Below are positions 1 through 64,000 of a stretch of 64,000 bases of DNA, one piece after another. The position numbers were made by a program, and so were the translations under genes. The notes below the pieces were generated by a model. That model saw nothing but the letters and a program-made list of their open reading frames with translations, was not told the origin of the DNA and did no database searches. Every line of letters starts with the position of its first letter. Position 1 is the stretch's first letter. Source of the stretch: Halobacteriovorax sp. (GTDB lineage Bacteria; Bdellovibrionota; Bacteriovoracia; Bacteriovoracales; Bacteriovoracaceae); NCBI GenBank assembly GCA_002720865.1, contig PBIO01000014.1, positions 62,001 to 126,000 of the forward strand, read 5' to 3'.

Positions 1-613
1 TAATGAAAAAGACGCCAGCATGGTTGGCCTAAAGAAAACAGATCTTTCATCCATGGATTTTTCAAAACTAAATGAATTGGATACCTGTTATAAAAACTCA
101 TTGGAGAGCAATTTTATTTGCTCCAAAAGAGATGGAAGAGATTGGGGTGTAATCTCAGCCGTCTCTAGCACCTCTTTATATACTCACGAAACCAATGGAG
201 CTATCGACTTTTATGTATTAGCAGACAAGGGCATGGACTTAGGTGGAATCATTCATGAATTTGCTGGTGTAAATAGTTCCAATACAAAAGTTTGGTTAAA
301 TCTTTTAAAAAAGTACAAAGTTTGGCTTCCTGTAAAGAATCCTTGGATTGTCACTGAAGCGGCTGCATCTTTATATATGGGAATATTCAGAATAGGTAAT
401 CCTGAATTATTTTCTAAGCTTATTCACAGCTGGTCTGACTCAACCTTGATCATTACAGCTGTTTCTGATGATACAATCGCCTTTCAATTCCTAGGGGAAG
501 AGTTTACTAAATCACATGGCGAGTTTTTAAGTCTTTTAATGGGGCCAGAAAGAGCTGAGGAGTTCTTACAGTTTAAAAAAGAGCTATGGATTACCGGTAT
601 CGATAGCGTTTAG
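1..613 (+). CDS. Hypothetical protein, 5'-truncated by the window edge
   Basis: I do not recognise this family. The first internal ATG is at position 20, but the frame stays open to the window edge and no ribosome-binding site precedes that ATG, so the true start is probably upstream and the gene is partial. The visible protein is about 200 residues, soluble-looking, with no signal peptide or membrane segment. It mixes acidic stretches with aromatic ones (KVWLNLLKKYKVWLP). Its stop codon abuts the stop codon of the opposite-strand UbiB-like gene with no base between them, so the two genes converge tail to tail without an obvious hairpin terminator. Confidence 0.6.
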   Translation, partial: NEKDASMVGLKKTDLSSMDFSKLNELDTCYKNSLESNFICSKRDGRDWGVISAVSSTSLYTHETNGAIDFYVLADKGMDLGGIIHEFAGVNSSNTKVWLNLLKKYKVWLPVKNPWIVTEAAASLYMGIFRIGNPELFSKLIHSWSDSTLIITAVSDDTIAFQFLGEEFTKSHGEFLSLLMGPERAEEFLQFKKELWITGIDSV

Positions 614-2332
614 CTAGATTTTTCTAACCGTCAAACTACCTTTCATCAAAGATATAAAACCTAAGGCCCAAAAGATCCAACATAGAGAAGGTATATCTCT
701 CCAATGAGAAATGGCATCTGACTTTAAAAGGGTTACCCCACTAATAAAAAAGACTGCACCTAGAATAATATACCCAAGGAATATGACAGAGCTTGTGACA
801 TCTTTAAGTTGTTTTTCGTGGCCCTTATGAATAATCTCAAAAGCATAACCTTTTTTAGACCATTCCTTTAAAAACCAACGAAGATGTCTTGGGAACATTC
901 TTCCTGAGGAGAGAAAATCTCTTCCCATCCAAACAGCTTCTTCAATTATCTCATCTTTATTAAAGCTCTCTTTAACAATTATATTGAGATCATCTTCAAC
1001 CATAGAAAAGATATCGAAATCTAGGCCCATATCTTTCCCAACACCATCGAGAGTCATTAATGATCTAAAGACCACAAACCATTCTCTTGGAAGATATAAT
1101 TTATTTTTTCTAAGCGTTTCAATAATAGATTGAAAGAGAAGAGTGTAGTTTGTTTGCTGGACAGTTAATCCAATATAAGGAGTAAGAACATCTCTAACAT
1201 CAGAAATTAATGCATCTACGTCTGGTATTTTTTCATACTCTGCTACATCTAAAAATTCATACACTAAATTTTCAAAATTATAAGTAATTAATGCATACAG
1301 AATAGCAACGAAGTTCTCTCTTCCTTTTTTTGAAAGCCTTCCCATTAAACCAAAGTCGATTATTCCGATTTGGTCATTTGGCATTAAAAAGAAGTTTCCG
1401 CCATGAAGATCGCCATGAAAAAAGCCATCCATAAGAAAGGTTTTAATAAATAACTGTAGGCCATCGGTTAATTTTTCTTTAAGTGTATCTAACCTTGGTT
1501 CAATCGCAGCTTTATTGCTAAATGGAATTCCATCTAATAACTCCATAACTAAGAAACGTTCCGTACATAATTCTGTATACATTTTAGGAATATAGAGAAT
1601 CTCTTTTTTATCATGAGCCTCTATGTTCTTTTTAAACCTTTCACAGTTTAAGGCTTCAATATGAAAATCTAATTCCGTCTGCAAAGAAATACTAAAATCA
1701 TTAACCAATCTCGAAATGCCTAAATATTTTAATTCCTCACTTGCTCTTTCGACTTGGGTTGCTAGTAAAAGTAAAATAGAAAAATCGTTTGTCATCGTTT
1801 TAACGATATTTGGTCTTCTGACTTTAATAACAACTTTCTTACCGTCTTTTAGCTCGCCCTTATAAACAACACCGATAGATGCTGTTCCAATAGGGTCCTC
1901 GCTTATGGAGTTAAAAACTTCATCTATAGGCCGACCAAGTGATAGTTCAACTTCTGATCTAACTTCGGAAAATGGAATAGGTTTAACTTGGTCTCTGAGA
2001 ATTTTCATCTCATCGATAAAGCCAACATCAAATAGGTCTTCTCGAGAACTTAAAAGCTGACCAAATTTAATAAAGGCTGGGCCTAATTCTTCAAAACATT
2101 TTCGAAGTCTATAGCCAATTGCTCTTGACCAGTCTTTTTCCCCAGACTCTTCAAGCTCTTTTTGAATGGAACGTCTTGATTTAGGTAAAACGAAATTTGG
2201 GATCTTCGATGTAACTCCCAGCGTAATAAATTCGTCAAATCCATGTCTTGCAAAGATTATGACAATCTCTTTGAGACGATTGACGTTTCTAATAGTTTTA
2301 GTGATTCCGCGACCGGTTTTTAAAATATCCAT
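614..2332 (-). CDS. ubiB: UbiB/ABC1/AarF-family atypical protein kinase-like membrane protein
   Basis: The 572-residue protein carries the hallmarks of the UbiB family. The KxGQ motif (KFGQ) lies near residues 89-92, a modified alanine-rich loop (GTASIGVVY) near 149-157, the ATP-binding lysine near 170, the catalytic loop HGDLHGGN near 306-313 and a DFG near 326-328. Two hydrophobic segments close to the C terminus (about 520-567) match the membrane anchors of the family. UbiB proteins are ATPases that support ubiquinone or other isoprenoid-lipid metabolism at the inner membrane. Substrate specificity cannot be read from the sequence, and no ubiquinone genes are adjacent. It starts at an ATG and diverges from the small gene at 2404. 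Confidence 0.88.
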   Translation of the reverse strand: MDILKTGRGITKTIRNVNRLKEIVIIFARHGFDEFITLGVTSKIPNFVLPKSRRSIQKELEESGEKDWSRAIGYRLRKCFEELGPAFIKFGQLLSSREDLFDVGFIDEMKILRDQVKPIPFSEVRSEVELSLGRPIDEVFNSISEDPIGTASIGVVYKGELKDGKKVVIKVRRPNIVKTMTNDFSILLLLATQVERASEELKYLGISRLVNDFSISLQTELDFHIEALNCERFKKNIEAHDKKEILYIPKMYTELCTERFLVMELLDGIPFSNKAAIEPRLDTLKEKLTDGLQLFIKTFLMDGFFHGDLHGGNFFLMPNDQIGIIDFGLMGRLSKKGRENFVAILYALITYNFENLVYEFLDVAEYEKIPDVDALISDVRDVLTPYIGLTVQQTNYTLLFQSIIETLRKNKLYLPREWFVVFRSLMTLDGVGKDMGLDFDIFSMVEDDLNIIVKESFNKDEIIEEAVWMGRDFLSSGRMFPRHLRWFLKEWSKKGYAFEIIHKGHEKQLKDVTSSVIFLGYIILGAVFFISGVTLLKSDAISHWRDIPSLCWIFWALGFISLMKGSLTVRKI

Positions 2333-2403
2333 TATTTTAATTGTAAACCTAGTCGCTATGTTTTGAAACAGCCAGCCGCCTTCATTTATGGTAATAATAT
2401 TTT

Positions 2404-2907
2404 GTGAAATTACTCATAGCTTTAATTTTAACATTCGCACTGCACAATAATCTTTATGCAGCCGAGGCCTGCTCGAGGATAGCTATTATCAACTACCAAG
2501 AGGTATTGGTTGATACTAACTCTACTCAAAAAGGTGAAGGCCTTCGCTATCATCTTGAAAAAGACGAGAAAGCTAAGGAATATTTAGATGAGTATCAACA
2601 AGGAACTCAAATAAAGTGGCAAAACTCACTTCTAGGAAGCGTTGGTACTGGTTTGGTATTAACGAGTTTTCTGACAAATAGTACTGGGAATAACAAAAGG
2701 TCCCTTCTTATTGGCGGAGCCACTTTAATTGCCATTAACTTCTTAGTTGCCAAAACATTGGAGTCGGCAAATGAAAAGAATTTGATAAATGCCATAGAAG
2801 AATATAATAAAAGAAACCTTCCAAAGATCTACTTTTCGCCCAAAACTAGCGAAGGAAGAGATCCTTCAGGAATTGAGTTTGGTATTAATAAAAGTTGGAA
2901 TTATTAG
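2404..2907 (+). CDS. Small exported or membrane protein of unknown function
   Basis: The 167-residue protein starts at GTG and begins with a clear signal peptide (MKLLIALILTFALHNNLYA, likely cut before AEAC). Two further hydrophobic stretches, near residues 77-92 and 100-115, flank a short basic turn, so it may stay in the membrane as a hairpin with a charged middle and tail. I recognise no family. Its stop TAG is followed directly by the ATG of the next gene, so the two are co-transcribed and probably translationally coupled, and both lead into greA. A poor promoter candidate (TTGAAA at 2363, 18 bases, TATGGT) lies just upstream. Confidence 0.65.
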   Translation: MKLLIALILTFALHNNLYAAEACSRIAIINYQEVLVDTNSTQKGEGLRYHLEKDEKAKEYLDEYQQGTQIKWQNSLLGSVGTGLVLTSFLTNSTGNNKRSLLIGGATLIAINFLVAKTLESANEKNLINAIEEYNKRNLPKIYFSPKTSEGRDPSGIEFGINKSWNY

Positions 2908-3207
2908 ATGAATAGTTTTGCAGAAAGGCTAAAATGTTTTAGCTGTCACAAAGATTTGGATTTAGCTTCAGGCGCAAAAATTATGAGAAACGAAGAATGC
3001 TCTCATTGTTATGCGAGCTTACACTCTTGTAAAATGTGTCAATTCTATGATCAATCTGCCTATAACGAATGCAGAGAACCATCTGCTGATAGAATCGTTG
3101 AAAAAGATAAGGCAAACTTTTGTGATTATTTTATCTTAAGCGGCACAGACGGTGGAAATAACCAATCCGACGCTGAAGCTGCTGCCAACGCACTTTTTAA
3201 AAATTAA
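2908..3207 (+). CDS. Small cysteine-rich, zinc-ribbon-like protein
   Basis: This 99-residue protein has three CxxC pairs (C10/C13, C31/C34, C41/C44) plus single cysteines at about 55 and 72, the last in an NFCDYF motif. Such spacing suggests two zinc-ribbon or zinc-knuckle units in a cytoplasmic protein; no signal peptide is present. I do not know a function. It begins immediately after the stop codon of the upstream gene and ends nine bases before greA, with an AAGGA ribosome site for greA in the gap, so it is part of the greA-recG transcription unit. A role in nucleic-acid or protein binding would be guesswork. Confidence 0.7.
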   Translation: MNSFAERLKCFSCHKDLDLASGAKIMRNEECSHCYASLHSCKMCQFYDQSAYNECREPSADRIVEKDKANFCDYFILSGTDGGNNQSDAEAAANALFKN

Positions 3208-3216
3208 GGATCAATT

Positions 3217-3699
3217 ATGAGTAATGCTTCCCCGATCACTAAAGGTGGTTTAGAAAAACTACAAACTGAGCTGAACGGACTTATCAAGGTAGACCGTGAA
3301 GAGATAAAAGTTGCGATAGCTGAAGCAAGAGAACTTGGTGATTTAAAAGAGAATGCTGAATATCATTCGGCCAAAGAAAAACAGGCTTTGATTGAAGGAC
3401 GTATCTCTCAATTGCAAGCAATCGTTGCCAATTCAAAAGTTATCGATCCTTCAACTATAGAGAGTGACACCATTGTATTTGGTGCAAGAGTAACTCTTCT
3501 AGATGTTGAAAAAGATACCACTGTCACTTACCAGATTGTTGGTGAAGACGAATCTAACACTAAGGAAGGTAAAATTTCTTACAAGAGCCCATTAGGAAAA
3601 GCGCTGATTGGAAAAGAAGACGGTGATACTGTTCTTTTTAAGGCCCCAAAGGGTGAAGTAGAGTACGAAATTGAGTCGTTCGAATTCCCAAAAAATTAA
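3217..3699 (+). CDS. greA: Transcription elongation factor GreA
   Basis: GreA binds the RNA polymerase secondary channel and stimulates cleavage of backtracked transcripts. The 160-residue length is standard. The N-terminal coiled coil carries the acidic tip in LGDLKENAEYHSAKEKQ, where the Asp and Glu stimulate the polymerase active site, and the C-terminal FKBP-like domain ends with SPLGKALIGKEDGD, typical of the family. An AAGGA ribosome site precedes the ATG. The 3' end overlaps the start of recG by 29 bases in another frame. Confidence 0.96.
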   Translation: MSNASPITKGGLEKLQTELNGLIKVDREEIKVAIAEARELGDLKENAEYHSAKEKQALIEGRISQLQAIVANSKVIDPSTIESDTIVFGARVTLLDVEKDTTVTYQIVGEDESNTKEGKISYKSPLGKALIGKEDGDTVLFKAPKGEVEYEIESFEFPKN

Positions 3700-5776
3700 G
3701 CTCGACTCTCCAATTGAGCTTCTTTTTTCAAGTAATAAAAGCAAAACTCTTCAGAGTCTTCAAAGTGCTGGAGTAAAAACGGTCTATGACCTGATGTGGG
3801 TCTTTCCCCTTCGTATAGAAAAGCTTCCCGCTCTATTAGACTTTTCTAATGCAATTATGGGTCAGTATTTCAGAGGTCTTGGAATTGTTAAAGATATCCA
3901 AAAAAGACCAAGCAATGGAATGCGAGGAAAGGGAAAAATTCCTCTTCAAAATATTTCAGTAACCGTAAAAGACTACTACACTGACAAATACCTATCTCTC
4001 AAGTGGTTCAATTCTTACCCTTCAATTACAAAAAAAATTGAAGAGTCAAAACATCTCGTATTTCTTGGAAAGCTTCAAGAATACAACGGATCCTCTCAAA
4101 TCGTTAATCCAGAAATCAATAGTATTTCTGTTGATGAGATCGACCGCATAGAAAGTAACGACTCCGAAGAATTAAAAATCCAATACCCTACGATTAACAA
4201 GATGAAGGGTTTTAATATAAAAAGAACTATTGATTCAATTCCAATCGAACTTTGGGATGATATTCCTGAGCTACTTTTGGAAAGCGAGCTTAAAGAGAAT
4301 AATTTCTTAGAAATATCACATAGTTTAAAACTCTTACATGGCATTTTGATCAAGTACAACACAGATGATCTTGAGGCGGCGCAAAGAAGACTGATATTTG
4401 AAGAGTTCTTCAGCGAACAAACGAAACTTCTTCTTCGAAAAAAGGACCATAAGAAATTAAAGGCCATCTCTTTTACAGAATACCCTAAGAATATTTTAGA
4501 GTCTTTTCCACATGAATTCACTGAAGATCAAAAGAGCGCTTATTCGGATATCTGTAGTGATTTTTCAAGTGGTGAGCCCATGATGAGATTGCTTCAAGGC
4601 GATGTAGGTTGCGGAAAAACCTGGGTTGCTTTTGCCACTTGCCTACTATCCCATAGCAATGGCTTTCAATCCGCAATAATGTGCCCAACAGAAAGCTTGG
4701 CCCGTCAGCATTATCAAGAGGCCACTAACCTATTTCCTCATCTCAATATTAAATTATTACTTGGCGGAACAAAAGCCTCTGAGAAAAAAGAGATATACAA
4801 AGACACAGAATCCGGATCAATAGACTTAGTAATCGGAACGCATTCCTTAATCCAAGATGATTTGAAATTTTCAAAGCTAGGCATCGCCATCATAGATGAG
4901 CAACATAAGTTTGGAGTCGAGCAAAGAATAAAACTTGTTTCTAAAACAAAAAGCGGACACTGCCTAATTATGACCGCGACTCCAATCCCAAGGAGCTTAA
5001 GTTTAACTCAGTATGGAGACTTGGATATAACCACTATAAAAACTATCCCTAGTCATAGAAGTGGTTTTAAAACTAGAATTGTAGAAGAAGAGAATTTCTC
5101 AAAGTATTTGTCCTTTCTTAAAACTAGACTTTCAATGAATGAACAAGCCTATATTGTTGTTCCCGCTATTGAGGATAATGAGGAGATGGATATACATAAC
5201 CTGGAAGAAGTTTATCAAAGATTTAAAACGTTTTTTCCTACCGAAAATATTCATCCTCTTCATGGAAAACTGACTCCATCTGAAAAAGAAGAAGCTTTTA
5301 AAAATTTTAAAAATGGGGAAATTCAAATTCTAATCGCTACAAGTGTAGTTGAAGTAGGTATAAATGTTCCCAATGCCACAATTATGACTATATTAAACCC
5401 AGAACGCTTTGGTTTAAGTTCGCTTCACCAGTTGAGAGGAAGAGTGGGACGAGGAAGTAAAGTGGGCTTTTGCTTTTTAGTTATTGATAAAAAGCTATCC
5501 AAAGAATCGAGAGACAGGCTTAACTTTATAGAGAAAAACTCAAATGGTTTCGATATAGCTGAAGAAGATTTAAGGATTCGAGGTCAAGGTAACATTCTAG
5601 GCAAAGATCAGTCTGGTTCAGATAGCTTTAAAAGATTGGCCAATCCCATTATTCATTATCCCCTACTCGAACTGGCTAGAAAAACCTTATATAAATTGTC
5701 TGACAATCCAAGTGATAGCTTCAATAGCTATATTGAAAGGGTTTCAAAAGATACGTTAATTCATAATACTATTTAG
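3671..5776 (+). CDS. recG: ATP-dependent DNA helicase RecG
   Basis: RecG remodels stalled replication forks and branch-migrates Holliday junctions. The 701-residue protein has an N-terminal wedge/OB region, then superfamily 2 helicase motifs: GDVGCGKT (Walker A, about residue 310), DEQHKFGVEQR (motif II, about 409), MTATPIPRSL (motif III) and QLRGRVGRG (motif VI, about 588). The length matches the family. The start is a TTG inside the end of greA. No in-frame ATG exists until well into the conserved region, so I accept this start although its ribosome site is weak. It is co-transcribed with greA. Confidence 0.95.
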   Translation: MSRSNSQKIKLDSPIELLFSSNKSKTLQSLQSAGVKTVYDLMWVFPLRIEKLPALLDFSNAIMGQYFRGLGIVKDIQKRPSNGMRGKGKIPLQNISVTVKDYYTDKYLSLKWFNSYPSITKKIEESKHLVFLGKLQEYNGSSQIVNPEINSISVDEIDRIESNDSEELKIQYPTINKMKGFNIKRTIDSIPIELWDDIPELLLESELKENNFLEISHSLKLLHGILIKYNTDDLEAAQRRLIFEEFFSEQTKLLLRKKDHKKLKAISFTEYPKNILESFPHEFTEDQKSAYSDICSDFSSGEPMMRLLQGDVGCGKTWVAFATCLLSHSNGFQSAIMCPTESLARQHYQEATNLFPHLNIKLLLGGTKASEKKEIYKDTESGSIDLVIGTHSLIQDDLKFSKLGIAIIDEQHKFGVEQRIKLVSKTKSGHCLIMTATPIPRSLSLTQYGDLDITTIKTIPSHRSGFKTRIVEEENFSKYLSFLKTRLSMNEQAYIVVPAIEDNEEMDIHNLEEVYQRFKTFFPTENIHPLHGKLTPSEKEEAFKNFKNGEIQILIATSVVEVGINVPNATIMTILNPERFGLSSLHQLRGRVGRGSKVGFCFLVIDKKLSKESRDRLNFIEKNSNGFDIAEEDLRIRGQGNILGKDQSGSDSFKRLANPIIHYPLLELARKTLYKLSDNPSDSFNSYIERVSKDTLIHNTI

Positions 5777-5817
5777 CCTCCAATTGCTCCAAATAAGCAT
5801 TAGTGGTAAATTTAAGT

Positions 5818-6240
5818 ATGGTCATATTTGATGTCATTTCCTCTCCAGATAAAGAACGTATAGGTGAACTTTCTATCTTTTTGGAAAATTTCACTTTGGG
5901 AAGTTCAAGAAAAGCAGATCTGCTATTTGAAGACGAAGATATATCAAAATTGCATTTAAATTTTATTTTAAGTGAATCAGGACTACTAATTAAGTCATCA
6001 GAAAATGACTACTATTTTTCAAACGGAAAAAAGCTTAAGGGCGGAAAAATCCATAAGATAGGGGATGAAGTTAGAGTTGGAAGCTCAATTTTAAAAATCA
6101 AACTCCTAGATTTTAAACATTTGTCAGAAAAATTTTCCGACTTATATAAAAAACGACTCGAAGAAAATCCAGAGCAAGAGGCCCTTATTACTCAGCTTCA
6201 AAAAGAACTTATCCATCTGGAAAATAATAAAGATGTTTAA
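5818..6240 (+). CDS. FHA-domain protein
   Basis: The 140-residue protein reads as one forkhead-associated domain followed by a charged helix. FHA landmarks are LGSSRKADLLF (Gly-Arg strand), the ISKLHLNF segment with the conserved Ser and His, and SNGKKL with the conserved Asn-Gly. FHA domains bind phosphothreonine peptides. The frame is open to a GTG at 5803, but the ATG at 5818 starts the conserved part and is the likelier start. It overlaps the hydrolase gene that follows by 8 bases, so the two are coupled. No kinase gene is adjacent, so the partner is unknown. Confidence 0.72.
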   Translation: MVIFDVISSPDKERIGELSIFLENFTLGSSRKADLLFEDEDISKLHLNFILSESGLLIKSSENDYYFSNGKKLKGGKIHKIGDEVRVGSSILKIKLLDFKHLSEKFSDLYKKRLEENPEQEALITQLQKELIHLENNKDV

Positions 6241-7120
6241 AAAACATAAAACAAAGTCATTCGATGGTCATGACCTTTACTATTCCATCAACAGACCTAT
6301 CGAGGAAATCGAAAATCTAGAATCTCCTTTACTCGTTTTTAACTACGGGCTTGTTTGTAATAATGCTCACTGGCAAGAACAGTTACCCTTTTTTGAATCC
6401 AAGGGACATGCCATTTTGATCCATGATTATAGACTTCATTTTGAATCAGCTCTTGAGGCACCTATAGAGTCCTTAACCTTTGATAATATGGCTAAAGATT
6501 TAAAGTCGATTTTAAAAGACTTGGGTAACCCAAAGTCTATTATGTTCGGTCATAGTATGGGTGTAAACGTAACACTCGAGTATGCTAAGCAATATCCAGA
6601 TGAAGTTATAGGAATGATTTTAATTTCTGGTACTGTTGTTCCACCTCACGATATTATGTTCGATACTAATGTAATGGAACTTGCCACCCCAACAATCAAG
6701 TGGGTTACGAGAAAGTTTCCGAACATTTTCGGAGAAATTTGGAAGTCGCAGCATAAGAACCCTTTGATTAAAGACCTTATTCATAGGGGTGGGTTTAACA
6801 CTAGTACTGTCCCAAAAGAATTTGTCGAACATTATCTAAAAAAAATTGGTGAATTACATCCTGAAGTTTTTCACCAACTGTTCAGCGAGATGAAAAAGCA
6901 TAATATTATCGGACAACTTGAAACCTTGCAGATGCCTTCGCTTATTATGGGCGGAGACAAAGATAAAGTAATTCCCAATTATCTTCAGGAAATTCTTCAC
7001 AGCAGATTGAAAAACTCAAAACTGTACATTGTAAAAGATGGTAGTCATGTCCCACAGGTAGACTTTCCTAAAAATATTAATCAAAGAATTGAGCTATTTT
7101 TGGAGAGACTAGCTATTTAA
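6233..7120 (+). CDS. Alpha/beta-hydrolase fold protein
   Basis: The 295-residue protein has the full alpha/beta-hydrolase triad pattern: nucleophile elbow GHSMG near residues 106-110, acid in GGDKDKVIP near 240-248, and the histidine in DGSHVPQ near 269-275. The oxyanion-region strand LLVFNYGLVCNNAHW is close to the N terminus. No signal peptide is present, so it is probably cytoplasmic. The natural substrate (ester, lactone or other) cannot be told from sequence. It is coupled to the FHA gene by an 8-base overlap. Its last 12 bases overlap the 3' end of the convergent RelA/SpoT-like gene. Confidence 0.85.
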   Translation: MFKKHKTKSFDGHDLYYSINRPIEEIENLESPLLVFNYGLVCNNAHWQEQLPFFESKGHAILIHDYRLHFESALEAPIESLTFDNMAKDLKSILKDLGNPKSIMFGHSMGVNVTLEYAKQYPDEVIGMILISGTVVPPHDIMFDTNVMELATPTIKWVTRKFPNIFGEIWKSQHKNPLIKDLIHRGGFNTSTVPKEFVEHYLKKIGELHPEVFHQLFSEMKKHNIIGQLETLQMPSLIMGGDKDKVIPNYLQEILHSRLKNSKLYIVKDGSHVPQVDFPKNINQRIELFLERLAI

Positions 7121-8350
7121 GTTTTTATACTCAATCAAAGTTTTGAAAACTCTGTTTCTAGCGCTAACAACTTGGGATTTTTTATATTCGATATGAGAGG
7201 CCTCACCGCTCGTATTATTATTGTGAGAATCTAAATCAACAATCTGCAATTCATAGGGATAGAAAAACCTAATATCTCTTGCGATAAGTGATACATCCAT
7301 CCCTAAGATTTTCTTAGCTAATTCTGGGTCTTCACCCCTCTCTTTCGCCATTTTTCTAAGCTCATTAAACTCATATAAGAAAGGATTTTTGTATTTAATC
7401 AATTGCCTACAAGTAAATTGAAGGGACTGATAGTCGGCCAAAGAATGTTTATTCTTGTCATCTTTTCCACCGCCGGCCTGACACTCGTTAGCCTCTCTTT
7501 CAATGGCCTGAAGAAATCTCTCTTCAGAAAGGTTATTCCTAATAGCCATTTTTATTAAATTATTATGCTTAACTTTAAACTTTTCTGTATCTAATACTGT
7601 ATTGATCGAACGACTTGGTTTGATATTGTGTGGAATGATTATATTATTTTCAAGTAAGAATTTAACCACTCTAATCGTGTCAAATTTAGTATTTGTAATA
7701 AATCTAACACCGACTCTATCAAAAAGTTCCTCTGCAACATTCTCCGCTTTATGGAGAAGCTTTATGATGACTGAGTCTCTGGTTTTTTTAGATTTTGTTT
7801 CAAACTCAATTAAAGGAAGACCATCTTTTTTACCCTTAACTCCGAGAAAAAGTTTATTGTCCTTGTCTCTATACAGGTATTTATAAAAGCGATCGAAGAT
7901 TTGAGTTTGGATAATATTAAAATAATTCGACCTAAGGTCTTTATCAGTATGTAGAATTGTGTGTATAACCTTGAGGATAACTTCGGCCCAAAGCGTTTCT
8001 TCTACATCAGCACCTTCCTTATTTCCCGTTGCTAACAAGAACAAGTCAGATATATCTGTAATCATATAGATACTATTAGGAATGGTTAGATCTAGTCCGT
8101 CCGGAGTTCCTTCTTTTAAAAAATATCTTTTAATAAATTGTAAGGCCTCTTGAAAATTTCCAAAGAGCTCAGCTCTGCTAACGGGATCCGAGGCATCAAG
8201 CCCATAACCTTTAAGGAACTGGTTTACTTGATCCACATTGTACATCTGACCAACAAAAAACTTTGAATCAAGAGCCGACTTTCCGCCGACAACCACATCA
8301 AGTAGTTCCCAGTCGAAAAGATATTTTGATAAATAAGTTGGTCTATTCAT
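7109..8350 (-). CDS. Divergent RelA/SpoT-synthetase-like protein
   Basis: The 413-residue protein has no closely matching textbook family, but its second half follows the (p)ppGpp synthetase fold motif by motif. KKTRDSVIIKL (189-198) resembles the RxKxxxSI segment. ELFDRVGVRFI (208-218) resembles the DxxGxR strand that carries the metal-binding Asp (D211 here). DYQSLQFTC (306-314) resembles YQSLH, whose Tyr stacks on the guanine (Y307). YELQIVD (366-372) resembles the VEVQIRT strand with the catalytic Glu (E367). GEASHIEYK (382-390) resembles the AAHWxYK end. No HD hydrolase domain or TGS/ACT tail is visible; the N-terminal 180 residues are helical and unassigned. It may correspond to a deltaproteobacterial family catalogued as TIGR04552, but I recall that name without being able to verify it. 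Activity is inference. The start ATG faces pgpA across 47 bases. Confidence 0.7.
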   Translation of the reverse strand: MNRPTYLSKYLFDWELLDVVVGGKSALDSKFFVGQMYNVDQVNQFLKGYGLDASDPVSRAELFGNFQEALQFIKRYFLKEGTPDGLDLTIPNSIYMITDISDLFLLATGNKEGADVEETLWAEVILKVIHTILHTDKDLRSNYFNIIQTQIFDRFYKYLYRDKDNKLFLGVKGKKDGLPLIEFETKSKKTRDSVIIKLLHKAENVAEELFDRVGVRFITNTKFDTIRVVKFLLENNIIIPHNIKPSRSINTVLDTEKFKVKHNNLIKMAIRNNLSEERFLQAIEREANECQAGGGKDDKNKHSLADYQSLQFTCRQLIKYKNPFLYEFNELRKMAKERGEDPELAKKILGMDVSLIARDIRFFYPYELQIVDLDSHNNNTSGEASHIEYKKSQVVSARNRVFKTLIEYKNLNS

Positions 8351-8397
8351 TTATTTTTTATAGCCTATTTAAGAAGAGCGACGGAATTTTATATCAA

Positions 8398-8895
8398 ATG
8401 GAAATTGAACAGAAAAATGCAGTAAGTCTAAAACAGCCTGAAGTCGTATTTTTGAGCTTTTTTGGAATAGGCTTTGCCCCTTGGGCCCCAGGAACCTTTG
8501 GTACCGTTGGCACACTGCCCTTTCTCTACCTTCTTGGCCTAATGGAAGCCCCCTTCCTCATCTTTGTTCCTTTTATTGCAGTGTTTACCGCGATTTCATG
8601 TTTTATCGCTGACTATGCTCAAAAAAAATACAAGCTTCATGATCCGGGCTGGATTGTTATCGATGAAGTTTTGGGAATGAGCGTTACATGGCTTTTTCTT
8701 CAGTCACAAGATTTACTTCATTTGGCCATTGCCTTTGCCTTGTTTAGGTTCTTTGACATCATAAAGTTCTGGCCTGCTAGTTATTTTGATAAAGAAGTTC
8801 ATCATGGATCTGGCACTATATTAGATGACATTATTAGTGGGATTTATGCCGGACTAGTTTACTTGGGTATTAACGCAACTGGTTTAATCAGCTAA
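8398..8895 (+). CDS. pgpA: Phosphatidylglycerophosphatase A
   Basis: PgpA dephosphorylates phosphatidylglycerophosphate to phosphatidylglycerol in the inner membrane. The 165-residue protein shows the family motif GFAPWAPGTFGT near residues 27-38 and IVIDEVLGM near residue 85, with about four hydrophobic helices. The reading frame extends back to 8263, but that would overlap the divergent gene; the ATG at 8398 lies just before the conserved region and gives the usual family length, so I choose it. Downstream lies the long recA control region. Confidence 0.9.
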   Translation: MEIEQKNAVSLKQPEVVFLSFFGIGFAPWAPGTFGTVGTLPFLYLLGLMEAPFLIFVPFIAVFTAISCFIADYAQKKYKLHDPGWIVIDEVLGMSVTWLFLQSQDLLHLAIAFALFRFFDIIKFWPASYFDKEVHHGSGTILDDIISGIYAGLVYLGINATGLIS

Positions 8896-8898
8896 AAG

Positions 8899-8928
8899 TT
8901 ATCCCCCTAAACCGCCGAGTTATCCACA
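8899..8928 (+). promoter_or_regulatory. DnaA-box-like pair
   Basis: TTATCCACA at 8920-8928 is an exact match to the consensus DnaA box. A weaker copy, TTATCCCCC, starts 21 bases earlier at 8899, two helical turns away on the same strand. A single perfect 9-mer can occur by chance, so a function is only suggested by the spacing and by the repeats farther downstream. Confidence 0.4.
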
Positions 8929-8989
8929 TTTTATAAACATTAGGACCTCTAACATCGTCATACATTCGGCGCGCAAACCATTAAAAGTC

Positions 8990-9018
8990 TTAGATTTTTT
9001 CTTCTAACAAAAATCTAA
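8990..9018 (+). repeat. AT-rich inverted repeat after pgpA
   Basis: TTAGATTTTT (8990-8999) is perfectly complementary to AAAAATCTAA (9009-9018) with a nine-base loop. It could end pgpA transcription, but the stem is AT-rich and no T-run follows, so it is a weak terminator at best. Confidence 0.4.
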
Positions 9019-9057
9019 AATTCCAATTAACCACATCTTTTTCACAAAAACAGGTTG

Positions 9058-9116
9058 ACTTGCGCACAACTTACGCACAAACTAAACTTACGCAAAAGTG
9101 ATTAAAACTTACGCAC
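9058..9116 (+). repeat. Four direct repeats ACTTRCGCA upstream of recA
   Basis: ACTTGCGCA begins at 9058 and ACTTACGCA begins at 9069, 9086 and 9107. All four are in the same orientation, 11, 17 and 21 bases apart, inside a 59-base stretch. The first copy overlaps a TTGACT that could be a -35 element. The arrangement resembles multiple binding sites for one DNA-binding protein. The binding protein is unknown. Confidence 0.65.
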
Positions 9117-9207
9117 TAGTGTTCTGATTTTGCTTAGGCCTAATGAGAACTCTCTTAAAAGTTGCACGTTAAGTCATAATCACTTTGAACAGTTTTTGGA
9201 TAAACAA

Positions 9208-9264
9208 TGTGCCAAGACTGGAGAGAAATGATATTTTTTAGATGTTCTCACCATTCATGGCACA
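9208..9264 (+). other. Long imperfect hairpin in the recA leader
   Basis: Bases 9208-9227 pair with 9245-9264 without any bulge: 17 of 20 positions are complementary. The outer arm is TGTGCCA/TGGCACA (perfect 7 bp) and the inner arm GGAGAGAA/TTCTCACC (one mismatch), around a 17-base AT-rich loop. It ends 36 bases before the recA ATG. No T-run follows, so it is not a terminator; it may be an mRNA leader structure or a long operator. Confidence 0.7.
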
Positions 9265-9300
9265 CACCATAAAAATTATCTTTTACGAGGGAGAAGAAGA

Positions 9301-10443
9301 ATGGCAGCTAGCAAAACACCAACAAAAGTTTTATCGACTGAAAGTAACAAAGCAAAGGCCCTAGACATGGCCCTTTCCACAATTGAAAAGCAATTTGGAA
9401 AAGGTGCAATCATGAAACTAGATGGCTCCGAAAAAGCAGAAAAAATCCCTGCCATCTCAACTGGATCTCTAGGTATCGACCTTGCTTTAGGTGTTGGTGG
9501 AATCCCAAAAGGTCGTATTATTGAAATCTACGGTCCTGAATCTTCCGGTAAAACAACTCTAACTCTTCATATCGCAGCTGAATGTCAAAAAGCTGGTGGA
9601 ACGGTAGCTTTCGTAGATGCCGAACATGCCCTTGATACAGCTTATGCTTCTCACCTAGGTGTAGATATTCCTAATACGCTTATCTCTCAACCTGATAGTG
9701 GCGAGCAGGCCCTAGAAATTACTGATATGCTCGTTCGTTCAGGAGCTGTTGATCTACTTATTGTAGACTCAGTTGCAGCACTTACTCCTAGAGCAGAACT
9801 TGAAGGAGATATGGGCGACAGTCACATGGGTCTTCAAGCAAGACTGATGTCACAGGCATTAAGAAAACTTACAGGTTCAATCTCTAGATCAAATACAACT
9901 GTAATTTTCATTAACCAGTTAAGAATGAAAATTGGTGTTATGTTTGGAAATCCTGAAACAACTACTGGTGGTAATGCCCTTAAGTTCTACTCCTCAGTTC
10001 GTTTAGATATTAGAAGAATTGGTGCTATCAAAGACGGTGATCAATTCATTGGCAACAGAACTAAAGTTAAAGTTGTAAAAAATAAGGTAGCTCCTCCTTT
10101 TAAAACAATTGAATTTGATATTATGTATGGCGAAGGTATCTCTAAAGAAGGTGATATTTTAGACCTCGCGGTAACTAACGGAATTGTTGAAAAAGCCGGT
10201 GCTTGGTTCTCTTATAACAATGCTAAGATTGGCCAAGGTAGAGAAAATTCAAAAACTTTCTTAAAAGAAAATCCTGATATTCGCCAAGAAATCTGTGACA
10301 AGGTCCTTGCTAAAAATGGTCTTGGTAACGGAATACTGGAAGAAGAGATCATCAATGAAGATACTGGTGAAATTGAAGTGGCCATGCCAGAGGAAGCAGC
10401 TGCTCCAAAAAAGGCTACTCGCAAAAAGAAAACCATCCAATAA
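9301..10443 (+). CDS. recA: Recombinase RecA
   Basis: RecA coats single-stranded DNA, catalyses homologous strand exchange and triggers LexA cleavage. The 380-residue protein has the expected N-terminal helix ([20 protein letters not shown]), Walker A GPESSGKT near residues 78-85, the DAEHALD segment, the Walker [11 protein letters not shown] and the DNA-binding loop regions ([21 protein letters not shown] is split across loop L1). The C-terminal tail is rich in acidic residues and then Lys (KKATRKKKT), longer and more basic at the very end than usual. A good ribosome site (GGGAG) precedes the ATG. A strong terminator separates it from recX. Confidence 0.98.
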
Positions 10444-10453
10444 AGTGAATATG

Positions 10454-10481
10454 CGGCCTAGTTTAACTAGGCCGTTTTTTT
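10454..10481 (+). terminator. Rho-independent terminator after recA
   Basis: CGGCCTAG (10454-10461), loop TTTAA, CTAGGCCG (10467-10474) and then seven T bases form a textbook terminator. It ends three bases before the recX ATG, so it covers the place where the recX ribosome site should be. Confidence 0.93.
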
Positions 10482-10484
10482 ATT

Positions 10485-10934
10485 ATGGAAAATCCCCCCG
10501 CCTACAAGTACTGCATCAGAATCCTTTCTAAAAAGGATTATTCTAGAGCAAAAATTAAACAAAAGTTGATTGATAGAGATCACGCAGATGTTGCAGATGA
10601 ACTTATAGAACTCCTAGTTGAGAAACGATACCTAAGGGAAGATTATTACGTAGAGGGTCGAATCAAAGGCATGATGAAAAAAAATTATGCTCCTTCGTAC
10701 ATTATTCTAAAGTTAAAAGAAGAAGGTGTTGAGGTCGGCATGAGTTTAATTGAAGAAGTATTCCAGGAATGGGGCTTTGACACTTATACTCAAATTGAAG
10801 ACCTTATTAGAAAAAAATCAATTCTTCACGATTGGACTAGTGAAGACATCAAAATTCCTCAGAATAAAGTCAAATTAAGCCGTTTTGTGCAATCTAAGGG
10901 TCATAAATGGGAAGAGCTTAAAGACTTTTTTTAG
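10485..10934 (+). CDS. recX: Regulatory protein RecX
   Basis: RecX binds the RecA filament and limits its activity. The 149-residue protein shows the family pattern of three-helix repeats: YKYCIRILSKKDYSRAKIKQKL, then ELIELLVEKRYLREDYY, then PSYIILKLKEEGV and the second repeat set. The ATG sits three bases after the T-run of the recA terminator and has no Shine-Dalgarno sequence; no alternative start exists before the conserved region. RecX would therefore be made only from read-through transcripts, with the terminator stem close to the start codon. Confidence 0.88.
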   Translation: MENPPAYKYCIRILSKKDYSRAKIKQKLIDRDHADVADELIELLVEKRYLREDYYVEGRIKGMMKKNYAPSYIILKLKEEGVEVGMSLIEEVFQEWGFDTYTQIEDLIRKKSILHDWTSEDIKIPQNKVKLSRFVQSKGHKWEELKDFF

Positions 10935-11027
10935 AATAAAAACAGGCCGCGTCAATAATCCTTTAAATTCAAATTAAACTGCATTTATGCTAGTTTTACT
11001 GGATTCTAGAGAAGAAGGATTTGCATA

Positions 11028-13616
11028 ATGAAAGCATCGGAAATTAGAAAAAAATTCGCCAAATATTTTGAGCAACATGGACATCAAAAGATTGCCTCTA
11101 GTCCTCTCGTCCCTCAAAACGATGATACTCTTCTTTTTACTAATGCAGGGATGAATCAGTTTAAGGATTACTTTACTGGCAAAGCTAATGCAGAAAATCC
11201 TAAAGCAGTGACGATTCAAAAAGTAGTTCGTGCTGGTGGAAAACATAATGATTTAGAAAATGTTGGTTTTACGGCCAGACATCATACTTTTTTTGAGATG
11301 CTTGGAAACTTTTCCTTTGGTGACTACTTTAAAGAAGAAGCTATTAAGTTTGCCTGGAAATTTCTTACTGAAGAATTAAAGATTCCCACTGAAAAACTTT
11401 ATGTGACTGTTCACCACTCAGATGAGGAAGCTCTTAAAATTTGGAATGAAAAGATTGGAATCCCAATCGATAGAATATTTAAAAAAGGTGATAAAGATAA
11501 CTTTTGGGAAATGGGGGAATATGGTCCCTGCGGTCCTTGTAGTGAAATATTTTTTGACCATGGTGAAGCTCACGCTATGCCAAACTTTAAGCCTGGAAAA
11601 GACCAGGACATCCTAGACGATGAAGATCGTTATGTTGAAATTTGGAACCTCGTTTTTATGCAATACGAGAAAACCCCTGAGGGAAGACTCGATTTACCTA
11701 AACCTTCCATAGATACTGGTGCTGGTTTAGAACGGATTGCCGCCGCTCTTCAAGGAAAATATTGGAATTACGATAGCGATATCTTTAAGCCAATTTTAGA
11801 TTCGATAGGATCTATTACTAAAAAATCTTACGATGAAGATAAATACAAAGGACCCTTTCGAGTAATTGCAGACCATATCAGAAGCTGCACCATGCTTATC
11901 ACCGATGGAGTAATTCCTTCTAATGAAGGCCGAGGATACGTTTTAAGAAGGATAATTAGAAGAGCCGTAAGAAACCTCAAAGAACTTGGTGCACCTGCAG
12001 GATCATTTTATAAATTAGTGCCGGCCGTGTTTGAATCACTTGGAGAGGAATATCCTCAAAATGCTACAAACGCTACACTGGCCGAAGAGTACCTTAAGCT
12101 TGAAGAAGAAAAATTTCTCGAAACTTTAGATCAAGGTTTAAAGTTTTTGAATGAGGCCATCAAAAAAGAGTTAAAAGATAAAATTCTTCCTGGTGAAGCA
12201 GCTTTTAAGCTTTATGACACTTATGGATTTCCTTTTGACCTAACTGAAGTCATTTTGAAAGAAAAAGGTTTAGACGTAGACACTGTAGGTTTTGAAGAAG
12301 CTCTAAACAGACAAAAAGAACTTTCTAAAAAATCTTGGAAAAGTGGGCAAAACGCGGACTTAAGTATTTTCCATGCGGAAAAAGAAAAACACGGTACGAC
12401 CAAATTTCTTGGTTATAGTTCACTATCTGCTAATTCAAAATTATTGGCAAAAATAGATTTAGAAGAAACAACAGCTCTTGTCTTTGACCAAACTCCTTTT
12501 TATGGTGAATCAGGCGGACAAGCTGGCGATAAAGGCGAGATCCTTCTTAATGGAAAAAAGGTTTCAACTGTATTTGATACACAGAAACCGGTTGAAGATC
12601 TTTTTGTCCATTTCTCAAAAGATGCAAGTTTATTAGATGTTGGAAAGACCTATGAATTAAACGTGAATTCAAAAGACCGTGCACTCACGGCCAGAAATCA
12701 CTCAGCCACTCATCTTCTTCAAGCCGCCTTAATTGAAGTTCTAGGTGACCATATCAAACAAGCTGGTTCGCATGTAGACGAGTCTAGACTTAGATTTGAT
12801 TTTACTCATATGAAAGCGGTTTCAAACGAAGAGCTTAAAAGAATTGAAAGTATTGTAAACAGGGAAATTCAAAATTCACTTGAGGTTTTAACAAGTGAAA
12901 TGAGTATGGATGAGGCCATCAAGGCTGGAGCACTTGCTCTTTTTGGTGAAAAATATGGCGACAAAGTAAGGGTTCTGCAAATGGGCAGCTTTTCTACCGA
13001 GCTGTGTGGCGGAACACATGTAAAAAACACTTCGGAAATTGGATTATTTAAAATCATAAGCGAATCTTCACTAGCATCTGGAGTTAGAAGGATAGAAGCT
13101 GTTAGTTCAGATACTGCTACCACTAGACTTGTTCAAAGAAGTAATACACTAGAGGAAATAGAAAAACTATTTAAGGTAAAAGGCGATGTCGTCCTTGATC
13201 GAGTTCAGAGCCTTTTATCTGAAGTAAAAGAGAAATCAAAAGAAATTCAAAAATTAACAGACAAAGTTCAATCTTCTCAAAGTGAAAACTTATTTGAAAA
13301 CCCTACGGAAATTAAGGGTAACTTATATAAATTTGTTCAAGCGCCTGAAGGGGCAGACTTAAGAAAGTTAAGTGACGGGTTTATTGCTAAACATAGTAAT
13401 GGGATTTTACTGGCAACTACTATTAAAGGTCCAAAGATTGCAATTCTTCTCCGTGCGGGAAAAGACGTTAAAGAATTTAACTGCAATACTAACTTAAAAG
13501 AAGTCCTGCCTCTTATTAATGGTCGTGGCGGTGGAAAGCCTGACATGGCTCAAGGCTCAGGGGATGCCGGGGCAGACTTAAAGAATATAGATAAAAAAAT
13601 ACAGGAATTAATATGA
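11028..13616 (+). CDS. alaS: Alanine-tRNA ligase
   Basis: AlaS charges tRNA-Ala and edits mischarged Ser and Gly. The 862-residue length is normal. The N-terminal class II catalytic core begins ASEIRKKFAKYFEQHGH with motif 2 around VRAGGKHNDLENVG. The editing domain contains the zinc motif in NHSATHLL (about residue 562) and the CGGTH signature (about 662). The C-terminal DHHA1 domain ends in GRGGGKPDMAQGSG. A GAAGAAGGA ribosome site precedes the ATG. Its TGA overlaps the ATG of the next gene (ATGA). Confidence 0.97.
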   Translation: MKASEIRKKFAKYFEQHGHQKIASSPLVPQNDDTLLFTNAGMNQFKDYFTGKANAENPKAVTIQKVVRAGGKHNDLENVGFTARHHTFFEMLGNFSFGDYFKEEAIKFAWKFLTEELKIPTEKLYVTVHHSDEEALKIWNEKIGIPIDRIFKKGDKDNFWEMGEYGPCGPCSEIFFDHGEAHAMPNFKPGKDQDILDDEDRYVEIWNLVFMQYEKTPEGRLDLPKPSIDTGAGLERIAAALQGKYWNYDSDIFKPILDSIGSITKKSYDEDKYKGPFRVIADHIRSCTMLITDGVIPSNEGRGYVLRRIIRRAVRNLKELGAPAGSFYKLVPAVFESLGEEYPQNATNATLAEEYLKLEEEKFLETLDQGLKFLNEAIKKELKDKILPGEAAFKLYDTYGFPFDLTEVILKEKGLDVDTVGFEEALNRQKELSKKSWKSGQNADLSIFHAEKEKHGTTKFLGYSSLSANSKLLAKIDLEETTALVFDQTPFYGESGGQAGDKGEILLNGKKVSTVFDTQKPVEDLFVHFSKDASLLDVGKTYELNVNSKDRALTARNHSATHLLQAALIEVLGDHIKQAGSHVDESRLRFDFTHMKAVSNEELKRIESIVNREIQNSLEVLTSEMSMDEAIKAGALALFGEKYGDKVRVLQMGSFSTELCGGTHVKNTSEIGLFKIISESSLASGVRRIEAVSSDTATTRLVQRSNTLEEIEKLFKVKGDVVLDRVQSLLSEVKEKSKEIQKLTDKVQSSQSENLFENPTEIKGNLYKFVQAPEGADLRKLSDGFIAKHSNGILLATTIKGPKIAILLRAGKDVKEFNCNTNLKEVLPLINGRGGGKPDMAQGSGDAGADLKNIDKKIQELI

Positions 13617-15343
13617 CAAAAATTAAAAATTTATTACTAATCTTGGTTCTAGTTTTAGCTTCGACTTGTAAAAAGCCAGATGCCAACAGTAATAAGAAAT
13701 TATTAAATGTTCCCCTTTCTGGTGAAATCTCAACCCTCGACCCAGCTAATTCCTATGATACGATATCCGCATCAATCGTTTACCAATGTTATGAACAATT
13801 GTATGAATATCATTATTTAAAAAGACCTTATACACTTCAACCACTTCTTGCCGAAGGCCTTCCTAAAATCGAAAACAATGGAAAGAGATACATAATTAAG
13901 ATAAAAAAGGGAATTAGCTATCACGACGACCCTGCCTTCAAAGGAAAAACAAGATTCGTAAAGGCTGAGGATTTTATAACTCAGATAAAGAGGCTCGCAT
14001 TTTTACCCACAAGAAGTAATGGCTGGTGGTTATTTGACGGGAAAATCAAAGGACTAAATGAATTCAGAAAAACCGTTGGCAGTGATTTTGAAAAATTTAA
14101 AACGACAAAGGTCTCAGGACTAAAGGCCCTAGACGATCAAACTTTAGTAATTGAGTTAGTAGAGGCATATCCGCAAATGATCTACACGTTAGCCATGTCA
14201 TTTACTTCACCAATCCCCTTAGAGGTCGTTGAAGGCTATGAAAACAGGTTGAATGATAAAATCGTCGGCACAGGTCCTTTCATGCTTTCTGAGTGGGTAG
14301 CAAGCTCGAAGTTAACCATCAAGCGTTACCCACAGTATAGGGAAGCATTCTATCCTCGTCAGGGGGATAGAATGGCAAACTCAAGAAACTTGTTAACTGA
14401 TGCCGGTAAAAAAATACCTTTTCTTGATACTGTTCAGTACCACATAATTAAAGAGGCTCAGACAAGATGGCTCAATTTCAGATCAAAGAAAATTGATCTT
14501 CTTATCGTTCCAAAAGATAATTTTAGAACGGCAATCGACCCATCAGGAAAAATCACTAAAGATTTATCTGATGAAGGGATTAAACTCCAAACCTTTCCAA
14601 CTCTAACTTACTGGTGGCTTTCATTTAATATGAAAGATCCACTTCTGGGAAAAAACAAAAAGCTTAGGTTAGCGATTGCTCATGCTATAGATATTGATAG
14701 ATATATACAGCTCTTTACTAATAATACTGGGCAAAGGGCCAATTCAATTTATCCTCCAGGAATTCCCGGTTACGATGCAGCTGCAGAGCTCCCTTACGAG
14801 TATGACCTTGAAAAAGCTAAAAAGTACTTAGCGGAAGCTGGATACCCAGAAGGCAAAGGATTACCGGTATTAACTTATGACGTAAGAGGCAGTAGCGCCA
14901 CAAATAGACAGCAGGCCGATTTCGTTAAAAGCTCTCTTATTAAAATTGGTATCCAGATCACAGAAGCTCTAAACACTTTTCCGGCATTTCTTGAAAAGGC
15001 TAGAAAAGGGACTCTTCAATTTTGGCAAGACGGTTGGGCCATGGATTATCCTGATGCAGAAAATAGCTTACAATTACTTGTTACGAAAAATCATAGCCCT
15101 GGACCAAACTCAACTTTCTATTCAAATGAAGAATTCGATAAGCTCTTTGATAAGTTAAAACTTTTACAAGACGGCGAGGAAAAACACGCTTTAATGAAGA
15201 AGATGGAAAAGATTATACACGAGGATTTGCCTTGGGTAATGCAGTACTATTCTAGAAACTACATCCTCTTTCATGAAAGATTAAACAACTATCGTCATAG
15301 TGATTTGATCTACAACAATATGAAATATCTTAGAATCAAGTAG
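13613..15343 (+). CDS. ABC transporter peptide-binding lipoprotein (OppA/DppA family)
   Basis: The 576-residue protein matches family 5 solute-binding proteins: PLSGEISTLDPANSYD near the N terminus (the LDP signature), then two lobes with typical segments such as VGTGPFMLSEW, LRLAIAHAIDIDRY and WAMDYPDAENSLQLL. A lipoprotein signal precedes a cysteine at about residue 19 (VLASTC); Thr at position -1 is unusual for signal peptidase II, so lipidation is probable rather than certain. The ATGA overlap with alaS couples the two genes. No permease or ATPase genes are adjacent, so transporter partners must lie elsewhere. Confidence 0.9.
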   Translation: MTKIKNLLLILVLVLASTCKKPDANSNKKLLNVPLSGEISTLDPANSYDTISASIVYQCYEQLYEYHYLKRPYTLQPLLAEGLPKIENNGKRYIIKIKKGISYHDDPAFKGKTRFVKAEDFITQIKRLAFLPTRSNGWWLFDGKIKGLNEFRKTVGSDFEKFKTTKVSGLKALDDQTLVIELVEAYPQMIYTLAMSFTSPIPLEVVEGYENRLNDKIVGTGPFMLSEWVASSKLTIKRYPQYREAFYPRQGDRMANSRNLLTDAGKKIPFLDTVQYHIIKEAQTRWLNFRSKKIDLLIVPKDNFRTAIDPSGKITKDLSDEGIKLQTFPTLTYWWLSFNMKDPLLGKNKKLRLAIAHAIDIDRYIQLFTNNTGQRANSIYPPGIPGYDAAAELPYEYDLEKAKKYLAEAGYPEGKGLPVLTYDVRGSSATNRQQADFVKSSLIKIGIQITEALNTFPAFLEKARKGTLQFWQDGWAMDYPDAENSLQLLVTKNHSPGPNSTFYSNEEFDKLFDKLKLLQDGEEKHALMKKMEKIIHEDLPWVMQYYSRNYILFHERLNNYRHSDLIYNNMKYLRIK

Positions 15344-15355
15344 TTAAGCAAATAC

Positions 15356-15378
15356 AGCTAGGCAAATTCTGCCTAGCT
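15356..15378 (+). terminator. Terminator-like hairpin without T-run
   Basis: AGCTAGGCA (15356-15364) pairs perfectly with TGCCTAGCT (15370-15378) around a five-base loop, 12 bases after the peptide-binding gene. Only mixed sequence follows, so it may stabilise the mRNA 3' end or terminate poorly. Confidence 0.55.
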
Positions 15379-15464
15379 TAGTCCTATTTATCAAGTTACC
15401 TAGTTTAAATGTCGATTGGAGTAATGAGAAGCCTTTGGGCTTTCCCTGCAACAATGGAAACATT

Positions 15465-15869
15465 ATGAAAACTAGACCTGCTATTCAATTTTTAATCCTA
15501 GGATTATTTATGCTTACGGCTACCATGTCGTTTGCAAGGGACTATATGATCTATAGCATAGTTCAAGAAATCCCAATGGGTGAACCTAATGAAAAAATAA
15601 AAAAGAATTTTTATATCAATATGGGGAAACAACAAGGCGTAGACAGAGGGACAACCCTAGATGTTTATAGAACTGTTCATAGAGTAGACCCCTACGCTAC
15701 CAAAAAGAGATATAATTACAAAATTAAGGTTGGGCAACTTAAAGTAGTCCACTCTGAAGAAAACGCTGCTATTGGGGCTATGGAAACTGTTCAGAATGAA
15801 GCAGATGATGCGCTTCTTGAAATTGAAAATTTAATGATTGGTGATGAAGTTAGTGTGCATATTAACTAA
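15465..15869 (+). CDS. Small exported protein of unknown function
   Basis: The 134-residue protein starts at the ATG at 15465, which follows GGAAA and gives a clean signal peptide (MKTRPAIQFLILGLFMLTATMSFA, cut before RDYM). The frame is open ten codons further upstream, but that would bury the signal. The mature part contains INMGKQQGVDRGTTLDVYR and ends in LMIGDEVSVHIN, a pattern seen in small beta-rich domains of flagellar FlgT-like and related envelope proteins. This similarity is by eye only. Its last four bases overlap the 3' end of the convergent 76-residue gene. Confidence 0.7.
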   Translation: MKTRPAIQFLILGLFMLTATMSFARDYMIYSIVQEIPMGEPNEKIKKNFYINMGKQQGVDRGTTLDVYRTVHRVDPYATKKRYNYKIKVGQLKVVHSEENAAIGAMETVQNEADDALLEIENLMIGDEVSVHIN

Positions 15870-16096
15870 TCTTTCGAAACTGCATGTAAGTTATCTCTTC
15901 GCTCTTTTACTAGTTCTATAATTTTATTAATAGCGTTCATTACTTTTTTTGAGCGCTGAGCTTCTTTACTGTCTTCATCAAACTGACCCGCTATTACATT
16001 ATCAATAAACGAACCCATACCTTGAGCAACGAGTAGATGATTACTTACATCATGGAGAAATTTTCTTTCTTCTTTTATAACTTCAATAGGATCCAC
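15866..16096 (-). CDS. Small helical protein resembling a lone histidine-phosphotransfer hairpin
   Basis: Starting at the GTG at 16096, which overlaps the upstream stop in TAGTG and has AGAGG nine bases before it, the protein is 76 residues. It has two helices. The first contains KFLHDVSNHLLVAQGM, close to the H-box (HDxxNxL) of sensor kinase dimerisation domains, with the candidate His at residue 15. The second is basic (AQRSKKVMNAINKIIELVKERRDNL). No ATP-binding kinase domain follows. The frame stays open to 16156, but that longer version would overlap the upstream gene by 61 bases. Phosphotransfer activity is inference. Confidence 0.6.
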   Translation of the reverse strand: MDPIEVIKEERKFLHDVSNHLLVAQGMGSFIDNVIAGQFDEDSKEAQRSKKVMNAINKIIELVKERRDNLHAVSKD

Positions 16097-16335
16097 TAGT
16101 TCAAAACCTCTGTTAGGGCCTTCTGGCGCTCGACAGTGCCTCTTAAAATTGCACATTCAATCTTAACGTCTTTTAAAAGAAGTAGATAGGTTTCAGAAAT
16201 TTCTAATTTATATATGCTCGAAGTCAAAACAACTTCATTAACTCTTTTTCCAAAAACAAATCCCTTGAAATGAGCAACATAACTATGCTGCCCCGCTCCA
16301 GTTTTAAGAATTTTACTAATTAAGATAACCCTCAT
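16096..16335 (-). CDS. Small hypothetical protein
   Basis: This 79-residue protein is not one I recognise. It looks beta-rich (VAHFKGFVFGKRVNEVVLT, then LEISETYLLLLKDVKIECAIL) with a short helical tail and no signal peptide. It starts at an ATG about 120 bases away from the divergent rpoZ promoter. Its stop overlaps the GTG of the next gene (TAGTG), so the pair is translationally coupled and probably works together. Confidence 0.55.
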   Translation of the reverse strand: MRVILISKILKTGAGQHSYVAHFKGFVFGKRVNEVVLTSSIYKLEISETYLLLLKDVKIECAILRGTVERQKALTEVLN

Positions 16336-16453
16336 AAATCTATTAATGCATTATCATATTGAAGCGAGTAACCTAAGTATCTAAAATTAAAAGGGTCTTC
16401 TTGGCCAAGTCTCAATTTTCTTCAATAGGAGTTTTTATAAGCCCCTGATTTTT

Positions 16454-16482
16454 TTGACAAAAGACCTACATAAACCTATAAA
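16454..16482 (+). promoter_or_regulatory. Near-consensus sigma-70 promoter for rpoZ
   Basis: TTGACA at 16454-16459, a 17-base spacer and TATAAA at 16477-16482. The predicted transcript starts near 16489, about 27 bases before the rpoZ ATG, with GGAG as ribosome site. This is the best housekeeping promoter in the window. Confidence 0.88.
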
Positions 16483-16515
16483 ATTCCTTCTTATACATTA
16501 TTTTGGAGTTACTTT

Positions 16516-16728
16516 ATGGCTAGAATTACTATCGAAGACTGTCTTGAAAAAGTTGAAAACCGTTACGAATTAGTTCACCTTTCAGTTAAGAGAGTTAAGC
16601 AACTTCGCGATGGAGCTGACAAACTAGTTAAAAGTAAAAATAAGGATATCGTAACAAGCCTTAGAGAAATTGCGGCTGGAAAAGTTAAGCATGCCCCAGT
16701 CTCAGAATACGACTCAGACGAATTCTAA
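16516..16728 (+). CDS. rpoZ: RNA polymerase omega subunit
   Basis: Omega assists folding and assembly of the beta-prime subunit. The 70-residue protein begins [20 protein letters not shown], the family's conserved N terminus, and continues with [15 protein letters not shown] and the T[11 protein letters not shown] segment. GGAG precedes the ATG. It is a single-gene unit between a strong promoter and a strong terminator. Confidence 0.95.
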
Positions 16729-16753
16729 AAAATACAAAATAAATTTTAAAATT

Positions 16754-16780
16754 AAAAAGGCCCGAAAGGGCCTTTTTTTA
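16754..16780. terminator. Bidirectional terminator between rpoZ and lon
   Basis: AAAAAGGCCC (16754-16763), loop GAAA, GGGCCTTTTT (16768-16777) with A-run and T-run on the two sides. It serves rpoZ on the plus strand and the lon operon on the minus strand; the lon stop codon touches it. Confidence 0.93.
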
Positions 16781-19225
16781 TTTGGATAATGCTACTTTTA
16801 AAACCTCATCAAAGTGAGACACGGGAAAAAACTTTAGCCCTCTACGGTGTCTTTCAGGAACCTCTTTTAGATCCTTTTCATTTTGCTTTGGTAAAATAAT
16901 CGTTCTTATACCAGCTCTTTTTGCAGCTAAAACTTTTTCTTTTATTCCACCTACAGGCAAAACTTTACCTGTAAGACTTAACTCACCAGTCATAGCGAGA
17001 CTTGATTTAACTTTTTTATTACTGGCTAGACTATATAGCGCTAAAGCCATAGTGATACCTGCACTTGGTCCATCCTTTGGTGTGGCCCCTGCTGGTAGGT
17101 GTAAATGAACTTCGTGGTTAGCTAAAAAGTCTTCACCATCTCCCTCTGAAGATTTCTTTTTCTTTGGGGACTCTTGCTGAAGTAATCTTTTAACATAGCT
17201 ATAAGCTAGGTTTGCCGATTCGTTCATCACATCACCAAGCTGACCAGTCAGCTTAAATCCTTTACCTTTCAAGGGAAGAGTTTCAATAAATAGAATTTCT
17301 CCCCCATAGGCAGTCCATGCTAATCCTGTTACAACTCCCGGATTAAAAGCTTTTCCTGCTAATTCACTTTGAAATCTAGCTGGTCCTAATAAGTCCTCAA
17401 GTTGCTCAACTTTAGGAGTAAACTTCTTTTTTCTTTTTGAAGAAACCTTTTCTAAAGCTGCTTTACGGCAGAGTTTTGCTAAGAACTGTTCCATCACACG
17501 AACACCAGGCTCTCTAGCATAATCTGTAATAATTTTTTTAAGTACTTTTGAAGAAAGAGTAAATTCAGCTTTATCTAAACCGTGCTTATCTAACAATTTT
17601 GGTACGACCCACTTATTAGCAATTGAAACCTTCTCTTCTATTGTGTACCCACTTAACTCTATAACTTCCATTCTATCCATCAAAGGCTCAGGTATATTAC
17701 CAATATAGTTTGCCGTTGCGATAAACAAAACTTTTGATAAATCAAAAGGCACATCTAAATAACTATCAATAAAAGTAGAGTTCTGTTCAGGATCAAGAAC
17801 TTCAAGCAAAGCTGAAGCTGGATCACCCTGGTGAGAAGTTCCAAGTTTGTCTATCTCATCCAACATAATAACTGGGTTATTAACTTCAACTCTCTTTAAG
17901 GCCTGAATAATTTTCCCAGGCATTGCCCCAACATAAGTTCGCCTATGCCCTTTAATTTCAGCTTCATCTCTCATTCCGCCTAAACTAAAACGATAAAACT
18001 CGCGGCCCAAAGAACTTGCAATACTTTTTCCCATTGAAGTTTTACCAACACCTGGAGGTCCTGATAAACAAAGTATTGTTCCATCGAAATTTGGTTTTAA
18101 TTTACGAACTGCTAAAAACTCTAGGATTCTTTCTTTTGCTTTTTCTAAACCATAATGCTCTTTCTCTAGTATTTTTTTGGCATTAGCGATATCGACCTTA
18201 TCTTCTGAAGATTTGCTCCAAGGAAGGTCTAACATCCAGTTTAAATACGTTCTTGCTACATTGTACTCTGGGCTTGAATCTGGAATAACCTCAAGCCGTT
18301 CCATTTCCTCTTTAGCAGATTTTAATGCAGCTTCGGGCATTCCACATTCTTCTAATTTTTCTTTCATTTTTTTGAGATCACGAGTCTTTTCATCTTCGTC
18401 CATCCCAAGTTCGTTTCTAATGACCTTTAACTGTTCTCTTAAGAAATACTCTCTTTGATATTTATTAACTTTATCATTTACTTCATCAGAAATTTTCTTC
18501 TGTATATCAGCTACGTCTTTTTCTCTTTTTAAATACACAAGAAGCTTAGCAAATCTCTTTTTCACGACCAATGTTTCTAAAAAGTCTTGGGCTTCTGGTA
18601 TATCGAGTGAAATGGCGAAAGCAACAAGGTCTGCTAACGCACCCGGTGAAGGAGAATTTAGCATTGCCAATTTCATCTCTTCATTGAAATAGGGATTAAT
18701 CTCACTCAGCCTCTTAACTTGATTGATTACACTTCTTGTATAAGCATCAAGCTCTTCGTCAGCTTCGAGAATGTCATCGAACACTTCAAATTTAGCTCTG
18801 AGCAAAGGAGTATCTTGTACATATTCAAAAGCTCTGTATCTCTTAACTCCATGGACCAATACATTAACTGAACCATCCGGAAGTTTAAGTTTCTTTACTA
18901 CCTTACAAAGAACTCCCACTTTATAAATATCGGCCGGTTTAATCTCTCTATTCTCTAAGTCAATTGCCTCTTCATCTAAGAATTGACCATTTTCATCTTT
19001 TAGTTCGGCCTTAACTAAATTCAAGGCTACATAACCACTCGTCATTAAATAATGATCTAACTCAGGTGTAAATTTTTCCTCAGTCAATATAATCGGAGCA
19101 ATCATCCCTGGAAAAATGGGTGAATTCATAATTGGAATAATAACCACTTCATCTGGAAAATCTGTGAAGTCTTCATTATCGTTTGCTTTAATTTGAACTT
19201 GATATTCGCCGTCGAGATCGGACAT
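16778..19225 (-). CDS. lon: ATP-dependent protease Lon
   Basis: Lon degrades misfolded and regulatory proteins in the cytoplasm. The 815-residue protein has the N-terminal substrate domain (VVIIPIMNSPIFPGMIAPI), a coiled region, the AAA+ module with Walker A GPPGVGKT (about residue 388) and Walker B VIMLDEIDK, and the protease domain with the catalytic Ser in PKDGPSAG (about 719) and Lys in GGIKEKVLAA (about 762). All key residues are present and the length is typical. It follows the AMIN-domain gene by 29 bases and is probably transcribed from the promoter ahead of that gene. Confidence 0.97.
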   Translation of the reverse strand: MSDLDGEYQVQIKANDNEDFTDFPDEVVIIPIMNSPIFPGMIAPIILTEEKFTPELDHYLMTSGYVALNLVKAELKDENGQFLDEEAIDLENREIKPADIYKVGVLCKVVKKLKLPDGSVNVLVHGVKRYRAFEYVQDTPLLRAKFEVFDDILEADEELDAYTRSVINQVKRLSEINPYFNEEMKLAMLNSPSPGALADLVAFAISLDIPEAQDFLETLVVKKRFAKLLVYLKREKDVADIQKKISDEVNDKVNKYQREYFLREQLKVIRNELGMDEDEKTRDLKKMKEKLEECGMPEAALKSAKEEMERLEVIPDSSPEYNVARTYLNWMLDLPWSKSSEDKVDIANAKKILEKEHYGLEKAKERILEFLAVRKLKPNFDGTILCLSGPPGVGKTSMGKSIASSLGREFYRFSLGGMRDEAEIKGHRRTYVGAMPGKIIQALKRVEVNNPVIMLDEIDKLGTSHQGDPASALLEVLDPEQNSTFIDSYLDVPFDLSKVLFIATANYIGNIPEPLMDRMEVIELSGYTIEEKVSIANKWVVPKLLDKHGLDKAEFTLSSKVLKKIITDYAREPGVRVMEQFLAKLCRKAALEKVSSKRKKKFTPKVEQLEDLLGPARFQSELAGKAFNPGVVTGLAWTAYGGEILFIETLPLKGKGFKLTGQLGDVMNESANLAYSYVKRLLQQESPKKKKSSEGDGEDFLANHEVHLHLPAGATPKDGPSAGITMALALYSLASNKKVKSSLAMTGELSLTGKVLPVGGIKEKVLAAKRAGIRTIILPKQNEKDLKEVPERHRRGLKFFPVSHFDEVLKVALSK

Positions 19226-19254
19226 TATAATAACCTCATAATTTTAGATTAACT

Positions 19255-19731
19255 TTAGCTTTTAATATCGATAACCAATCTTCCAGGGTTATCTAGGTAG
19301 AAAATATCAACGCTTACTTTTTCTTTAAATTTTAATTCAACCGATAAAGTTTCTTTTGATATAGGGAAAAAGTTTATTGAATCAACATACTTAGTTTTTC
19401 CAAAAGAATTAATTCCTTTTGTTAACTGCGTATCAAATAAATCTACATATAGATTTTTGTTCCCTGAGTTTATATGACCGTAAACTTTTGGGATTTTTTT
19501 TGTTTTGAAATCAAAGACTATTCTTTCGTAGCCAAGAGACTTATTATAATTATGCCTTACTGCTTTTAACGTACTTGTAACAGTTGGCCCTCCATTATGA
19601 AAAATTCCTTTATCTAGATATATCGATTTTTTTCTAGATGTAATTCTTCTAATTCTTTCACCTAAAAGGTCTTGCCCTAAGGCCGAAACCGAAAAGCTTA
19701 ATAGTAGAAGAATTGATAAGATACACTTCAT
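19255..19731 (-). CDS. Exported AMIN-like domain protein
   Basis: The 158-residue protein has a signal peptide (MKCILSILLLLSFSVSALG). Its mature C-terminal half ERIVFDFKTKKIP...LYVDLFDT...LSVELKFKE...DNPGRLVIDIK follows the AMIN domain pattern found in periplasmic amidases and secretins, which helps localise proteins to peptidoglycan or envelope machines. The frame starts five codons earlier, but GGAG lies nine bases before the ATG at 19731, so I prefer that start. It lies directly upstream of lon in one operon; the link between a periplasmic AMIN protein and Lon is not obvious. Confidence 0.75.
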   Translation of the reverse strand: MKCILSILLLLSFSVSALGQDLLGERIRRITSRKKSIYLDKGIFHNGGPTVTSTLKAVRHNYNKSLGYERIVFDFKTKKIPKVYGHINSGNKNLYVDLFDTQLTKGINSFGKTKYVDSINFFPISKETLSVELKFKEKVSVDIFYLDNPGRLVIDIKS

Positions 19732-19767
19732 AACGCAAGACTCCATTCTTGTTTAGAATTACACTTA

Positions 19768-19796
19768 ATTATGTGATTTCAGTGAGGCTTTTCCAA
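19768..19796 (-). promoter_or_regulatory. Candidate sigma-70 promoter for the AMIN-lon operon
   Basis: On the minus strand TTGGAA (19791-19796), 17 bases, CATAAT (19768-19773). The predicted start lies about 30 bases before the ATG at 19731. Confidence 0.5.
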
Positions 19797-19821
19797 GCAT
19801 AAAGCTCAGCTAATTTTAAAT

Positions 19822-21555
19822 TTATAATATACGGGAAAGCTTTGAAAAATTCGCTAGAACAAGACCCAAGAAAAAAGCGACCATAAAGCCGGCTGAGCCT
19901 GAAGGTGGCCCTCCAGGAGTCCCAACAGTTCCACAGCTTAGAATGCTAGGATCTTCTTGTTTTTTCCGTTTCTCTAGTTCTGCCAAAGCGGAAGACTTAG
20001 TTTGGGAGTTCTCTCCTACGGATATTGCCCGCGGAGCGTCAACGCAGTTTGTATTATCTTGGAAGGTATATTTCTTTTCAGAAATCTTTGAATAAACCCC
20101 TAGTTCTTTTTTACTTACACTTAGAACCAATAAATAAAAATTCTCTGAATCACTATGATCAGAATGCCCTGGAAAAAAGCTATCTTCAGAGAAGGGCTTT
20201 GAAACTATAAAGTCTGATATTTTTTCTGGAGTGATTGAAAACTTAAAAGTGTTATTAGAAGCGACACTATCTAATTTTATCCTTCCTACTACATCTAGAT
20301 CAGCACTATTATCACTGTCGTATCTCAATCCATATGCATCAGCATTTGTTTCATATTCAATGGTCTCAGTTATCGAACTTAGTGAAAGTCGAATCGGTGA
20401 ATACAAGCTTTGACTTACAATTTTAATGTCCAAATAAATATCACCACTAGGAACTGAATAATTTGTTAAATCTATTTCAAACTCATCTGGAGTATTTAAA
20501 GTAATATCTGATTCAGAAAAATAGCCTGTAATAGCATCACCTGTATTCCCAAAAGCATCCACAATATTAATCGAGTTTGTTCCGCCGTTTTTATTTTGCA
20601 TGTAACTTACTGGGGCTGATAATTCACAACCAATTGAAATATTACCAACATTTATGCTACTTGAAGATCCAGTTGAAACACCTTGAGGCCTTCCCTCCTC
20701 AGATCTTCTACAGGATTGAAAAAATGTTCCCCGATAATTTTTTTCCGACAAACAAAAGTCACTTCTTGCCGTTCCAAAATGACTTGGCAAATTAGCTTTC
20801 CCGCTAAGAGGTTTTAAATATAAATAGTAAGTTTCCAATTTTGAGAGACCAGAGATTATAAATGATCCATCGGACTCAGAAACGGCTGAAGCAATGACTT
20901 GTCCGGTTGAAGATGAAATTGCCTGTACATGAGTACCAAAAATGCCAACCCCACTGCCACCAATAACTTTTCCAGTAATTTGAGAATCACTTGTCGTATA
21001 TAAATGTCGAACTGCTGCCTTATCGTCACCGGCCAAGGTATCTTGCCCACTAGAAAGAGAATAAAACATTGTCGACCCATGAACCTCGCTATGTCCAAGT
21101 CCAATAAAGTGGCCTAATTCATGAGTTAGTACGTCTCCTATATAATTACCGGAATTCGTATTTGTAGTGAAGAAAATTGAATCATTTAATAAAATATCTG
21201 ATTCAATAATTGTGCCGGTGGATTGCTCAAATGAGACCTTAGTTATTCCTAGAACACTCGAGCCAGTAAAAACACTTGAGTCACTTGTGAAATAAATATC
21301 ATTTCTTCCAAAAACCGGTCCATTGGAAACAAATCCAGAATTAAAAGAAAAGCCCTGAGAACTAAACTCATTTTGAGCAGAGCTCAGAATTCCAGAGAGT
21401 GCACTTTGGCCTATAAGACTAGAGTTTGAGGAATTAAAATATATTTCTGCCGTGTTATCTGCCCAATGAAGCTCTTCTCCATATGTACCTCTATTAATAG
21501 TATAGGCAAGGCAAATTTGCGGTAAATTAATTAATAGAAGTAAGAGAAGTTTCAA
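19822..21555 (-). CDS. Secreted metzincin (matrixin-like) metalloprotease with C-terminal anchor
   Basis: The 577-residue protein has a signal peptide (MKLLLLLLINLPQICLA) and a zinc-protease domain with HELGHFIGLGH at residues 145-155 and the Met-turn STMFYS at 161-166, followed by AGDDKAAVRHLY as in matrixins. A carboxypeptidase-regulatory-like beta domain follows (about 192-260). The rest is a Ser/Asn-rich beta region. The C terminus has a Cys, a Gly/Pro-rich linker (GTPGGPPSGSAG), one hydrophobic helix and a basic end, resembling GlyGly- or MYXO-type sorting tails. Likely role: extracellular or surface proteolysis, plausible for a predator. The upstream exported gene ends three bases before it. 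Confidence 0.88.
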   Translation of the reverse strand: MKLLLLLLINLPQICLAYTINRGTYGEELHWADNTAEIYFNSSNSSLIGQSALSGILSSAQNEFSSQGFSFNSGFVSNGPVFGRNDIYFTSDSSVFTGSSVLGITKVSFEQSTGTIIESDILLNDSIFFTTNTNSGNYIGDVLTHELGHFIGLGHSEVHGSTMFYSLSSGQDTLAGDDKAAVRHLYTTSDSQITGKVIGGSGVGIFGTHVQAISSSTGQVIASAVSESDGSFIISGLSKLETYYLYLKPLSGKANLPSHFGTARSDFCLSEKNYRGTFFQSCRRSEEGRPQGVSTGSSSSINVGNISIGCELSAPVSYMQNKNGGTNSINIVDAFGNTGDAITGYFSESDITLNTPDEFEIDLTNYSVPSGDIYLDIKIVSQSLYSPIRLSLSSITETIEYETNADAYGLRYDSDNSADLDVVGRIKLDSVASNNTFKFSITPEKISDFIVSKPFSEDSFFPGHSDHSDSENFYLLVLSVSKKELGVYSKISEKKYTFQDNTNCVDAPRAISVGENSQTKSSALAELEKRKKQEDPSILSCGTVGTPGGPPSGSAGFMVAFFLGLVLANFSKLSRIL

Positions 21556-21558
21556 TGC

Positions 21559-22281
21559 TTACCCCTTTCTATTAAAAAGTTTATAAGATGATGTACCAAG
21601 TACAGAAAGAACTATCATTAGCCAAAACATGGCCGTGTTCGACTCATTTTCAGGTCTTTCCTGATTGATTGAGGCTGGAGCTCTCGAGCTCTTACTATTT
21701 CCATTGTTTAGATTTAATTTTTTCGAGTTATAAACAAATTTTTCACCTTTAAAATCACTAAGAGGTTCACCAAACTTATCCTCGACCATACTTTGAAAGT
21801 CTTGATATCTTATCCCACTGATCTGTGAATTCTTGGGAAAAATGGCACTATTCAAATATGTCGTTCCAGCCTCTTTTGAAATTGTATATTTGCCAAGCCC
21901 GAAGTTTAGTAGATGAAATCCGTTACTCCCTCTATTGATTAATAAAACGACATCTTCGTTTGGAGAAAATTCTGGACTCCCGGAATACTTGTGCACAATT
22001 CCCTGCCAAACTCCGCCAGGGATTGTGACCTTGAAATTATTCTTATTAATAATATCTCCAGGCTTCAGACCTGATGACTTATCTAGCGCTATCGAAATTT
22101 CAGTTATAACTTCACCTCGACTATTTTTTTTATAAACTTTGCTTTGATATTTTCCTCGAATCACACCATAGGATTCTTTAATCTGATCTTCTAAAGGTGT
22201 TGGGATATAAACTGCTGAGAAGGCCAGAGAGCTGAATCCCAAGAATATTAGAAAATAGAGTTTAAGTAGGTAAAGTTTCAT
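21559..22281 (-). CDS. Exported protein with C-terminal membrane anchor, partner of the metzincin gene
   Basis: The 240-residue protein has a signal peptide (MKLYLLKLYFLIFLGFSSLAFS), a beta-rich mature domain with GVIRGKYQSKVY, PGGVWQGIVHKYSG and NEDVVLLINRG, a Ser/Asn/Arg linker and a C-terminal helix ending in a short basic tail (FNRKG). I do not recognise a named family. The architecture, exported domain plus linker plus C-terminal helix plus basic end, repeats that of the metzincin downstream, and the genes are three bases apart, so the two products probably go to the same place. It could be a chaperone, inhibitor or co-anchored factor. Confidence 0.7.
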   Translation of the reverse strand: MKLYLLKLYFLIFLGFSSLAFSAVYIPTPLEDQIKESYGVIRGKYQSKVYKKNSRGEVITEISIALDKSSGLKPGDIINKNNFKVTIPGGVWQGIVHKYSGSPEFSPNEDVVLLINRGSNGFHLLNFGLGKYTISKEAGTTYLNSAIFPKNSQISGIRYQDFQSMVEDKFGEPLSDFKGEKFVYNSKKLNLNNGNSKSSRAPASINQERPENESNTAMFWLMIVLSVLGTSSYKLFNRKG

Positions 22282-22343
22282 ATCCTACTTAACTCATCGG
22301 TTAATATCCCTATAACTTTACTGTTTAGGTCGGTTTAATCTGG

Positions 22344-24920
22344 CTATAAGTCATTGAAATCTATCAAATTATCAGCAATCTTGGAGAAATAATGATTACT
22401 ATCGATAATAATAACCGTATTTTTCATCCGTTTAAGCTCTTTTAAAATTGAAGAAATCCCGTCGAGTTCTTGCCCAGAAAGGCCAATAGATAAGTTATCA
22501 AATATGAGAATCTCTCCAGTTGCTTTTAGATTTAGATTCTTCAAGAACTGTAATCTCAACCTCTCCCCACCAGATAAACTTTTAAGAGTTCTAGAGAGGG
22601 ATAGATGAGAAAGATTTAGTAGTTTGGTATATTCCAGAAGCTTCGCGAACTTAGGAGTTAGTTTATATGTTTCGAAAACTTCTTTCAGAGGCAGGTTGTA
22701 AGATTGATCAACCGTAAAAGTGCCATCACTTATGGTTGAGATATCATTTTTTAATTTAGTTCCATTACAGTCTTCACATTTTATTGTTAAGTTTTCTAAG
22801 AACTGCATATCAATTTCTAAAATTCCTCTCCCCTCACAGGTCATGCATTTACCAAGGTCGGAGTTTGGTGAAAAGCAACCTGGCTCTAAGCCCAATTTCT
22901 CTGAAACGGGAAGTTTGGAAAAGTGTTTTCTAACGAGTTCTGAAAATCCTAAAAAAGTTCCGACAGTTGACCTTGAGCTAGCTGTTCTCAACTCGGGATC
23001 AAAGTAGCTTATTTTTGAAATCACGTTCGTGGTGTGAAATCTTTTAAAATCATATGGCAAATCAAAGTTTTTAACCCCACTATGCTTTAACTCAATATGG
23101 TTGTAGAAAAGTTGTTTAAAAAACAAAGACTTTCCTGACCCCGAATCACCAATAACCCAGCTAATATTTCCTAGAGGGACCTTAATATTTTTAATAAAAA
23201 GGTCTAAAATTTTTGCTTCCGAAAACTCTACGTATGACTTCGACTTTAATTTAGGTATTACTATTTTTGGAGCTGGAGTAATTTTCTTTCGTTTATTCTT
23301 TTCAACTGAAACAACATCCCCCCCATGACTTCCCGCTCCTAGTCCCATTTTTATAAGGTAATCACTTCTTGATTGAAGAAATCTAGAATGATCAACAAAG
23401 GCAACTGTATTACCTTGAGCTTTTAGTTTCTCAAATTTCTTATAGAGTATCCCTTGCTCTTTAATCGACAATCCCCTAGATGGTTCATCAAAAACAAAAA
23501 GCATTCCGGTGCCTTCTTGGGCCAAAATTTTAACCAAAAGTAATCTTTGATATTCTCCTGATGATAAGGTTTTAACCTTTCTATTCAAAGAAACACCCCC
23601 GAGACCTAGTTCTTTAGCGGTCTCAAGAATAAAAGACAGTTTCTTAAAGGATAAATCTTTATCAGTACTGCTTTCTTTTAAGGTGGCCTCTATTTGATTA
23701 ATCTTACTACTCAAAGCATCTGACAGCTCTAAATCGCTCAGGTACACACTCAGCTTATTGATCCTTAACCGAGTTCCTAAACAAGTCTCACAAGTTCTTT
23801 CTGTTTTTAATCTCCTAGAAAGAATTCTTATACTTCGCTTATATTTCTTTCTTTCAAAATAATTATATATTTCTTCCAGACCACAAAAATTGTCGCCACC
23901 TTTTTCAAGTATACTCCACTTAGCTTTACTCATTTTCTCAAATTTTAACTCTGGATTAATCTTTTTTTTCTTTAAATCTTTTTTAAAGTCATCCATCAAA
24001 TGAGCAAATTGTTTATATGTAAGTAGTGGAATGGCTCCTTCATCTAAAGTTAAGGTTTCATTTTTAACAATTTTTGTTAGATCGTAATCCAGAGTCTGGC
24101 CAAATCCATCACATTCATCACATGCACCCGTTGCAACAAGAGGATTAAACTTGTCAGAAGAAAAATCCGAATTAAAAATTGGGGTACTGCAGTCTCCACA
24201 AAAAGATCCTGAATCTTCATATTCAGTATTTTTCTGACTTCCATTCACTTTAATCAAAAATACTATTTTTGAATTACCAACAAAATCTTCCAATCTCGAT
24301 AATGCCGAAGATATATTCTTCTTGCGACATCGGGTCACTTCCCAAAAGGCGTGATCATCATTGAAATCTTCAATTTTAGATTTTTTCCCCTTACAACTTC
24401 TCGCGGGAGTACCTGTCGGGGTCAAATTCTTATATGCATCTTTTTTAATAAAAAAGTGGATTACTTCCTTATCGTCTAGATTTCGAGACCAATTATTTAC
24501 AAAATCCTCAAAAGACTTTTTTACAATCTCTCCACCACACTCGGCACAGTAAAAGTCTCCATTTAACGTATAATGGCGAGTTAGTAATTCTGTCGCTCCT
24601 ATTAGATCAGAGACCACTGGCCTAGACCCCACAACAGGATTTATTTGAGCTAGTGCCCACACAGGTAGAACTGGCTCGATCTTATCTACATCTGCTGAAG
24701 GAGGAATATTCCAAAGAAACTTAATATCGTTAGGAAGGCTATTTAAATAACGTCTTTTTGATTCATCAACGAGAGTACCAAAGGCAAGTGAAGTCTTCCC
24801 CGAACCAGAGGGTCCATATATACAAGTAATCTTAGAAATAGGGATTTTTACATCTATATTTTTAAGATTATTAGTCCTTGCACCCTCAATTTTAATATCG
24901 CTGAACTTACCCTTAGACAT
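22344..24920 (-). CDS. UvrA-like ABC ATPase with a degenerate second ATPase site
   Basis: The 858-residue protein has UvrA architecture throughout: Walker A GPSGSGKT (36-43), a CxxC near 124, a divergent UvrB-binding-like segment (about 190-235), a zinc finger FCGDC...ACDEC, the ERTCETCLGTRL segment, signature LSSGEYQR, Walker B FVFDEPSRGLS, second Walker A GDSGSGKS (about 588), a second zinc finger CMTC...CEDC, signature LSGGERLR and a second Walker B. That last one reads LIFDNLSIGL, so the catalytic Glu of the usual DEP is Asn. The first signature has Ser for Gly. It is shorter than UvrA (about 940). It may act in DNA damage handling or drug tolerance like UvrA2 proteins; canonical repair is uncertain. 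It starts just after the rpsI terminator. Confidence 0.85.
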   Translation of the reverse strand: MSKGKFSDIKIEGARTNNLKNIDVKIPISKITCIYGPSGSGKTSLAFGTLVDESKRRYLNSLPNDIKFLWNIPPSADVDKIEPVLPVWALAQINPVVGSRPVVSDLIGATELLTRHYTLNGDFYCAECGGEIVKKSFEDFVNNWSRNLDDKEVIHFFIKKDAYKNLTPTGTPARSCKGKKSKIEDFNDDHAFWEVTRCRKKNISSALSRLEDFVGNSKIVFLIKVNGSQKNTEYEDSGSFCGDCSTPIFNSDFSSDKFNPLVATGACDECDGFGQTLDYDLTKIVKNETLTLDEGAIPLLTYKQFAHLMDDFKKDLKKKKINPELKFEKMSKAKWSILEKGGDNFCGLEEIYNYFERKKYKRSIRILSRRLKTERTCETCLGTRLRINKLSVYLSDLELSDALSSKINQIEATLKESSTDKDLSFKKLSFILETAKELGLGGVSLNRKVKTLSSGEYQRLLLVKILAQEGTGMLFVFDEPSRGLSIKEQGILYKKFEKLKAQGNTVAFVDHSRFLQSRSDYLIKMGLGAGSHGGDVVSVEKNKRKKITPAPKIVIPKLKSKSYVEFSEAKILDLFIKNIKVPLGNISWVIGDSGSGKSLFFKQLFYNHIELKHSGVKNFDLPYDFKRFHTTNVISKISYFDPELRTASSRSTVGTFLGFSELVRKHFSKLPVSEKLGLEPGCFSPNSDLGKCMTCEGRGILEIDMQFLENLTIKCEDCNGTKLKNDISTISDGTFTVDQSYNLPLKEVFETYKLTPKFAKLLEYTKLLNLSHLSLSRTLKSLSGGERLRLQFLKNLNLKATGEILIFDNLSIGLSGQELDGISSILKELKRMKNTVIIIDSNHYFSKIADNLIDFNDL

Positions 24921-24929
24921 TTAATAACC

Positions 24930-24965
24930 CCAAAAACATAAAAGCCCATCCTATTGGATGGGCTT
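24930..24965 (-). terminator. Rho-independent terminator after rplM-rpsI
   Basis: AAGCCCATCC (24942-24951) pairs with GGATGGGCTT (24956-24965) around TATT; on the minus strand the stem is followed by TTTTATGTTTTTG. It lies between rpsI and the UvrA-like gene. Confidence 0.85.
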
Positions 24966-24991
24966 CTATAGTAAAGAAATTTTTTAATTGT

Positions 24992-25393
24992 CTAACGTTT
25001 AGAAAATTGGAATTTTCTACGTGCACCTGCAAGACCAGCTTTCTTTCTTTCAACTTTTCTCGAGTCACGAGTAAGAAAACCTGCTTTCTTAAGCTCACCA
25101 CGAATAGTCGGGTCAACCTTAAGAATAGCTCTTGCAATTCCAAGACGACATGCACCAGCCTGACCTGTTGTACCGCCACCTTTAACATTAATATTAATGT
25201 CATATTTATCAGCTAGCTTTAATAAGCTTAGTGGTTGGTTAACTACGTAACGGTTAGTTCCCTTAGGGAAGTAATCCTTAATATCTCTTTTATTAATTGT
25301 TACGTTACCCTTACCGGATGCTAAATAAACTCTAGCTACTGAACTTTTTCTACGTCCAACTGCTTGAGAATCATATGTTTTACCTTTTGCCAT
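24992..25393 (-). CDS. rpsI: Small ribosomal subunit protein S9
   Basis: S9 sits in the head of the 30S subunit with its basic tail reaching the P-site tRNA. The 133-residue protein contains [14 protein letters not shown] near the N terminus, [20 protein letters not shown] in the middle and the conserved C-terminal [10 protein letters not shown] ending in Lys-Arg. It follows rplM by 16 bases, the near-universal L13-S9 pair, and ends in a terminator. Confidence 0.97.
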
Positions 25394-25409
25394 AACTTCA
25401 ACCTACCTA

Positions 25410-25847
25410 TTATAACTCTAGCGCAACTGGCTTTTGAGCTTCGTGCGAGTGCTCAGCACCAGCAAAAACTCTCAGTTTTGTTAATTGTTTTCTACCAAGA
25501 CTTGTATGTGGAAGCATACCTTTAACGGCACCCATTAGAATAGCCTCTGGCTTTCTTTCCAATTGCTCTTTAGCAGTTCTTTCTTTTAGACCACCCATAT
25601 AATTTGAATGTCTGTAATAAACTTTGTCGTTCCACTTATTTCCTGTGAACTTGACCTTGTCTGCGTTGATCACAACAACGAAGTCACCAGAATCAGTATT
25701 AGGAGTATACTTAGGACTTCTTTTGCCTCTAAGCACGTCTGCTATCTCTGTAGCAAGTCTTCCCACTACTTTATCAGTAGCGTCAACCAGGTACCACTTC
25801 TTATCAGCATCAGCAGGTTTAAGAACGAAAGATTTTTGCGTGTACAT
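25410..25847 (-). CDS. rplM: Large ribosomal subunit protein L13
   Basis: L13 is an early-assembly 50S protein. The 145-residue protein carries KWYLVDATDKVVGRLATEIA, the DFVVVINADKVKFTGNKW core, YYRHSNYMGGLK and VKGMLPHTSLGRKQLTKLRV, all family-typical. It is first in the rplM-rpsI operon behind a good promoter. Confidence 0.97.
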   Translation of the reverse strand: MYTQKSFVLKPADADKKWYLVDATDKVVGRLATEIADVLRGKRSPKYTPNTDSGDFVVVINADKVKFTGNKWNDKVYYRHSNYMGGLKERTAKEQLERKPEAILMGAVKGMLPHTSLGRKQLTKLRVFAGAEHSHEAQKPVALEL

Positions 25848-25903
25848 TTAATCACCAACCAAATTGTTAAAATTTATGCTTTTTCACCTTTTTAGTGAGG
25901 TTC

Positions 25904-25933
25904 CTTATATAGGAATATTGGGCCCATAGTCAA
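25904..25933 (-). promoter_or_regulatory. Candidate sigma-70 promoter for rplM-rpsI
   Basis: On the minus strand TTGACT (25928-25933), 18 bases, TATAAG (25904-25909). The leader would be about 50 bases. The spacer contains GGGCCC, and the -10 lies in the near-palindrome CCTATATAAGG. Confidence 0.65.
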
Positions 25934-25961
25934 GAAGTTACAATTCTATTAAAGGAACTAT

Positions 25962-28859
25962 TTAAAAGAAACCGATCTGGAGATGGAACCTGCCAAAACC
26001 TTCTCGACCACCATCAGATAAACGACTTCTTTTGAGTTTGAAGCCATAGTCAAAATCGAGTGTACCCGCTGGAGTCACAAATTTTAAGCTTACTCCTGCC
26101 GAGGTCTTAAGATCTAAGGGCTTGAAATTATTGACGAATACCCTTCCCGCATCAAAGAACGGTGAGATCACAACAGCATCATTCACCGAGTAGCGAGGCT
26201 CAAATTTTAAGTTGGTAAAGAAGGCCTTATCTTGAATTCGAACCTCTGAGACATCATTTCCCGTGGGCAAACGATTGATCTCACTTGTCGCAAAACCACG
26301 CACAGCATCAGGGCCATCTAGCCTAAAAACTTTGATGCTTGGTATAAAACCTTTTGTTTGAGAAACTCCATTCTCGTTTAAAATGGGGGATCCACTGCTA
26401 GACGCAAGAACTGTTTTCTCTAAGTTTTTTTGAACACCTGTTGAAATTGATAAGGCTAAGGTCCAGTTTTGAGACAACGGATAGTAAAGCTTATTTCTAG
26501 ATATAACTTTCCAAAAATTGATCTCTAAATCATCTCTTGAAAGAGAACCAAAAATTGGATTTGCAAACTCCACACTTAAACCAAAAAAGGCTCCCTCTGA
26601 AGGACTTACAGATCGATTCCTCATATCTAAATTAATAGAAGGGGTAAGCGCTCCAATGATAAATTTTCCTTGATTATCAATTGAAGAAGCATCAAATTGT
26701 CTAATCTTTTCAAATTGATACTTCAAAGAGCCAGAGAGTTCATAATCTCTTCCTTTTCTTTTCCATGTTTTTAATTCTTTACTTAAAGTTGCAGCACCTT
26801 TGAGAATGACTGCATCAAAGCTAAATAGTCTTCTTTGTTCCCAAGAAGGTGAAAAGGAAAACTCAGTATTATGGAAATATTTCCATCGGCTAGGAAAAGC
26901 GTATGGCCAAGTATAATTGAAGCGAAAAAGAAACTCTTGTAGATTCCTATCTTCTTCTTTTCTTCTGGCGTCTAAACTTTTTAAATTATCTCTCCAGTTG
27001 GTCTGGGCCTTAAAAGAAGCTGAGTGATTCAAGCCAAGAACATTATTATAGGCAACCTTTGAAGAGATTTTATAACCAATATCGGTTCGATATCCAGGGG
27101 CCACCTCACCACTACCAAAGTCTTTTTCATTAACTTGAATTAGCAAGTTCACATAATAGTCTTTGTCATTTGTGTCTCTATTTGTGACAAACGGAGTGAT
27201 TTTAACCTGTGAGAATAATCCTAGGCTAACGATCCTATCTTTTATTCTTTGAATTATATCAGGAGTGACAATATCATCTTTTTCCAACCTAACTTCTCTG
27301 GCGATGACTTTTTGTTTTGTAATTTGATGTCCAGTTACTAAGATTGATTCAAACCTTGTTTTCTTACCTAGGTCAAAATCAATAAATAAGCTAGACCTAT
27401 TATAATTACTCTTATGCAAAATAAGTTTTTCAGGATCAGTAGAGTTTAGTCTTGCAAAAAAGTAACCATCATCCCTAACCATCCGTAACGAATTTGCTAA
27501 ATCTTCTTCTAAATCTACTACATTTAATGGCTTTCCAATTTTATTAACTAAGCTATCTACTAGTTGGTCCTTGAGCGGCTTATCAACCCCAGGATATTCT
27601 ATTTTTTCTAAAATACTCTGCTGCCTCTCATTCACATAAAATGTTACATTACAAAAAGCCTTATCTGGTGAAAATGTAACTACGGGTTCGCTTACCTCAA
27701 TAAAGAGGTAACCTTTTTTCAGGTACATTCTTTTAAGTAATGATGGAAATTTCTCTATATAGTCTCGATCAAGATAATCTCTAGCGGCCAGACCTGTGGA
27801 ATTATCGTAATAGTAATCCTCTACTTCGCTTTTGGTAATTCCACCAACTCCATTAAATACTAATTTTTCAATCGGTATCTTCTTACCTTCTTTGATATAA
27901 AAGAAAATATTTCTATATTGGTCACCGCTTTTAGAAACACCATCAACCAATCTATGAGAGACTTCAGTTTGATAGATTCCTCTTTTAATATATATCTTTT
28001 TTATAGCCTCAGTAATCAGCTTTGCATTTACAGTTTCAAAATTATTTAAAAGAAATTCTTTGATTTCATTTAGTATTTCACCTCGGGAGATAGTTTTATT
28101 ACCTTTAAAGTCAAAATTATAGAGAAGACCCACTTCAACAACGACATCTAGGTTTTTCTTACCCTTACTGCTAGGAGTATCCTGAAGTTTTATATTGGAA
28201 AAAAAGTAGCCTCTACTAAAAAGATCTCTCGTTAATGAATCTAATTCAATTTTAATATTGACCATATTCCATGGTTTATTTCTAAACTTTATTAGACGAG
28301 ACTTAACAAAAGTTTTTAAGAATTCACTATCAGAACTAACGCTTACGTCTTTGATTACAATAAAGTTACCTGGATCAATATTAAAATTTAAAAGAACCCC
28401 CGAGTCTGTCTTCGTAATATTTGGAACAACCTTAACTTCTTCAAATCCTCTTTCTCGGTAGTATTGAATCAAGCGATCAACTCCCCCTTGTAACTGGACC
28501 GGGTCATAAAACCCACCTTCCGATAGGCGTAGCGTTTTTTGAATAATATTTTCATCAATCTGAAGTTTTCCCGTTAATTGAATGTCTTTAATTAGAGGTC
28601 TCTGTGAAAAATTAATCTTCAATGAATTTTCACTAAAGGAAAAATCTAATTCACTAATACTAGAATCAAGTAATAAGAATCTTAAATTTTCTCTTATTCC
28701 ACTTTGAGTTTTTTTGGATGCCAAAGATTTTTCAATCTTTTGACTCATTTGCTGACAAGAGAAACCTTCCTTACAAGCTACTTCAATATCATACGCTTTA
28801 GCTGTAAAGCTAAAGGCCCATATCGACAAAATAAATACTCTTAAAAAGAAAATTTCCAC
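25962..28859 (-). CDS. tamA: Omp85-family outer membrane assembly protein (TamA-like)
   Basis: The 965-residue protein has a signal peptide (IFFLRVFILSIWAFSFTAKA), a long periplasmic region with several POTRA-like repeats (for example GGFYDPVQLQGGVDRLIQYYRERGFEEVKV), and a C-terminal 16-strand-type barrel with DAVRGFATSEI (about residue 850; the VRGF/Y motif of Omp85) and a terminal Phe after HLQIGF. It is larger than Escherichia TamA (about 577) and closer to BamA in size, but its coupling to a TamB gene supports TamA. It starts at GTG, overlapping the tamB end by 19 bases. Confidence 0.88.
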   Translation of the reverse strand: MEIFFLRVFILSIWAFSFTAKAYDIEVACKEGFSCQQMSQKIEKSLASKKTQSGIRENLRFLLLDSSISELDFSFSENSLKINFSQRPLIKDIQLTGKLQIDENIIQKTLRLSEGGFYDPVQLQGGVDRLIQYYRERGFEEVKVVPNITKTDSGVLLNFNIDPGNFIVIKDVSVSSDSEFLKTFVKSRLIKFRNKPWNMVNIKIELDSLTRDLFSRGYFFSNIKLQDTPSSKGKKNLDVVVEVGLLYNFDFKGNKTISRGEILNEIKEFLLNNFETVNAKLITEAIKKIYIKRGIYQTEVSHRLVDGVSKSGDQYRNIFFYIKEGKKIPIEKLVFNGVGGITKSEVEDYYYDNSTGLAARDYLDRDYIEKFPSLLKRMYLKKGYLFIEVSEPVVTFSPDKAFCNVTFYVNERQQSILEKIEYPGVDKPLKDQLVDSLVNKIGKPLNVVDLEEDLANSLRMVRDDGYFFARLNSTDPEKLILHKSNYNRSSLFIDFDLGKKTRFESILVTGHQITKQKVIAREVRLEKDDIVTPDIIQRIKDRIVSLGLFSQVKITPFVTNRDTNDKDYYVNLLIQVNEKDFGSGEVAPGYRTDIGYKISSKVAYNNVLGLNHSASFKAQTNWRDNLKSLDARRKEEDRNLQEFLFRFNYTWPYAFPSRWKYFHNTEFSFSPSWEQRRLFSFDAVILKGAATLSKELKTWKRKGRDYELSGSLKYQFEKIRQFDASSIDNQGKFIIGALTPSINLDMRNRSVSPSEGAFFGLSVEFANPIFGSLSRDDLEINFWKVISRNKLYYPLSQNWTLALSISTGVQKNLEKTVLASSSGSPILNENGVSQTKGFIPSIKVFRLDGPDAVRGFATSEINRLPTGNDVSEVRIQDKAFFTNLKFEPRYSVNDAVVISPFFDAGRVFVNNFKPLDLKTSAGVSLKFVTPAGTLDFDYGFKLKRSRLSDGGREGFGRFHLQIGFF

Positions 28860-31800
28860 TTTAAATCTGCTCCCAACGATTCGGGATTCTCCTCTGTTTC
28901 TTCTTCTACCGACCTAAGTTCATAAACGCCTTCTAAACTTAGGTTCTTATTAATATTATAGTTAACATTCATTTCCTTTGTCTCCTCTACGGTACCACCG
29001 ACTGTACTAGAGAAGCTAACATCAACTTTTTTAATTATGTTCTTCTTTTGAACCTTAATTTTAGTTCCTGATTTGTACCTACTTGCACCCGAGTCTCCAC
29101 CGCTAAGTCGTCCATCTAGTAAACTACTCTCATCTTCTTGAAACTCAGGACTAACACTAAACTTAAGTCCAAGCATTGAATCTATGGGCTTAACTAACTT
29201 AAACCTCTCTACAATAAGACCAACCCCGCCTTGAACAGCAATTTGCTCTCTCTCTGCGTCATCTAGCTCTTGGTTAATATCATCTGGAACTCCAAGAACT
29301 AAAAGTGAAAGTATTTGAGATTGATCTAGTGAAGGATTTGACGATAACTTAATTCCAAATTTATCAATTTTTCCATCTACGGCCAAGCCGACTTCATAAC
29401 GGTCAACACTCGCTATTCCAGCAAGTTTAATTTCTGGAACTTCCTTTTTATTAACATCTAAAAAGGATAACCTACCTTCAGTCATAATAAATTCATTTCC
29501 CTTAAAAAAGACACGGGAGACATTGGGTAATATATTAAGATCCCCATTTATAAGTGGTTTTGTCATAGGGCCTATTACTTTAAGACTTCCATCGAGCTTT
29601 AGATCAGCAATTGAATTTTTTACGGATACAGGATTAAAAATATCGAAATCTAGATCATAGTTAAGAACATCAAGTTTACTTAATCTACCTTTATTTGGGA
29701 TATATCTTAAGTATCCTTCAGATAAACCCATTAATTTCGAAAAGTCTTCGAATTCGTTCAAGACCTCTCCATGTAACACGGATACACCACCTGATAAAAG
29801 ATAGGGTAGCTGTTTACCTTTTAAACTTGCATTACCACTTACAACCACAAAAGTTTTATCAGTAACCGCAACTTGAGCTCCATTTATACTTCCATTCAAG
29901 TTCACTTCAGGAAAAGGAAATTTTAATCTAACATTTCCATCTGCGCTTATAGACCCCTTTCCATATTGGCCCTCAAACTTTTCAAGTAAAACATCTTTTC
30001 CCTCACTAATAAGTTTAAATTCGATATTACGTAAGGCTCCGGGAACTTTATCTAGCTTTACATCAATATTTTTCCCAATACTTTCGGAATGGAATGAGAA
30101 ATTTTCATTTTCTCTAAAAAGTATACTGTTACCTGATATTTCCCCAACTGCTGAAAGTAACTTAGGTGTGATTAATTTGAAAAAAATAGGATTCGCCTTA
30201 TATTTTGAATTAATCTGAAAACTTCTAGAAACATCACCACTACCATAAGAATGGAAAAAACCCTTTTTCGTAGTATCGATACGAAGGTCCCAGTTTTTCA
30301 TCTTGCCTTTTTCAACCTTCAATTTATTTTTATTCTTATCTACTTGTATTTTTTCTCCCTGAAAGTTTAAATCCAACTCGCTTATAACAAAGTCTAAATC
30401 AAAATTTTCATAGTCACCTATGTGGAAGCTCAACTCCGACCTAATGTCTAATCTACCTTCTAAGTTTTGATTTATGTAGTTATGCTCCGAAAGTACACCG
30501 GCTAGCAAAGATGGATTATCAGTAAAAATTCTAGTATTAAAATACGATTTTCTTTTTAATTTCTTATCTACAGAGATATATCCCTCTGAGATTGAAACTC
30601 CTTCAAATAAATTCGCGCTTAAGAAAACGTCCGAGCCTTTATTATAAATAGTAAAGATAGAGTCTTTTAATTTCCTATTTCCTATTTCAGAGTTTTCAAG
30701 TCTAAACTGGGCCCTAGAAGTAAAATTATTTAATAGACCTTCACCATAGAATTCACCTCGAACCTTTCCATTAAGTCCGAGGTTCAAAGTATTATAGGCG
30801 TCATAATCTCTAAGCCCTAGACCTGACAAATTTCCATTATATTTGAACCTGTCCTTGTCTAGTTCATAATTTCCTTTTAACTGTAGCTGTCCCTGATTCT
30901 TCATGACTGAGAAACTCTTGACCTTAAAGTTATCATTCTCTAAAGCAACGTCAGCATTAAAAGAGTCAAAACGCTCACTATAAAAGTTAATATTTTCACC
31001 CCGAGCACTTGAACTAAGCTTCATCTTGCTTGTATCAAATTTACTTTCGTACTTAATATTTCCATCAAAATTAAAATCAACTTCTAATGGCTTCTTTGAA
31101 AGGAGAGATATTACAGTAGGAATCATTTTTTCTGCATCAGCATAATTCCCAGTTGGAACATTTATATCTAAATCAAAGAAGTCTTTTTCAAAATAGAAGT
31201 TCGCTGCCCCTTCATATCGAGTACTTCCATATCGTCCTTTTGCATCTTCAACTTTTAAAGTTAAGTTTGGGAGATTAAAGTCAACTTTGCCGGAAATATT
31301 TCCAAGCTTAAAGTCTAGTATTTCAAAATTTGCTAAGTCTGGAAGAAACGTAAAATTTACATCATCATACTTTCCTCCAATAAAGCCTCGCAACTTTCCG
31401 GAGCCTATTATTGGAAGTCCTACAATTGGGCCAATGTCTTCTAGGTTTATTAGTGACTCATAGATAACAACTTTCATTTCTTCACTAGAAAATCGTCCTT
31501 CACCCTGAGCTTTTGAATCCCCTATATCTAGCTCAGCTTTAAATTTAAATACCAAATCATAAGTTAAAAGCATATTGGCTCTTTCAATCGAGAACCCTGC
31601 GTTTTCTAGAATTTTGTCTTTGTAATCATCAGTGTAAAGTTTAAAATCTGTTATCTTAAAACCTTTCTTTGGTAAAAAGTAAACGCCTGCCTTATTCCAG
31701 CCAATCTTTAATTCACCTGAAATATTTCCCTTAATGACGTCTAGATAATCTCTTAAAATATAGAGCGCGTCATTCGTATGAATATTGTCAGCAATAAAGT

Positions 31801-32869
31801 TTCCTTCATGAGATAGGAATTTCTTTAGTTTAAAATCCAAAACAGGCAGAGGTTCTTTAAGTTTAACAACTCCGCCGTTTTGAGTTGCTTCTAACTCTCT
31901 AACCCAAATCTCATTTTCTTTTTTATCTAATGAGATGTTAATCTTTTCAACTTGAGCGTATTCCGAATCTATTAAATCAAATTGTGCATCTACTTTAATT
32001 TTAGGGTCCTCAAAACTTCCTTGCGCTACAATATTTACTGAGGCTACACCGTCAACTGGATATTCTCTTATTTCTTTTTTATAGCCCAATTTTGTGGCGA
32101 TTGATCTAATGCCTGTTTTAGAATTTAAAACTAAGTCAAGCTCTGGTTTGTTATCACCAAAGTCAACTGTACCCTCCGCACTTATAATATCTAGCCCGGA
32201 AGATATCGTTATCTCTTTTATATCAACTTCTTCATCCTTAAGGTGCAATAGATAATCTAAGCTATCTATATGAAAATCTTTGTCTCTACTTTCCAGTAAT
32301 GGTGAAAGAACTTGTTTCACATTACCTGAAGTAAGAATGATATTTTTAAACAAAGATAATTTCAGTAACCCGACATCGACCTCATGTTCTCCCATACTTA
32401 AATCAAGATTCACAAATTCTAAATTTTTAACCAGTACTTTGCTTTCTCTTCGAAACTTTTTATATTCGAAGAATAATTTTGGGTATGTAAGTTTCGATTT
32501 TTCTTTTGAATCTTCTATCTCAACTTCTACCTCTGTCGAATTAAACTTGACTGTGTCGACTTGAAATCTTCTTGAGAAAAAATCAAATAAACTAAAGTAG
32601 AGGCCAATCTCTTCACTGAATATTTTTAATCCAAATTTTGAGTCCACTTTTTCAAGCTCAACTTCTTTTAAAAGTGTCGCTGGTGGAAACATTTTTACTT
32701 CAACTCGGCTAAATTTTAATTCTACTCCAAAGTCTCTCTTCGCCTTTTTCTTTATCCTCTGAGTAACGATTGATGCAAACTTCTCCGTCTGAATTAAGTG
32801 AATCACTCCACCTAAGGTAAAGGCGAGAATGGTGAAAAATAATATAAGTATTCGGTTAACTTTACCCAA
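28841..32869 (-). CDS. tamB: TamB-like translocation and assembly module protein
   Basis: The 1342-residue protein has one N-terminal membrane anchor (ILILFFTILAFTLGGVIHLI) and then a very long beta-rich region of repeated short strands, as in AsmA/TamB proteins that form a groove spanning the periplasm. The C-terminal 300 residues follow the TamB domain (DUF490): LKLDGSLKVIGPMTKPLINGDL, RVFFKGNEFIMTEGRLSF, DQSQILSLLVLGVP, and the end LKWKFSF. TamB-family proteins carry lipids or assist outer membrane protein assembly. The start is TTG at 32869, inside the upstream TPR gene by 8 bases; no ATG lies before the anchor. Confidence 0.88.
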   Translation of the reverse strand: MGKVNRILILFFTILAFTLGGVIHLIQTEKFASIVTQRIKKKAKRDFGVELKFSRVEVKMFPPATLLKEVELEKVDSKFGLKIFSEEIGLYFSLFDFFSRRFQVDTVKFNSTEVEVEIEDSKEKSKLTYPKLFFEYKKFRRESKVLVKNLEFVNLDLSMGEHEVDVGLLKLSLFKNIILTSGNVKQVLSPLLESRDKDFHIDSLDYLLHLKDEEVDIKEITISSGLDIISAEGTVDFGDNKPELDLVLNSKTGIRSIATKLGYKKEIREYPVDGVASVNIVAQGSFEDPKIKVDAQFDLIDSEYAQVEKINISLDKKENEIWVRELEATQNGGVVKLKEPLPVLDFKLKKFLSHEGNFIADNIHTNDALYILRDYLDVIKGNISGELKIGWNKAGVYFLPKKGFKITDFKLYTDDYKDKILENAGFSIERANMLLTYDLVFKFKAELDIGDSKAQGEGRFSSEEMKVVIYESLINLEDIGPIVGLPIIGSGKLRGFIGGKYDDVNFTFLPDLANFEILDFKLGNISGKVDFNLPNLTLKVEDAKGRYGSTRYEGAANFYFEKDFFDLDINVPTGNYADAEKMIPTVISLLSKKPLEVDFNFDGNIKYESKFDTSKMKLSSSARGENINFYSERFDSFNADVALENDNFKVKSFSVMKNQGQLQLKGNYELDKDRFKYNGNLSGLGLRDYDAYNTLNLGLNGKVRGEFYGEGLLNNFTSRAQFRLENSEIGNRKLKDSIFTIYNKGSDVFLSANLFEGVSISEGYISVDKKLKRKSYFNTRIFTDNPSLLAGVLSEHNYINQNLEGRLDIRSELSFHIGDYENFDLDFVISELDLNFQGEKIQVDKNKNKLKVEKGKMKNWDLRIDTTKKGFFHSYGSGDVSRSFQINSKYKANPIFFKLITPKLLSAVGEISGNSILFRENENFSFHSESIGKNIDVKLDKVPGALRNIEFKLISEGKDVLLEKFEGQYGKGSISADGNVRLKFPFPEVNLNGSINGAQVAVTDKTFVVVSGNASLKGKQLPYLLSGGVSVLHGEVLNEFEDFSKLMGLSEGYLRYIPNKGRLSKLDVLNYDLDFDIFNPVSVKNSIADLKLDGSLKVIGPMTKPLINGDLNILPNVSRVFFKGNEFIMTEGRLSFLDVNKKEVPEIKLAGIASVDRYEVGLAVDGKIDKFGIKLSSNPSLDQSQILSLLVLGVPDDINQELDDAEREQIAVQGGVGLIVERFKLVKPIDSMLGLKFSVSPEFQEDESSLLDGRLSGGDSGASRYKSGTKIKVQKKNIIKKVDVSFSSTVGGTVEETKEMNVNYNINKNLSLEGVYELRSVEEETEENPESLGADLKWKFSF

Positions 32870-34397
32870 AGCTCATTAGCCTTTGTCTTACCAATCTATA
32901 ATTTGGGTTTATCTCTTTAACTAATAGATAGCTTTTAACGGCGTCTTTTTTTCGGCCAAGTTTTCTCGCGATTTCCCCTTGTAAATAGAGGAACTCGATT
33001 CTTTTCTCACCAGTAATTGGAGTACTACCGTTAATCTGTGTAACCAAATCGTATGCTTTGAAAAAGTCCTTATTACCAACAAAGGTCTTTACGAGAAGAT
33101 AATTAATTTCTAACTCTTCCTCCATTGTTCTCGAAGTAAAAATTTCGTTTAATCTCTTAAAAACTTCTAGACTAACCTCAAATAACTCCATGGTATTGAA
33201 ACAAACGATTAGATCTGCATAAGAGTTTTTTAGTTCTTCATCGGTCAAAGTGTTCAACGTTGCTCTTGCCCTAATTGAAATCTTATAATTACTATCTATC
33301 TCTTCCTGGAACGATTCTGACCAAACTTTTTCCAAATCTTCTACATTCATCCTTTTGACTCGTAGCTTTGTTCCATCCTCGTCTTTTCTGAGCATGTGGT
33401 TAGAAGGATCGATTCTTTTTAGTTTTGACAAAAGTAAGTCTGCTTCTTCTAATTCTCCCATCGATTGTAACAACTCTATATCGTCCACCAATTTCGAGAC
33501 TTGATCTTTACCTCCATCTTCACTAAACAGATCTTGACCAAAATCTAAGTCCGTATCAACCTCTTCATCCTCGGGTAGAGAATCAATTTTATTAGTGACT
33601 GCTTCTTCCAGGTTAATTTCTTTCGAGATAGCAAAATTACACAAGTGCCTGGAAATCGTTTTTCTTCCGCTCTTAGTAAAGAAGACTATTAGTTTCGACA
33701 AGTTTTCTTCTGTAATCCACTCTTGCCCCATTAGTATAATTTCTAATAAAAGCTTAATTCCAAGTTTATTGAGCAGATAGTTTTGAGAACTCATTGCGTT
33801 TTCCATTACGATATCGAAAAAGCGTTTAGAATGTCTCCAGTGATTAAAGGGAGATGATACTAGAGTTTCAAAAAGAATCTCACTATCAAAACTTTGAATC
33901 TTCTCTAGTCCGTCTATATCCCCACGCATAATCGTAGCGATGAGAAAAAAAGAATCAAATTTAATATTAGGTGGGAAATTATCTTGGGCAAACTTATAAA
34001 AACTTATAGTTTTTTCATAATTCTTTTTTTTGTATAAGTATTTAAATAACTCTAAACTCTCTTCTTCAGCTTTATCAAGTCGGCCTTCCAATTTTAGAGT
34101 TTCTACTAATCTGAAAGAAATTTCATAATTTCTAATTTTTTTTGTTAACTTAAGCAATACTTCTGAGGCAGTGGAATATTCTTTTCTATTGATCAAAAAC
34201 TCCGCCAAATCCTTTTCTACTTTTATGTCGTCATCAGTTTTATTAATAATCTTTTGAATTCTTATTATTTGCGTCAAACAATCTATTTTTTCGTTTTCAT
34301 TCAAAACCTCTGTGTTGAAAGAGTCTTTAAAATACTCAACTGCTGTTTCAAATTTATTTTGAGAATAGAGTTTTTTGGCTAATTTATATTTTTCCAT
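32862..34397 (-). CDS. TPR-repeat protein upstream of tamB
   Basis: From the ATG at 34397 the protein has 511 residues (the open frame begins three codons earlier at TTG). It is almost wholly helical with degenerate TPR units, the clearest at the N terminus (YKLAKKLYSQNKFETAVEYF) and at the C terminus (FLYLQGEIARKLGRKKDAVKSYLLVKEINPNY). An acidic linker (LPEDEEVDTDLDFGQDLF) divides it. No signal peptide is visible, so it is cytoplasmic. It overlaps tamB by 8 bases, so it is first of a TPR-tamB-tamA unit. It may be a scaffold; a specific role is not known. Confidence 0.75.
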   Translation of the reverse strand: MEKYKLAKKLYSQNKFETAVEYFKDSFNTEVLNENEKIDCLTQIIRIQKIINKTDDDIKVEKDLAEFLINRKEYSTASEVLLKLTKKIRNYEISFRLVETLKLEGRLDKAEEESLELFKYLYKKKNYEKTISFYKFAQDNFPPNIKFDSFFLIATIMRGDIDGLEKIQSFDSEILFETLVSSPFNHWRHSKRFFDIVMENAMSSQNYLLNKLGIKLLLEIILMGQEWITEENLSKLIVFFTKSGRKTISRHLCNFAISKEINLEEAVTNKIDSLPEDEEVDTDLDFGQDLFSEDGGKDQVSKLVDDIELLQSMGELEEADLLLSKLKRIDPSNHMLRKDEDGTKLRVKRMNVEDLEKVWSESFQEEIDSNYKISIRARATLNTLTDEELKNSYADLIVCFNTMELFEVSLEVFKRLNEIFTSRTMEEELEINYLLVKTFVGNKDFFKAYDLVTQINGSTPITGEKRIEFLYLQGEIARKLGRKKDAVKSYLLVKEINPNYRLVRQRLMSFG

Positions 34398-34409
34398 AGT
34401 ACACAACCC

Positions 34410-34427
34410 AAAGGATAAAAATCCTTT
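34410..34427. repeat. Small perfect hairpin upstream of the TPR-tamB-tamA unit
   Basis: AAAGGAT and ATCCTTT pair perfectly around AAAA, 12 bases before the ATG at 34397. ATTTTT follows only on the plus strand, so on the transcribed minus strand it is not a standard terminator; it could affect the leader of the TPR gene. Confidence 0.4.
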
Positions 34428-34460
34428 ATTTTTAAGGAGTTATATACTCTTAATTTTACT

Positions 34461-35810
34461 TTATTTTTTAGAAAGGAAATTAGTAGAGTAATTATTTCCT
34501 CTAAAATCCGGGTCTCTTAAAATGCTTAAATGAAGGTCCTTATTAGTTTTTATTCCTTCAATAATAGTCTCTTGAAGAGCTCTTTCCATTCTAACCAAGC
34601 AAGTCTCTCGGTCTTGTCCATGTACAATTACCTTAGCCAACATTGAGTCATAAAAAGGAGGTACAACGTAACCTGAATAAATAAAATCATCTACCCTGAT
34701 GCCTATTCCTCCAGGTCTATGATAGTGAACTATTTCACCCGGACAAGGGGCCGAAGTAACCGGATCTTCAGCATTTATCCTACATTCAATTGAGTGCCCA
34801 TGAAATACTATACCTTTCTGCTCTATTTCTAATTCCAAGCCCGCTGCCGACTTTATCTGCTGACTAATTAAGTCAATTCCTGTTCTAAGTTCTGATACTG
34901 GATGCTCTACTTGAATCCTTGTGTTCATTTCCATGAAGTAAAACTTTTGATCATCTTGATCGTATAGGTATTCAACAGTCCCTACCGAGTCGTATTTTAC
35001 ATGTTTTGCTAATCTAACTGCAGACTCACAAACTTCTTGTCTTTTTTCCTCAGTAATCACGGGGCAAGGAGACTCTTCTACTACTTTTTGAAATCTTCTT
35101 TGTATCGTACAGTCCCTTTCACCAAGATGAACTACATTACCATGTTTATCCGCCAGGATTTGAACTTCAACATGTCTGGGATTAGTTATAAATTTTTCTA
35201 TAAAAAGAGTATCATCACCGAAACCTAGTTTTGCTTCAGTTTTTAATCTAGATATCGACGGAAGTAAGTCTTCCATCTCATCAATTCTTTTCATTCCTCT
35301 TCCACCACCACCGGCAGAAGCTTTTATCAATACGGGAAACCCCATGGTCAAGACAGCTTCTTTTATCTCAGCATCTTTCAAGTCATTCACTCGAATTGGC
35401 TCTAAAACAGGAAGCCCAGCCTCTTTTGCTATTTCCTTAGAAAGGATCTTATCTCCCATATTTTTTATGCAATCAGTATTTGGACCGACAAATTGAACAT
35501 TCCACTTCTCACACATTTGGGCAAATTCGGCATTTTCTGAAAGAAAACCAAATCCTGGATGAATAGCTTCGGCCCCAGTAATTTCAGCTGCTGACAAAAT
35601 TGCTGGAATATTCAAGTAACTCAATGTTGGCTTAGCAGGGCCTATACAAACTGACTCATCAGCAAGTTTTACATGCAAACTACTCTCATCAGCAGTTGAG
35701 TGAACACAAACTGTTTCTATTCCTAATTCTTTACAAGAACGAAGAATTCTAACAGCTATTTCTCCTCGGTTTGCTATTAATAGTTTTTTAAAGGGAAGTC
35801 TTTTTTCCAT
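34461..35810 (-). CDS. accC: Acetyl-CoA carboxylase biotin carboxylase subunit
   Basis: AccC carboxylates biotin on AccB using ATP and bicarbonate, the first step of fatty acid synthesis. The 449-residue length is standard. Visible motifs are LLIANRGEIAVRILRSC at the N terminus, the ATP-grasp Gly-rich loop KASAGGGGRGMK, the GERDCTIQRRFQKVVEE segment and EMNTRIQVEHPVSE with the catalytic Glu and Arg. AAGG precedes the ATG two bases after the accB stop. Confidence 0.97.
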   Translation of the reverse strand: MEKRLPFKKLLIANRGEIAVRILRSCKELGIETVCVHSTADESSLHVKLADESVCIGPAKPTLSYLNIPAILSAAEITGAEAIHPGFGFLSENAEFAQMCEKWNVQFVGPNTDCIKNMGDKILSKEIAKEAGLPVLEPIRVNDLKDAEIKEAVLTMGFPVLIKASAGGGGRGMKRIDEMEDLLPSISRLKTEAKLGFGDDTLFIEKFITNPRHVEVQILADKHGNVVHLGERDCTIQRRFQKVVEESPCPVITEEKRQEVCESAVRLAKHVKYDSVGTVEYLYDQDDQKFYFMEMNTRIQVEHPVSELRTGIDLISQQIKSAAGLELEIEQKGIVFHGHSIECRINAEDPVTSAPCPGEIVHYHRPGGIGIRVDDFIYSGYVVPPFYDSMLAKVIVHGQDRETCLVRMERALQETIIEGIKTNKDLHLSILRDPDFRGNNYSTNFLSKK

Positions 35811-35812
35811 AT

Positions 35813-36253
35813 CTAGGCCTTAATTCTAAAAAGTACCTGTCCAAACTCAACGTAAGTTTCGTTTTCTACGCAAATCTCGACAATTTCGCCAGAAAAGTCA
35901 GATTCAATTTCGTTCATAATTTTCATAGCCTCAACTATACAAAGCACCTGTCCGTTACTAACAGATTGTCCTTGCTTAACATAAGCTTCAGATTCAGGAG
36001 AGGAGCTTCTATAAAAAGTTCCTACGAATGGCGAAGTTATTTCTTTTAGGCTTGGATCTTTAGCCGGAGCACTTTTCCCAGGACTAGCATTTACTGGAAT
36101 CTGTGGATTCGTAACAACTGGAGAAACAACGGACTGTATCCCATTTGTCATTTTTACCTTAATTTCGACACCTTCTTTATCTTTATAAGAAAGCTCAGCG
36201 AGTCCATTATCTTTCGCTAAACCTATTAGCGACTCAACATCTTTTAATTTCAT
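35813..36253 (-). CDS. accB: Biotin carboxyl carrier protein of acetyl-CoA carboxylase
   Basis: The 146-residue protein has the N-terminal helix KDVESLIGLAKDNGLAELSYK, a Pro/Ala/Ser-rich linker and the biotinyl domain with EAMKIMNEI, where the biotin is attached to the Lys at about residue 111. It is followed directly by accC and preceded by efp, three bases away. Confidence 0.96.
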   Translation of the reverse strand: MKLKDVESLIGLAKDNGLAELSYKDKEGVEIKVKMTNGIQSVVSPVVTNPQIPVNASPGKSAPAKDPSLKEITSPFVGTFYRSSSPESEAYVKQGQSVSNGQVLCIVEAMKIMNEIESDFSGEIVEICVENETYVEFGQVLFRIKA

Positions 36254-36256
36254 ATT

Positions 36257-36826
36257 TTATCCTTTTACTCTTTCTACATATTCACCAGTTCTTGTATCAA
36301 TCTTAAGAACTTCACCTTCTTTTATAAATAATGGAACGTTAATCTGAACTCCCGTTTCCATGATTGCTTTTTTCATTCCACCACTAGCGGTATCTCCCTT
36401 TAGACCAGGGTCTGTTTCTGTAACAGCCAAATTAACAAAGTTTGGTAACTCAATTGAAATAGGTTTTCCTTTATAATAGAGCAGTGAAAGTTTAATTCCT
36501 TCTTGCAAGAAATCTTTAGAGTCTCCAACATAATCAGTCGAAATATGAATTGTTTCAAACGTGTCTTGATCCATAAAGTTAAAACCATCTGGATCCGAGT
36601 ACATATATTCAACTTCTTTAGGGTCCAAATCTGGCTTACTAGCATTTGTTGTAACACCAGACTTAAAAGTTCTCTCAATAACTTGTCCTGTCTCAAGATT
36701 CTTTAATCTACATTTTACGAATGCCGAACCTTTACCTGGATTAGTATGATCTGCTTTTAAAATAACCCATGGCTTATCTTCTAATTCTATTTTTAAATTT
36801 TTCTTTAAGTCTGTTGTTTGAAACAT
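36257..36826 (-). CDS. efp: Translation elongation factor P
   Basis: EF-P relieves ribosome stalling at proline runs. The 189-residue length is standard. Domain I carries the loop HTNPGKGSAFVK with a Lys at residue 32 at the position that is post-translationally modified in many bacteria; domain III ends in TRTGEYVERVKG. Whether the Lys is beta-lysylated cannot be told, since epmA/epmB are not in the window. It lies in the order aroQ-efp-accB-accC, a common arrangement. Confidence 0.96.
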   Translation of the reverse strand: MFQTTDLKKNLKIELEDKPWVILKADHTNPGKGSAFVKCRLKNLETGQVIERTFKSGVTTNASKPDLDPKEVEYMYSDPDGFNFMDQDTFETIHISTDYVGDSKDFLQEGIKLSLLYYKGKPISIELPNFVNLAVTETDPGLKGDTASGGMKKAIMETGVQINVPLFIKEGEVLKIDTRTGEYVERVKG

Positions 36827-36835
36827 AAAATCCTC

Positions 36836-37267
36836 TTATAAAAATGATTGAATTGCTAAAATATACCCTTTTTTGCCAAATCCCTCTAGAACAGAGGTTG
36901 AGGCCTGGGCAGTAATTTTAACATTTCTAAATTCTTCTCTTTTATTAGTATTTGAAATATGGACTTCAATGATAGGTTTAGGAAATAATTTTAATGAGTC
37001 CAAAATGGCTACGCTCGTGTGGGAATACCCCCCTGGATTAATAATGATTCCATCGAAACTTTCATCACAGGCTTGTTGAATCCTCGTGACAATTTCACCC
37101 TCAATATTTGACTGAAACCAAACCAGCCCAACAGAGTTGGACTGGGCCCAACTTGTCGTTTCCTTTTCTATAGATTCAAGAGTGTCTTTACCGTAAATCT
37201 CTGGTTCTCTTTTACCTAGCATGTTTAAATTTGGGCCATTTATGACCAAAATTTTCAACTTTTCCAT
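36836..37267 (-). CDS. aroQ: 3-dehydroquinate dehydratase, type II
   Basis: AroQ converts 3-dehydroquinate to 3-dehydroshikimate. The protein (143 residues from the ATG at 37267) has LVINGPNLNMLGKREPEIYG with the catalytic Tyr, INPGGYSHTSVAILD with the catalytic-region His, and EVHISNTNKREEFR. The frame begins three codons earlier at GTG, but GAGGTG lies six bases before the ATG and decides for it. First gene of the aroQ-efp-accBC unit. Confidence 0.95.
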   Translation of the reverse strand: MEKLKILVINGPNLNMLGKREPEIYGKDTLESIEKETTSWAQSNSVGLVWFQSNIEGEIVTRIQQACDESFDGIIINPGGYSHTSVAILDSLKLFPKPIIEVHISNTNKREEFRNVKITAQASTSVLEGFGKKGYILAIQSFL

Positions 37268-37287
37268 TGCACTCACCTCGGCGCGTC

Positions 37288-37316
37288 AAAATACCAACGG
37301 CATTTCCATATGTAAA
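37288..37316 (-). promoter_or_regulatory. Candidate sigma-70 promoter for aroQ-efp-accBC
   Basis: On the minus strand TTTACA (37311-37316), 17 bases, TATTTT (37288-37293), about 20 bases before the aroQ ATG at 37267. It would allow expression independent of the pilus operon upstream. Confidence 0.5.
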
Positions 37317-37339
37317 GTCGTTACTATAAATTGAAGCTG

Positions 37340-38332
37340 TTATAATTGGGAGTTTTTTCTTATTTCGGCGTGCTTTTGTATTGCATCAAGAAATTTTTGA
37401 AGCTCTTCCACGGATGACGAAGTTGAACCATCTTCTCCGCCAAGCTTTTCGTCTAATGAGTCGAGCAGTCTTTGATGCCCTTCCTCTTCGGCTTCAACCT
37501 CAACTCTGGTTTTTGATTCTATGCTTTTTATCTCTTCTAATTTTTTGATCGAACTAACTTCGTTGGGATTAAGCTCAATAATTTTGTTTAAGAGTTCTTT
37601 GGCCTTTAGAATATGGCCTTGGTTTATATAAAGATCCACAAGACTATGAGTTATTACAGGCTCACTGACGTTTTCTTTTTCTTCGACATTAACTATTTTA
37701 AGGGGTGCAGAAGGTTTTTCCATCTCCCAGTTATTAGTAACCTCTTTCTTATCAGTTTCTTTCAGATCTATTTTCGTATCAGTCTTAATTTCATTTTTAT
37801 CTAGGTCTACTTTTATCCATTCATCCAGACTTGATTTAACTTTCTCAGGTCTTACCTCAATCTCTTCAAGATCAAACCTCTCAGTGTTATCTGGAACGAT
37901 TATAAGGTCTTCTTCAGTATCCTTACTTTCAAGTTCCCGTACAGCCTTTGAGACTTCCTCGTCTTTAGGATTTAAAAATAAAAGGTACTTATAACTTTCT
38001 AAAGCTTCGTCATTATGTCCAATTTCAACACAAGATGAAGCAAAGAGTTTTTGCAATCGAATATTATCTCTATTGTCGCTGATCAATGGCCTTAAAGTTG
38101 AATAAGCCAGGTTAAACTCCCCAACGTCAAAATAACAGTTACCAAGAGTAATATATCCCTGCAGGTACGCTGGATTATGCCTTATCCCTATTTTTAGAAT
38201 AGACATAGCCTTTTCGATTAAACCCGCTTGACGATAACCCTCAGCCAAAGGAGCGAAAACTCTTGAAGTAGAGTCTTTCTCAAAGACTTCACTATATTTT
38301 TCTATCAATGGAGAAATTCCAGTGTTTTTCAA
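37340..38332 (-). CDS. TPR-repeat protein at the end of the pilus assembly operon
   Basis: The 330-residue protein has about four N-terminal TPR units (SRVFAPLAEGYRQAGLIEKA, GYITLGNCYFDVGEFNLAYS, KLFASSCVEIGHNDEALESY), a long charged linker (about 130-225) and another TPR near residue 230 (LVDLYINQGHILKAKELLNK), then an acidic C-terminal region. There is no signal peptide, so it is cytoplasmic. It follows pilQ by one base, so it belongs to the pilMNOPQ unit. It may organise cytoplasmic pilus proteins; unlike PilF/Tgl pilotins it has no lipobox, so I do not call it a secretin pilotin. Confidence 0.75.
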   Translation of the reverse strand: MKNTGISPLIEKYSEVFEKDSTSRVFAPLAEGYRQAGLIEKAMSILKIGIRHNPAYLQGYITLGNCYFDVGEFNLAYSTLRPLISDNRDNIRLQKLFASSCVEIGHNDEALESYKYLLFLNPKDEEVSKAVRELESKDTEEDLIIVPDNTERFDLEEIEVRPEKVKSSLDEWIKVDLDKNEIKTDTKIDLKETDKKEVTNNWEMEKPSAPLKIVNVEEKENVSEPVITHSLVDLYINQGHILKAKELLNKIIELNPNEVSSIKKLEEIKSIESKTRVEVEAEEEGHQRLLDSLDEKLGGEDGSTSSSVEELQKFLDAIQKHAEIRKNSQL

Positions 38333-38333
38333 A

Positions 38334-40145
38334 CTAAGAACCTTCGATTAGCCCAGCACTTTCTTGATTAATAATCCTAGGAGTTAAAAAGATGATTAAC
38401 TCTTGTTTAAGAATAAGGGGATTATATAAAGTTCTGAACAACCATCCAACAAGGGGTAAGTCTTTCAAAAAAGGCACCCCCGAATGGTTTTCTGTTTTTT
38501 CATATTGATATAAACCACCGAGAACAATTGTAGATCCGTTTTCCACTAAAACATTGGTCTTAACGGCTCTTTCAACTTTATCTCGAGGTGCACCTTCCGA
38601 TGGGGCAAGTGAGAAGACTTCCCTTTTTAAGTCGATTGAAAGTGCGATCGATCCTTCGTTAGTGACCTGTGGCGTGACTTTGAGAGACAGCTCCGCCGTT
38701 GTTTCCTTAAAGGTTACAGTAATGTTATCACCGTCTTGGTCAATCTCCCTAAAAGTTGTCGTAAGCTTACTTGTTAGTTGAGCTTCCTTTTTGTTTTGGG
38801 TTATCACCTTGGGGCTAGAAATAACTTTACCTTTTGCTTCAGATTCCATTAATTGAAGATCAAAGTTTAAACCTAATAATCTATTAAATCTTCCAACTAC
38901 TGCTCCAAAAATACTTCCTGACTCTACAGGCGCAGTATTAAAAGAAAATCCGGGGCCTGAGTTCAAGACACCGTCAGTCGAACCAATCGGATCATAGCCA
39001 AATTGTATCCCATTTCTTAACCCTATCTCCTTTGCATATCTCTCATTTACCTCAACGACCTTAGATTCAACTAAGACTTGGGGAGTTTGAGTGTCGAGCA
39101 CCTCGATAATTTTCCTCATCTTTTCAATAACATCAGGGGTATCTTTGATAATTAAAGAGTTTGTTCTTTCGTCATTGGAGATTTTCCCTCTATCAGCAGT
39201 AAGGTACTCTGTAAGAATTTTGCTCATGTCTTCCGTTGTGGAGTAACTTATGGGAAAAACTTTTGTAACCAAAGGCTCTTCTTTTTCAGCTGTCTTCTTA
39301 GCCTCAATTTCTTGCTTTTTAGCCTCAGTAGCCTTTTTTAAGGTCTGAACCATTAAAATAATTCCATTTTTTGTAGCTACGAGGTTATTTAGACCGAGTA
39401 TGGTATCAAGCGCTTGATCCCATGGTACATTCGTTAAGTTAAGGGTGAGTGGCTTAAGGGTATTTATCTCATCTGTAATAATAATATTAAAACCTGAAGA
39501 ATCAGCAATCATTTTTAATAACTCTTCAACCTTAACGTCCTTTACGTTAAAAGAAATTTTTCTACCAATATATTTTTTCCTTCCACTTAGAGTAAGGTTT
39601 TCAAGAATATCCTCAACTGACTCTGACTTCGGAACAAGTAACTTCCCTGCTGCCTTGACGGCTTCTTTTGTTTTTTCTTCGAATGTTTGAGTTTCATTTA
39701 CAACTTTTTGTGTGAAGACACCAAACCTATTTTCCACTTCCACAATTACTCTATTAGGGAGTCTTTTTAAAAAGCTTCTTACATTATCTCTTAACTGAAG
39801 GGCAATTCTAAGAGATCTTGGGTCATTAGGTTTTTTGTATGCCGAAACAAATACAATACTCCCTGAAAATTCAGAAGTATCGAATGCCCTCATCACTCTT
39901 TCAGTAGATTTAACATTCTTTAGATCAATAATAATTTGCTTATCTTCGGAAACATGAAATTTACTAGCTTGGACATCATTACTATCAAAAGTAAGTAACA
40001 ATTGGCTAATCTCGCCCGCTTGCTTAAACTCAATAGCTTTCAATTCAGACTGCTTGCCTGCTTCTTCTTGAGAATAGCCAATATTTATTGCAAGAATAAA
40101 AATTAGACTAACTTTTGTAACTATTTGAAAAAATCCTTTTTTCAT
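38334..40145 (-). CDS. pilQ: Type IV pilus secretin PilQ
   Basis: PilQ forms the outer membrane pore for the pilus. The protein (603 residues from the ATG at 40145; an in-frame ATG lies four codons earlier at 40157) has a signal peptide (KKGFFQIVTKVSLIFILAINIGYS), an AMIN domain near 35-150, an N0/secretin-TonB short domain (ISFNVKDVKVEELLKMIADS), an N1 domain with TNSLIIKDTPDVIEKMRKII, and the secretin core ending VPFLKDLPLVGWLFRT...ELIIFLTPRII. It has one AMIN domain rather than the two or three of some homologues. It is separated from pilP by about 75 bases. Confidence 0.95.
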   Translation of the reverse strand: MKKGFFQIVTKVSLIFILAINIGYSQEEAGKQSELKAIEFKQAGEISQLLLTFDSNDVQASKFHVSEDKQIIIDLKNVKSTERVMRAFDTSEFSGSIVFVSAYKKPNDPRSLRIALQLRDNVRSFLKRLPNRVIVEVENRFGVFTQKVVNETQTFEEKTKEAVKAAGKLLVPKSESVEDILENLTLSGRKKYIGRKISFNVKDVKVEELLKMIADSSGFNIIITDEINTLKPLTLNLTNVPWDQALDTILGLNNLVATKNGIILMVQTLKKATEAKKQEIEAKKTAEKEEPLVTKVFPISYSTTEDMSKILTEYLTADRGKISNDERTNSLIIKDTPDVIEKMRKIIEVLDTQTPQVLVESKVVEVNERYAKEIGLRNGIQFGYDPIGSTDGVLNSGPGFSFNTAPVESGSIFGAVVGRFNRLLGLNFDLQLMESEAKGKVISSPKVITQNKKEAQLTSKLTTTFREIDQDGDNITVTFKETTAELSLKVTPQVTNEGSIALSIDLKREVFSLAPSEGAPRDKVERAVKTNVLVENGSTIVLGGLYQYEKTENHSGVPFLKDLPLVGWLFRTLYNPLILKQELIIFLTPRIINQESAGLIEGS

Positions 40146-40220
40146 ATCACATACCATTCTTAGGAGTTATTTTGATTATATCATTATTTTCATTATTTAC
40201 TTAATTCTTGACCAATTAAC

Positions 40221-40733
40221 TTAAAATCTACTTATCACTGGTAAAATAGTTTCCAAGTATTCATCCTGGTCATACACATTTCTAATTTTCTCTACGAGGA
40301 CAACCCCTCCAGGTAAAATTGCTTTAATTTCCGCGTTATTTTCACCAAGGGTCATTCCTTCCTTAAGAATATAGCTTTCGTCCGAAAATTCTCCCCCACC
40401 AGATGAAAGTTTTGCTATAGCCCTTCTTTCCTTACCTATCAGGACACCGACTATTCTTATGCTATCAAGGGGTACATTATCGATTGTGGGAACATTAGAA
40501 AAGTATCCGTCTCTTAGCTTCTTATTAAATCCTTTTTTTCCAGATCTTAGACGTTTTAGCTTTCTCTTAAAGGGGTCCCTTAATTCCAACGGATTTACTA
40601 TTTTCGTTTTTGCTTTTTCAAACAAGGCAGGGCCTTTTATTTTTTTACCTTGAGCGAAAATCTCGCCGGAAAGCATAGAAAAAGCTAGCACTATCGCTAA
40701 GGGGTAAATTCTAAAACTAATAGCCTTTATCAT
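40221..40733 (-). CDS. pilP: Type IV pilus alignment protein PilP
   Basis: PilP links the inner-membrane PilN/PilO pair to PilQ. The 170-residue protein has an N-terminal hydrophobic signal (YPLAIVLAFSMLSGEIFA), the LRDPFKRK motif that binds around PilO, and a C-terminal beta domain (IRIVGVLIGKERRAIAKL...VVLVEKIRNV). The family is usually a lipoprotein, but no Cys follows the signal here, so it is either processed by signal peptidase I or stays anchored. It overlaps pilO by four bases (ATGA). Confidence 0.88.
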   Translation of the reverse strand: MIKAISFRIYPLAIVLAFSMLSGEIFAQGKKIKGPALFEKAKTKIVNPLELRDPFKRKLKRLRSGKKGFNKKLRDGYFSNVPTIDNVPLDSIRIVGVLIGKERRAIAKLSSGGGEFSDESYILKEGMTLGENNAEIKAILPGGVVLVEKIRNVYDQDEYLETILPVISRF

Positions 40734-41350
40734 TTTCCCCCACCTTTCTTAAACTCTGACTCGATAGCTTCAATACCTCGGTCTTCCTTGTGAGCGGGAT
40801 TATACCTATAGGCAATAATACTTGCAGCACAATTGATTAACTGGAATCGACCTCTTTGTTTCTTTTCGGTTTTTGTCATTTTCAAAGATGTTATATTTAA
40901 CAGTCGATCATTTTCAGCAATTTTTTCGAAGAAAACTAGAAACTGTAAAAAAGTACCTGTTCCACTAAACTCATACCTTTTAACCATATAAAAGCCCTTG
41001 TTTTCCTCGTTTCCAGGTGTAAGAAAAACGTTCTTAATATTCAAACCCTCAGCCACTCCTTTAATAAGTTCTAAGTTTTGTGTGTCTGAAATATTACTTG
41101 GTAACTTTTTCTGAAGGGCTTCAACTTCGTTAGCTACCATTTCAATACGATCCTTGGCCTTTTCAATATCTTTAAAGTATTGCTGAAGCTGCTTCTTTTT
41201 CCTCTTACTTCTTTTTATATTACCGTCTAAGACTGGAATTCTATCTTGCTTTGCTATTAATTCTTCTTGTTTCTCTGTAAAGAGAATGTAGAGATTAAAA
41301 GAAACCCATAAAATAATTATCCAATGTATTTTGGAAACGATGGCCGACAT
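40730..41350 (-). CDS. pilO: Type IV pilus alignment protein PilO
   Basis: The 206-residue protein has one membrane segment (IHWIIILWVSFNLYILFTE, about 7-25), a coiled coil (about 45-85) and a ferredoxin-like C-terminal domain (FSGTGTFLQFLVFFEKIAENDRLLNITSLKM), the PilO pattern. It pairs with PilN in the inner membrane. It lies two bases after pilN and overlaps pilP by four. Confidence 0.9.
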   Translation of the reverse strand: MSAIVSKIHWIIILWVSFNLYILFTEKQEELIAKQDRIPVLDGNIKRSKRKKKQLQQYFKDIEKAKDRIEMVANEVEALQKKLPSNISDTQNLELIKGVAEGLNIKNVFLTPGNEENKGFYMVKRYEFSGTGTFLQFLVFFEKIAENDRLLNITSLKMTKTEKKQRGRFQLINCAASIIAYRYNPAHKEDRGIEAIESEFKKGGGK

Positions 41351-41352
41351 AG

Positions 41353-41967
41353 CTACTTAGTCTCCGGGTCAAAAGTTAATATTTTACCTTTTATTTCAAA
41401 GGTCTCTATTCTAGTTTCTCTAGTGCCTACTTTTTCAGTTGCTGTTTTTGAGTCAGTCATCACTAAAGTTGATGAAAAGAAAGCAGAGTCATTAGCAAAA
41501 GAAATAAAATTACCGATGCTCTTATAGGAGTTCGCCGCACCTTTAATTTCCACCGACTTATCCTCATTAATGACAATTGTGTTAAACCAAAGGTCATCAG
41601 GAACACTCCTCGCAATTTTTTCCAATACTTTTTTGGGGTTCGTCTTTTGAGCAAAAATTTTATCAACAAGAGCTGATCTTTCTTTCAGTTTTCTTACTTG
41701 TTGATTAAACGCTTTTAGTTTTTTCTGAATTTCCTTACCGCCCCTTAGATCTTTTTTTAACTTAACAAGTATCTTATTTTTTTCTTTAATTTTTTCATCT
41801 AATTCTTTTCCTTGAGATTCAAAGTGATCTTTAACAAAAATCTCTGGAATATATGCAAATAAGATAGCGAACCCAATCATCTTGATATTTACTTGAGAAA
41901 AATCAATCCCCAACACCGACGGCATTTTGAACTGTTTTTTCTGTTCTAATAAATTAATCTCAATCAT
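41353..41967 (-). CDS. pilN: Type IV pilus alignment protein PilN
   Basis: The 204-residue protein begins with the conserved cytoplasmic N terminus MIEINLLEQKK (the INLL motif that binds PilM), followed by one membrane segment (about 29-46), a coiled coil rich in Lys/Glu, and a ferredoxin-like fold (PDDLWFNTIVINEDKSVEIKGAANSYKSI is split across it). Its ATG follows the pilM stop with no gap. Confidence 0.92.
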   Translation of the reverse strand: MIEINLLEQKKQFKMPSVLGIDFSQVNIKMIGFAILFAYIPEIFVKDHFESQGKELDEKIKEKNKILVKLKKDLRGGKEIQKKLKAFNQQVRKLKERSALVDKIFAQKTNPKKVLEKIARSVPDDLWFNTIVINEDKSVEIKGAANSYKSIGNFISFANDSAFFSSTLVMTDSKTATEKVGTRETRIETFEIKGKILTFDPETK

Positions 41968-43080
41968 TTATAGTTCTCTCATCGCAAGCCCGAGTACCGA
42001 AACTCCGCGATATGCAATCTCATTTACTTTTTCTTCATCAAATTTCTTTTCACTGTAGCCAATGGCCTCAAAGGGGTTAAGGACACCAACATCAACACCT
42101 AATAGTGCTTCGAGACCTTCAATAATTCCGGGAATTAAAGCAGAACCACCAGTTACATAACAACCCACCATAGACTCATCAGAAGTCGAGCTTACATAAA
42201 AATCAATTGTCTTTTTAATTTCTGAGAAAAATGCCTCAATAACATCGTCAATAATTTCTAATATCTCTTCTGGTAAATTTCCATTTTCATCTCCTGTAAT
42301 CTTTAAGTCTTCAGCTTCATAATAGTTAACACCCATTTGTCGCTGAATTTCTTCGGTGATCATTACCCCACCAACAGGAATTTCTTTTGAAAAAACAATC
42401 ATATTATTTTTATAAATAATGAATTCAGTTTTTTGAGCTCCCAAATCTATTAGCAAGAAAGATTGGTTAGGTTCATCTAACTTGGTTCCCATCACCAACT
42501 CAAAAACATTAACGAGTGAAATTATTCCTAAGTCTAAAATTTTAAGGCGTAGCTCTGCTTTTTCAAAAATTGCTTTATATTGCTGAATTACTGTGTTCTT
42601 GGCAGCGGCAACTAAGACATCAACACCACCACCTTCATTTTCACCCATTGTGTAAAATGAAACTGCTGACTCCTCTATCTCAAATGGAAGGTATTGTTCC
42701 GCTTCCCAAATAACTTGATCTTCAATTTCTTCATCAGTACCACCGGCTAACTGAAGTCGTCTTGCGACGGTGTTTGGTCCAGACACTCCAAGACAAACAT
42801 TATCTGAAGAAACCTTGGCCCGTAAAAAAGCTTGTTTAATTGCTTCTACGATAACTTCTTCGTCTTGAATTTCATCTTCAATTATTGCACCCTCAGGGAG
42901 AGGAACCGATGCATAGCTTACTAATTTATATTCTCGAGTTTCTTTGTTTCCTTCAATTTCCGCAACCTTTACAGCACTCAACCCAACATCAACTCCAACA
43001 ATTGATCTACTCCCTAACTTAAGGGTGTCTTTGACGGAATTTACTAAATTCCCAATCAATTTCTTGCTGTCTATTTCCAC
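41968..43080 (-). CDS. pilM: Type IV pilus actin-like protein PilM
   Basis: PilM is a cytoplasmic actin/FtsA-like ATPase that binds the PilN tail. The 370-residue protein has SIVGVDVGLSAVKVAEI (phosphate-1 loop), SFLLIDLGAQKTEFIIY (phosphate-2) and GCYVTGGSALIPGIIEGLE (adenosine motif). The start is GTG. First gene of pilMNOPQ behind a good promoter. Confidence 0.95.
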   Translation of the reverse strand: MEIDSKKLIGNLVNSVKDTLKLGSRSIVGVDVGLSAVKVAEIEGNKETREYKLVSYASVPLPEGAIIEDEIQDEEVIVEAIKQAFLRAKVSSDNVCLGVSGPNTVARRLQLAGGTDEEIEDQVIWEAEQYLPFEIEESAVSFYTMGENEGGGVDVLVAAAKNTVIQQYKAIFEKAELRLKILDLGIISLVNVFELVMGTKLDEPNQSFLLIDLGAQKTEFIIYKNNMIVFSKEIPVGGVMITEEIQRQMGVNYYEAEDLKITGDENGNLPEEILEIIDDVIEAFFSEIKKTIDFYVSSTSDESMVGCYVTGGSALIPGIIEGLEALLGVDVGVLNPFEAIGYSEKKFDEEKVNEIAYRGVSVLGLAMREL

Positions 43081-43125
43081 TGAAAGCTCACATCGCCAAA
43101 CTTGGCTACAAATCTACCAGGGTAA

Positions 43126-43155
43126 ATTATACCTAGTCTAAGTAGTTAAATTCAA
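43126..43155 (-). promoter_or_regulatory. Candidate sigma-70 promoter for pilMNOPQ
   Basis: On the minus strand TTGAAT (43150-43155), 18 bases, TATAAT (43126-43131), about 40 bases before the pilM start. It lies between the pilD stop and pilM and makes pilM-Q a separable unit. Confidence 0.65.
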
Positions 43156-43182
43156 GGAATTAATGCACCAAACAAGTATGAA

Positions 43183-43953
43183 TTAAACGATTAAAGATTT
43201 AAGTTGAGCGTAGAGGTCGGGTAAGAAGATTTGTAGTGTCGCCACTATTAATATGAAAGGTCCAAAAGGAATTGCATTATCCCTGCTAATTACTTTGGCC
43301 GCAATCATCGAAAGCCCCACTACTGCGCCCAGAAGACAACTCAAAAATATATTATGGACTACGTCTACAGGCCCTAAGTAGATCCCAAGTGCGGCCCATA
43401 GTTTTATATCCCCTCCGCCTAGACCAATCTTCCCTCTCAATTTATAAAATAGCCAAGTAATCAAAAAAGGAAAACCCCCGCCAATTAAGAATCCCAGCAA
43501 CATATATTTCCAAGAGTACTGAAAGGCTGAATAGGCGAGAAGTGTGGCCCCTAGATAAAGATTTATGGAATCTGGTAGTAATTTATGATCGAGATCAATG
43601 AAAAATAGTGCAATAAAAGTAAGAGCAATACTTACCTGAAAAAGGTAAAAATAAATTTGTGAGTAAGTATCAATTTTTAAAAAGAGAATCAATGTGACAA
43701 CTCCACATAAAAGCTCTATCAAAGGATAGCGCTTAGATATTTTGAAATCACATTCACTGCATTTGCCCTTAAGAAACAAATAGCTAATCATCGGTATATT
43801 TTCAAACCAATAAATTGATTTTTTGCATCCTGGGCACTTTGACCTAGGTGTTACAACAGACATTCCTAAAGGAACTCTATAAATAACCACGTTTAAAAAA
43901 CTTCCAAGACAAGCACCGGCAAAAAAAACAAGGATTTTGAAAAAAAATATCAA
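43183..43953 (-). CDS. pilD: Prepilin peptidase / N-methyltransferase PilD
   Basis: PilD cleaves the prepilin leader and methylates the new N-terminal Phe. The 256-residue inner-membrane protein has the zinc tetracysteine loop C40-x2-C43...C65-x2-C68, the first aspartate motif FIDLDHKLLPD (about 118-128) and the second GGGDIKL (about 179-185), with about eight membrane helices. All catalytic residues are present. It overlaps the permease gene by four bases, so it ends the pilH-pilI-pilD unit. Confidence 0.95.
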   Translation of the reverse strand: MIFFFKILVFFAGACLGSFLNVVIYRVPLGMSVVTPRSKCPGCKKSIYWFENIPMISYLFLKGKCSECDFKISKRYPLIELLCGVVTLILFLKIDTYSQIYFYLFQVSIALTFIALFFIDLDHKLLPDSINLYLGATLLAYSAFQYSWKYMLLGFLIGGGFPFLITWLFYKLRGKIGLGGGDIKLWAALGIYLGPVDVVHNIFLSCLLGAVVGLSMIAAKVISRDNAIPFGPFILIVATLQIFLPDLYAQLKSLIV

Positions 43954-44723
43954 TTCAAATCCTTTTGACTAAGCACTAATGAAGAAGCAAATAAGAAAAT
44001 AATTGAAAAGGTAAGCGAGTAACCAAGAGTTCCGAAAAGGTATGCATTCTCTAGCTCTTGCTTATACAAGACAAAGTTTTTGATATCAAATAACGAAAAA
44101 TTCGGAATAATATATGAAATATAAGTTACTACTTTAGTTAAAAATATACTTGATTTAATACTATATAATTCAAGTACTCCCCTGATGGCATAACCTGAAA
44201 TATAAACGCTTATAGAGAATATTATTGCTAGGTTAACATTTGTTATTAATGAGAAGAAAATAACTATTAGTAAAATCAAAACCGATTCTAAAAATATTTG
44301 AATGATTGACCAAGCGATTAAACTACTCCAAAGTCCATCCCAGTAGTAATAAAATGCAGTGGTAAAAATACTAAGGAGTACTGTGTTTAACAATAGAATC
44401 CCAGACAACCCTAAAACCTTACCTGTAAGAAATTCAATCCGGGAAACAGGGTTAGACAATATTAAATAGATGGTTCTCGACTCCAACTCGTTTTTAAGTA
44501 ATGTAGCACCAAAGAAAACCGCTATTGCCTTGGTTGTCAAAGAAAGGAATCCCAGACCAACATCAAGTGCTATTTTAGAAGGATTTCCAAAGGAAAATTC
44601 CGATACGATATAACAAAGTAATGCTAATACAAAACCAGAAATTAAAATATTAATCATGATTTTAGATTTATAGATTTCTATAAAAGTAAATTTGCTAATC
44701 GTATAAGACTTTTTTAAATTCAT
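43950..44723 (-). CDS. pilI: ABC-2 type transporter permease (PilI-like)
   Basis: The 257-residue protein has six membrane helices (about 21-40, 52-75, 97-120, 131-153, 160-180 and near the C terminus) and the segment NELESRTIYLILSNPVSRIEFLTGK typical of ABC-2 permeases. It overlaps the ATPase gene upstream and pilD downstream by four bases each. In Myxococcus xanthus the pilG-H-I genes between pilA and pilD encode an ABC exporter needed for piliation; position and coupling to pilD make this the PilI counterpart. The exported substrate is unknown. Confidence 0.82.
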   Translation of the reverse strand: MNLKKSYTISKFTFIEIYKSKIMINILISGFVLALLCYIVSEFSFGNPSKIALDVGLGFLSLTTKAIAVFFGATLLKNELESRTIYLILSNPVSRIEFLTGKVLGLSGILLLNTVLLSIFTTAFYYYWDGLWSSLIAWSIIQIFLESVLILLIVIFFSLITNVNLAIIFSISVYISGYAIRGVLELYSIKSSIFLTKVVTYISYIIPNFSLFDIKNFVLYKQELENAYLFGTLGYSLTFSIIFLFASSLVLSQKDLN

Positions 44724-45622
44724 ACACCTATCCTATAAATTATATCCTCTAAGGTTGGTGTTATTTTCTTAAGACTTTCAATATTTAAATTCTTTTTCGA
44801 AACTTCTTCTACTACTTGGACATACTCTGATTCATTAAAAATCAATTTGCTAAACTCACCTAGTTTTTTTGTACTCCCAAGCTTACTAAAGTTTTCACTA
44901 AAATCCCCATCAATCACAAGCTCATACTCTTTAGTGGCTTTGCCTTTTACCAATTCCTGAAGACTTCCACTGTGTACGAGCTTTCCGGATTCAAGGATAA
45001 CAACATCTTTGCTCACCTCTTCAACATCACTTAAAATATGACTACTGAAAAATATCGTCTTCCCCTCACTGGAAAGAAGATTCATAATATCCTTAAACTC
45101 TTTTCTACCTAAGGGGTCTAAACCTGATAAAGGTTCATCTAATATAAGCAGTTTTGGGTCTGCCACCAAAGCAGCTACAAATCCAAGTCTTTGGAGCATT
45201 CCTTTTGAATAGAACCTAAGTTTTCTATTTAAGGCGAAGTCAATTTTTAATGATTTTGCCCAATGACTGCCATTTTTATTAATCTCAGCCTGGGTTAAGT
45301 CGTTAAGTTGCCCAATATAATTGATAAATTCCTGACCAGTTAAGTCTGCATAAAAGTAAGGGCGTTCAGGAAGGTAGCCTATATTTTTAAAAATTTCAGA
45401 TCTATTTTTTCCAAGACTTGAATCAAACTCAATACTACCACTCGTGGGTTTTATAAAGCCTAGTAAAATCTTAATACCCGTAGTCTTGCCTGCACCGTTT
45501 GCCCCAAGAAATCCAACGATATTTCCCGCACGTAGATTAAAACTCACATTATCTAAGGCCCTAAAGGGTTTTTCCCAAAAGTCAGTTCTAAATTCCTTAC
45601 TTACTTCATGAAAGCTAAACAT
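44720..45622 (-). CDS. pilH: ABC transporter ATP-binding protein (PilH-like)
   Basis: The protein (300 residues from the ATG at 45622) has Walker A GANGAGKT, the Q-loop region YLPERPYFY, signature YSKGMLQRLG (Lys in place of the second Gly-type residue, as in many NatA/GldA-like ATPases), Walker B LLILDEPLSGLDP and the H-loop FFSSHIL. The open frame starts eight codons earlier at TTG, but GGA six bases before the ATG favours 45622. It pairs with the permease through a four-base overlap and occupies the pilH position of the Myxococcus cluster. Confidence 0.87.
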   Translation of the reverse strand: MFSFHEVSKEFRTDFWEKPFRALDNVSFNLRAGNIVGFLGANGAGKTTGIKILLGFIKPTSGSIEFDSSLGKNRSEIFKNIGYLPERPYFYADLTGQEFINYIGQLNDLTQAEINKNGSHWAKSLKIDFALNRKLRFYSKGMLQRLGFVAALVADPKLLILDEPLSGLDPLGRKEFKDIMNLLSSEGKTIFFSSHILSDVEEVSKDVVILESGKLVHSGSLQELVKGKATKEYELVIDGDFSENFSKLGSTKKLGEFSKLIFNESEYVQVVEEVSKKNLNIESLKKITPTLEDIIYRIGV

Positions 45623-45646
45623 TTTTTCCAATCCTTGGGGTTTCAA

Positions 45647-45654
45647 AGTATAAT
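45647..45654. promoter_or_regulatory. Overlapping divergent -10 elements
   Basis: TATAAT on the plus strand (45649-45654) and TATACT on the minus strand (45647-45652) overlap in the 43-base gap between the PilH-like gene and the plus-strand gene. The -35 regions are poor. Plus-strand transcripts would begin only about five bases before the ATG at 45666, so they may be nearly leaderless. Confidence 0.4.
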
Positions 45655-45665
45655 TGTACTTGAAA

Positions 45666-46466
45666 ATGATAATTAAGTGTAGCTTTTCAATTTTTGTATT
45701 AACAGTTCTCTTCCTCGTTCAACTTCAACTTGGCAAAGGTTTAAAAAAGCCGCCTGTTGAAATTTCGAAGGAAGAATCATCAGTTACTCTTAACGAGAAC
45801 TTTGCTCAAATTTTTAATTTCGGTCACGGACGACTCTTGGCTGCAATCACCTGGGTAGTTACTTTAATTGAAGGTGATATTGAACACTATAATAAAAAAG
45901 ATGGTAATTCCTGGATGTTCCACAGATTCAAGTCCATTAGTATCTTTGATCCCTATTTCTATGAAAATTACTTATATGGTGGTCAATACCTAAGCATTAT
46001 TAAGGATGATATAAGCGGAGCTTCATATATTTATGATAAAGGCTTAAAAAAATATTCCAAAGATTTTTGGTTGAATTATCATGCGGGATTTCACTTCTAC
46101 TTCGAGGCAAAAGATCTGGATAGAGCTCTGCAGTCCTACAAAACCCTAGAGAGTATTGAAGAAGCTGTTAAAAGATTTCCCAACTTACCTACAATTTTGG
46201 CAAAATTAAGAATGGAGAAAAATGATCCCGATTTAGCCTTTCAAGGACTTAAAGTTGCTTATGATAATCTTCCTCCGAACAGCTTTCTTCGAAAAAAGTT
46301 TCATACTACGCTCTATTCCATAAAAGCGAAAACAGATTTAAAATGTTTAAATGACAAACGCTCGGACTGTGAAAAACTAGATTTTGACGGTAAACCTTAT
46401 GTGATAAAAAAAGGCTCTTTCGTATCCCAAAAGAGCCTTTCTCCAATTCTTATAAATAGAAAATAA
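45666..46466 (+). CDS. Membrane-anchored TPR-like protein inside the pilus cluster, possible PilG counterpart
   Basis: From the ATG at 45666 the protein has 266 residues (the frame begins at TTG 45654). It has one N-terminal anchor (FSIFVLTVLFLVQLQLG) and a helical periplasmic part with TPR-like units: FGHGRLLAAITWVVTLIEGD, SISIFDPYFYENYLYGG, DFWLNYHAGFHFYFEAKDLDRA and LPTILAKLRMEKNDPDLAFQG. It sits between pilA and pilH, exactly where Myxococcus has pilG, but on the opposite strand. The PilG assignment is positional inference. Its last 60 bases contain the pilA terminator. Confidence 0.7.
   Translation: MIIKCSFSIFVLTVLFLVQLQLGKGLKKPPVEISKEESSVTLNENFAQIFNFGHGRLLAAITWVVTLIEGDIEHYNKKDGNSWMFHRFKSISIFDPYFYENYLYGGQYLSIIKDDISGASYIYDKGLKKYSKDFWLNYHAGFHFYFEAKDLDRALQSYKTLESIEEAVKRFPNLPTILAKLRMEKNDPDLAFQGLKVAYDNLPPNSFLRKKFHTTLYSIKAKTDLKCLNDKRSDCEKLDFDGKPYVIKKGSFVSQKSLSPILINRK
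46406..46440 (-). terminator. Rho-independent terminator of pilA, inside the convergent gene
   Basis: AAAGGCTCTTT (46410-46420) is perfectly complementary to AAAGAGCCTTT (46430-46440) around nine bases. On the minus strand the stem runs into seven T bases (complement of 46406-46412). The structure ends pilA transcripts and lies within the coding 3' end of the plus-strand gene. Confidence 0.88.
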
Positions 46467-46469
46467 TTA

Positions 46470-47018
46470 TTAGTAACCTCTTTGATCCTGATTAAGAGTT
46501 TTATCCTGATCGATACTCCACTCATCAAGGTTGCTCGCACCAGAAGTATCAGCAGAAATCTTACCAGCTGCACCAGCTTTGAATGTAGAACCATCAGTTA
46601 CGACAACGTTACTGGCGTCAAGGTCACCAACCACAGCGTTGGTACCTTTAACTCTAATAATAGTACCTGATGTTGCAGGTGTTAATCGGTACTGACCGTT
46701 TGCGCAGGCACCACCATTTGTTACAACGTCACCATTTCGAGCCGTGTTATCAGTAGCGAACCCTACAACATAATAGCCTCTTGCTGCTGCTGTATAGCCC
46801 ATATCATTAAGACAAGTTGCATACGTATCCCAGTCACCCATCATCGCCGTTTCAGCCGAGTATATAGATGCTAACTGTAGTTTTGCTTCAGAAGTTTTTG
46901 ATTTTGCTTGGTATTGTTTAAAGTTTGGAATAGCCACTGCTGATAAAATACCAATAATAGCAACAACAACCATTAGTTCGACGAGGGTGAAACCTTCGTC
47001 TTGAAGAATCTTTTTCAT
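46470..47018 (-). CDS. pilA: Type IV major pilin PilA
   Basis: The 182-residue prepilin has a nine-residue leader ending in Gly, cleaved before [20 protein letters not shown], with Glu at mature position 5 and the hydrophobic assembly helix. The globular domain has two cysteines (about residues 69 and 105) that could form a disulfide. The codon use is smoother and GC-richer than in neighbours, as expected for an abundant protein. GGGAG precedes the ATG by about five bases. It stands as its own unit between a 276-base leader region and a strong terminator. Confidence 0.96.
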
Positions 47019-47050
47019 ACATGCTCCCTTTGGTCCGTTGAGAGGACACT

Positions 47051-47081
47051 TAGTTAAAGGCTATTAAGAAGCCTAGTTAAA
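47051..47081 (-). repeat. Two direct repeats TAGTTAAA in the pilA leader
   Basis: TAGTTAAA occurs at 47051-47058 and 47074-47081, 23 bases apart, with AGGCT/AGCCT arms between them. They lie 33-63 bases before the pilA ATG. A lone TATAAT is on the minus strand at 47193-47198. No sigma-54 (-24/-12) element was found. The rest of 47019-47294 shows nothing else I can name. Confidence 0.45.
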
Positions 47082-47294
47082 AGCCATCAGAAATGAACAT
47101 TAAAAGTTCAATTCAATCCGGTTAATCTAAAGCTCAGGTTTCTTTCCAATGTCTGTTAAGAAGACATTCTAAATTCACCTAATCCTAAGAAAATTATAAC
47201 ATCAATCTATTTTATTCATCGGTTCTTTGACCGTATAAATTAATTCTTTTAAAAAACCGTCCAAAAAGTTGTTTAAAATCAAGCCCTTATACTA

Positions 47295-48512
47295 CTAGGC
47301 CCCACCAGCAGACATGAACATCGGCAAGTACATGGCCACAAGTATGGTAGCGATAATTCCACCCAAAACGACAATAATTATTGGCTCAATCAATTTAGTA
47401 GCACCTTCAATTAATGTGTTAACTTCATCTTCAAAAACATCAGCCACCTTTTCAAGCATGCCATCCACTTCACCGGTCTGCTCTCCAACCCTAATCATTT
47501 GAGCAACCATATCTGGAAAATAGTCAATTTTTAGTAAAGGTTCGGTAAGTGTTGAACCTTCAACAACCTTCTTTTTAACGGCTTCCAAATCTTCTGCGAT
47601 CACATAGTTATCCAGTGTCTCAATACAAATATCTAGCGCATCAATTAAAGATACACCTGCACCAAGCATTGTTGCCAAAGTTCTAGCAAAAGAGCTGAGA
47701 TTCCCTTTAATAACGATCCCGCCAAACAATGGCATTTTCATAGTAAAAATATCAAAGTGTTTTTTGCCAGTTGGAGTTTTCACATAGCTAGATAGAAAAA
47801 CTCCTGCGATAAATACCACGGGCACAGTTGCAAGTGTATATTCACTTAAGAAATTCGAAGTATCGATCACAAACTGAGTAATTGCAGGTGGCTCTTGCCC
47901 TGTATCTGCAAGCATTCCGATAAACTGAGGAACGACAAAGACCATCATTCCCCAAATAACTCCGGCCCCAACCATACAAACAATAAACGGATATGAAAGT
48001 GCACTTTTTATTTGTTTTTTAGTTTTTTCCTGTTTGTCCATATGAACGGAAAGTTTTGTGAGAATTATATCTAAAATCCCCCCTGCCTCACCGGCCTTCA
48101 CGAGACTACAATATAGCTTGTCAAAACCCTTTTGAGCCGACATTGCTTCTGCAACAGTTTTACCTTCACCTACACCACTGGCTATTTTTTTGATAGATTT
48201 CTTAAGTACCGGGTGTTTTTCTGATTTAAATTGAATTTCGAGTGCCTGGATAATAGGAACACCTGCATTAATCATAATAGAAAGTTGCTTAGTAAAGTTT
48301 GTTAGTTCTTTAGGACCAAATGGGGAGGCAAAACCTTTATCAACCATCCACTCACCAATATCAAACTCTAAAAACGATGGAGGAGATATCTTCTTTGGCC
48401 GTACACCTTGAGTACGTAAAATTCTCCTGGCCTCTCGCTCGGAAGAAGCTTCTACTTTCCCACTATCTCTTTTACCGTCTTTGTTAAGACCTTCCCATCC
48501 GTATTGAGCCAT
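47295..48512 (-). CDS. pilC: Type IV pilus inner membrane platform protein PilC
   Basis: PilC is the rotor/platform that couples PilB and PilT to the fibre. The 405-residue protein has the N-terminal segment YGWEGLNKDGKRDSGKVEA and two T2SSF domains (about 70-195 and 270-395) with LYCSLVKAGEAGGILDIIL and VAQMIRVGEQTGEVDGML as the paired repeats and three membrane helices. It lies 13 bases after pilT in the pilB-T-C unit. Confidence 0.95.
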   Translation of the reverse strand: MAQYGWEGLNKDGKRDSGKVEASSEREARRILRTQGVRPKKISPPSFLEFDIGEWMVDKGFASPFGPKELTNFTKQLSIMINAGVPIIQALEIQFKSEKHPVLKKSIKKIASGVGEGKTVAEAMSAQKGFDKLYCSLVKAGEAGGILDIILTKLSVHMDKQEKTKKQIKSALSYPFIVCMVGAGVIWGMMVFVVPQFIGMLADTGQEPPAITQFVIDTSNFLSEYTLATVPVVFIAGVFLSSYVKTPTGKKHFDIFTMKMPLFGGIVIKGNLSSFARTLATMLGAGVSLIDALDICIETLDNYVIAEDLEAVKKKVVEGSTLTEPLLKIDYFPDMVAQMIRVGEQTGEVDGMLEKVADVFEDEVNTLIEGATKLIEPIIIVVLGGIIATILVAMYLPMFMSAGGA

Positions 48513-48525
48513 AGTTTATTTTAAC

Positions 48526-49650
48526 CTAATATCCCTTACCTTTCACCCCAAGCTTTTTAGCTAGTTCTTCAGGCGCAGTTGAATAACTCATTGCTGTATC
48601 TGTATCTATTAGACCTGCTTTAACATGTCTTTCTATACATTGATTCATCGTCATCATTCCGGTTTTATCCTGACCAATTTGCATTTGAGAATATATCTGA
48701 TGAATCTTGTCTTCCCTAATTAGGTTTCTAATCGCTGGAGTCGGAATAAGAATTTCAATTCCTAAACAACGTCCAGATTCAAATGATTTTGGTAGAAGCT
48801 GTTGAGAAATAACTCCCTGTAAAACGAAACTTAATAAAGTTCGAATTTGATCTTGTTGATCTGAAGGGAAAACATTCACAATCCTGTTTATAGTTTGCAC
48901 ACATGAGTTTGTATGTAAGGTACCAAAGACCAGGTGACCTGTTTCAGCTACAGTAAGAGCTGCTTCAATAGTTTCAACATCTCTTAATTCCCCAACTAGG
49001 ACGATATCCGGGTCCTGTCTCAACAAACTTTTTAGGGCATTATGAAAAGTTAAAGAGTCCGTGCCTATTTCTCTTTGATTAACAATACAAGATTTATGAG
49101 GATGAACAAATTCCACCGGATCTTCAAGAGTAATGATATGTCCTGATTCATTTTCGTTTAATCTATCTATTAGAGAAGCCAAAGTTGTCGACTTACCAGA
49201 ACCGGTAGGTCCAGTAACCAAAATTAGCCCATTAGATACATCTGTCATTTCCATTAATACGTTTGGAAGATTCAAAGACTTAAAGTCAGGAATAATACTT
49301 GGAATTGTTCTAAAAACAGCAGCAACTCCACCTTTTGAATAAAAGACATTCGCTCTAAACCTTGCAAGACCTTTAATTCCAAATGAGAAATCAAGTTCTA
49401 AATTCTTTTCAAATTCATTTTTTTGTTCTTCTGTTAATATTTGATATACAAGCCTCTTAGAGTCACTTGCATTTAAAGCTGGAATTTTAACTCTAACGAT
49501 TTCACCGTTGACCCTTAATCCGGGAGGTGATCCAACAGTTAAGTGAAGGTCAGAACCGCCACTATCAACCATTAATTTAAACAACTGTTGGATTTTAACA
49601 TTTTCCCCAACACCTGCTTGTTTCGTTTTCGTTACGGTTTTTTCAGACAT
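48526..49650 (-). CDS. pilT: Type IV pilus retraction ATPase PilT
   Basis: PilT powers pilus retraction and hence twitching. The 374-residue protein has GGSDLHLTVGSPPGLRVNG, Walker A GPTGSGKSTT, the Asp box ITLEDPVEF, Walker B DIVLVGELRDVET, His box GHLVFGTLHTN and the PilT-specific C-terminal motif AIRNLIRE. Complete and of normal length. It lies nine bases after pilB. Confidence 0.96.
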   Translation of the reverse strand: MSEKTVTKTKQAGVGENVKIQQLFKLMVDSGGSDLHLTVGSPPGLRVNGEIVRVKIPALNASDSKRLVYQILTEEQKNEFEKNLELDFSFGIKGLARFRANVFYSKGGVAAVFRTIPSIIPDFKSLNLPNVLMEMTDVSNGLILVTGPTGSGKSTTLASLIDRLNENESGHIITLEDPVEFVHPHKSCIVNQREIGTDSLTFHNALKSLLRQDPDIVLVGELRDVETIEAALTVAETGHLVFGTLHTNSCVQTINRIVNVFPSDQQDQIRTLLSFVLQGVISQQLLPKSFESGRCLGIEILIPTPAIRNLIREDKIHQIYSQMQIGQDKTGMMTMNQCIERHVKAGLIDTDTAMSYSTAPEELAKKLGVKGKGY

Positions 49651-49659
49651 TCCTATCTC

Positions 49660-51330
49660 CTACAGTTTATCTGAACTAGAGTTCATAACTGCTTCATCAA
49701 GTGTAGTTAAACCTTGGGCAACCTTAGTCAATGCGCACATCCTAAGAGTTTTCATCCCATCTTTTATGGCCTGACGTTTTATATCGTCTGCAGATCCTTC
49801 TCTTAAAATAACTTCTTTCAAAAGAGTACTCATTCCCATGACTTCGTAAATCGCGACTCGTCCTTTGTAACCTGTGTTGTTGCAGTACTCACAACCTTTC
49901 CCACGATAAACTTTTATTTTTCCAGCAGAACTTGGCGCAATACCGCAGGCAACAAGTTCCTCAACAGAAGTTTCAGCTATCTCTTTACATTCGACACAGA
50001 TCCTTCTGCATAATCTTTGAGCCACGACAACATTCAAAGAGCCGACCACAAGAAAGGGTTCGATCCCCATATTTAACAAACGTGTTACTGTTGCAGGGGC
50101 ATCATTTGTATGCAGGGTTGATAAAACCATATGTCCAGTTAGTGCTGCCTCGACGGCAATTTCACCAACCTCAAGGTCCCTAATCTCCCCAACCATAATA
50201 ATGTCCGGATCTTGCCTCAAGAAAGCTTTTAGAGCGGAGGCGAAGGTAAGCCCTACCTCCTTCTTAACATTAACTTGATTAATTCCGGCGAGGTTAAATT
50301 CAACAGGATCCTCTGCCGTGGAAATATTTGTATCCACAGTATTAAGTTCTGCTAAGGCACTATATAAAGTTGTTGTTTTACCAGAACCAGTAGGCCCCGT
50401 AACCAAACACATTCCATAAGGCTGATGAATACCATCTTGAAATACTTTTAGCTGTTTTGCTTCAAACCCAAGTTTAGTCATATCTAACTCTAGATTTGAA
50501 GAGTCCAATAGACGCAGAACAATCTTTTCTCCAAACAAGGTTGGTAACGAAGAAACCCTATAATCAATTGGTTTTCCTCCCACCGATAATTTAATTCGCC
50601 CATCCTGAGGTTTTCTTTTTTCAGATATATCCATTTGCGCCAAAATCTTCATTCTTGATGTAAGTGGAAGAAACAACTTCTTAGGCGGTGTCTCCATCTC
50701 GACCAAGGTACCATCTATTCGAAACCTTATTCTCGCGGACTTTTCATATGGCTCTATATGAATATCACTGGCCTTCTTGATAAAGGCCTCGGCTAAAACT
50801 TTATTCACGTATTTAATTATATCTTCGCCAATATCTTCTTCTTTTATATTTTCATTTTCATCACTATCAGATCTAACTTCATGAATAGTATCTAAAAGCT
50901 CGTCAATAGACTCTTCGACTCGTCCAAATATTTTTTTCCAAGATGATAAGTTGGTGAGAATAAATTCTACCGGATGCTGAAATGTTGTTTGAAGTTCACT
51001 ACGTAGTTCCACAACTGTTGGATCATAAATAGCGACACTGACCGCCTTTGCCGTCTTCTGGATAGGCAAAACTCGATATTTTAAGACATCACTTTTCTTT
51101 ATTAATTTTATCGTTTTTTCTTTGATCTTTGCTTTTGATAAATCAATAAAAGTTAGCTTATTTTTTTCAGCTACTTGTTTTGCAAATTTGATATCATCAA
51201 AAAAATCAAACTCTAATAGACCAAGCTCTGCGATATTATTAGGATCCTTATCCATCAAAAGTGGACGTAAATCTTTAATGGGGACCATCCCCGTTTTACT
51301 AATCACATCAGAAAACTCTTTTCTAAACAT
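49660..51330 (-). CDS. pilB: Type IV pilus extension ATPase PilB
   Basis: PilB powers pilus assembly. The 556-residue protein has the N-terminal MshEN-like domain (about 1-140), then KASDIHIEPYEKSARIRFRIDG, Walker A GPTGSGKTTT, STAEDPVEF, Walker B DIIMVGEIRDLEV, the His box and the PilB zinc tetracysteine CRRICVECKE...CEYCNNTGYKGR. GGA precedes the ATG, just after an inverted repeat. First gene of pilB-T-C. Confidence 0.96.
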   Translation of the reverse strand: MFRKEFSDVISKTGMVPIKDLRPLLMDKDPNNIAELGLLEFDFFDDIKFAKQVAEKNKLTFIDLSKAKIKEKTIKLIKKSDVLKYRVLPIQKTAKAVSVAIYDPTVVELRSELQTTFQHPVEFILTNLSSWKKIFGRVEESIDELLDTIHEVRSDSDENENIKEEDIGEDIIKYVNKVLAEAFIKKASDIHIEPYEKSARIRFRIDGTLVEMETPPKKLFLPLTSRMKILAQMDISEKRKPQDGRIKLSVGGKPIDYRVSSLPTLFGEKIVLRLLDSSNLELDMTKLGFEAKQLKVFQDGIHQPYGMCLVTGPTGSGKTTTLYSALAELNTVDTNISTAEDPVEFNLAGINQVNVKKEVGLTFASALKAFLRQDPDIIMVGEIRDLEVGEIAVEAALTGHMVLSTLHTNDAPATVTRLLNMGIEPFLVVGSLNVVVAQRLCRRICVECKEIAETSVEELVACGIAPSSAGKIKVYRGKGCEYCNNTGYKGRVAIYEVMGMSTLLKEVILREGSADDIKRQAIKDGMKTLRMCALTKVAQGLTTLDEAVMNSSSDKL

Positions 51331-51341
51331 AACGAATTCCT

Positions 51342-51355
51342 ATAGGTTCACCTAT
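51342..51355 (-). promoter_or_regulatory. Inverted repeat next to the pilB ribosome site
   Basis: ATAGGT-TC-ACCTAT is a perfect 6-2-6 dyad 12-25 bases before the pilB ATG, overlapping the AGGA ribosome site on the minus strand. It could be an operator for the pilBTC unit. Confidence 0.45.
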
Positions 51356-51399
51356 GTTATCGGATTTATTGATATGAATGTTTAGCGTTCTACAAGAAA

Positions 51400-52083
51400 T
51401 TAGTAATTTATGCCCCAGAAAGCTAGAGCATGAATAGCCTGATTTCTCAGGAGGTCCATTCCATCGATGTATTGAATAGTTGAATTAAGGAATCGGTCAC
51501 TATGATTTTTATGAGAATAGTTATAATCCCAAAAGATTATACCATTCCTAATTGGTCCATTATAAGTATATTCTCTCGCGCAGGTATTAATGACCAATGC
51601 ATTTTTTCCAGTCAAAGTTGATAAATCAATGCTAGAAAAACCTTGAGTCTTCTTTCGACTAAACTGTTTAAAGTCTTTATTGAGGAGGCCAAGAGAGAAA
51701 ATCGTAATTTCTGCCATCGACCCATCTCCCAGTATTATAACCTCTGAGTCGCAACTACTTAAATGTTCTTTTAAAAAGGAGTGAACTGCCAAAAAGTCTG
51801 TATTAGTGGCTTCGTAGATTTGGCCATTTTTTCGAATGCAATTAATGATACCAAGCTTTGCTACTTCCCCAACGATATTTACTACACTCTGATAATCTTT
51901 CTTATAAGGAGCAGTTATACTGACCCCCTCGACTTCCGAAAATAGCTTATCTAAAGAAGGAAGATCTACCTTATTATCAACATCGTAATGCTTATAATCG
52001 ATATTTTTTTTGAGAATTTTCTCGTACACAAACTTAGATTGAGAATGTTTAATATTTTTTCCTATTAAACCTAATCTAATCAC
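51400..52083 (-). CDS. aroE: Short shikimate dehydrogenase
   Basis: AroE reduces 3-dehydroshikimate to shikimate with NADPH. The 227-residue protein has the substrate motifs IGKNIKHSQSKFVYE, GVSITAPYKKD (catalytic Lys) and ATNTDF (catalytic Asp), the nucleotide loop GDGSMAE (usually GAGGAA-like) and the end DGMDLLRNQAIHALAFW. It is about 40 residues shorter than usual, mainly in the NADP-binding domain, and the glycine loop is altered, so cofactor binding may differ. It overlaps ribF by eight bases. Confidence 0.82.
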   Translation of the reverse strand: MIRLGLIGKNIKHSQSKFVYEKILKKNIDYKHYDVDNKVDLPSLDKLFSEVEGVSITAPYKKDYQSVVNIVGEVAKLGIINCIRKNGQIYEATNTDFLAVHSFLKEHLSSCDSEVIILGDGSMAEITIFSLGLLNKDFKQFSRKKTQGFSSIDLSTLTGKNALVINTCAREYTYNGPIRNGIIFWDYNYSHKNHSDRFLNSTIQYIDGMDLLRNQAIHALAFWGINY

Positions 52084-52987
52084 ATTTTCTCCGAGAAGCT
52101 ACATCTCTAGAGATTTGCTCAATCAAGTCATTTACTGAATCAAACCTTTTCTCATCTCTTAGTTTTGAATGAAAATAGAGCTTAAAGGTTTCTCCATAAA
52201 TATCCTTATCAAAGTCTAAAATATAAGTTTCAACTGTAATTTCAGCATCTGACTCAAAAGTTGGTTTAACACCAATATTAGTAATACTTTTATACATTCC
52301 GTTTTTATATAAAACACTTGAATAATAGACACCCTTACTGGGAGTAATTTGTAGATTTGAATATTGCATATTGGCGGTCGGAAAACCAATTTGCTTCCCT
52401 CTTCCTTCTCCCTTAACAATTGTTCCACTTAAATAGAAATCTCTGCCAAGAAGTCGGTTTGCTTGCTTAACATCCCCTTCTTTTATCAAATTTCTAATTT
52501 TACTAGAACTTACTGAGAGCTCTTTTACTGACTTTTTATCCAATACTTCGAAAGAATAATTTCGTTCTTTACAAAATTTTTCAATACTATTCACTCCGTC
52601 CTTCTTATTGGCCCCAAATGAAAAGTCATACCCTAAAAAGAATCTAATTTTGTGTGATTTACTTGAAAGATATTTTGTTAAAAACTCGTTTCCTGTCAAA
52701 GTGCTCAAATCTCTTGTGAAAGGAATCTCATAATAATAATCTGTTTCGGCATTTTCTAATAACTCGTACTTATCTTTGGCTTCATTTATTAAAAAATCCT
52801 TTCGTGGCGATAGTACGATAGAAGGGTGAGGTGTGAAGCTAATGACAACCAGCTTAGTATCATCTGAAATCTTTTCTTTAATAGCTTTTAAAACGTATTG
52901 ATGTCCTATATGGACACCATCAAAGTTTCCTATCGTGACTGCCAAATTTTCATCAGCAATTTCCTCAAGACTCTCTATTAGCTTCAA
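52076..52987 (-). CDS. ribF: Bifunctional riboflavin kinase / FAD synthetase
   Basis: RibF makes FMN and FAD from riboflavin. The 303-residue protein has the adenylyltransferase motif TIGNFDGVHIGHQ (HxGH at residues 26-29), SSSKIRNLIKEGDV, and the flavokinase domain with GEGRGKQIGFPTANM and ETYILDFDKDIYGE. The start is TTG inside the end of batD (23-base overlap); the N-terminal sequence right after it matches the family, so I keep it. Coupled upstream to the bat operon and downstream to aroE. Confidence 0.94.
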   Translation of the reverse strand: MKLIESLEEIADENLAVTIGNFDGVHIGHQYVLKAIKEKISDDTKLVVISFTPHPSIVLSPRKDFLINEAKDKYELLENAETDYYYEIPFTRDLSTLTGNEFLTKYLSSKSHKIRFFLGYDFSFGANKKDGVNSIEKFCKERNYSFEVLDKKSVKELSVSSSKIRNLIKEGDVKQANRLLGRDFYLSGTIVKGEGRGKQIGFPTANMQYSNLQITPSKGVYYSSVLYKNGMYKSITNIGVKPTFESDAEITVETYILDFDKDIYGETFKLYFHSKLRDEKRFDSVNDLIEQISRDVASRRKCD

Positions 52988-54662
52988 CTGGGTTTCCTCT
53001 TACGATTTTTATAAGTTCAGAAAAGTGCTTAGAATCGACTTTTCCCATGTTTTGTTTTTTTCCATTTATACCTGAGAAGTCACCCAATTCACAGCTCTCT
53101 AAACTCTTAATAAAATAAGCTTTTGCGCTTTTTGAAAGCTCACTTCTCTCGAGCCTATCCTGTATCGAACCATTTTCTGAGTCTACAGGAAGTAGAGAAA
53201 GTACTGCGTATAATCTGTGATAATTCATACCATTTTTCTTAATATCTATCACTGCCAGTTCAATTTCCGACTTCTCAAGTTTCATCAAAAGGTATTTTTT
53301 AAAAGGAATAACTATCAATATCAACAAAACAAAGCCCAAGAAGAGATTTGTCCATTTTAGCAAATTAATCTTCTTAAGTGTGAATCCACCCACAAATGAG
53401 GGAGCAACTAAACCAACGACCCCTCTGTTGTCATCACTTGTATTTAAAGTCTCTTTTTTCTTTTCTGAATGTCCACCAGAGTTAGGCTTAACTATCCCTC
53501 CCTCTACACTTAGAGAAGGTAAAGACAGCTTCTTTGTTACAAAAGTTTTTGAATTAGGATCAAATATTGACAAGCTTATTTCTCTTTGAGGGAGACTAAA
53601 ACGATCCCTTGCCAAAAAAGTGTAATCAAATGATTTTTTCCCCAACACCTTAGACACCTCTGAAAACTCTGCCTTGGTGTCGAATTCTTCCAAGCTTGGA
53701 TGAGTATAAACTTTAGGGGCTGCGTAGTTTTCTAAGGCTCCTGGCCCCGTAACGTTTAGCTTAGCCTCTACTACCTCATTGACCAAATACTTCGATTTAT
53801 TCAAAGTAAAATCAAAATCATGATCTCCAACTAAGCCTGTGAAGTCACTTGGTAGATTTTCTGTTGGGATTGGGTTTACCAAGATTTCGATTTTTTTGGA
53901 TTGTATCGATCTGGTTTTATACTCTCTCATTCGCAATCCAAAAGCACCAAAGGGAGTATTTCTATTAGAAGATGAATACTGTACTCTTAATTTCAAAGGA
54001 TCAATAAACGCTCTCCCGACCTTTTCAGGATATATTCTAGCTGAGTACTTCAAGCTTTTCTTATATATTTCTCCCATGTATTCCACAGTGGTTGTTTGCT
54101 CTCTATTTATCATGTGGAATCTTTTTATAAACTTATCTAACTTGGGAAAAACCTTTACTTCCTGGCTAACAATCGGAACCTTAGTATATAAATAGTAACG
54201 AACATCAATACCTTCACCCACATAAACCTCAGTTTTTGAGGGTTCGGCTTGTAAAAAAAAGTCCTTAGCTCTAACAGCTTCCCTTAGTATATTTATTGTT
54301 TTTGATTTCACTTTGTATTCTTTGCCACCAATTTCAACTTTTATATTGCTTATTCGAAGCGGACCTGGTCTCGATGCCACAAGCTCGTATACATGCGTTA
54401 AGGTACGTGTAGTACTAAATTTTCCATTGATTATTGTTGTATTTATACTTACTCCACGATCAGACTTACCAATAACATCAGCGGTACCTCTGTCGAAGCT
54501 AATATAGGGTTCATCACTGTCACTAGTTTTAATTTTAAAAACTAGCTGGAAGGTTTCACCAACAATTGGGCGATTTGGATTTACGTCTAGAGTTACAACA
54601 TCTGCTATTAAATTTGAGCTAAATAACAATAGCGATAATAAAATTATATTTTTAATAATCAT
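52965..54662 (-). CDS. batD: BatD-like membrane protein
   Basis: The 565-residue protein has a signal peptide (ILLSLLLFSSNLIA), two or three Ig-like beta domains typical of BatD (VNPNRPIVGETFQLVFKI, and PSKTEVYVGEGIDVRYYLY with YSARIYPEKVG), a membrane segment near residue 440 (LFLGFVLLILIVIPF) and a helical cytoplasmic tail. In Bat operons BatD is the large periplasmic partner of the vWA proteins. It overlaps the upstream gene by one base (TAATG). Confidence 0.88.
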   Translation of the reverse strand: MIIKNIILLSLLLFSSNLIADVVTLDVNPNRPIVGETFQLVFKIKTSDSDEPYISFDRGTADVIGKSDRGVSINTTIINGKFSTTRTLTHVYELVASRPGPLRISNIKVEIGGKEYKVKSKTINILREAVRAKDFFLQAEPSKTEVYVGEGIDVRYYLYTKVPIVSQEVKVFPKLDKFIKRFHMINREQTTTVEYMGEIYKKSLKYSARIYPEKVGRAFIDPLKLRVQYSSSNRNTPFGAFGLRMREYKTRSIQSKKIEILVNPIPTENLPSDFTGLVGDHDFDFTLNKSKYLVNEVVEAKLNVTGPGALENYAAPKVYTHPSLEEFDTKAEFSEVSKVLGKKSFDYTFLARDRFSLPQREISLSIFDPNSKTFVTKKLSLPSLSVEGGIVKPNSGGHSEKKKETLNTSDDNRGVVGLVAPSFVGGFTLKKINLLKWTNLFLGFVLLILIVIPFKKYLLMKLEKSEIELAVIDIKKNGMNYHRLYAVLSLLPVDSENGSIQDRLERSELSKSAKAYFIKSLESCELGDFSGINGKKQNMGKVDSKHFSELIKIVRGNPVEANRES

Positions 54663-56473
54663 TACCAGTCCTTTGATTCTCTATTGCGATTTTTTCGCTT
54701 TTCAGTCGTGTTGTAGTATTTTTCTTGTAGATTTCTATCTTGGTCCATAATCTGTTTTAACATAGCAGGTATCTTTACTAGTTTTCGTTTTTGTTTTATC
54801 TGCTTTTCCTTTTCATCTAGATTAGATGGTTTTTTCTGCTCTTTTTTATTTTCCTTATCTGTCTTCTTCTTGTCTTCTTTTTCTTTGTTTTTCTTATCCT
54901 CTTCCTTATCTTTTGGCTTTTGATTCTTATTAGATTTTTGATCTTTTTTATTATCCTTCTTATCACTAGGTTTAGAATCTTTACCTGATCCCCCTTCCTT
55001 CTTATCTTTTTTATTTTTATCTTTCTTATCCTTCTTTTCTTTTTTATCTTTCTCTTTTTTGTCTTTCTTATCTTGCTTATTTTTTTGTTTTTGCTTTTGT
55101 AGTGCTAACAAAGTGTTATTTCTAACTATATCCTTTAGCTTTTCTTTTATTTCATCACTCGGAGCAAGCTCAATAGCTCGCTCGTATGAATCTAGGGCCT
55201 TCTGAAGGTTTCCCGAGCTTGCATAGGAAGTCCCAAGATTTATCAAGGAGTTTAAATCTTTATTATTACCTTGATTTATCTCTTCATATAAAATGCTCGC
55301 CTCTTTATGTTTTCCAGACTTGAGAAACTCTTGTGCCAAAAACTTTATATCGTCTGGACTTGCCTTTCCATTTTTAAGTTTTCTTTCCTGTTTTGTAGAT
55401 TTTAACTTATTTTCAACATTTTCCTGGGGTATTTCAATTTGTGCCTCAGCATCACGAACGGGATACAACAAAACATAGCATAATATAATCAACGGTTTTG
55501 AAACAGATTTTGCCAAGCTAAATAGACTTGATAAAAAGTATAATATTATAAAAATACCTATCAAAAAATGTCCATACACCGGTCGAATTCGAATATCGGT
55601 CTCACCTAACTTCTTCTTATAAATCGACTTGAAGAAACTCAAGATATCGTCAGTTGGAATCGTATATGAAGTTGATATCCAATATTTGAAATTTTTAAAG
55701 TCTTTTCCCATGCTTTTTATTGCTGACTCGTTAAGCTTGCTGATTACCTTCTCACCCTTATGTTTTTTATAATCTAAGAAAACCCCATTTTTCGTCCTCA
55801 ATGGAATCGGAGCTCCAGCGAGTGTTCCAACACCAACTACCGCCAAATTAACTTCACTACCTTCATCTAACGGAAATACTCCACCGTGCTCTTCACTATC
55901 AGTAAATAAAAGGATATTCCCCACAATATTTTCTGAATCATTGTCTATTTTAAAATATTGAAGCGATTCCTTTACCGCCTGATTTATATTAGAGTTTCCA
56001 TAGTTTAAGTTAGTTTTTTCTAGTGCAGCAACTCTAGCATCTAAGAGGTCAATATCATCCGTAAAAGGAACCAGTCTTTTTTGTGTATCTGAAAAAAGTA
56101 CCACAGCTATCTGATGCCCGGCCGCCCTTTTAATAAAATGCCTAGCAAGAAAAAGTGATCTCTGAAATCGATTAGGCCTAACATCTTCCGCCAACATAGA
56201 GGCAGACGAGTCTATGATGATAATGGTTTTCTGATCGGGTATCGTGGCCTTTATTCTTTCCTCTGGTCCTCTTAAGTCCAAGGTTGCTATAAACAAAAAG
56301 AAGAAACCCGTTAAGAACGTTACCAATCTTATTTTAGAGTACTTAGAATCATCAAAAAACCAAAACTTCTTTATTGTTGAAAAGTAATTATTTCTTATCT
56401 TCACTATAAAAATTGAAAAAATAACAAACAAAAATATTGTTAAGGCAAGATAGGATCCGTATTCAAAACTCAC
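54662..56473 (-). CDS. BatB-BatC fusion: vWA domain, TPR repeats and lysine-rich tail
   Basis: The 603-residue protein joins two Bat proteins. Residues 1-330 are BatB-like: two N-terminal membrane helices, a vWA domain with MIDAS DSSAS (in IIIIDSSASMLAEDVRPNR), the TD of LLFTDSEEHG and a membrane helix near 310-330. Then come TPR units (AQEFLKSGKHKEASILYEEI, SLINLGTSYASSGNLQKALD) as in BatC. Residues about 460-565 are a tract made almost only of Lys, Glu, Asp, Asn and Gln. The C-terminal 40 residues are again normal (VKIPAMLKQIMDQDRNLQEKY is cut here by length). It starts at GTG with GGAGGAGCT, overlapping batA by four bases. Confidence 0.87.
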   Translation of the reverse strand: MSFEYGSYLALTIFLFVIFSIFIVKIRNNYFSTIKKFWFFDDSKYSKIRLVTFLTGFFFLFIATLDLRGPEERIKATIPDQKTIIIIDSSASMLAEDVRPNRFQRSLFLARHFIKRAAGHQIAVVLFSDTQKRLVPFTDDIDLLDARVAALEKTNLNYGNSNINQAVKESLQYFKIDNDSENIVGNILLFTDSEEHGGVFPLDEGSEVNLAVVGVGTLAGAPIPLRTKNGVFLDYKKHKGEKVISKLNESAIKSMGKDFKNFKYWISTSYTIPTDDILSFFKSIYKKKLGETDIRIRPVYGHFLIGIFIILYFLSSLFSLAKSVSKPLIILCYVLLYPVRDAEAQIEIPQENVENKLKSTKQERKLKNGKASPDDIKFLAQEFLKSGKHKEASILYEEINQGNNKDLNSLINLGTSYASSGNLQKALDSYERAIELAPSDEIKEKLKDIVRNNTLLALQKQKQKNKQDKKDKKEKDKKEKKDKKDKNKKDKKEGGSGKDSKPSDKKDNKKDQKSNKNQKPKDKEEDKKNKEKEDKKKTDKENKKEQKKPSNLDEKEKQIKQKRKLVKIPAMLKQIMDQDRNLQEKYYNTTEKRKNRNRESKDW

Positions 56474-57441
56474 AGCTCCTCCTTTAAAAATCTAACTCTT
56501 AAAAACTCCGCAAGAAGTAACACGAGAGCGCCAAGCAGGAGGAACTCCCAATACAATTCTTTATATAAAATCCTTGATGAGGCATCGATTTCTGTTTTCT
56601 CAAGCTTATTAATTTCTTCTAATACATCTTTAAGAGCTTCAGAGTCTTGGGCAATAAAATCTTTTCCACCAGTTAAACTTGCGATCGTTTGTAATGTTTT
56701 TGTATCGATGCTTCCACCTGGAATTGTTTGGTATCTCTTCCTACCAAATGCTCTACCCCCAAGAGGAATTTTCGCATCCTTACTTCCACCGATACCAATT
56801 GTATAAACCCTAATATCTTTATCTGCTGCTTCTTGAGCCGCCTGAGTTGGAGTCATACTTCCAACATTACTAACACCATCAGTAAGAAGGACTATGGCCT
56901 TATTATCTGCTAAAGATTGAGCACCTCTTGCCACTGCTAATGCTAACGCATCACCAATATTCGTACCCATTCCTAAAAAACCAACTTTAATTTCGTCAAC
57001 TATCCTTCTAATTAGATCTAGGTCAGTTGAAAGCGGAAGAAGTGTAAACGCTCGTTCCGAAAACATAATAATGCCTATTCTATCGGCTGGCTTAAGATTC
57101 ACAAATTCTAATATCTTTTGTTTTGCAGCCTCTAATCGATTTGGCCTAAAATCTTCTGCCAACATAGATCTTGAGACATCTACTACAAAAAAAATGTCGT
57201 TTACTTTAATTTTGTTATTTGAAAGGCCTATTGGTTTTCTAGGTAAAGTTACAGAAATTGAAATCAAAATCCACCCGATTAATCCCAAAAGAAAAACTAA
57301 CGTCCTTGAAGCGGATCTATTCCTTCCAGAGGCGTCCCCATAATATATAGTAGCTTTTTTGAAAGGCCTATAAATAACCAATATCCAGGCCATAATTCCT
57401 AAAAAACCAACTATAAATAAATAGGGATAGGCAAATTCCAT
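56470..57441 (-). CDS. batA: BatA-like vWA domain membrane protein
   Basis: The 323-residue protein has two N-terminal membrane helices (about 7-24 and 47-66), a vWA domain with complete MIDAS (DVSRS in FFVVDVSRSMLAEDFRPNRL, Thr/Asp region LLTDGVSNVG) and a C-terminal helix (LLLGALVLLLAEFL). The vWA domain would face the periplasm or the cytoplasm between helices, where it binds partner proteins through a metal ion. It follows the 255-residue gene directly. Confidence 0.92.
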   Translation of the reverse strand: MEFAYPYLFIVGFLGIMAWILVIYRPFKKATIYYGDASGRNRSASRTLVFLLGLIGWILISISVTLPRKPIGLSNNKIKVNDIFFVVDVSRSMLAEDFRPNRLEAAKQKILEFVNLKPADRIGIIMFSERAFTLLPLSTDLDLIRRIVDEIKVGFLGMGTNIGDALALAVARGAQSLADNKAIVLLTDGVSNVGSMTPTQAAQEAADKDIRVYTIGIGGSKDAKIPLGGRAFGRKRYQTIPGGSIDTKTLQTIASLTGGKDFIAQDSEALKDVLEEINKLEKTEIDASSRILYKELYWEFLLLGALVLLLAEFLRVRFLKEEL

Positions 57442-58209
57442 TTATCTTAACTCTTTTTTAATTGGTTCAATAAGTACTTTTAGTTCTTCTATTTCAAAAT
57501 CTTCTACATCTTTTTTAAACAAGTACTCTTTTGCTGATTCTAAAAATTCTAGCGATGTATTTTGTTCATCGTTTAATTTCTTATTCCAAAGCTCTTTATT
57601 TGAATATATAAAAGAAAAATCTTCTTTTGTTCGCGCAGAGTTAAATACCTCCTGCCAGTTCGTCTCTTTCTCCAAAGGCTTAGTAGTCACTATCTTTTTC
57701 TTTGAGCGTAGAACCACTACTAAAATAACTAAAAGAAGAACAAAAACAAGTGGAACTAAGTATTTCACAAGAGAAGAATCATCCAAATTATAATCACCCT
57801 CCATTATTACAAAGCCTTTTTGCCTCTTAGAGAAACTGTTTGTTTCAAACTCTTTAATAGTCACTTGGATATCTAATCCTCCAAGTTTCCATGTTTTGAT
57901 ATTTTTATCTATCTTCTTCTGTAGTACGAACAAACCCTCTACCAAAACAACTTCAGGATTAGATTCGGCCCATCTAGGTTTTGAAAGGCTAATTACATAA
58001 AAACTATCCAAGAAGCTATCTCCAACCAAATCATTAATCATACGGGGAGATATGTTTTTAATATTCCATAGCTCGATAACTCCCTTGAAAGAATCGCCTT
58101 CAACCAATTCAACTTTTTGGCGAGACAGGGGCCTAAAAAAAGCCTCTCCTGCTATTAAGTCAAATGCCATTACCAAGGAGATAAATATAAGAACATAAGT
58201 TCTTTTCAT
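57442..58209 (-). CDS. Bat operon membrane protein of unknown function
   Basis: The 255-residue protein has a signal peptide (YVLIFISLVMAFDLIAG), a beta-rich periplasmic domain (FRPLSRQKVELVEGDSFKGVIELWNI), one membrane helix (LVPLVFVLLLVILVVVL, about 148-165) and a cytoplasmic helical tail. Its place between the DUF58 gene and batA is where DUF4381-type proteins occur in other Bat/MoxR operons, but I could not confirm that family from motifs. It overlaps DUF58 by one base (TAATG). Confidence 0.75.
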   Translation of the reverse strand: MKRTYVLIFISLVMAFDLIAGEAFFRPLSRQKVELVEGDSFKGVIELWNIKNISPRMINDLVGDSFLDSFYVISLSKPRWAESNPEVVLVEGLFVLQKKIDKNIKTWKLGGLDIQVTIKEFETNSFSKRQKGFVIMEGDYNLDDSSLVKYLVPLVFVLLLVILVVVLRSKKKIVTTKPLEKETNWQEVFNSARTKEDFSFIYSNKELWNKKLNDEQNTSLEFLESAKEYLFKKDVEDFEIEELKVLIEPIKKELR

Positions 58210-59057
58210 TAGATCATTTCCTTAATGAAGGATTCTAAATATCTGTCTGAGATATCAATCTTTTTAATTTTTTTGCCAAATTCTTTTTCAAGTTCTTTTT
58301 CGGCTTCAATATTTACAGTGCGAAAATTAGGCTTTTCAGATTGTTTACCAATTGAAAATACCGATATTGGTGCTTTTGCAAATCTATCCAAGGGACTTTC
58401 CATAAAAAAACAATGTAAATTTCTTCTAAAAATAAGTCTCTTCATAGAGGATGCTTCTATAAAATCTACAAAATCAGAAAAGATCACGACCTCACGGTTC
58501 TTCCCTGTGTGCTTTAGGATACTATATAATTTTTTTTCTTCTGGTATTTCAACTAACTCACTTCCCCTGTCAATTTCAACTTTTCCATACTCATCCAACA
58601 CACCATGTTTTTCTAGAATGCTAATTAGATAAGTTATCCCTTTGTCACCCTGAGATTTTGGAATATCTACGATGTCCTCGCCGATAACAACAACATGAAC
58701 AAAATCATTTGTTTCACCTGCTAGTAAATAAAGAAGGCAGGTGATTTCAATACTGGCTTGAAGCTTTGAAACGCCATTCACACCAGAAAGCATTGAACGA
58801 GAAGCATCAAGAACTACAGTTATCTCTATATTCCTTTCTTCTTCAAATGTTTTGACAAAAGTATTATTTGTTTTTGCCAACATATTCCAGTCAATAAACC
58901 GAATATCATCTCCAAAGCTATAGACCTGGTGTTCCTTAAACTGTAAACCACTACCCTTAAAGTGTGACTTCAACATACCAATAGAAAATGAATTTGAGTT
59001 TTTGAAAAGGCTAGCCTTAATTTGGCTAACGGTTTTTCTAACGTCATTTAATTTCAT
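58209..59057 (-). CDS. DUF58 protein (vWA-like partner of MoxR)
   Basis: The 282-residue protein has the DUF58 signature GLQFKEHQVYSFGDDIRFIDW followed by NNTFVKTFEEERNIEITVVLD and the MIDAS-like LDASRS. DUF58 proteins nearly always sit next to MoxR ATPases and are thought to be their vWA partners. It overlaps moxR by one base (TAATG), so the two are translationally coupled. Confidence 0.93.
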   Translation of the reverse strand: MKLNDVRKTVSQIKASLFKNSNSFSIGMLKSHFKGSGLQFKEHQVYSFGDDIRFIDWNMLAKTNNTFVKTFEEERNIEITVVLDASRSMLSGVNGVSKLQASIEITCLLYLLAGETNDFVHVVVIGEDIVDIPKSQGDKGITYLISILEKHGVLDEYGKVEIDRGSELVEIPEEKKLYSILKHTGKNREVVIFSDFVDFIEASSMKRLIFRRNLHCFFMESPLDRFAKAPISVFSIGKQSEKPNFRTVNIEAEKELEKEFGKKIKKIDISDRYLESFIKEMI

Positions 59058-60007
59058 TAAATCACTTTACTCGCTATTTTAATGGCAGCATCGCGGCCAG
59101 TAATTCCATCTATTTCAGCTTCATAGGTCATCAAAATTCTATGGCCTAACACATCGGGAATAATTCGCATAAGATGATCCGGAGAAACATAATCTTTACC
59201 GTCCATATATGCGATAAACTTTCCAACTCGCTGTAACCATATACATGCTCGAGGTGAAGCTCCTGCCAAAATCCCACCTTCAAATTCTTTTACGAAATAG
59301 TCGCTACCCGGTCTGGTCGCTGAGACAATTCTAACAATTAGATTTTTCAGTTTATCGTCAACATAAATTTCATCAACACATTTTTGAATCTGTAGCAAAT
59401 CGTCTGTCGCTAAAAGTGGCTCAAGAGAATTAAGAGGTGTTTTAGACAAATCTAGAATTTTAGTTTCTGCTTCAAAGTCTGGGTAGTCTACATTTACCTT
59501 CATCATAAATCGATCCATCTGAGCTTCAGGTAATGTATAGGTACCTTCTTGATCTATCGGATTTTGTGTCGCCAAAACAACAAAAGGTGAAGATAGCTTG
59601 TGAGTTTTATCACCAATCGTAACTTGTTTTTCAGCCATGGCTTCCAGTAGTGCTGATTGAACTTTTGCAGGGCTTCGATTAATCTCATCCGCCAAAAGAA
59701 GCTGTGTGAAGATCGGTCCAAACTTAGTATTGAACTCTTCTTTTTGTTGGCTATAAATCATCGTCCCAATTAAATCACTAGGTAGTAGGTCGGGAGTAAA
59801 TTGAATCCGCTGAAAAGAAAGGTCACATAGCTTGCTAATAACTGAAACGCTTAAAGTTTTCCCTAGACCGGGCATTCCCTCAATTAGCAAATGGCCTTCA
59901 CAAACAAGAGCGGCAATTATCGAGTCGAGTAAAACATCTTGTCCATAAATAATACTTTTAGCCTTATCCAAGGTCTCAAGAACATTTTCTCTTTTTACGA
60001 ATTCCAT
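59057..60007 (-). CDS. moxR: MoxR-family AAA+ ATPase
   Basis: MoxR ATPases act as chaperones that activate or assemble vWA-protein complexes. The protein (316 residues from the ATG at 60007) has Walker A GMPGLGKT (about 44-51), Walker B LLADEINRSPAKVQSALLEA, sensor 1 FVVLATQNPIDQEGTY and the arginine-finger region EAQMDRFM. The frame opens at a TTG four codons earlier, but GGAG lies six bases before the ATG at 60007. First gene of the moxR-DUF58-bat operon. Confidence 0.95.
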   Translation of the reverse strand: MEFVKRENVLETLDKAKSIIYGQDVLLDSIIAALVCEGHLLIEGMPGLGKTLSVSVISKLCDLSFQRIQFTPDLLPSDLIGTMIYSQQKEEFNTKFGPIFTQLLLADEINRSPAKVQSALLEAMAEKQVTIGDKTHKLSSPFVVLATQNPIDQEGTYTLPEAQMDRFMMKVNVDYPDFEAETKILDLSKTPLNSLEPLLATDDLLQIQKCVDEIYVDDKLKNLIVRIVSATRPGSDYFVKEFEGGILAGASPRACIWLQRVGKFIAYMDGKDYVSPDHLMRIIPDVLGHRILMTYEAEIDGITGRDAAIKIASKVI

Positions 60008-60035
60008 AATCTTCTCCAAAACAAGTTAGAATATA

Positions 60036-60081
60036 TTTATAACCTATAAATCCATTATAAGTGTCTAAATTTACACGTAAA
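60036..60081 (-). promoter_or_regulatory. Promoter and dyad upstream of moxR-bat
   Basis: On the minus strand TTTACG (60076-60081), 16 bases, TATAAT (60054-60059). A perfect dyad TTTATA-ACC-TATAAA (60036-60050) covers the predicted start site, about 30-45 bases before the moxR ATG, and could be an operator. Confidence 0.55.
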
Positions 60082-60105
60082 GTAAGGGAAAAGTTTAGCT
60101 GTCAG

Positions 60106-63100
60106 CTATTGGGACTTAATCCTAATCAAAGGAAGTAGATTATCGATCATCTCGGTGTAGTCATTAATATTATCTTTAAATAAGGTATCAATAAATCTAA
60201 CAATATTAGTTGAGTTTGAACCATTCTTTGAAGAAAAGTACATGACTAATTGAGCCGGTTCATCGTGGTGGATATTTATATCACAATCAAGTTCATTAGA
60301 TGTTCTACAGTTTTTATAGTGGGTTGTTTTCAATAAATACTCACTAAAAGCCCTCAATCCAAATCGCCGATCACCTACAACTTTCGTCAAGTTCTGAGAC
60401 AAGATACTAAAACCAGTATTACCAGTGCTATCTTTTTTCTCTAGTTCTTCAATTAGATTTATTGCAGCTTTTAAACTTAACAGCACTTTCTTAGGCTCTT
60501 TTTCCAAACTTAAATACTCAGATATATAATAAGCGCCATTTTCTGAGTTTTCAGTTGCCTCATTGAAGAATTTGTTAAATCCGAAGAATGCCTCATTTAA
60601 AAGCTTGTAGACTAAGTTAGTATCTAATTTTTTACTCTCAACGAGTTCATCAGCAATAAATCTTACCGGTTTCTGAAGCCCTCGAATGATATCTATAAAA
60701 TTTAGACCTGCTGGCCAACTATCTACAAAATTAATAAATTTTGGCAACACGACGGATCCTACACTTATCAAGCTACCTAAATTATTATTTCGATATCGAT
60801 CGTAATTCTTATCACTTAATTCGTAGTCAGCTTTTACTGGACCTATTCCAATAAAAGAAGATATTACGGCTAAGTCAAAAATTAATGACTCAAGCTCTCT
60901 TTGCTCTTGGTAACTGCTCTTAGCCATCCAATCAATTGCTTCTCCTAACAAGGTCTTTCCATTTTTTTGTTCAATTAGTGAACTTAATAAAGCTATAGCC
61001 TCTTTTTCAAGAGTAATAGGATTAATTCCGGTAAACAAGGCCGTATCTAAGAGTTTAACTCTGGGGTCATTGATGTTGCCTTGAAACTCTTTGTCGGTTC
61101 TCCCAACCCTATCTCTAACAAATCTAGAAAAATTACTGATCCCTGAAAGCATAGATATTTTAGTGAGAATCTTTCCATTATGTTTTCGCAACTGCTTTTT
61201 TGTTTGCACCCAAGGCACTTCTATTCTTTTTCCGAAAATTTTAATTTTTACCAAAGCACTTTTCTGGGCCTTATTTGAACTACTTCTGATAAAGGTTCCT
61301 AACAATGCTTGCATATAGTCACCAAAACCAAATTCTTTTACTCTATTTGCATCTAACAGTCCGGGATAAGCAGCTACCGCATTTTTTGCCATTCGAATTT
61401 GTTGCTTATTAAAAAACTTTCCACAGAATCTAGCGCCAGTGCAAGTTTTAAACATTTTAAGCTTTTTCTCGACAGTCTCGTTATAGTCTTCGGCTTTAGC
61501 CACTGCATTCATATAGTGGGCTCCGAGGTAACTCATATCAAATCGAACGTCACGAATAGATATTTCTACACGATCTAGAGTTGTAACTTCAACCATGTCA
61601 TCTTTAAAGAATAGTTCAGTCTCTGGATTAATAGTCTCTTCAAGCTCATCTAGATCTGCTAGCTCGTTTTTCGATTTTCTCCATTTTAAGCCAGACCAGT
61701 TATCAACATTATATCCTCTGTCGTACTCATCATCTTCATTGAATTTAATCTTTAATTTATTAATAGGTAACTTTTTATCTGATAACTTATAAACCATTTG
61801 AGCAGATTCACTAACCGTAATCCTTTTTAGTCTCTGATTTTTAGATTTGAAAGGAATTGATAAGCCGTAACCAGGAACTAAGGCCTGCAAGAAGTATCCG
61901 ACTGTTGATGAGCCGTTCTTTTCATAAACGACAGTCGCATCTTTTATGACTGAGGTTAAAGCTTTTTTAACTCGCCCGGTGCTGGGGCACGGTATAGCTC
62001 CGATGTCTTGATTTACATAGTTTTCACAAGAGTAAGCGACATCCTCTACATATTCTTTTGTACCCAGTGAGCCAGAAGATAGCTTTTCATTATATTTTTT
62101 AAAAACAGTAGCAAACCAATTTGATACAACCTCAATTTTTGGTCCCTCATCTACTATTGATTCGAATAACTTAGTATTTCTTAAGTATCTATGATTTGCT
62201 CCACCAACTGAGAAATATGCAGAGACAACGGAAGTTAGTCTATCTAAGTCCTCTAGATAACCTTTCCGACCTTCAACCATAACTTGATATAAGTATTTAT
62301 GTCCTAAGTCTAAAATATATTTTAACCCACCTGACTTTTCTTGGTTGATTCTAAATGCCAATTTTTCATCTACAAGCCTAAGCATAGCCACTGCATTATT
62401 AAGTGAGCTTGAGGCCATCAAACCGTCGTTATCTAATAGAGTGCCCGATGAGCGGGGGCTTATATTGAACATTTCTTCATATCGATTTTGAGATTCCGCA
62501 AGCCATGAAAAGGTTTGCAATGTTATCTCTTTATCTTTAAAGAAAAGACACTCTTTAGGAAAATTATTTAATATGAAATATAAGTCTTTATTATCTGTGA
62601 GAGAATCTATACAAACTTTAGTCTTTCTAGAGTATTCTGTTTCACCGTTAGTAAAGTCTATCTCATATGGTTCGTATGGCAGTTTTGTTACATAGTCTGT
62701 AATCAAATTGGCACTTAAGCGATTTAGTGCCACTCTACGTAAGTCTGGCCCTCTCGTTACGACTTTCATTATTGTTATAATATGATCTCGTGAGAAGAAC
62801 TTATCAAAATCTTTAAGGACATTTGCTCCAGAGAAATTTTTCACGATATCGAACATCGCCTGATAAGAATTCTCTAGTGCATCTGGTGTACTTGTCCATA
62901 GCTCACTAAACTCCGGCGAAACTACTGCGTACTCTTCAAGCATGGTTGCATAAAAATTAAATAATAATTTAAAGTTTGTATCTTGTTGTAAATGTCTATC
63001 TATAAAGTTAAATAAAAAATTCTGTTCTTCTTGATCCAAGAATAACCATGAGGCTGCGAGGGCCTTAATTTTTTCATCGTTTTCAGCTAATAGAAACTCA

Positions 63101-64000
63101 TTTACAAGAACTCCTACTGAATTAAAAGCTAATGGTTTAGTGTTTTTGAGTAGCTGAAAAGCTATATCAAAATATGAATCACTAGATTTATGGATAATCC
63201 TACACATCTCTACAATCCACTCAACTGCCTCTTCAGTAGCAATATCAAGTAAGAATCCAGGGTTTGGTGGTATATCTCCTAAGTTTCTGCTCGCAAGAAA
63301 AGTTACAAATTTAGAAATGTCAAAAATTGGTATTTCAGAAGTTAAGTCTACAAGCTTTTTTTCTAGCTCAACAAAGTTAAGTGAATGATTACCCCTATTG
63401 ATTCTTCCGTTTTCTACGTAAGCAATATCACCAGAGTAGTTTTTTAACTTAGGACAGAATGAAATCGCCAGCTGCAAGCTAGCAACATTTTGAACTATAT
63501 AGTCGTGAAAGGGTTCATACTCATTTTCATATACAAAATTTAAAAACTCATCCACATGGGTCTTTAGGTCTATGTCTATCCTTGCTGAGTCACTATATGG
63601 TTTACAGTACAATGGATAATGATACCCCCTCTTTAAAAGCTTGATATCTTTCAACACATCGGGGTTTTCCGTAACTGCATAACTTGTTAGTCTTCTGAAT
63701 ACAGCATTTGTGAATGTTGGTTTTTGAATCCAAGTATAGAGATATGGTTCCTTACTGTCTTTCCAACTTACTACTGGGATCTTTTTGTAAAACTCTTTCT
63801 CTAAAGGAGACAGACCGTAGTAAAACTTTTGTGCCAGACTGGATACAAGTCGCAGTCTCACGTTTATAAAATCTTCTCCATAAAAAAACTTTCTCACTTC
63901 TTCCCTAAAGGGCTCAGCATTCTCTCCGAGAGAAGTCATGCTTTCCTTGATTAAGAGAGAAAGTGCTTTAATGGCCACCGGCTTCAGATCAACTAATTTT
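60106..64000 (-). CDS. Giant protein of unknown function, 5'-truncated by the window edge
   Basis: About 1290 residues are visible. The frame is open to the window edge and the first in-window start (GTG at 63978) has no ribosome site, so the true start is outside. I recognise no domain. It is mainly helical, with about eleven cysteines, several in close pairs (KTCTGARFC, KNCRTSNELDC, SCENYVNQDIGAIPC), which suggests disulfides and an exported protein, though the N-terminal signal is not in view. No membrane segments are evident. A few charged stretches lie near the middle. It precedes the moxR-bat operon on the same strand, with a separate promoter between. Confidence 0.75.
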   Translation of the reverse strand, partial: KLVDLKPVAIKALSLLIKESMTSLGENAEPFREEVRKFFYGEDFINVRLRLVSSLAQKFYYGLSPLEKEFYKKIPVVSWKDSKEPYLYTWIQKPTFTNAVFRRLTSYAVTENPDVLKDIKLLKRGYHYPLYCKPYSDSARIDIDLKTHVDEFLNFVYENEYEPFHDYIVQNVASLQLAISFCPKLKNYSGDIAYVENGRINRGNHSLNFVELEKKLVDLTSEIPIFDISKFVTFLASRNLGDIPPNPGFLLDIATEEAVEWIVEMCRIIHKSSDSYFDIAFQLLKNTKPLAFNSVGVLVNEFLLAENDEKIKALAASWLFLDQEEQNFLFNFIDRHLQQDTNFKLLFNFYATMLEEYAVVSPEFSELWTSTPDALENSYQAMFDIVKNFSGANVLKDFDKFFSRDHIITIMKVVTRGPDLRRVALNRLSANLITDYVTKLPYEPYEIDFTNGETEYSRKTKVCIDSLTDNKDLYFILNNFPKECLFFKDKEITLQTFSWLAESQNRYEEMFNISPRSSGTLLDNDGLMASSSLNNAVAMLRLVDEKLAFRINQEKSGGLKYILDLGHKYLYQVMVEGRKGYLEDLDRLTSVVSAYFSVGGANHRYLRNTKLFESIVDEGPKIEVVSNWFATVFKKYNEKLSSGSLGTKEYVEDVAYSCENYVNQDIGAIPCPSTGRVKKALTSVIKDATVVYEKNGSSTVGYFLQALVPGYGLSIPFKSKNQRLKRITVSESAQMVYKLSDKKLPINKLKIKFNEDDEYDRGYNVDNWSGLKWRKSKNELADLDELEETINPETELFFKDDMVEVTTLDRVEISIRDVRFDMSYLGAHYMNAVAKAEDYNETVEKKLKMFKTCTGARFCGKFFNKQQIRMAKNAVAAYPGLLDANRVKEFGFGDYMQALLGTFIRSSSNKAQKSALVKIKIFGKRIEVPWVQTKKQLRKHNGKILTKISMLSGISNFSRFVRDRVGRTDKEFQGNINDPRVKLLDTALFTGINPITLEKEAIALLSSLIEQKNGKTLLGEAIDWMAKSSYQEQRELESLIFDLAVISSFIGIGPVKADYELSDKNYDRYRNNNLGSLISVGSVVLPKFINFVDSWPAGLNFIDIIRGLQKPVRFIADELVESKKLDTNLVYKLLNEAFFGFNKFFNEATENSENGAYYISEYLSLEKEPKKVLLSLKAAINLIEELEKKDSTGNTGFSILSQNLTKVVGDRRFGLRAFSEYLLKTTHYKNCRTSNELDCDINIHHDEPAQLVMYFSSKNGSNSTNIVRFIDTLFKDNINDYTEMIDNLLPLIRIKSQ

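Follow-up and report, generated by a model that had tools for sequence, protein, structure and literature searches.

The window analysed here is a stretch of 64,000 nucleotides from a contig of Halobacteriovorax sp. (PBIO01000014.1). At positions 7109–8350 of its minus strand lies an open reading frame, with an ATG start codon, that encodes a protein of 413 residues. (Positions given below for parts of this protein are on the same strand.) The gene is divergent from pgpA (PF04608; 8398–8895, plus strand), downstream of which are recA, recX and alaS, and convergent with an alpha/beta hydrolase gene (6233–7120, plus strand), the 3′ ends of the two overlapping by 12 bp. A small FHA-domain protein is encoded at 5803–6240 on the plus strand, with recG on one side and the hydrolase gene on the other; it was found in many related loci, but not in all.

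The protein matched two NCBIfam families over their full length: TIGR04562 (E = 2e-134, 448.1 bits, cut-off 140), of which profile positions 1–356 were covered, and TIGR04552 (E = 4e-128, 427.6 bits, cut-off 125), with positions 1–352 covered. From the sequence alone the gene had looked unannotated, a description that does not hold given this membership, although the family names carry no function: “TIGR04552 family protein” states none, and a relation to the RelA/SpoT (RSH) enzymes is not recorded. No functional account of the family was found in the literature searched, in which the mention that was found stands in a mutation table only. The gene is under purifying selection, with a dN of 0.024 relative to a 97.6%-identical relative at saturated dS.

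Distribution and genomic context

A TIGR04552 match was present in 261 of 291 Bdellovibrionota genomes (above the cut-off in 257), nearly always in one copy; the genomes without the gene include several families with small genomes. None was found in 14 control genomes. The best 80 of 521 relatives in a contig scan came almost entirely from named Bdellovibrio- or Bacteriovorax-type organisms, and when the search was started from the homologue of another family, all matches fell within Bdellovibrionota. No relative was found on plasmids at an E-value of 1e-5 or on viral contigs (searched with short exact-peptide patterns only), and the protein had no match in PHROGs or PADLOC. The gene has apparently been inherited vertically within the phylum.

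The gene order alaS–recX–recA–pgpA–[TIGR04552 gene]–hydrolase–recG–greA was kept in most loci of the nearer relatives. In most of the Bacteriovoracia loci examined, the gene was flanked by pgpA and the alpha/beta hydrolase gene, and the divergent pairing with pgpA was also kept in several more distant families. In Bdellovibrio-like families, the TIGR04552 gene is followed on the same strand, at times with an overlap, by a gene for a PlsC-type acyltransferase (PF01553), identified with Pfam in three loci and by BLAST cluster in the remainder. These genes were located 3′ of the TIGR04552 gene at L146:7362–8096 (where the overlap is 4 bp), L147:7113–7850, L155:7370–8248, L157:7384–8130, L159:7032–7748, L163:7114–7680 and L164:6915–7580. 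Both pgpA and PlsC are phospholipid-synthesis genes, which hints at a link between the TIGR04552 enzyme and phospholipid synthesis. An antitoxin-like partner was not conserved in the loci of distant families; the surroundings are those of a core gene and do not resemble a toxin–antitoxin locus.

The genome from which the window derives encodes a complete bifunctional Rel elsewhere, separate from the TIGR04552 gene. It also contains a 193-residue frame (L190, contig C25:13430–13585) with a partial match to HD_4 (29.7 bits), possibly a small alarmone hydrolase. In some Bdellovibrio-like genomes, a further, shorter RelA_SpoT-domain protein of 351–352 residues with a YRSIH motif (L182, L183) occurs beside Rel and the TIGR04552 protein.

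Relation to RelA/SpoT synthetases

The Pfam RelA_SpoT profile (PF04607) matched residues 189–245 of the protein with E = 9.9e-6 and 26.2 bits, relative to a gathering cut-off of 27. Because this score lies slightly under the cut-off, standard domain searches overlook the protein. The same profile matched 21 of 32 diverse TIGR04552 relatives (E up to 0.1; best 4.4e-8). When the TIGR04552 family profile was run against solved structures, Bacillus subtilis SAS2/YwaC was the sole match, and a weak one (E = 0.047), with K189, S193, K197, D211, G214 and R216 aligned in register on identical residues. Profile–profile comparison with long Rel proteins from the same phylum recovered the block of residues 366–394 (E = 3.6e-4 for a single comparison), in which E367, Q369, H386, Y389 and K390 align with the equivalent residues of Rel. 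The blocks aligned with YwaC and with Rel are independent of each other and occur in the correct order.

The sequence-only reading had proposed a divergent RelA/SpoT-type synthetase, based on five motifs and three retained active-site residues. All five motifs are where it placed them: RDSVIIK at residue 191, DRVGVR at 211, YQSL at 307, YELQI at 366 (which contains E367) and GEASHIEYK at 382. We assessed conservation in 121 distinct TIGR04552 homologues, reaching down to ≈25% identity. Invariant in all 121 were K189, K197, D211, G214, R216, N250, N300, P365, E367, Q369, G382, Y389 and R400, while S193 (118), H386 (120) and K390 (118) were nearly so and K201 was changed in one to three. D211 and E367 were thus kept as claimed; residue 307 was Tyr in 114 homologues, Phe in six and His in one. 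The residue following YxSL was Gln in 78, His in 29 and Lys in 14. Spacing was constant in every member between D211 and N250 (39), N300 and Y307 (7), E367 and H386 (19), and K390 and R400 (10).

PF04607, the YwaC alignment, conservation and comparison with Staphylococcus aureus RelP (SaRelP; PMC5794853) delineate a putative ATP-donor block at residues 189–219 (7694–7786), with K189, S193, K197 and K201 followed by the metal-binding D211 and by G214, R216 and T219. According to the model and conservation, residues 242–250 (7601–7627) comprise the strand β3 region and end in the family-specific, invariant N250, and residues 307–315 (7406–7432) include the putative acceptor-stacking Y307, the start of strand β4 and the near-invariant F312 and R315. 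A further segment, residues 365–400 (7151–7258), identified by profile–profile comparison and conservation, contains P365, the putative catalytic and metal-binding E367, Q369, G382, H386, Y389, K390, Q393 and R400. In the SaRelP structures, Lys80, Ser84, Lys88 and Arg91 contact the ATP phosphates, Asp107 and Glu174 bind magnesium, and Tyr151 belongs to the guanosine site (PMC5794853). K189, S193, K197, D211, E367 and Y307 match SaRelP residues by sequence-motif register rather than by a superposed structure file. By this register, Lys80, Ser84, Lys88, Asp107, Glu174 and His190 of SaRelP correspond to conserved donor and metal residues of the TIGR04552 family (PMC5794853).

An AlphaFold2 model of the 413-residue protein, built with 48 homologues, had a pLDDT of 81.8. 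RSH enzymes made up 50 of 50 among the matches listed by Foldseek against the PDB, the best being SaRelP (6ex0; E = 1.7e-3, probability 0.99). All E-values for the whole model were >0.001, which we ascribe to the fact that the synthetase domain makes up only a portion of the chain and is interrupted by insertions. A second structural aligner placed RSH synthetases first, with Mycobacterium tuberculosis (Mtb) Rel on top (5xnx; Z = 11.2, RMSD 3.0, 125 aligned), and also found YwaC (6fgk; Z = 10.4) and the ToxSAS enzymes CapRel (7ztb; Z = 7.3) and FaRel2 (Z = 4.1). The first entry outside the RSH enzymes, at Z = 6.4, was a family-X DNA polymerase, a distant relative of the fold. The BFVD viral structures contained no significant match to the model. 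The link of the TIGR04552 family to RelA/SpoT synthetases is thus supported by PF04607, profile–profile comparison, structure prediction with fold search and residue invariance, in agreement with the sequence-only reading, and the protein almost certainly has the synthetase fold of the RSH superfamily. Both outcomes that this reading had named as refuting it, a model unlike the synthetase fold and loss of D211, Y307 and E367 among homologues, failed to appear.

N-terminal region and acceptor loop

The synthetase fold begins near residue 142. It is preceded by a mostly helical N-terminal region, delineated by the model and conservation as residues 1–140 (7931–8350), with no recognised fold. An extra helical region had been anticipated at this end of the protein; its helical character was borne out, and its length is ≈140 residues rather than 180. 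Near-invariant residues among the 121 homologues are Y49, G50, P91, W121, H130, H134 and D138, and the region is acidic, with a median net charge of −7 across the family. Folded alone (pLDDT 79.8), it gave no clear match in a fold search: the best Foldseek E-value was 1.8, and the best Z-score, 6.5 to RbcX, is no higher than common helical arrangements can reach. We considered and rejected an HD pseudo-hydrolase as the identity of this region, since it has no profile similarity to the HD domain of Rel (E = 0.33). No Pfam HD domain was found in the protein either, and the earlier view that it has no hydrolase domain therefore stands.

In long Rel proteins, the loop ahead of the stacking Tyr is a conserved GRFKDYIAxPKxNxYQSLH. 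No RSH-type G-loop motif was found directly before Y307; in its place are ≈50 residues with two predicted helices. This insertion, at residues 251–306 (7433–7600) as judged from the model, conservation and spacing, thus puts 56 residues between N250, at the end of β3, and Y307, with the two helices followed by a low-confidence stretch that includes the invariant N300. The stretch from N250 to N300 has a median length of 50 residues across the family (range 13 to 53), and the charge of the insertion is near neutral (median −1). A second, variable insertion lies within residues 316–364, ahead of E367. One homologue (L061:1462–2589, genome G007) is missing much of the acceptor-loop insertion, matching the profile at 4–233 and 271–356 with little between, and offers a natural experiment on the need for the insertion.

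Since a partly helical insertion that brings invariant residues of its own, N250 and N300, takes the place of the G-loop, the acceptor site differs from that of classic (p)ppGpp synthetases. As judged from conservation, the donor side of the enzyme is preserved and the acceptor side is remodelled; for this reason we refrain from naming the enzyme a (p)ppGpp synthetase. With the G-loop replaced, GDP or GTP should not be taken for granted as the acceptor.

Proposed activity

We consider the TIGR04552 protein to be probably a stand-alone, hydrolase-less pyrophosphokinase of the RSH superfamily, and there is a good chance, judging from its fold and conserved residues, that it is catalytically active. 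ATP would be held by K189, S193, K197 and probably K201, and Mg2+ by D211 and E367. The β and γ phosphates of ATP would be transferred as pyrophosphate to an acceptor hydroxyl, probably a ribose 3′-OH, with the acceptor base presumably stacked on the aromatic residue at position 307. Our first guess for the acceptor is a small nucleotide, so that an alarmone, for instance (p)ppGpp or (p)ppApp, or something related would be involved; our second guess is an RNA 3′ end.

One special case of such a pyrophosphokinase is a true small alarmone synthetase that makes (p)ppGpp from ATP and GDP or GTP in parallel with Rel and in which the insertion does no more than gate the guanosine site. The closest enzymes in fold and Z-score are the (p)ppGpp-making Rel and SAS enzymes, Tyr predominates at position 307, and the bifunctional Rel of the same genome could hydrolyse the product. 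However, the RSH motif RFKDYIAxPKxNxYQSLH is absent, the position after YxSL is mostly Gln or Lys rather than His, and seven members have Phe or His at 307. We give this special case perhaps one chance in three. More tentatively, the protein could be a phylum-wide core RelA/SpoT-fold enzyme of non-toxin physiology that pyrophosphorylates an acceptor other than GDP or GTP (another nucleotide, a cofactor or RNA). Such an enzyme might perhaps be tied to phospholipid synthesis, because pgpA adjoins the gene in some lineages and a PlsC-type acyltransferase gene is directly downstream in others.

A second special case, a housekeeping pyrophosphokinase directed at RNA or tRNA by CapRel/FaRel2-like chemistry, with the RNA held by the N-terminal region and the insertion, seems to us rather unlikely. 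CapRel and FaRel2 are among the fold matches, FaRel2 uses its N-terminal helices for tRNA (PMC11782079), and the acceptor loop is remodelled; however, an acidic N-terminal region and a near-neutral insertion speak against it, and the gene is a single-copy core gene with neither an antitoxin neighbour nor a PADLOC match.

It is very unlikely that the protein is catalytically dead or a purely regulatory RSH-fold protein, since the complete invariance of D211, E367, Q369, K189, K197 and R216 is not expected of a dead enzyme. The mutation data in PMC9888234, from the evolution of Bdellovibrio sp. NC01 on a single prey, do list a one-base deletion in a TIGR04552 gene, which in one line out of six exceeded 75% frequency by the endpoint. 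The deletion would be a frameshift, which suggests that the homologue was dispensable in that culture and that activity is not always needed. A generic polymerase-β-fold nucleotidyltransferase, moving a nucleotide rather than pyrophosphate, is highly improbable: DNA polymerase λ (Z = 6.4) and TdT (Z = 6.3) do appear with the second aligner, but 26 RSH-type entries outrank the polymerases, the conserved residues are in the RSH register, and such matches are the expected distant fold relation.

If the TIGR04552 pyrophosphokinase is active, Bdellovibrionota own a second synthetase-fold enzyme alongside Rel, and the family would extend the RSH superfamily by a branch whose acceptor site is remodelled. 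Control by ppGpp has been proposed for the switch between hunting and growth in predatory bacteria (PMC2797640), and an active TIGR04552 enzyme would bear on this switch.

Comparison with known RSH systems

While RSH synthetases are known as a kind, the present variant, with its new N-terminal region, rebuilt acceptor loop and status as a phylum core gene, is not described in the literature searched. With the small synthetases of the RelP/YwaC type, the TIGR04552 protein shares the synthetase fold, the lack of a hydrolase domain and the register of the ATP and metal residues. Those enzymes, however, are ≈200 residues long, compared to ≈413 for the TIGR04552 protein, which has the extra N-terminal region and adds the ≈50-residue G-loop insertion and the second variable insertion before E367. 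The long RSH enzymes (Rel/RelA/SpoT) provide the best Z-score, that of Mtb Rel, and share the E-x-Q … H-x-x-Y-K block found by profile comparison, whereas the TIGR04552 protein has neither similarity to their HD hydrolase nor their C-terminal regulatory half.

The ToxSAS enzymes CapRel and FaRel2 belong to the same fold class. In FaRel2, too, ordered N-terminal helices lie against the synthetase core (PMC11782079); the ATP-contacting Arg of FaRel2, R64, has no exact counterpart, the nearest residue being K186. The sequence-only reading had pointed to the ToxSAS enzymes for comparison, and the likeness holds for the fold but does not extend to genomic context: the Z-scores are lower than for Rel, and in place of an antitoxin or phage-defence setting, the TIGR04552 gene is a core gene with conserved neighbours.
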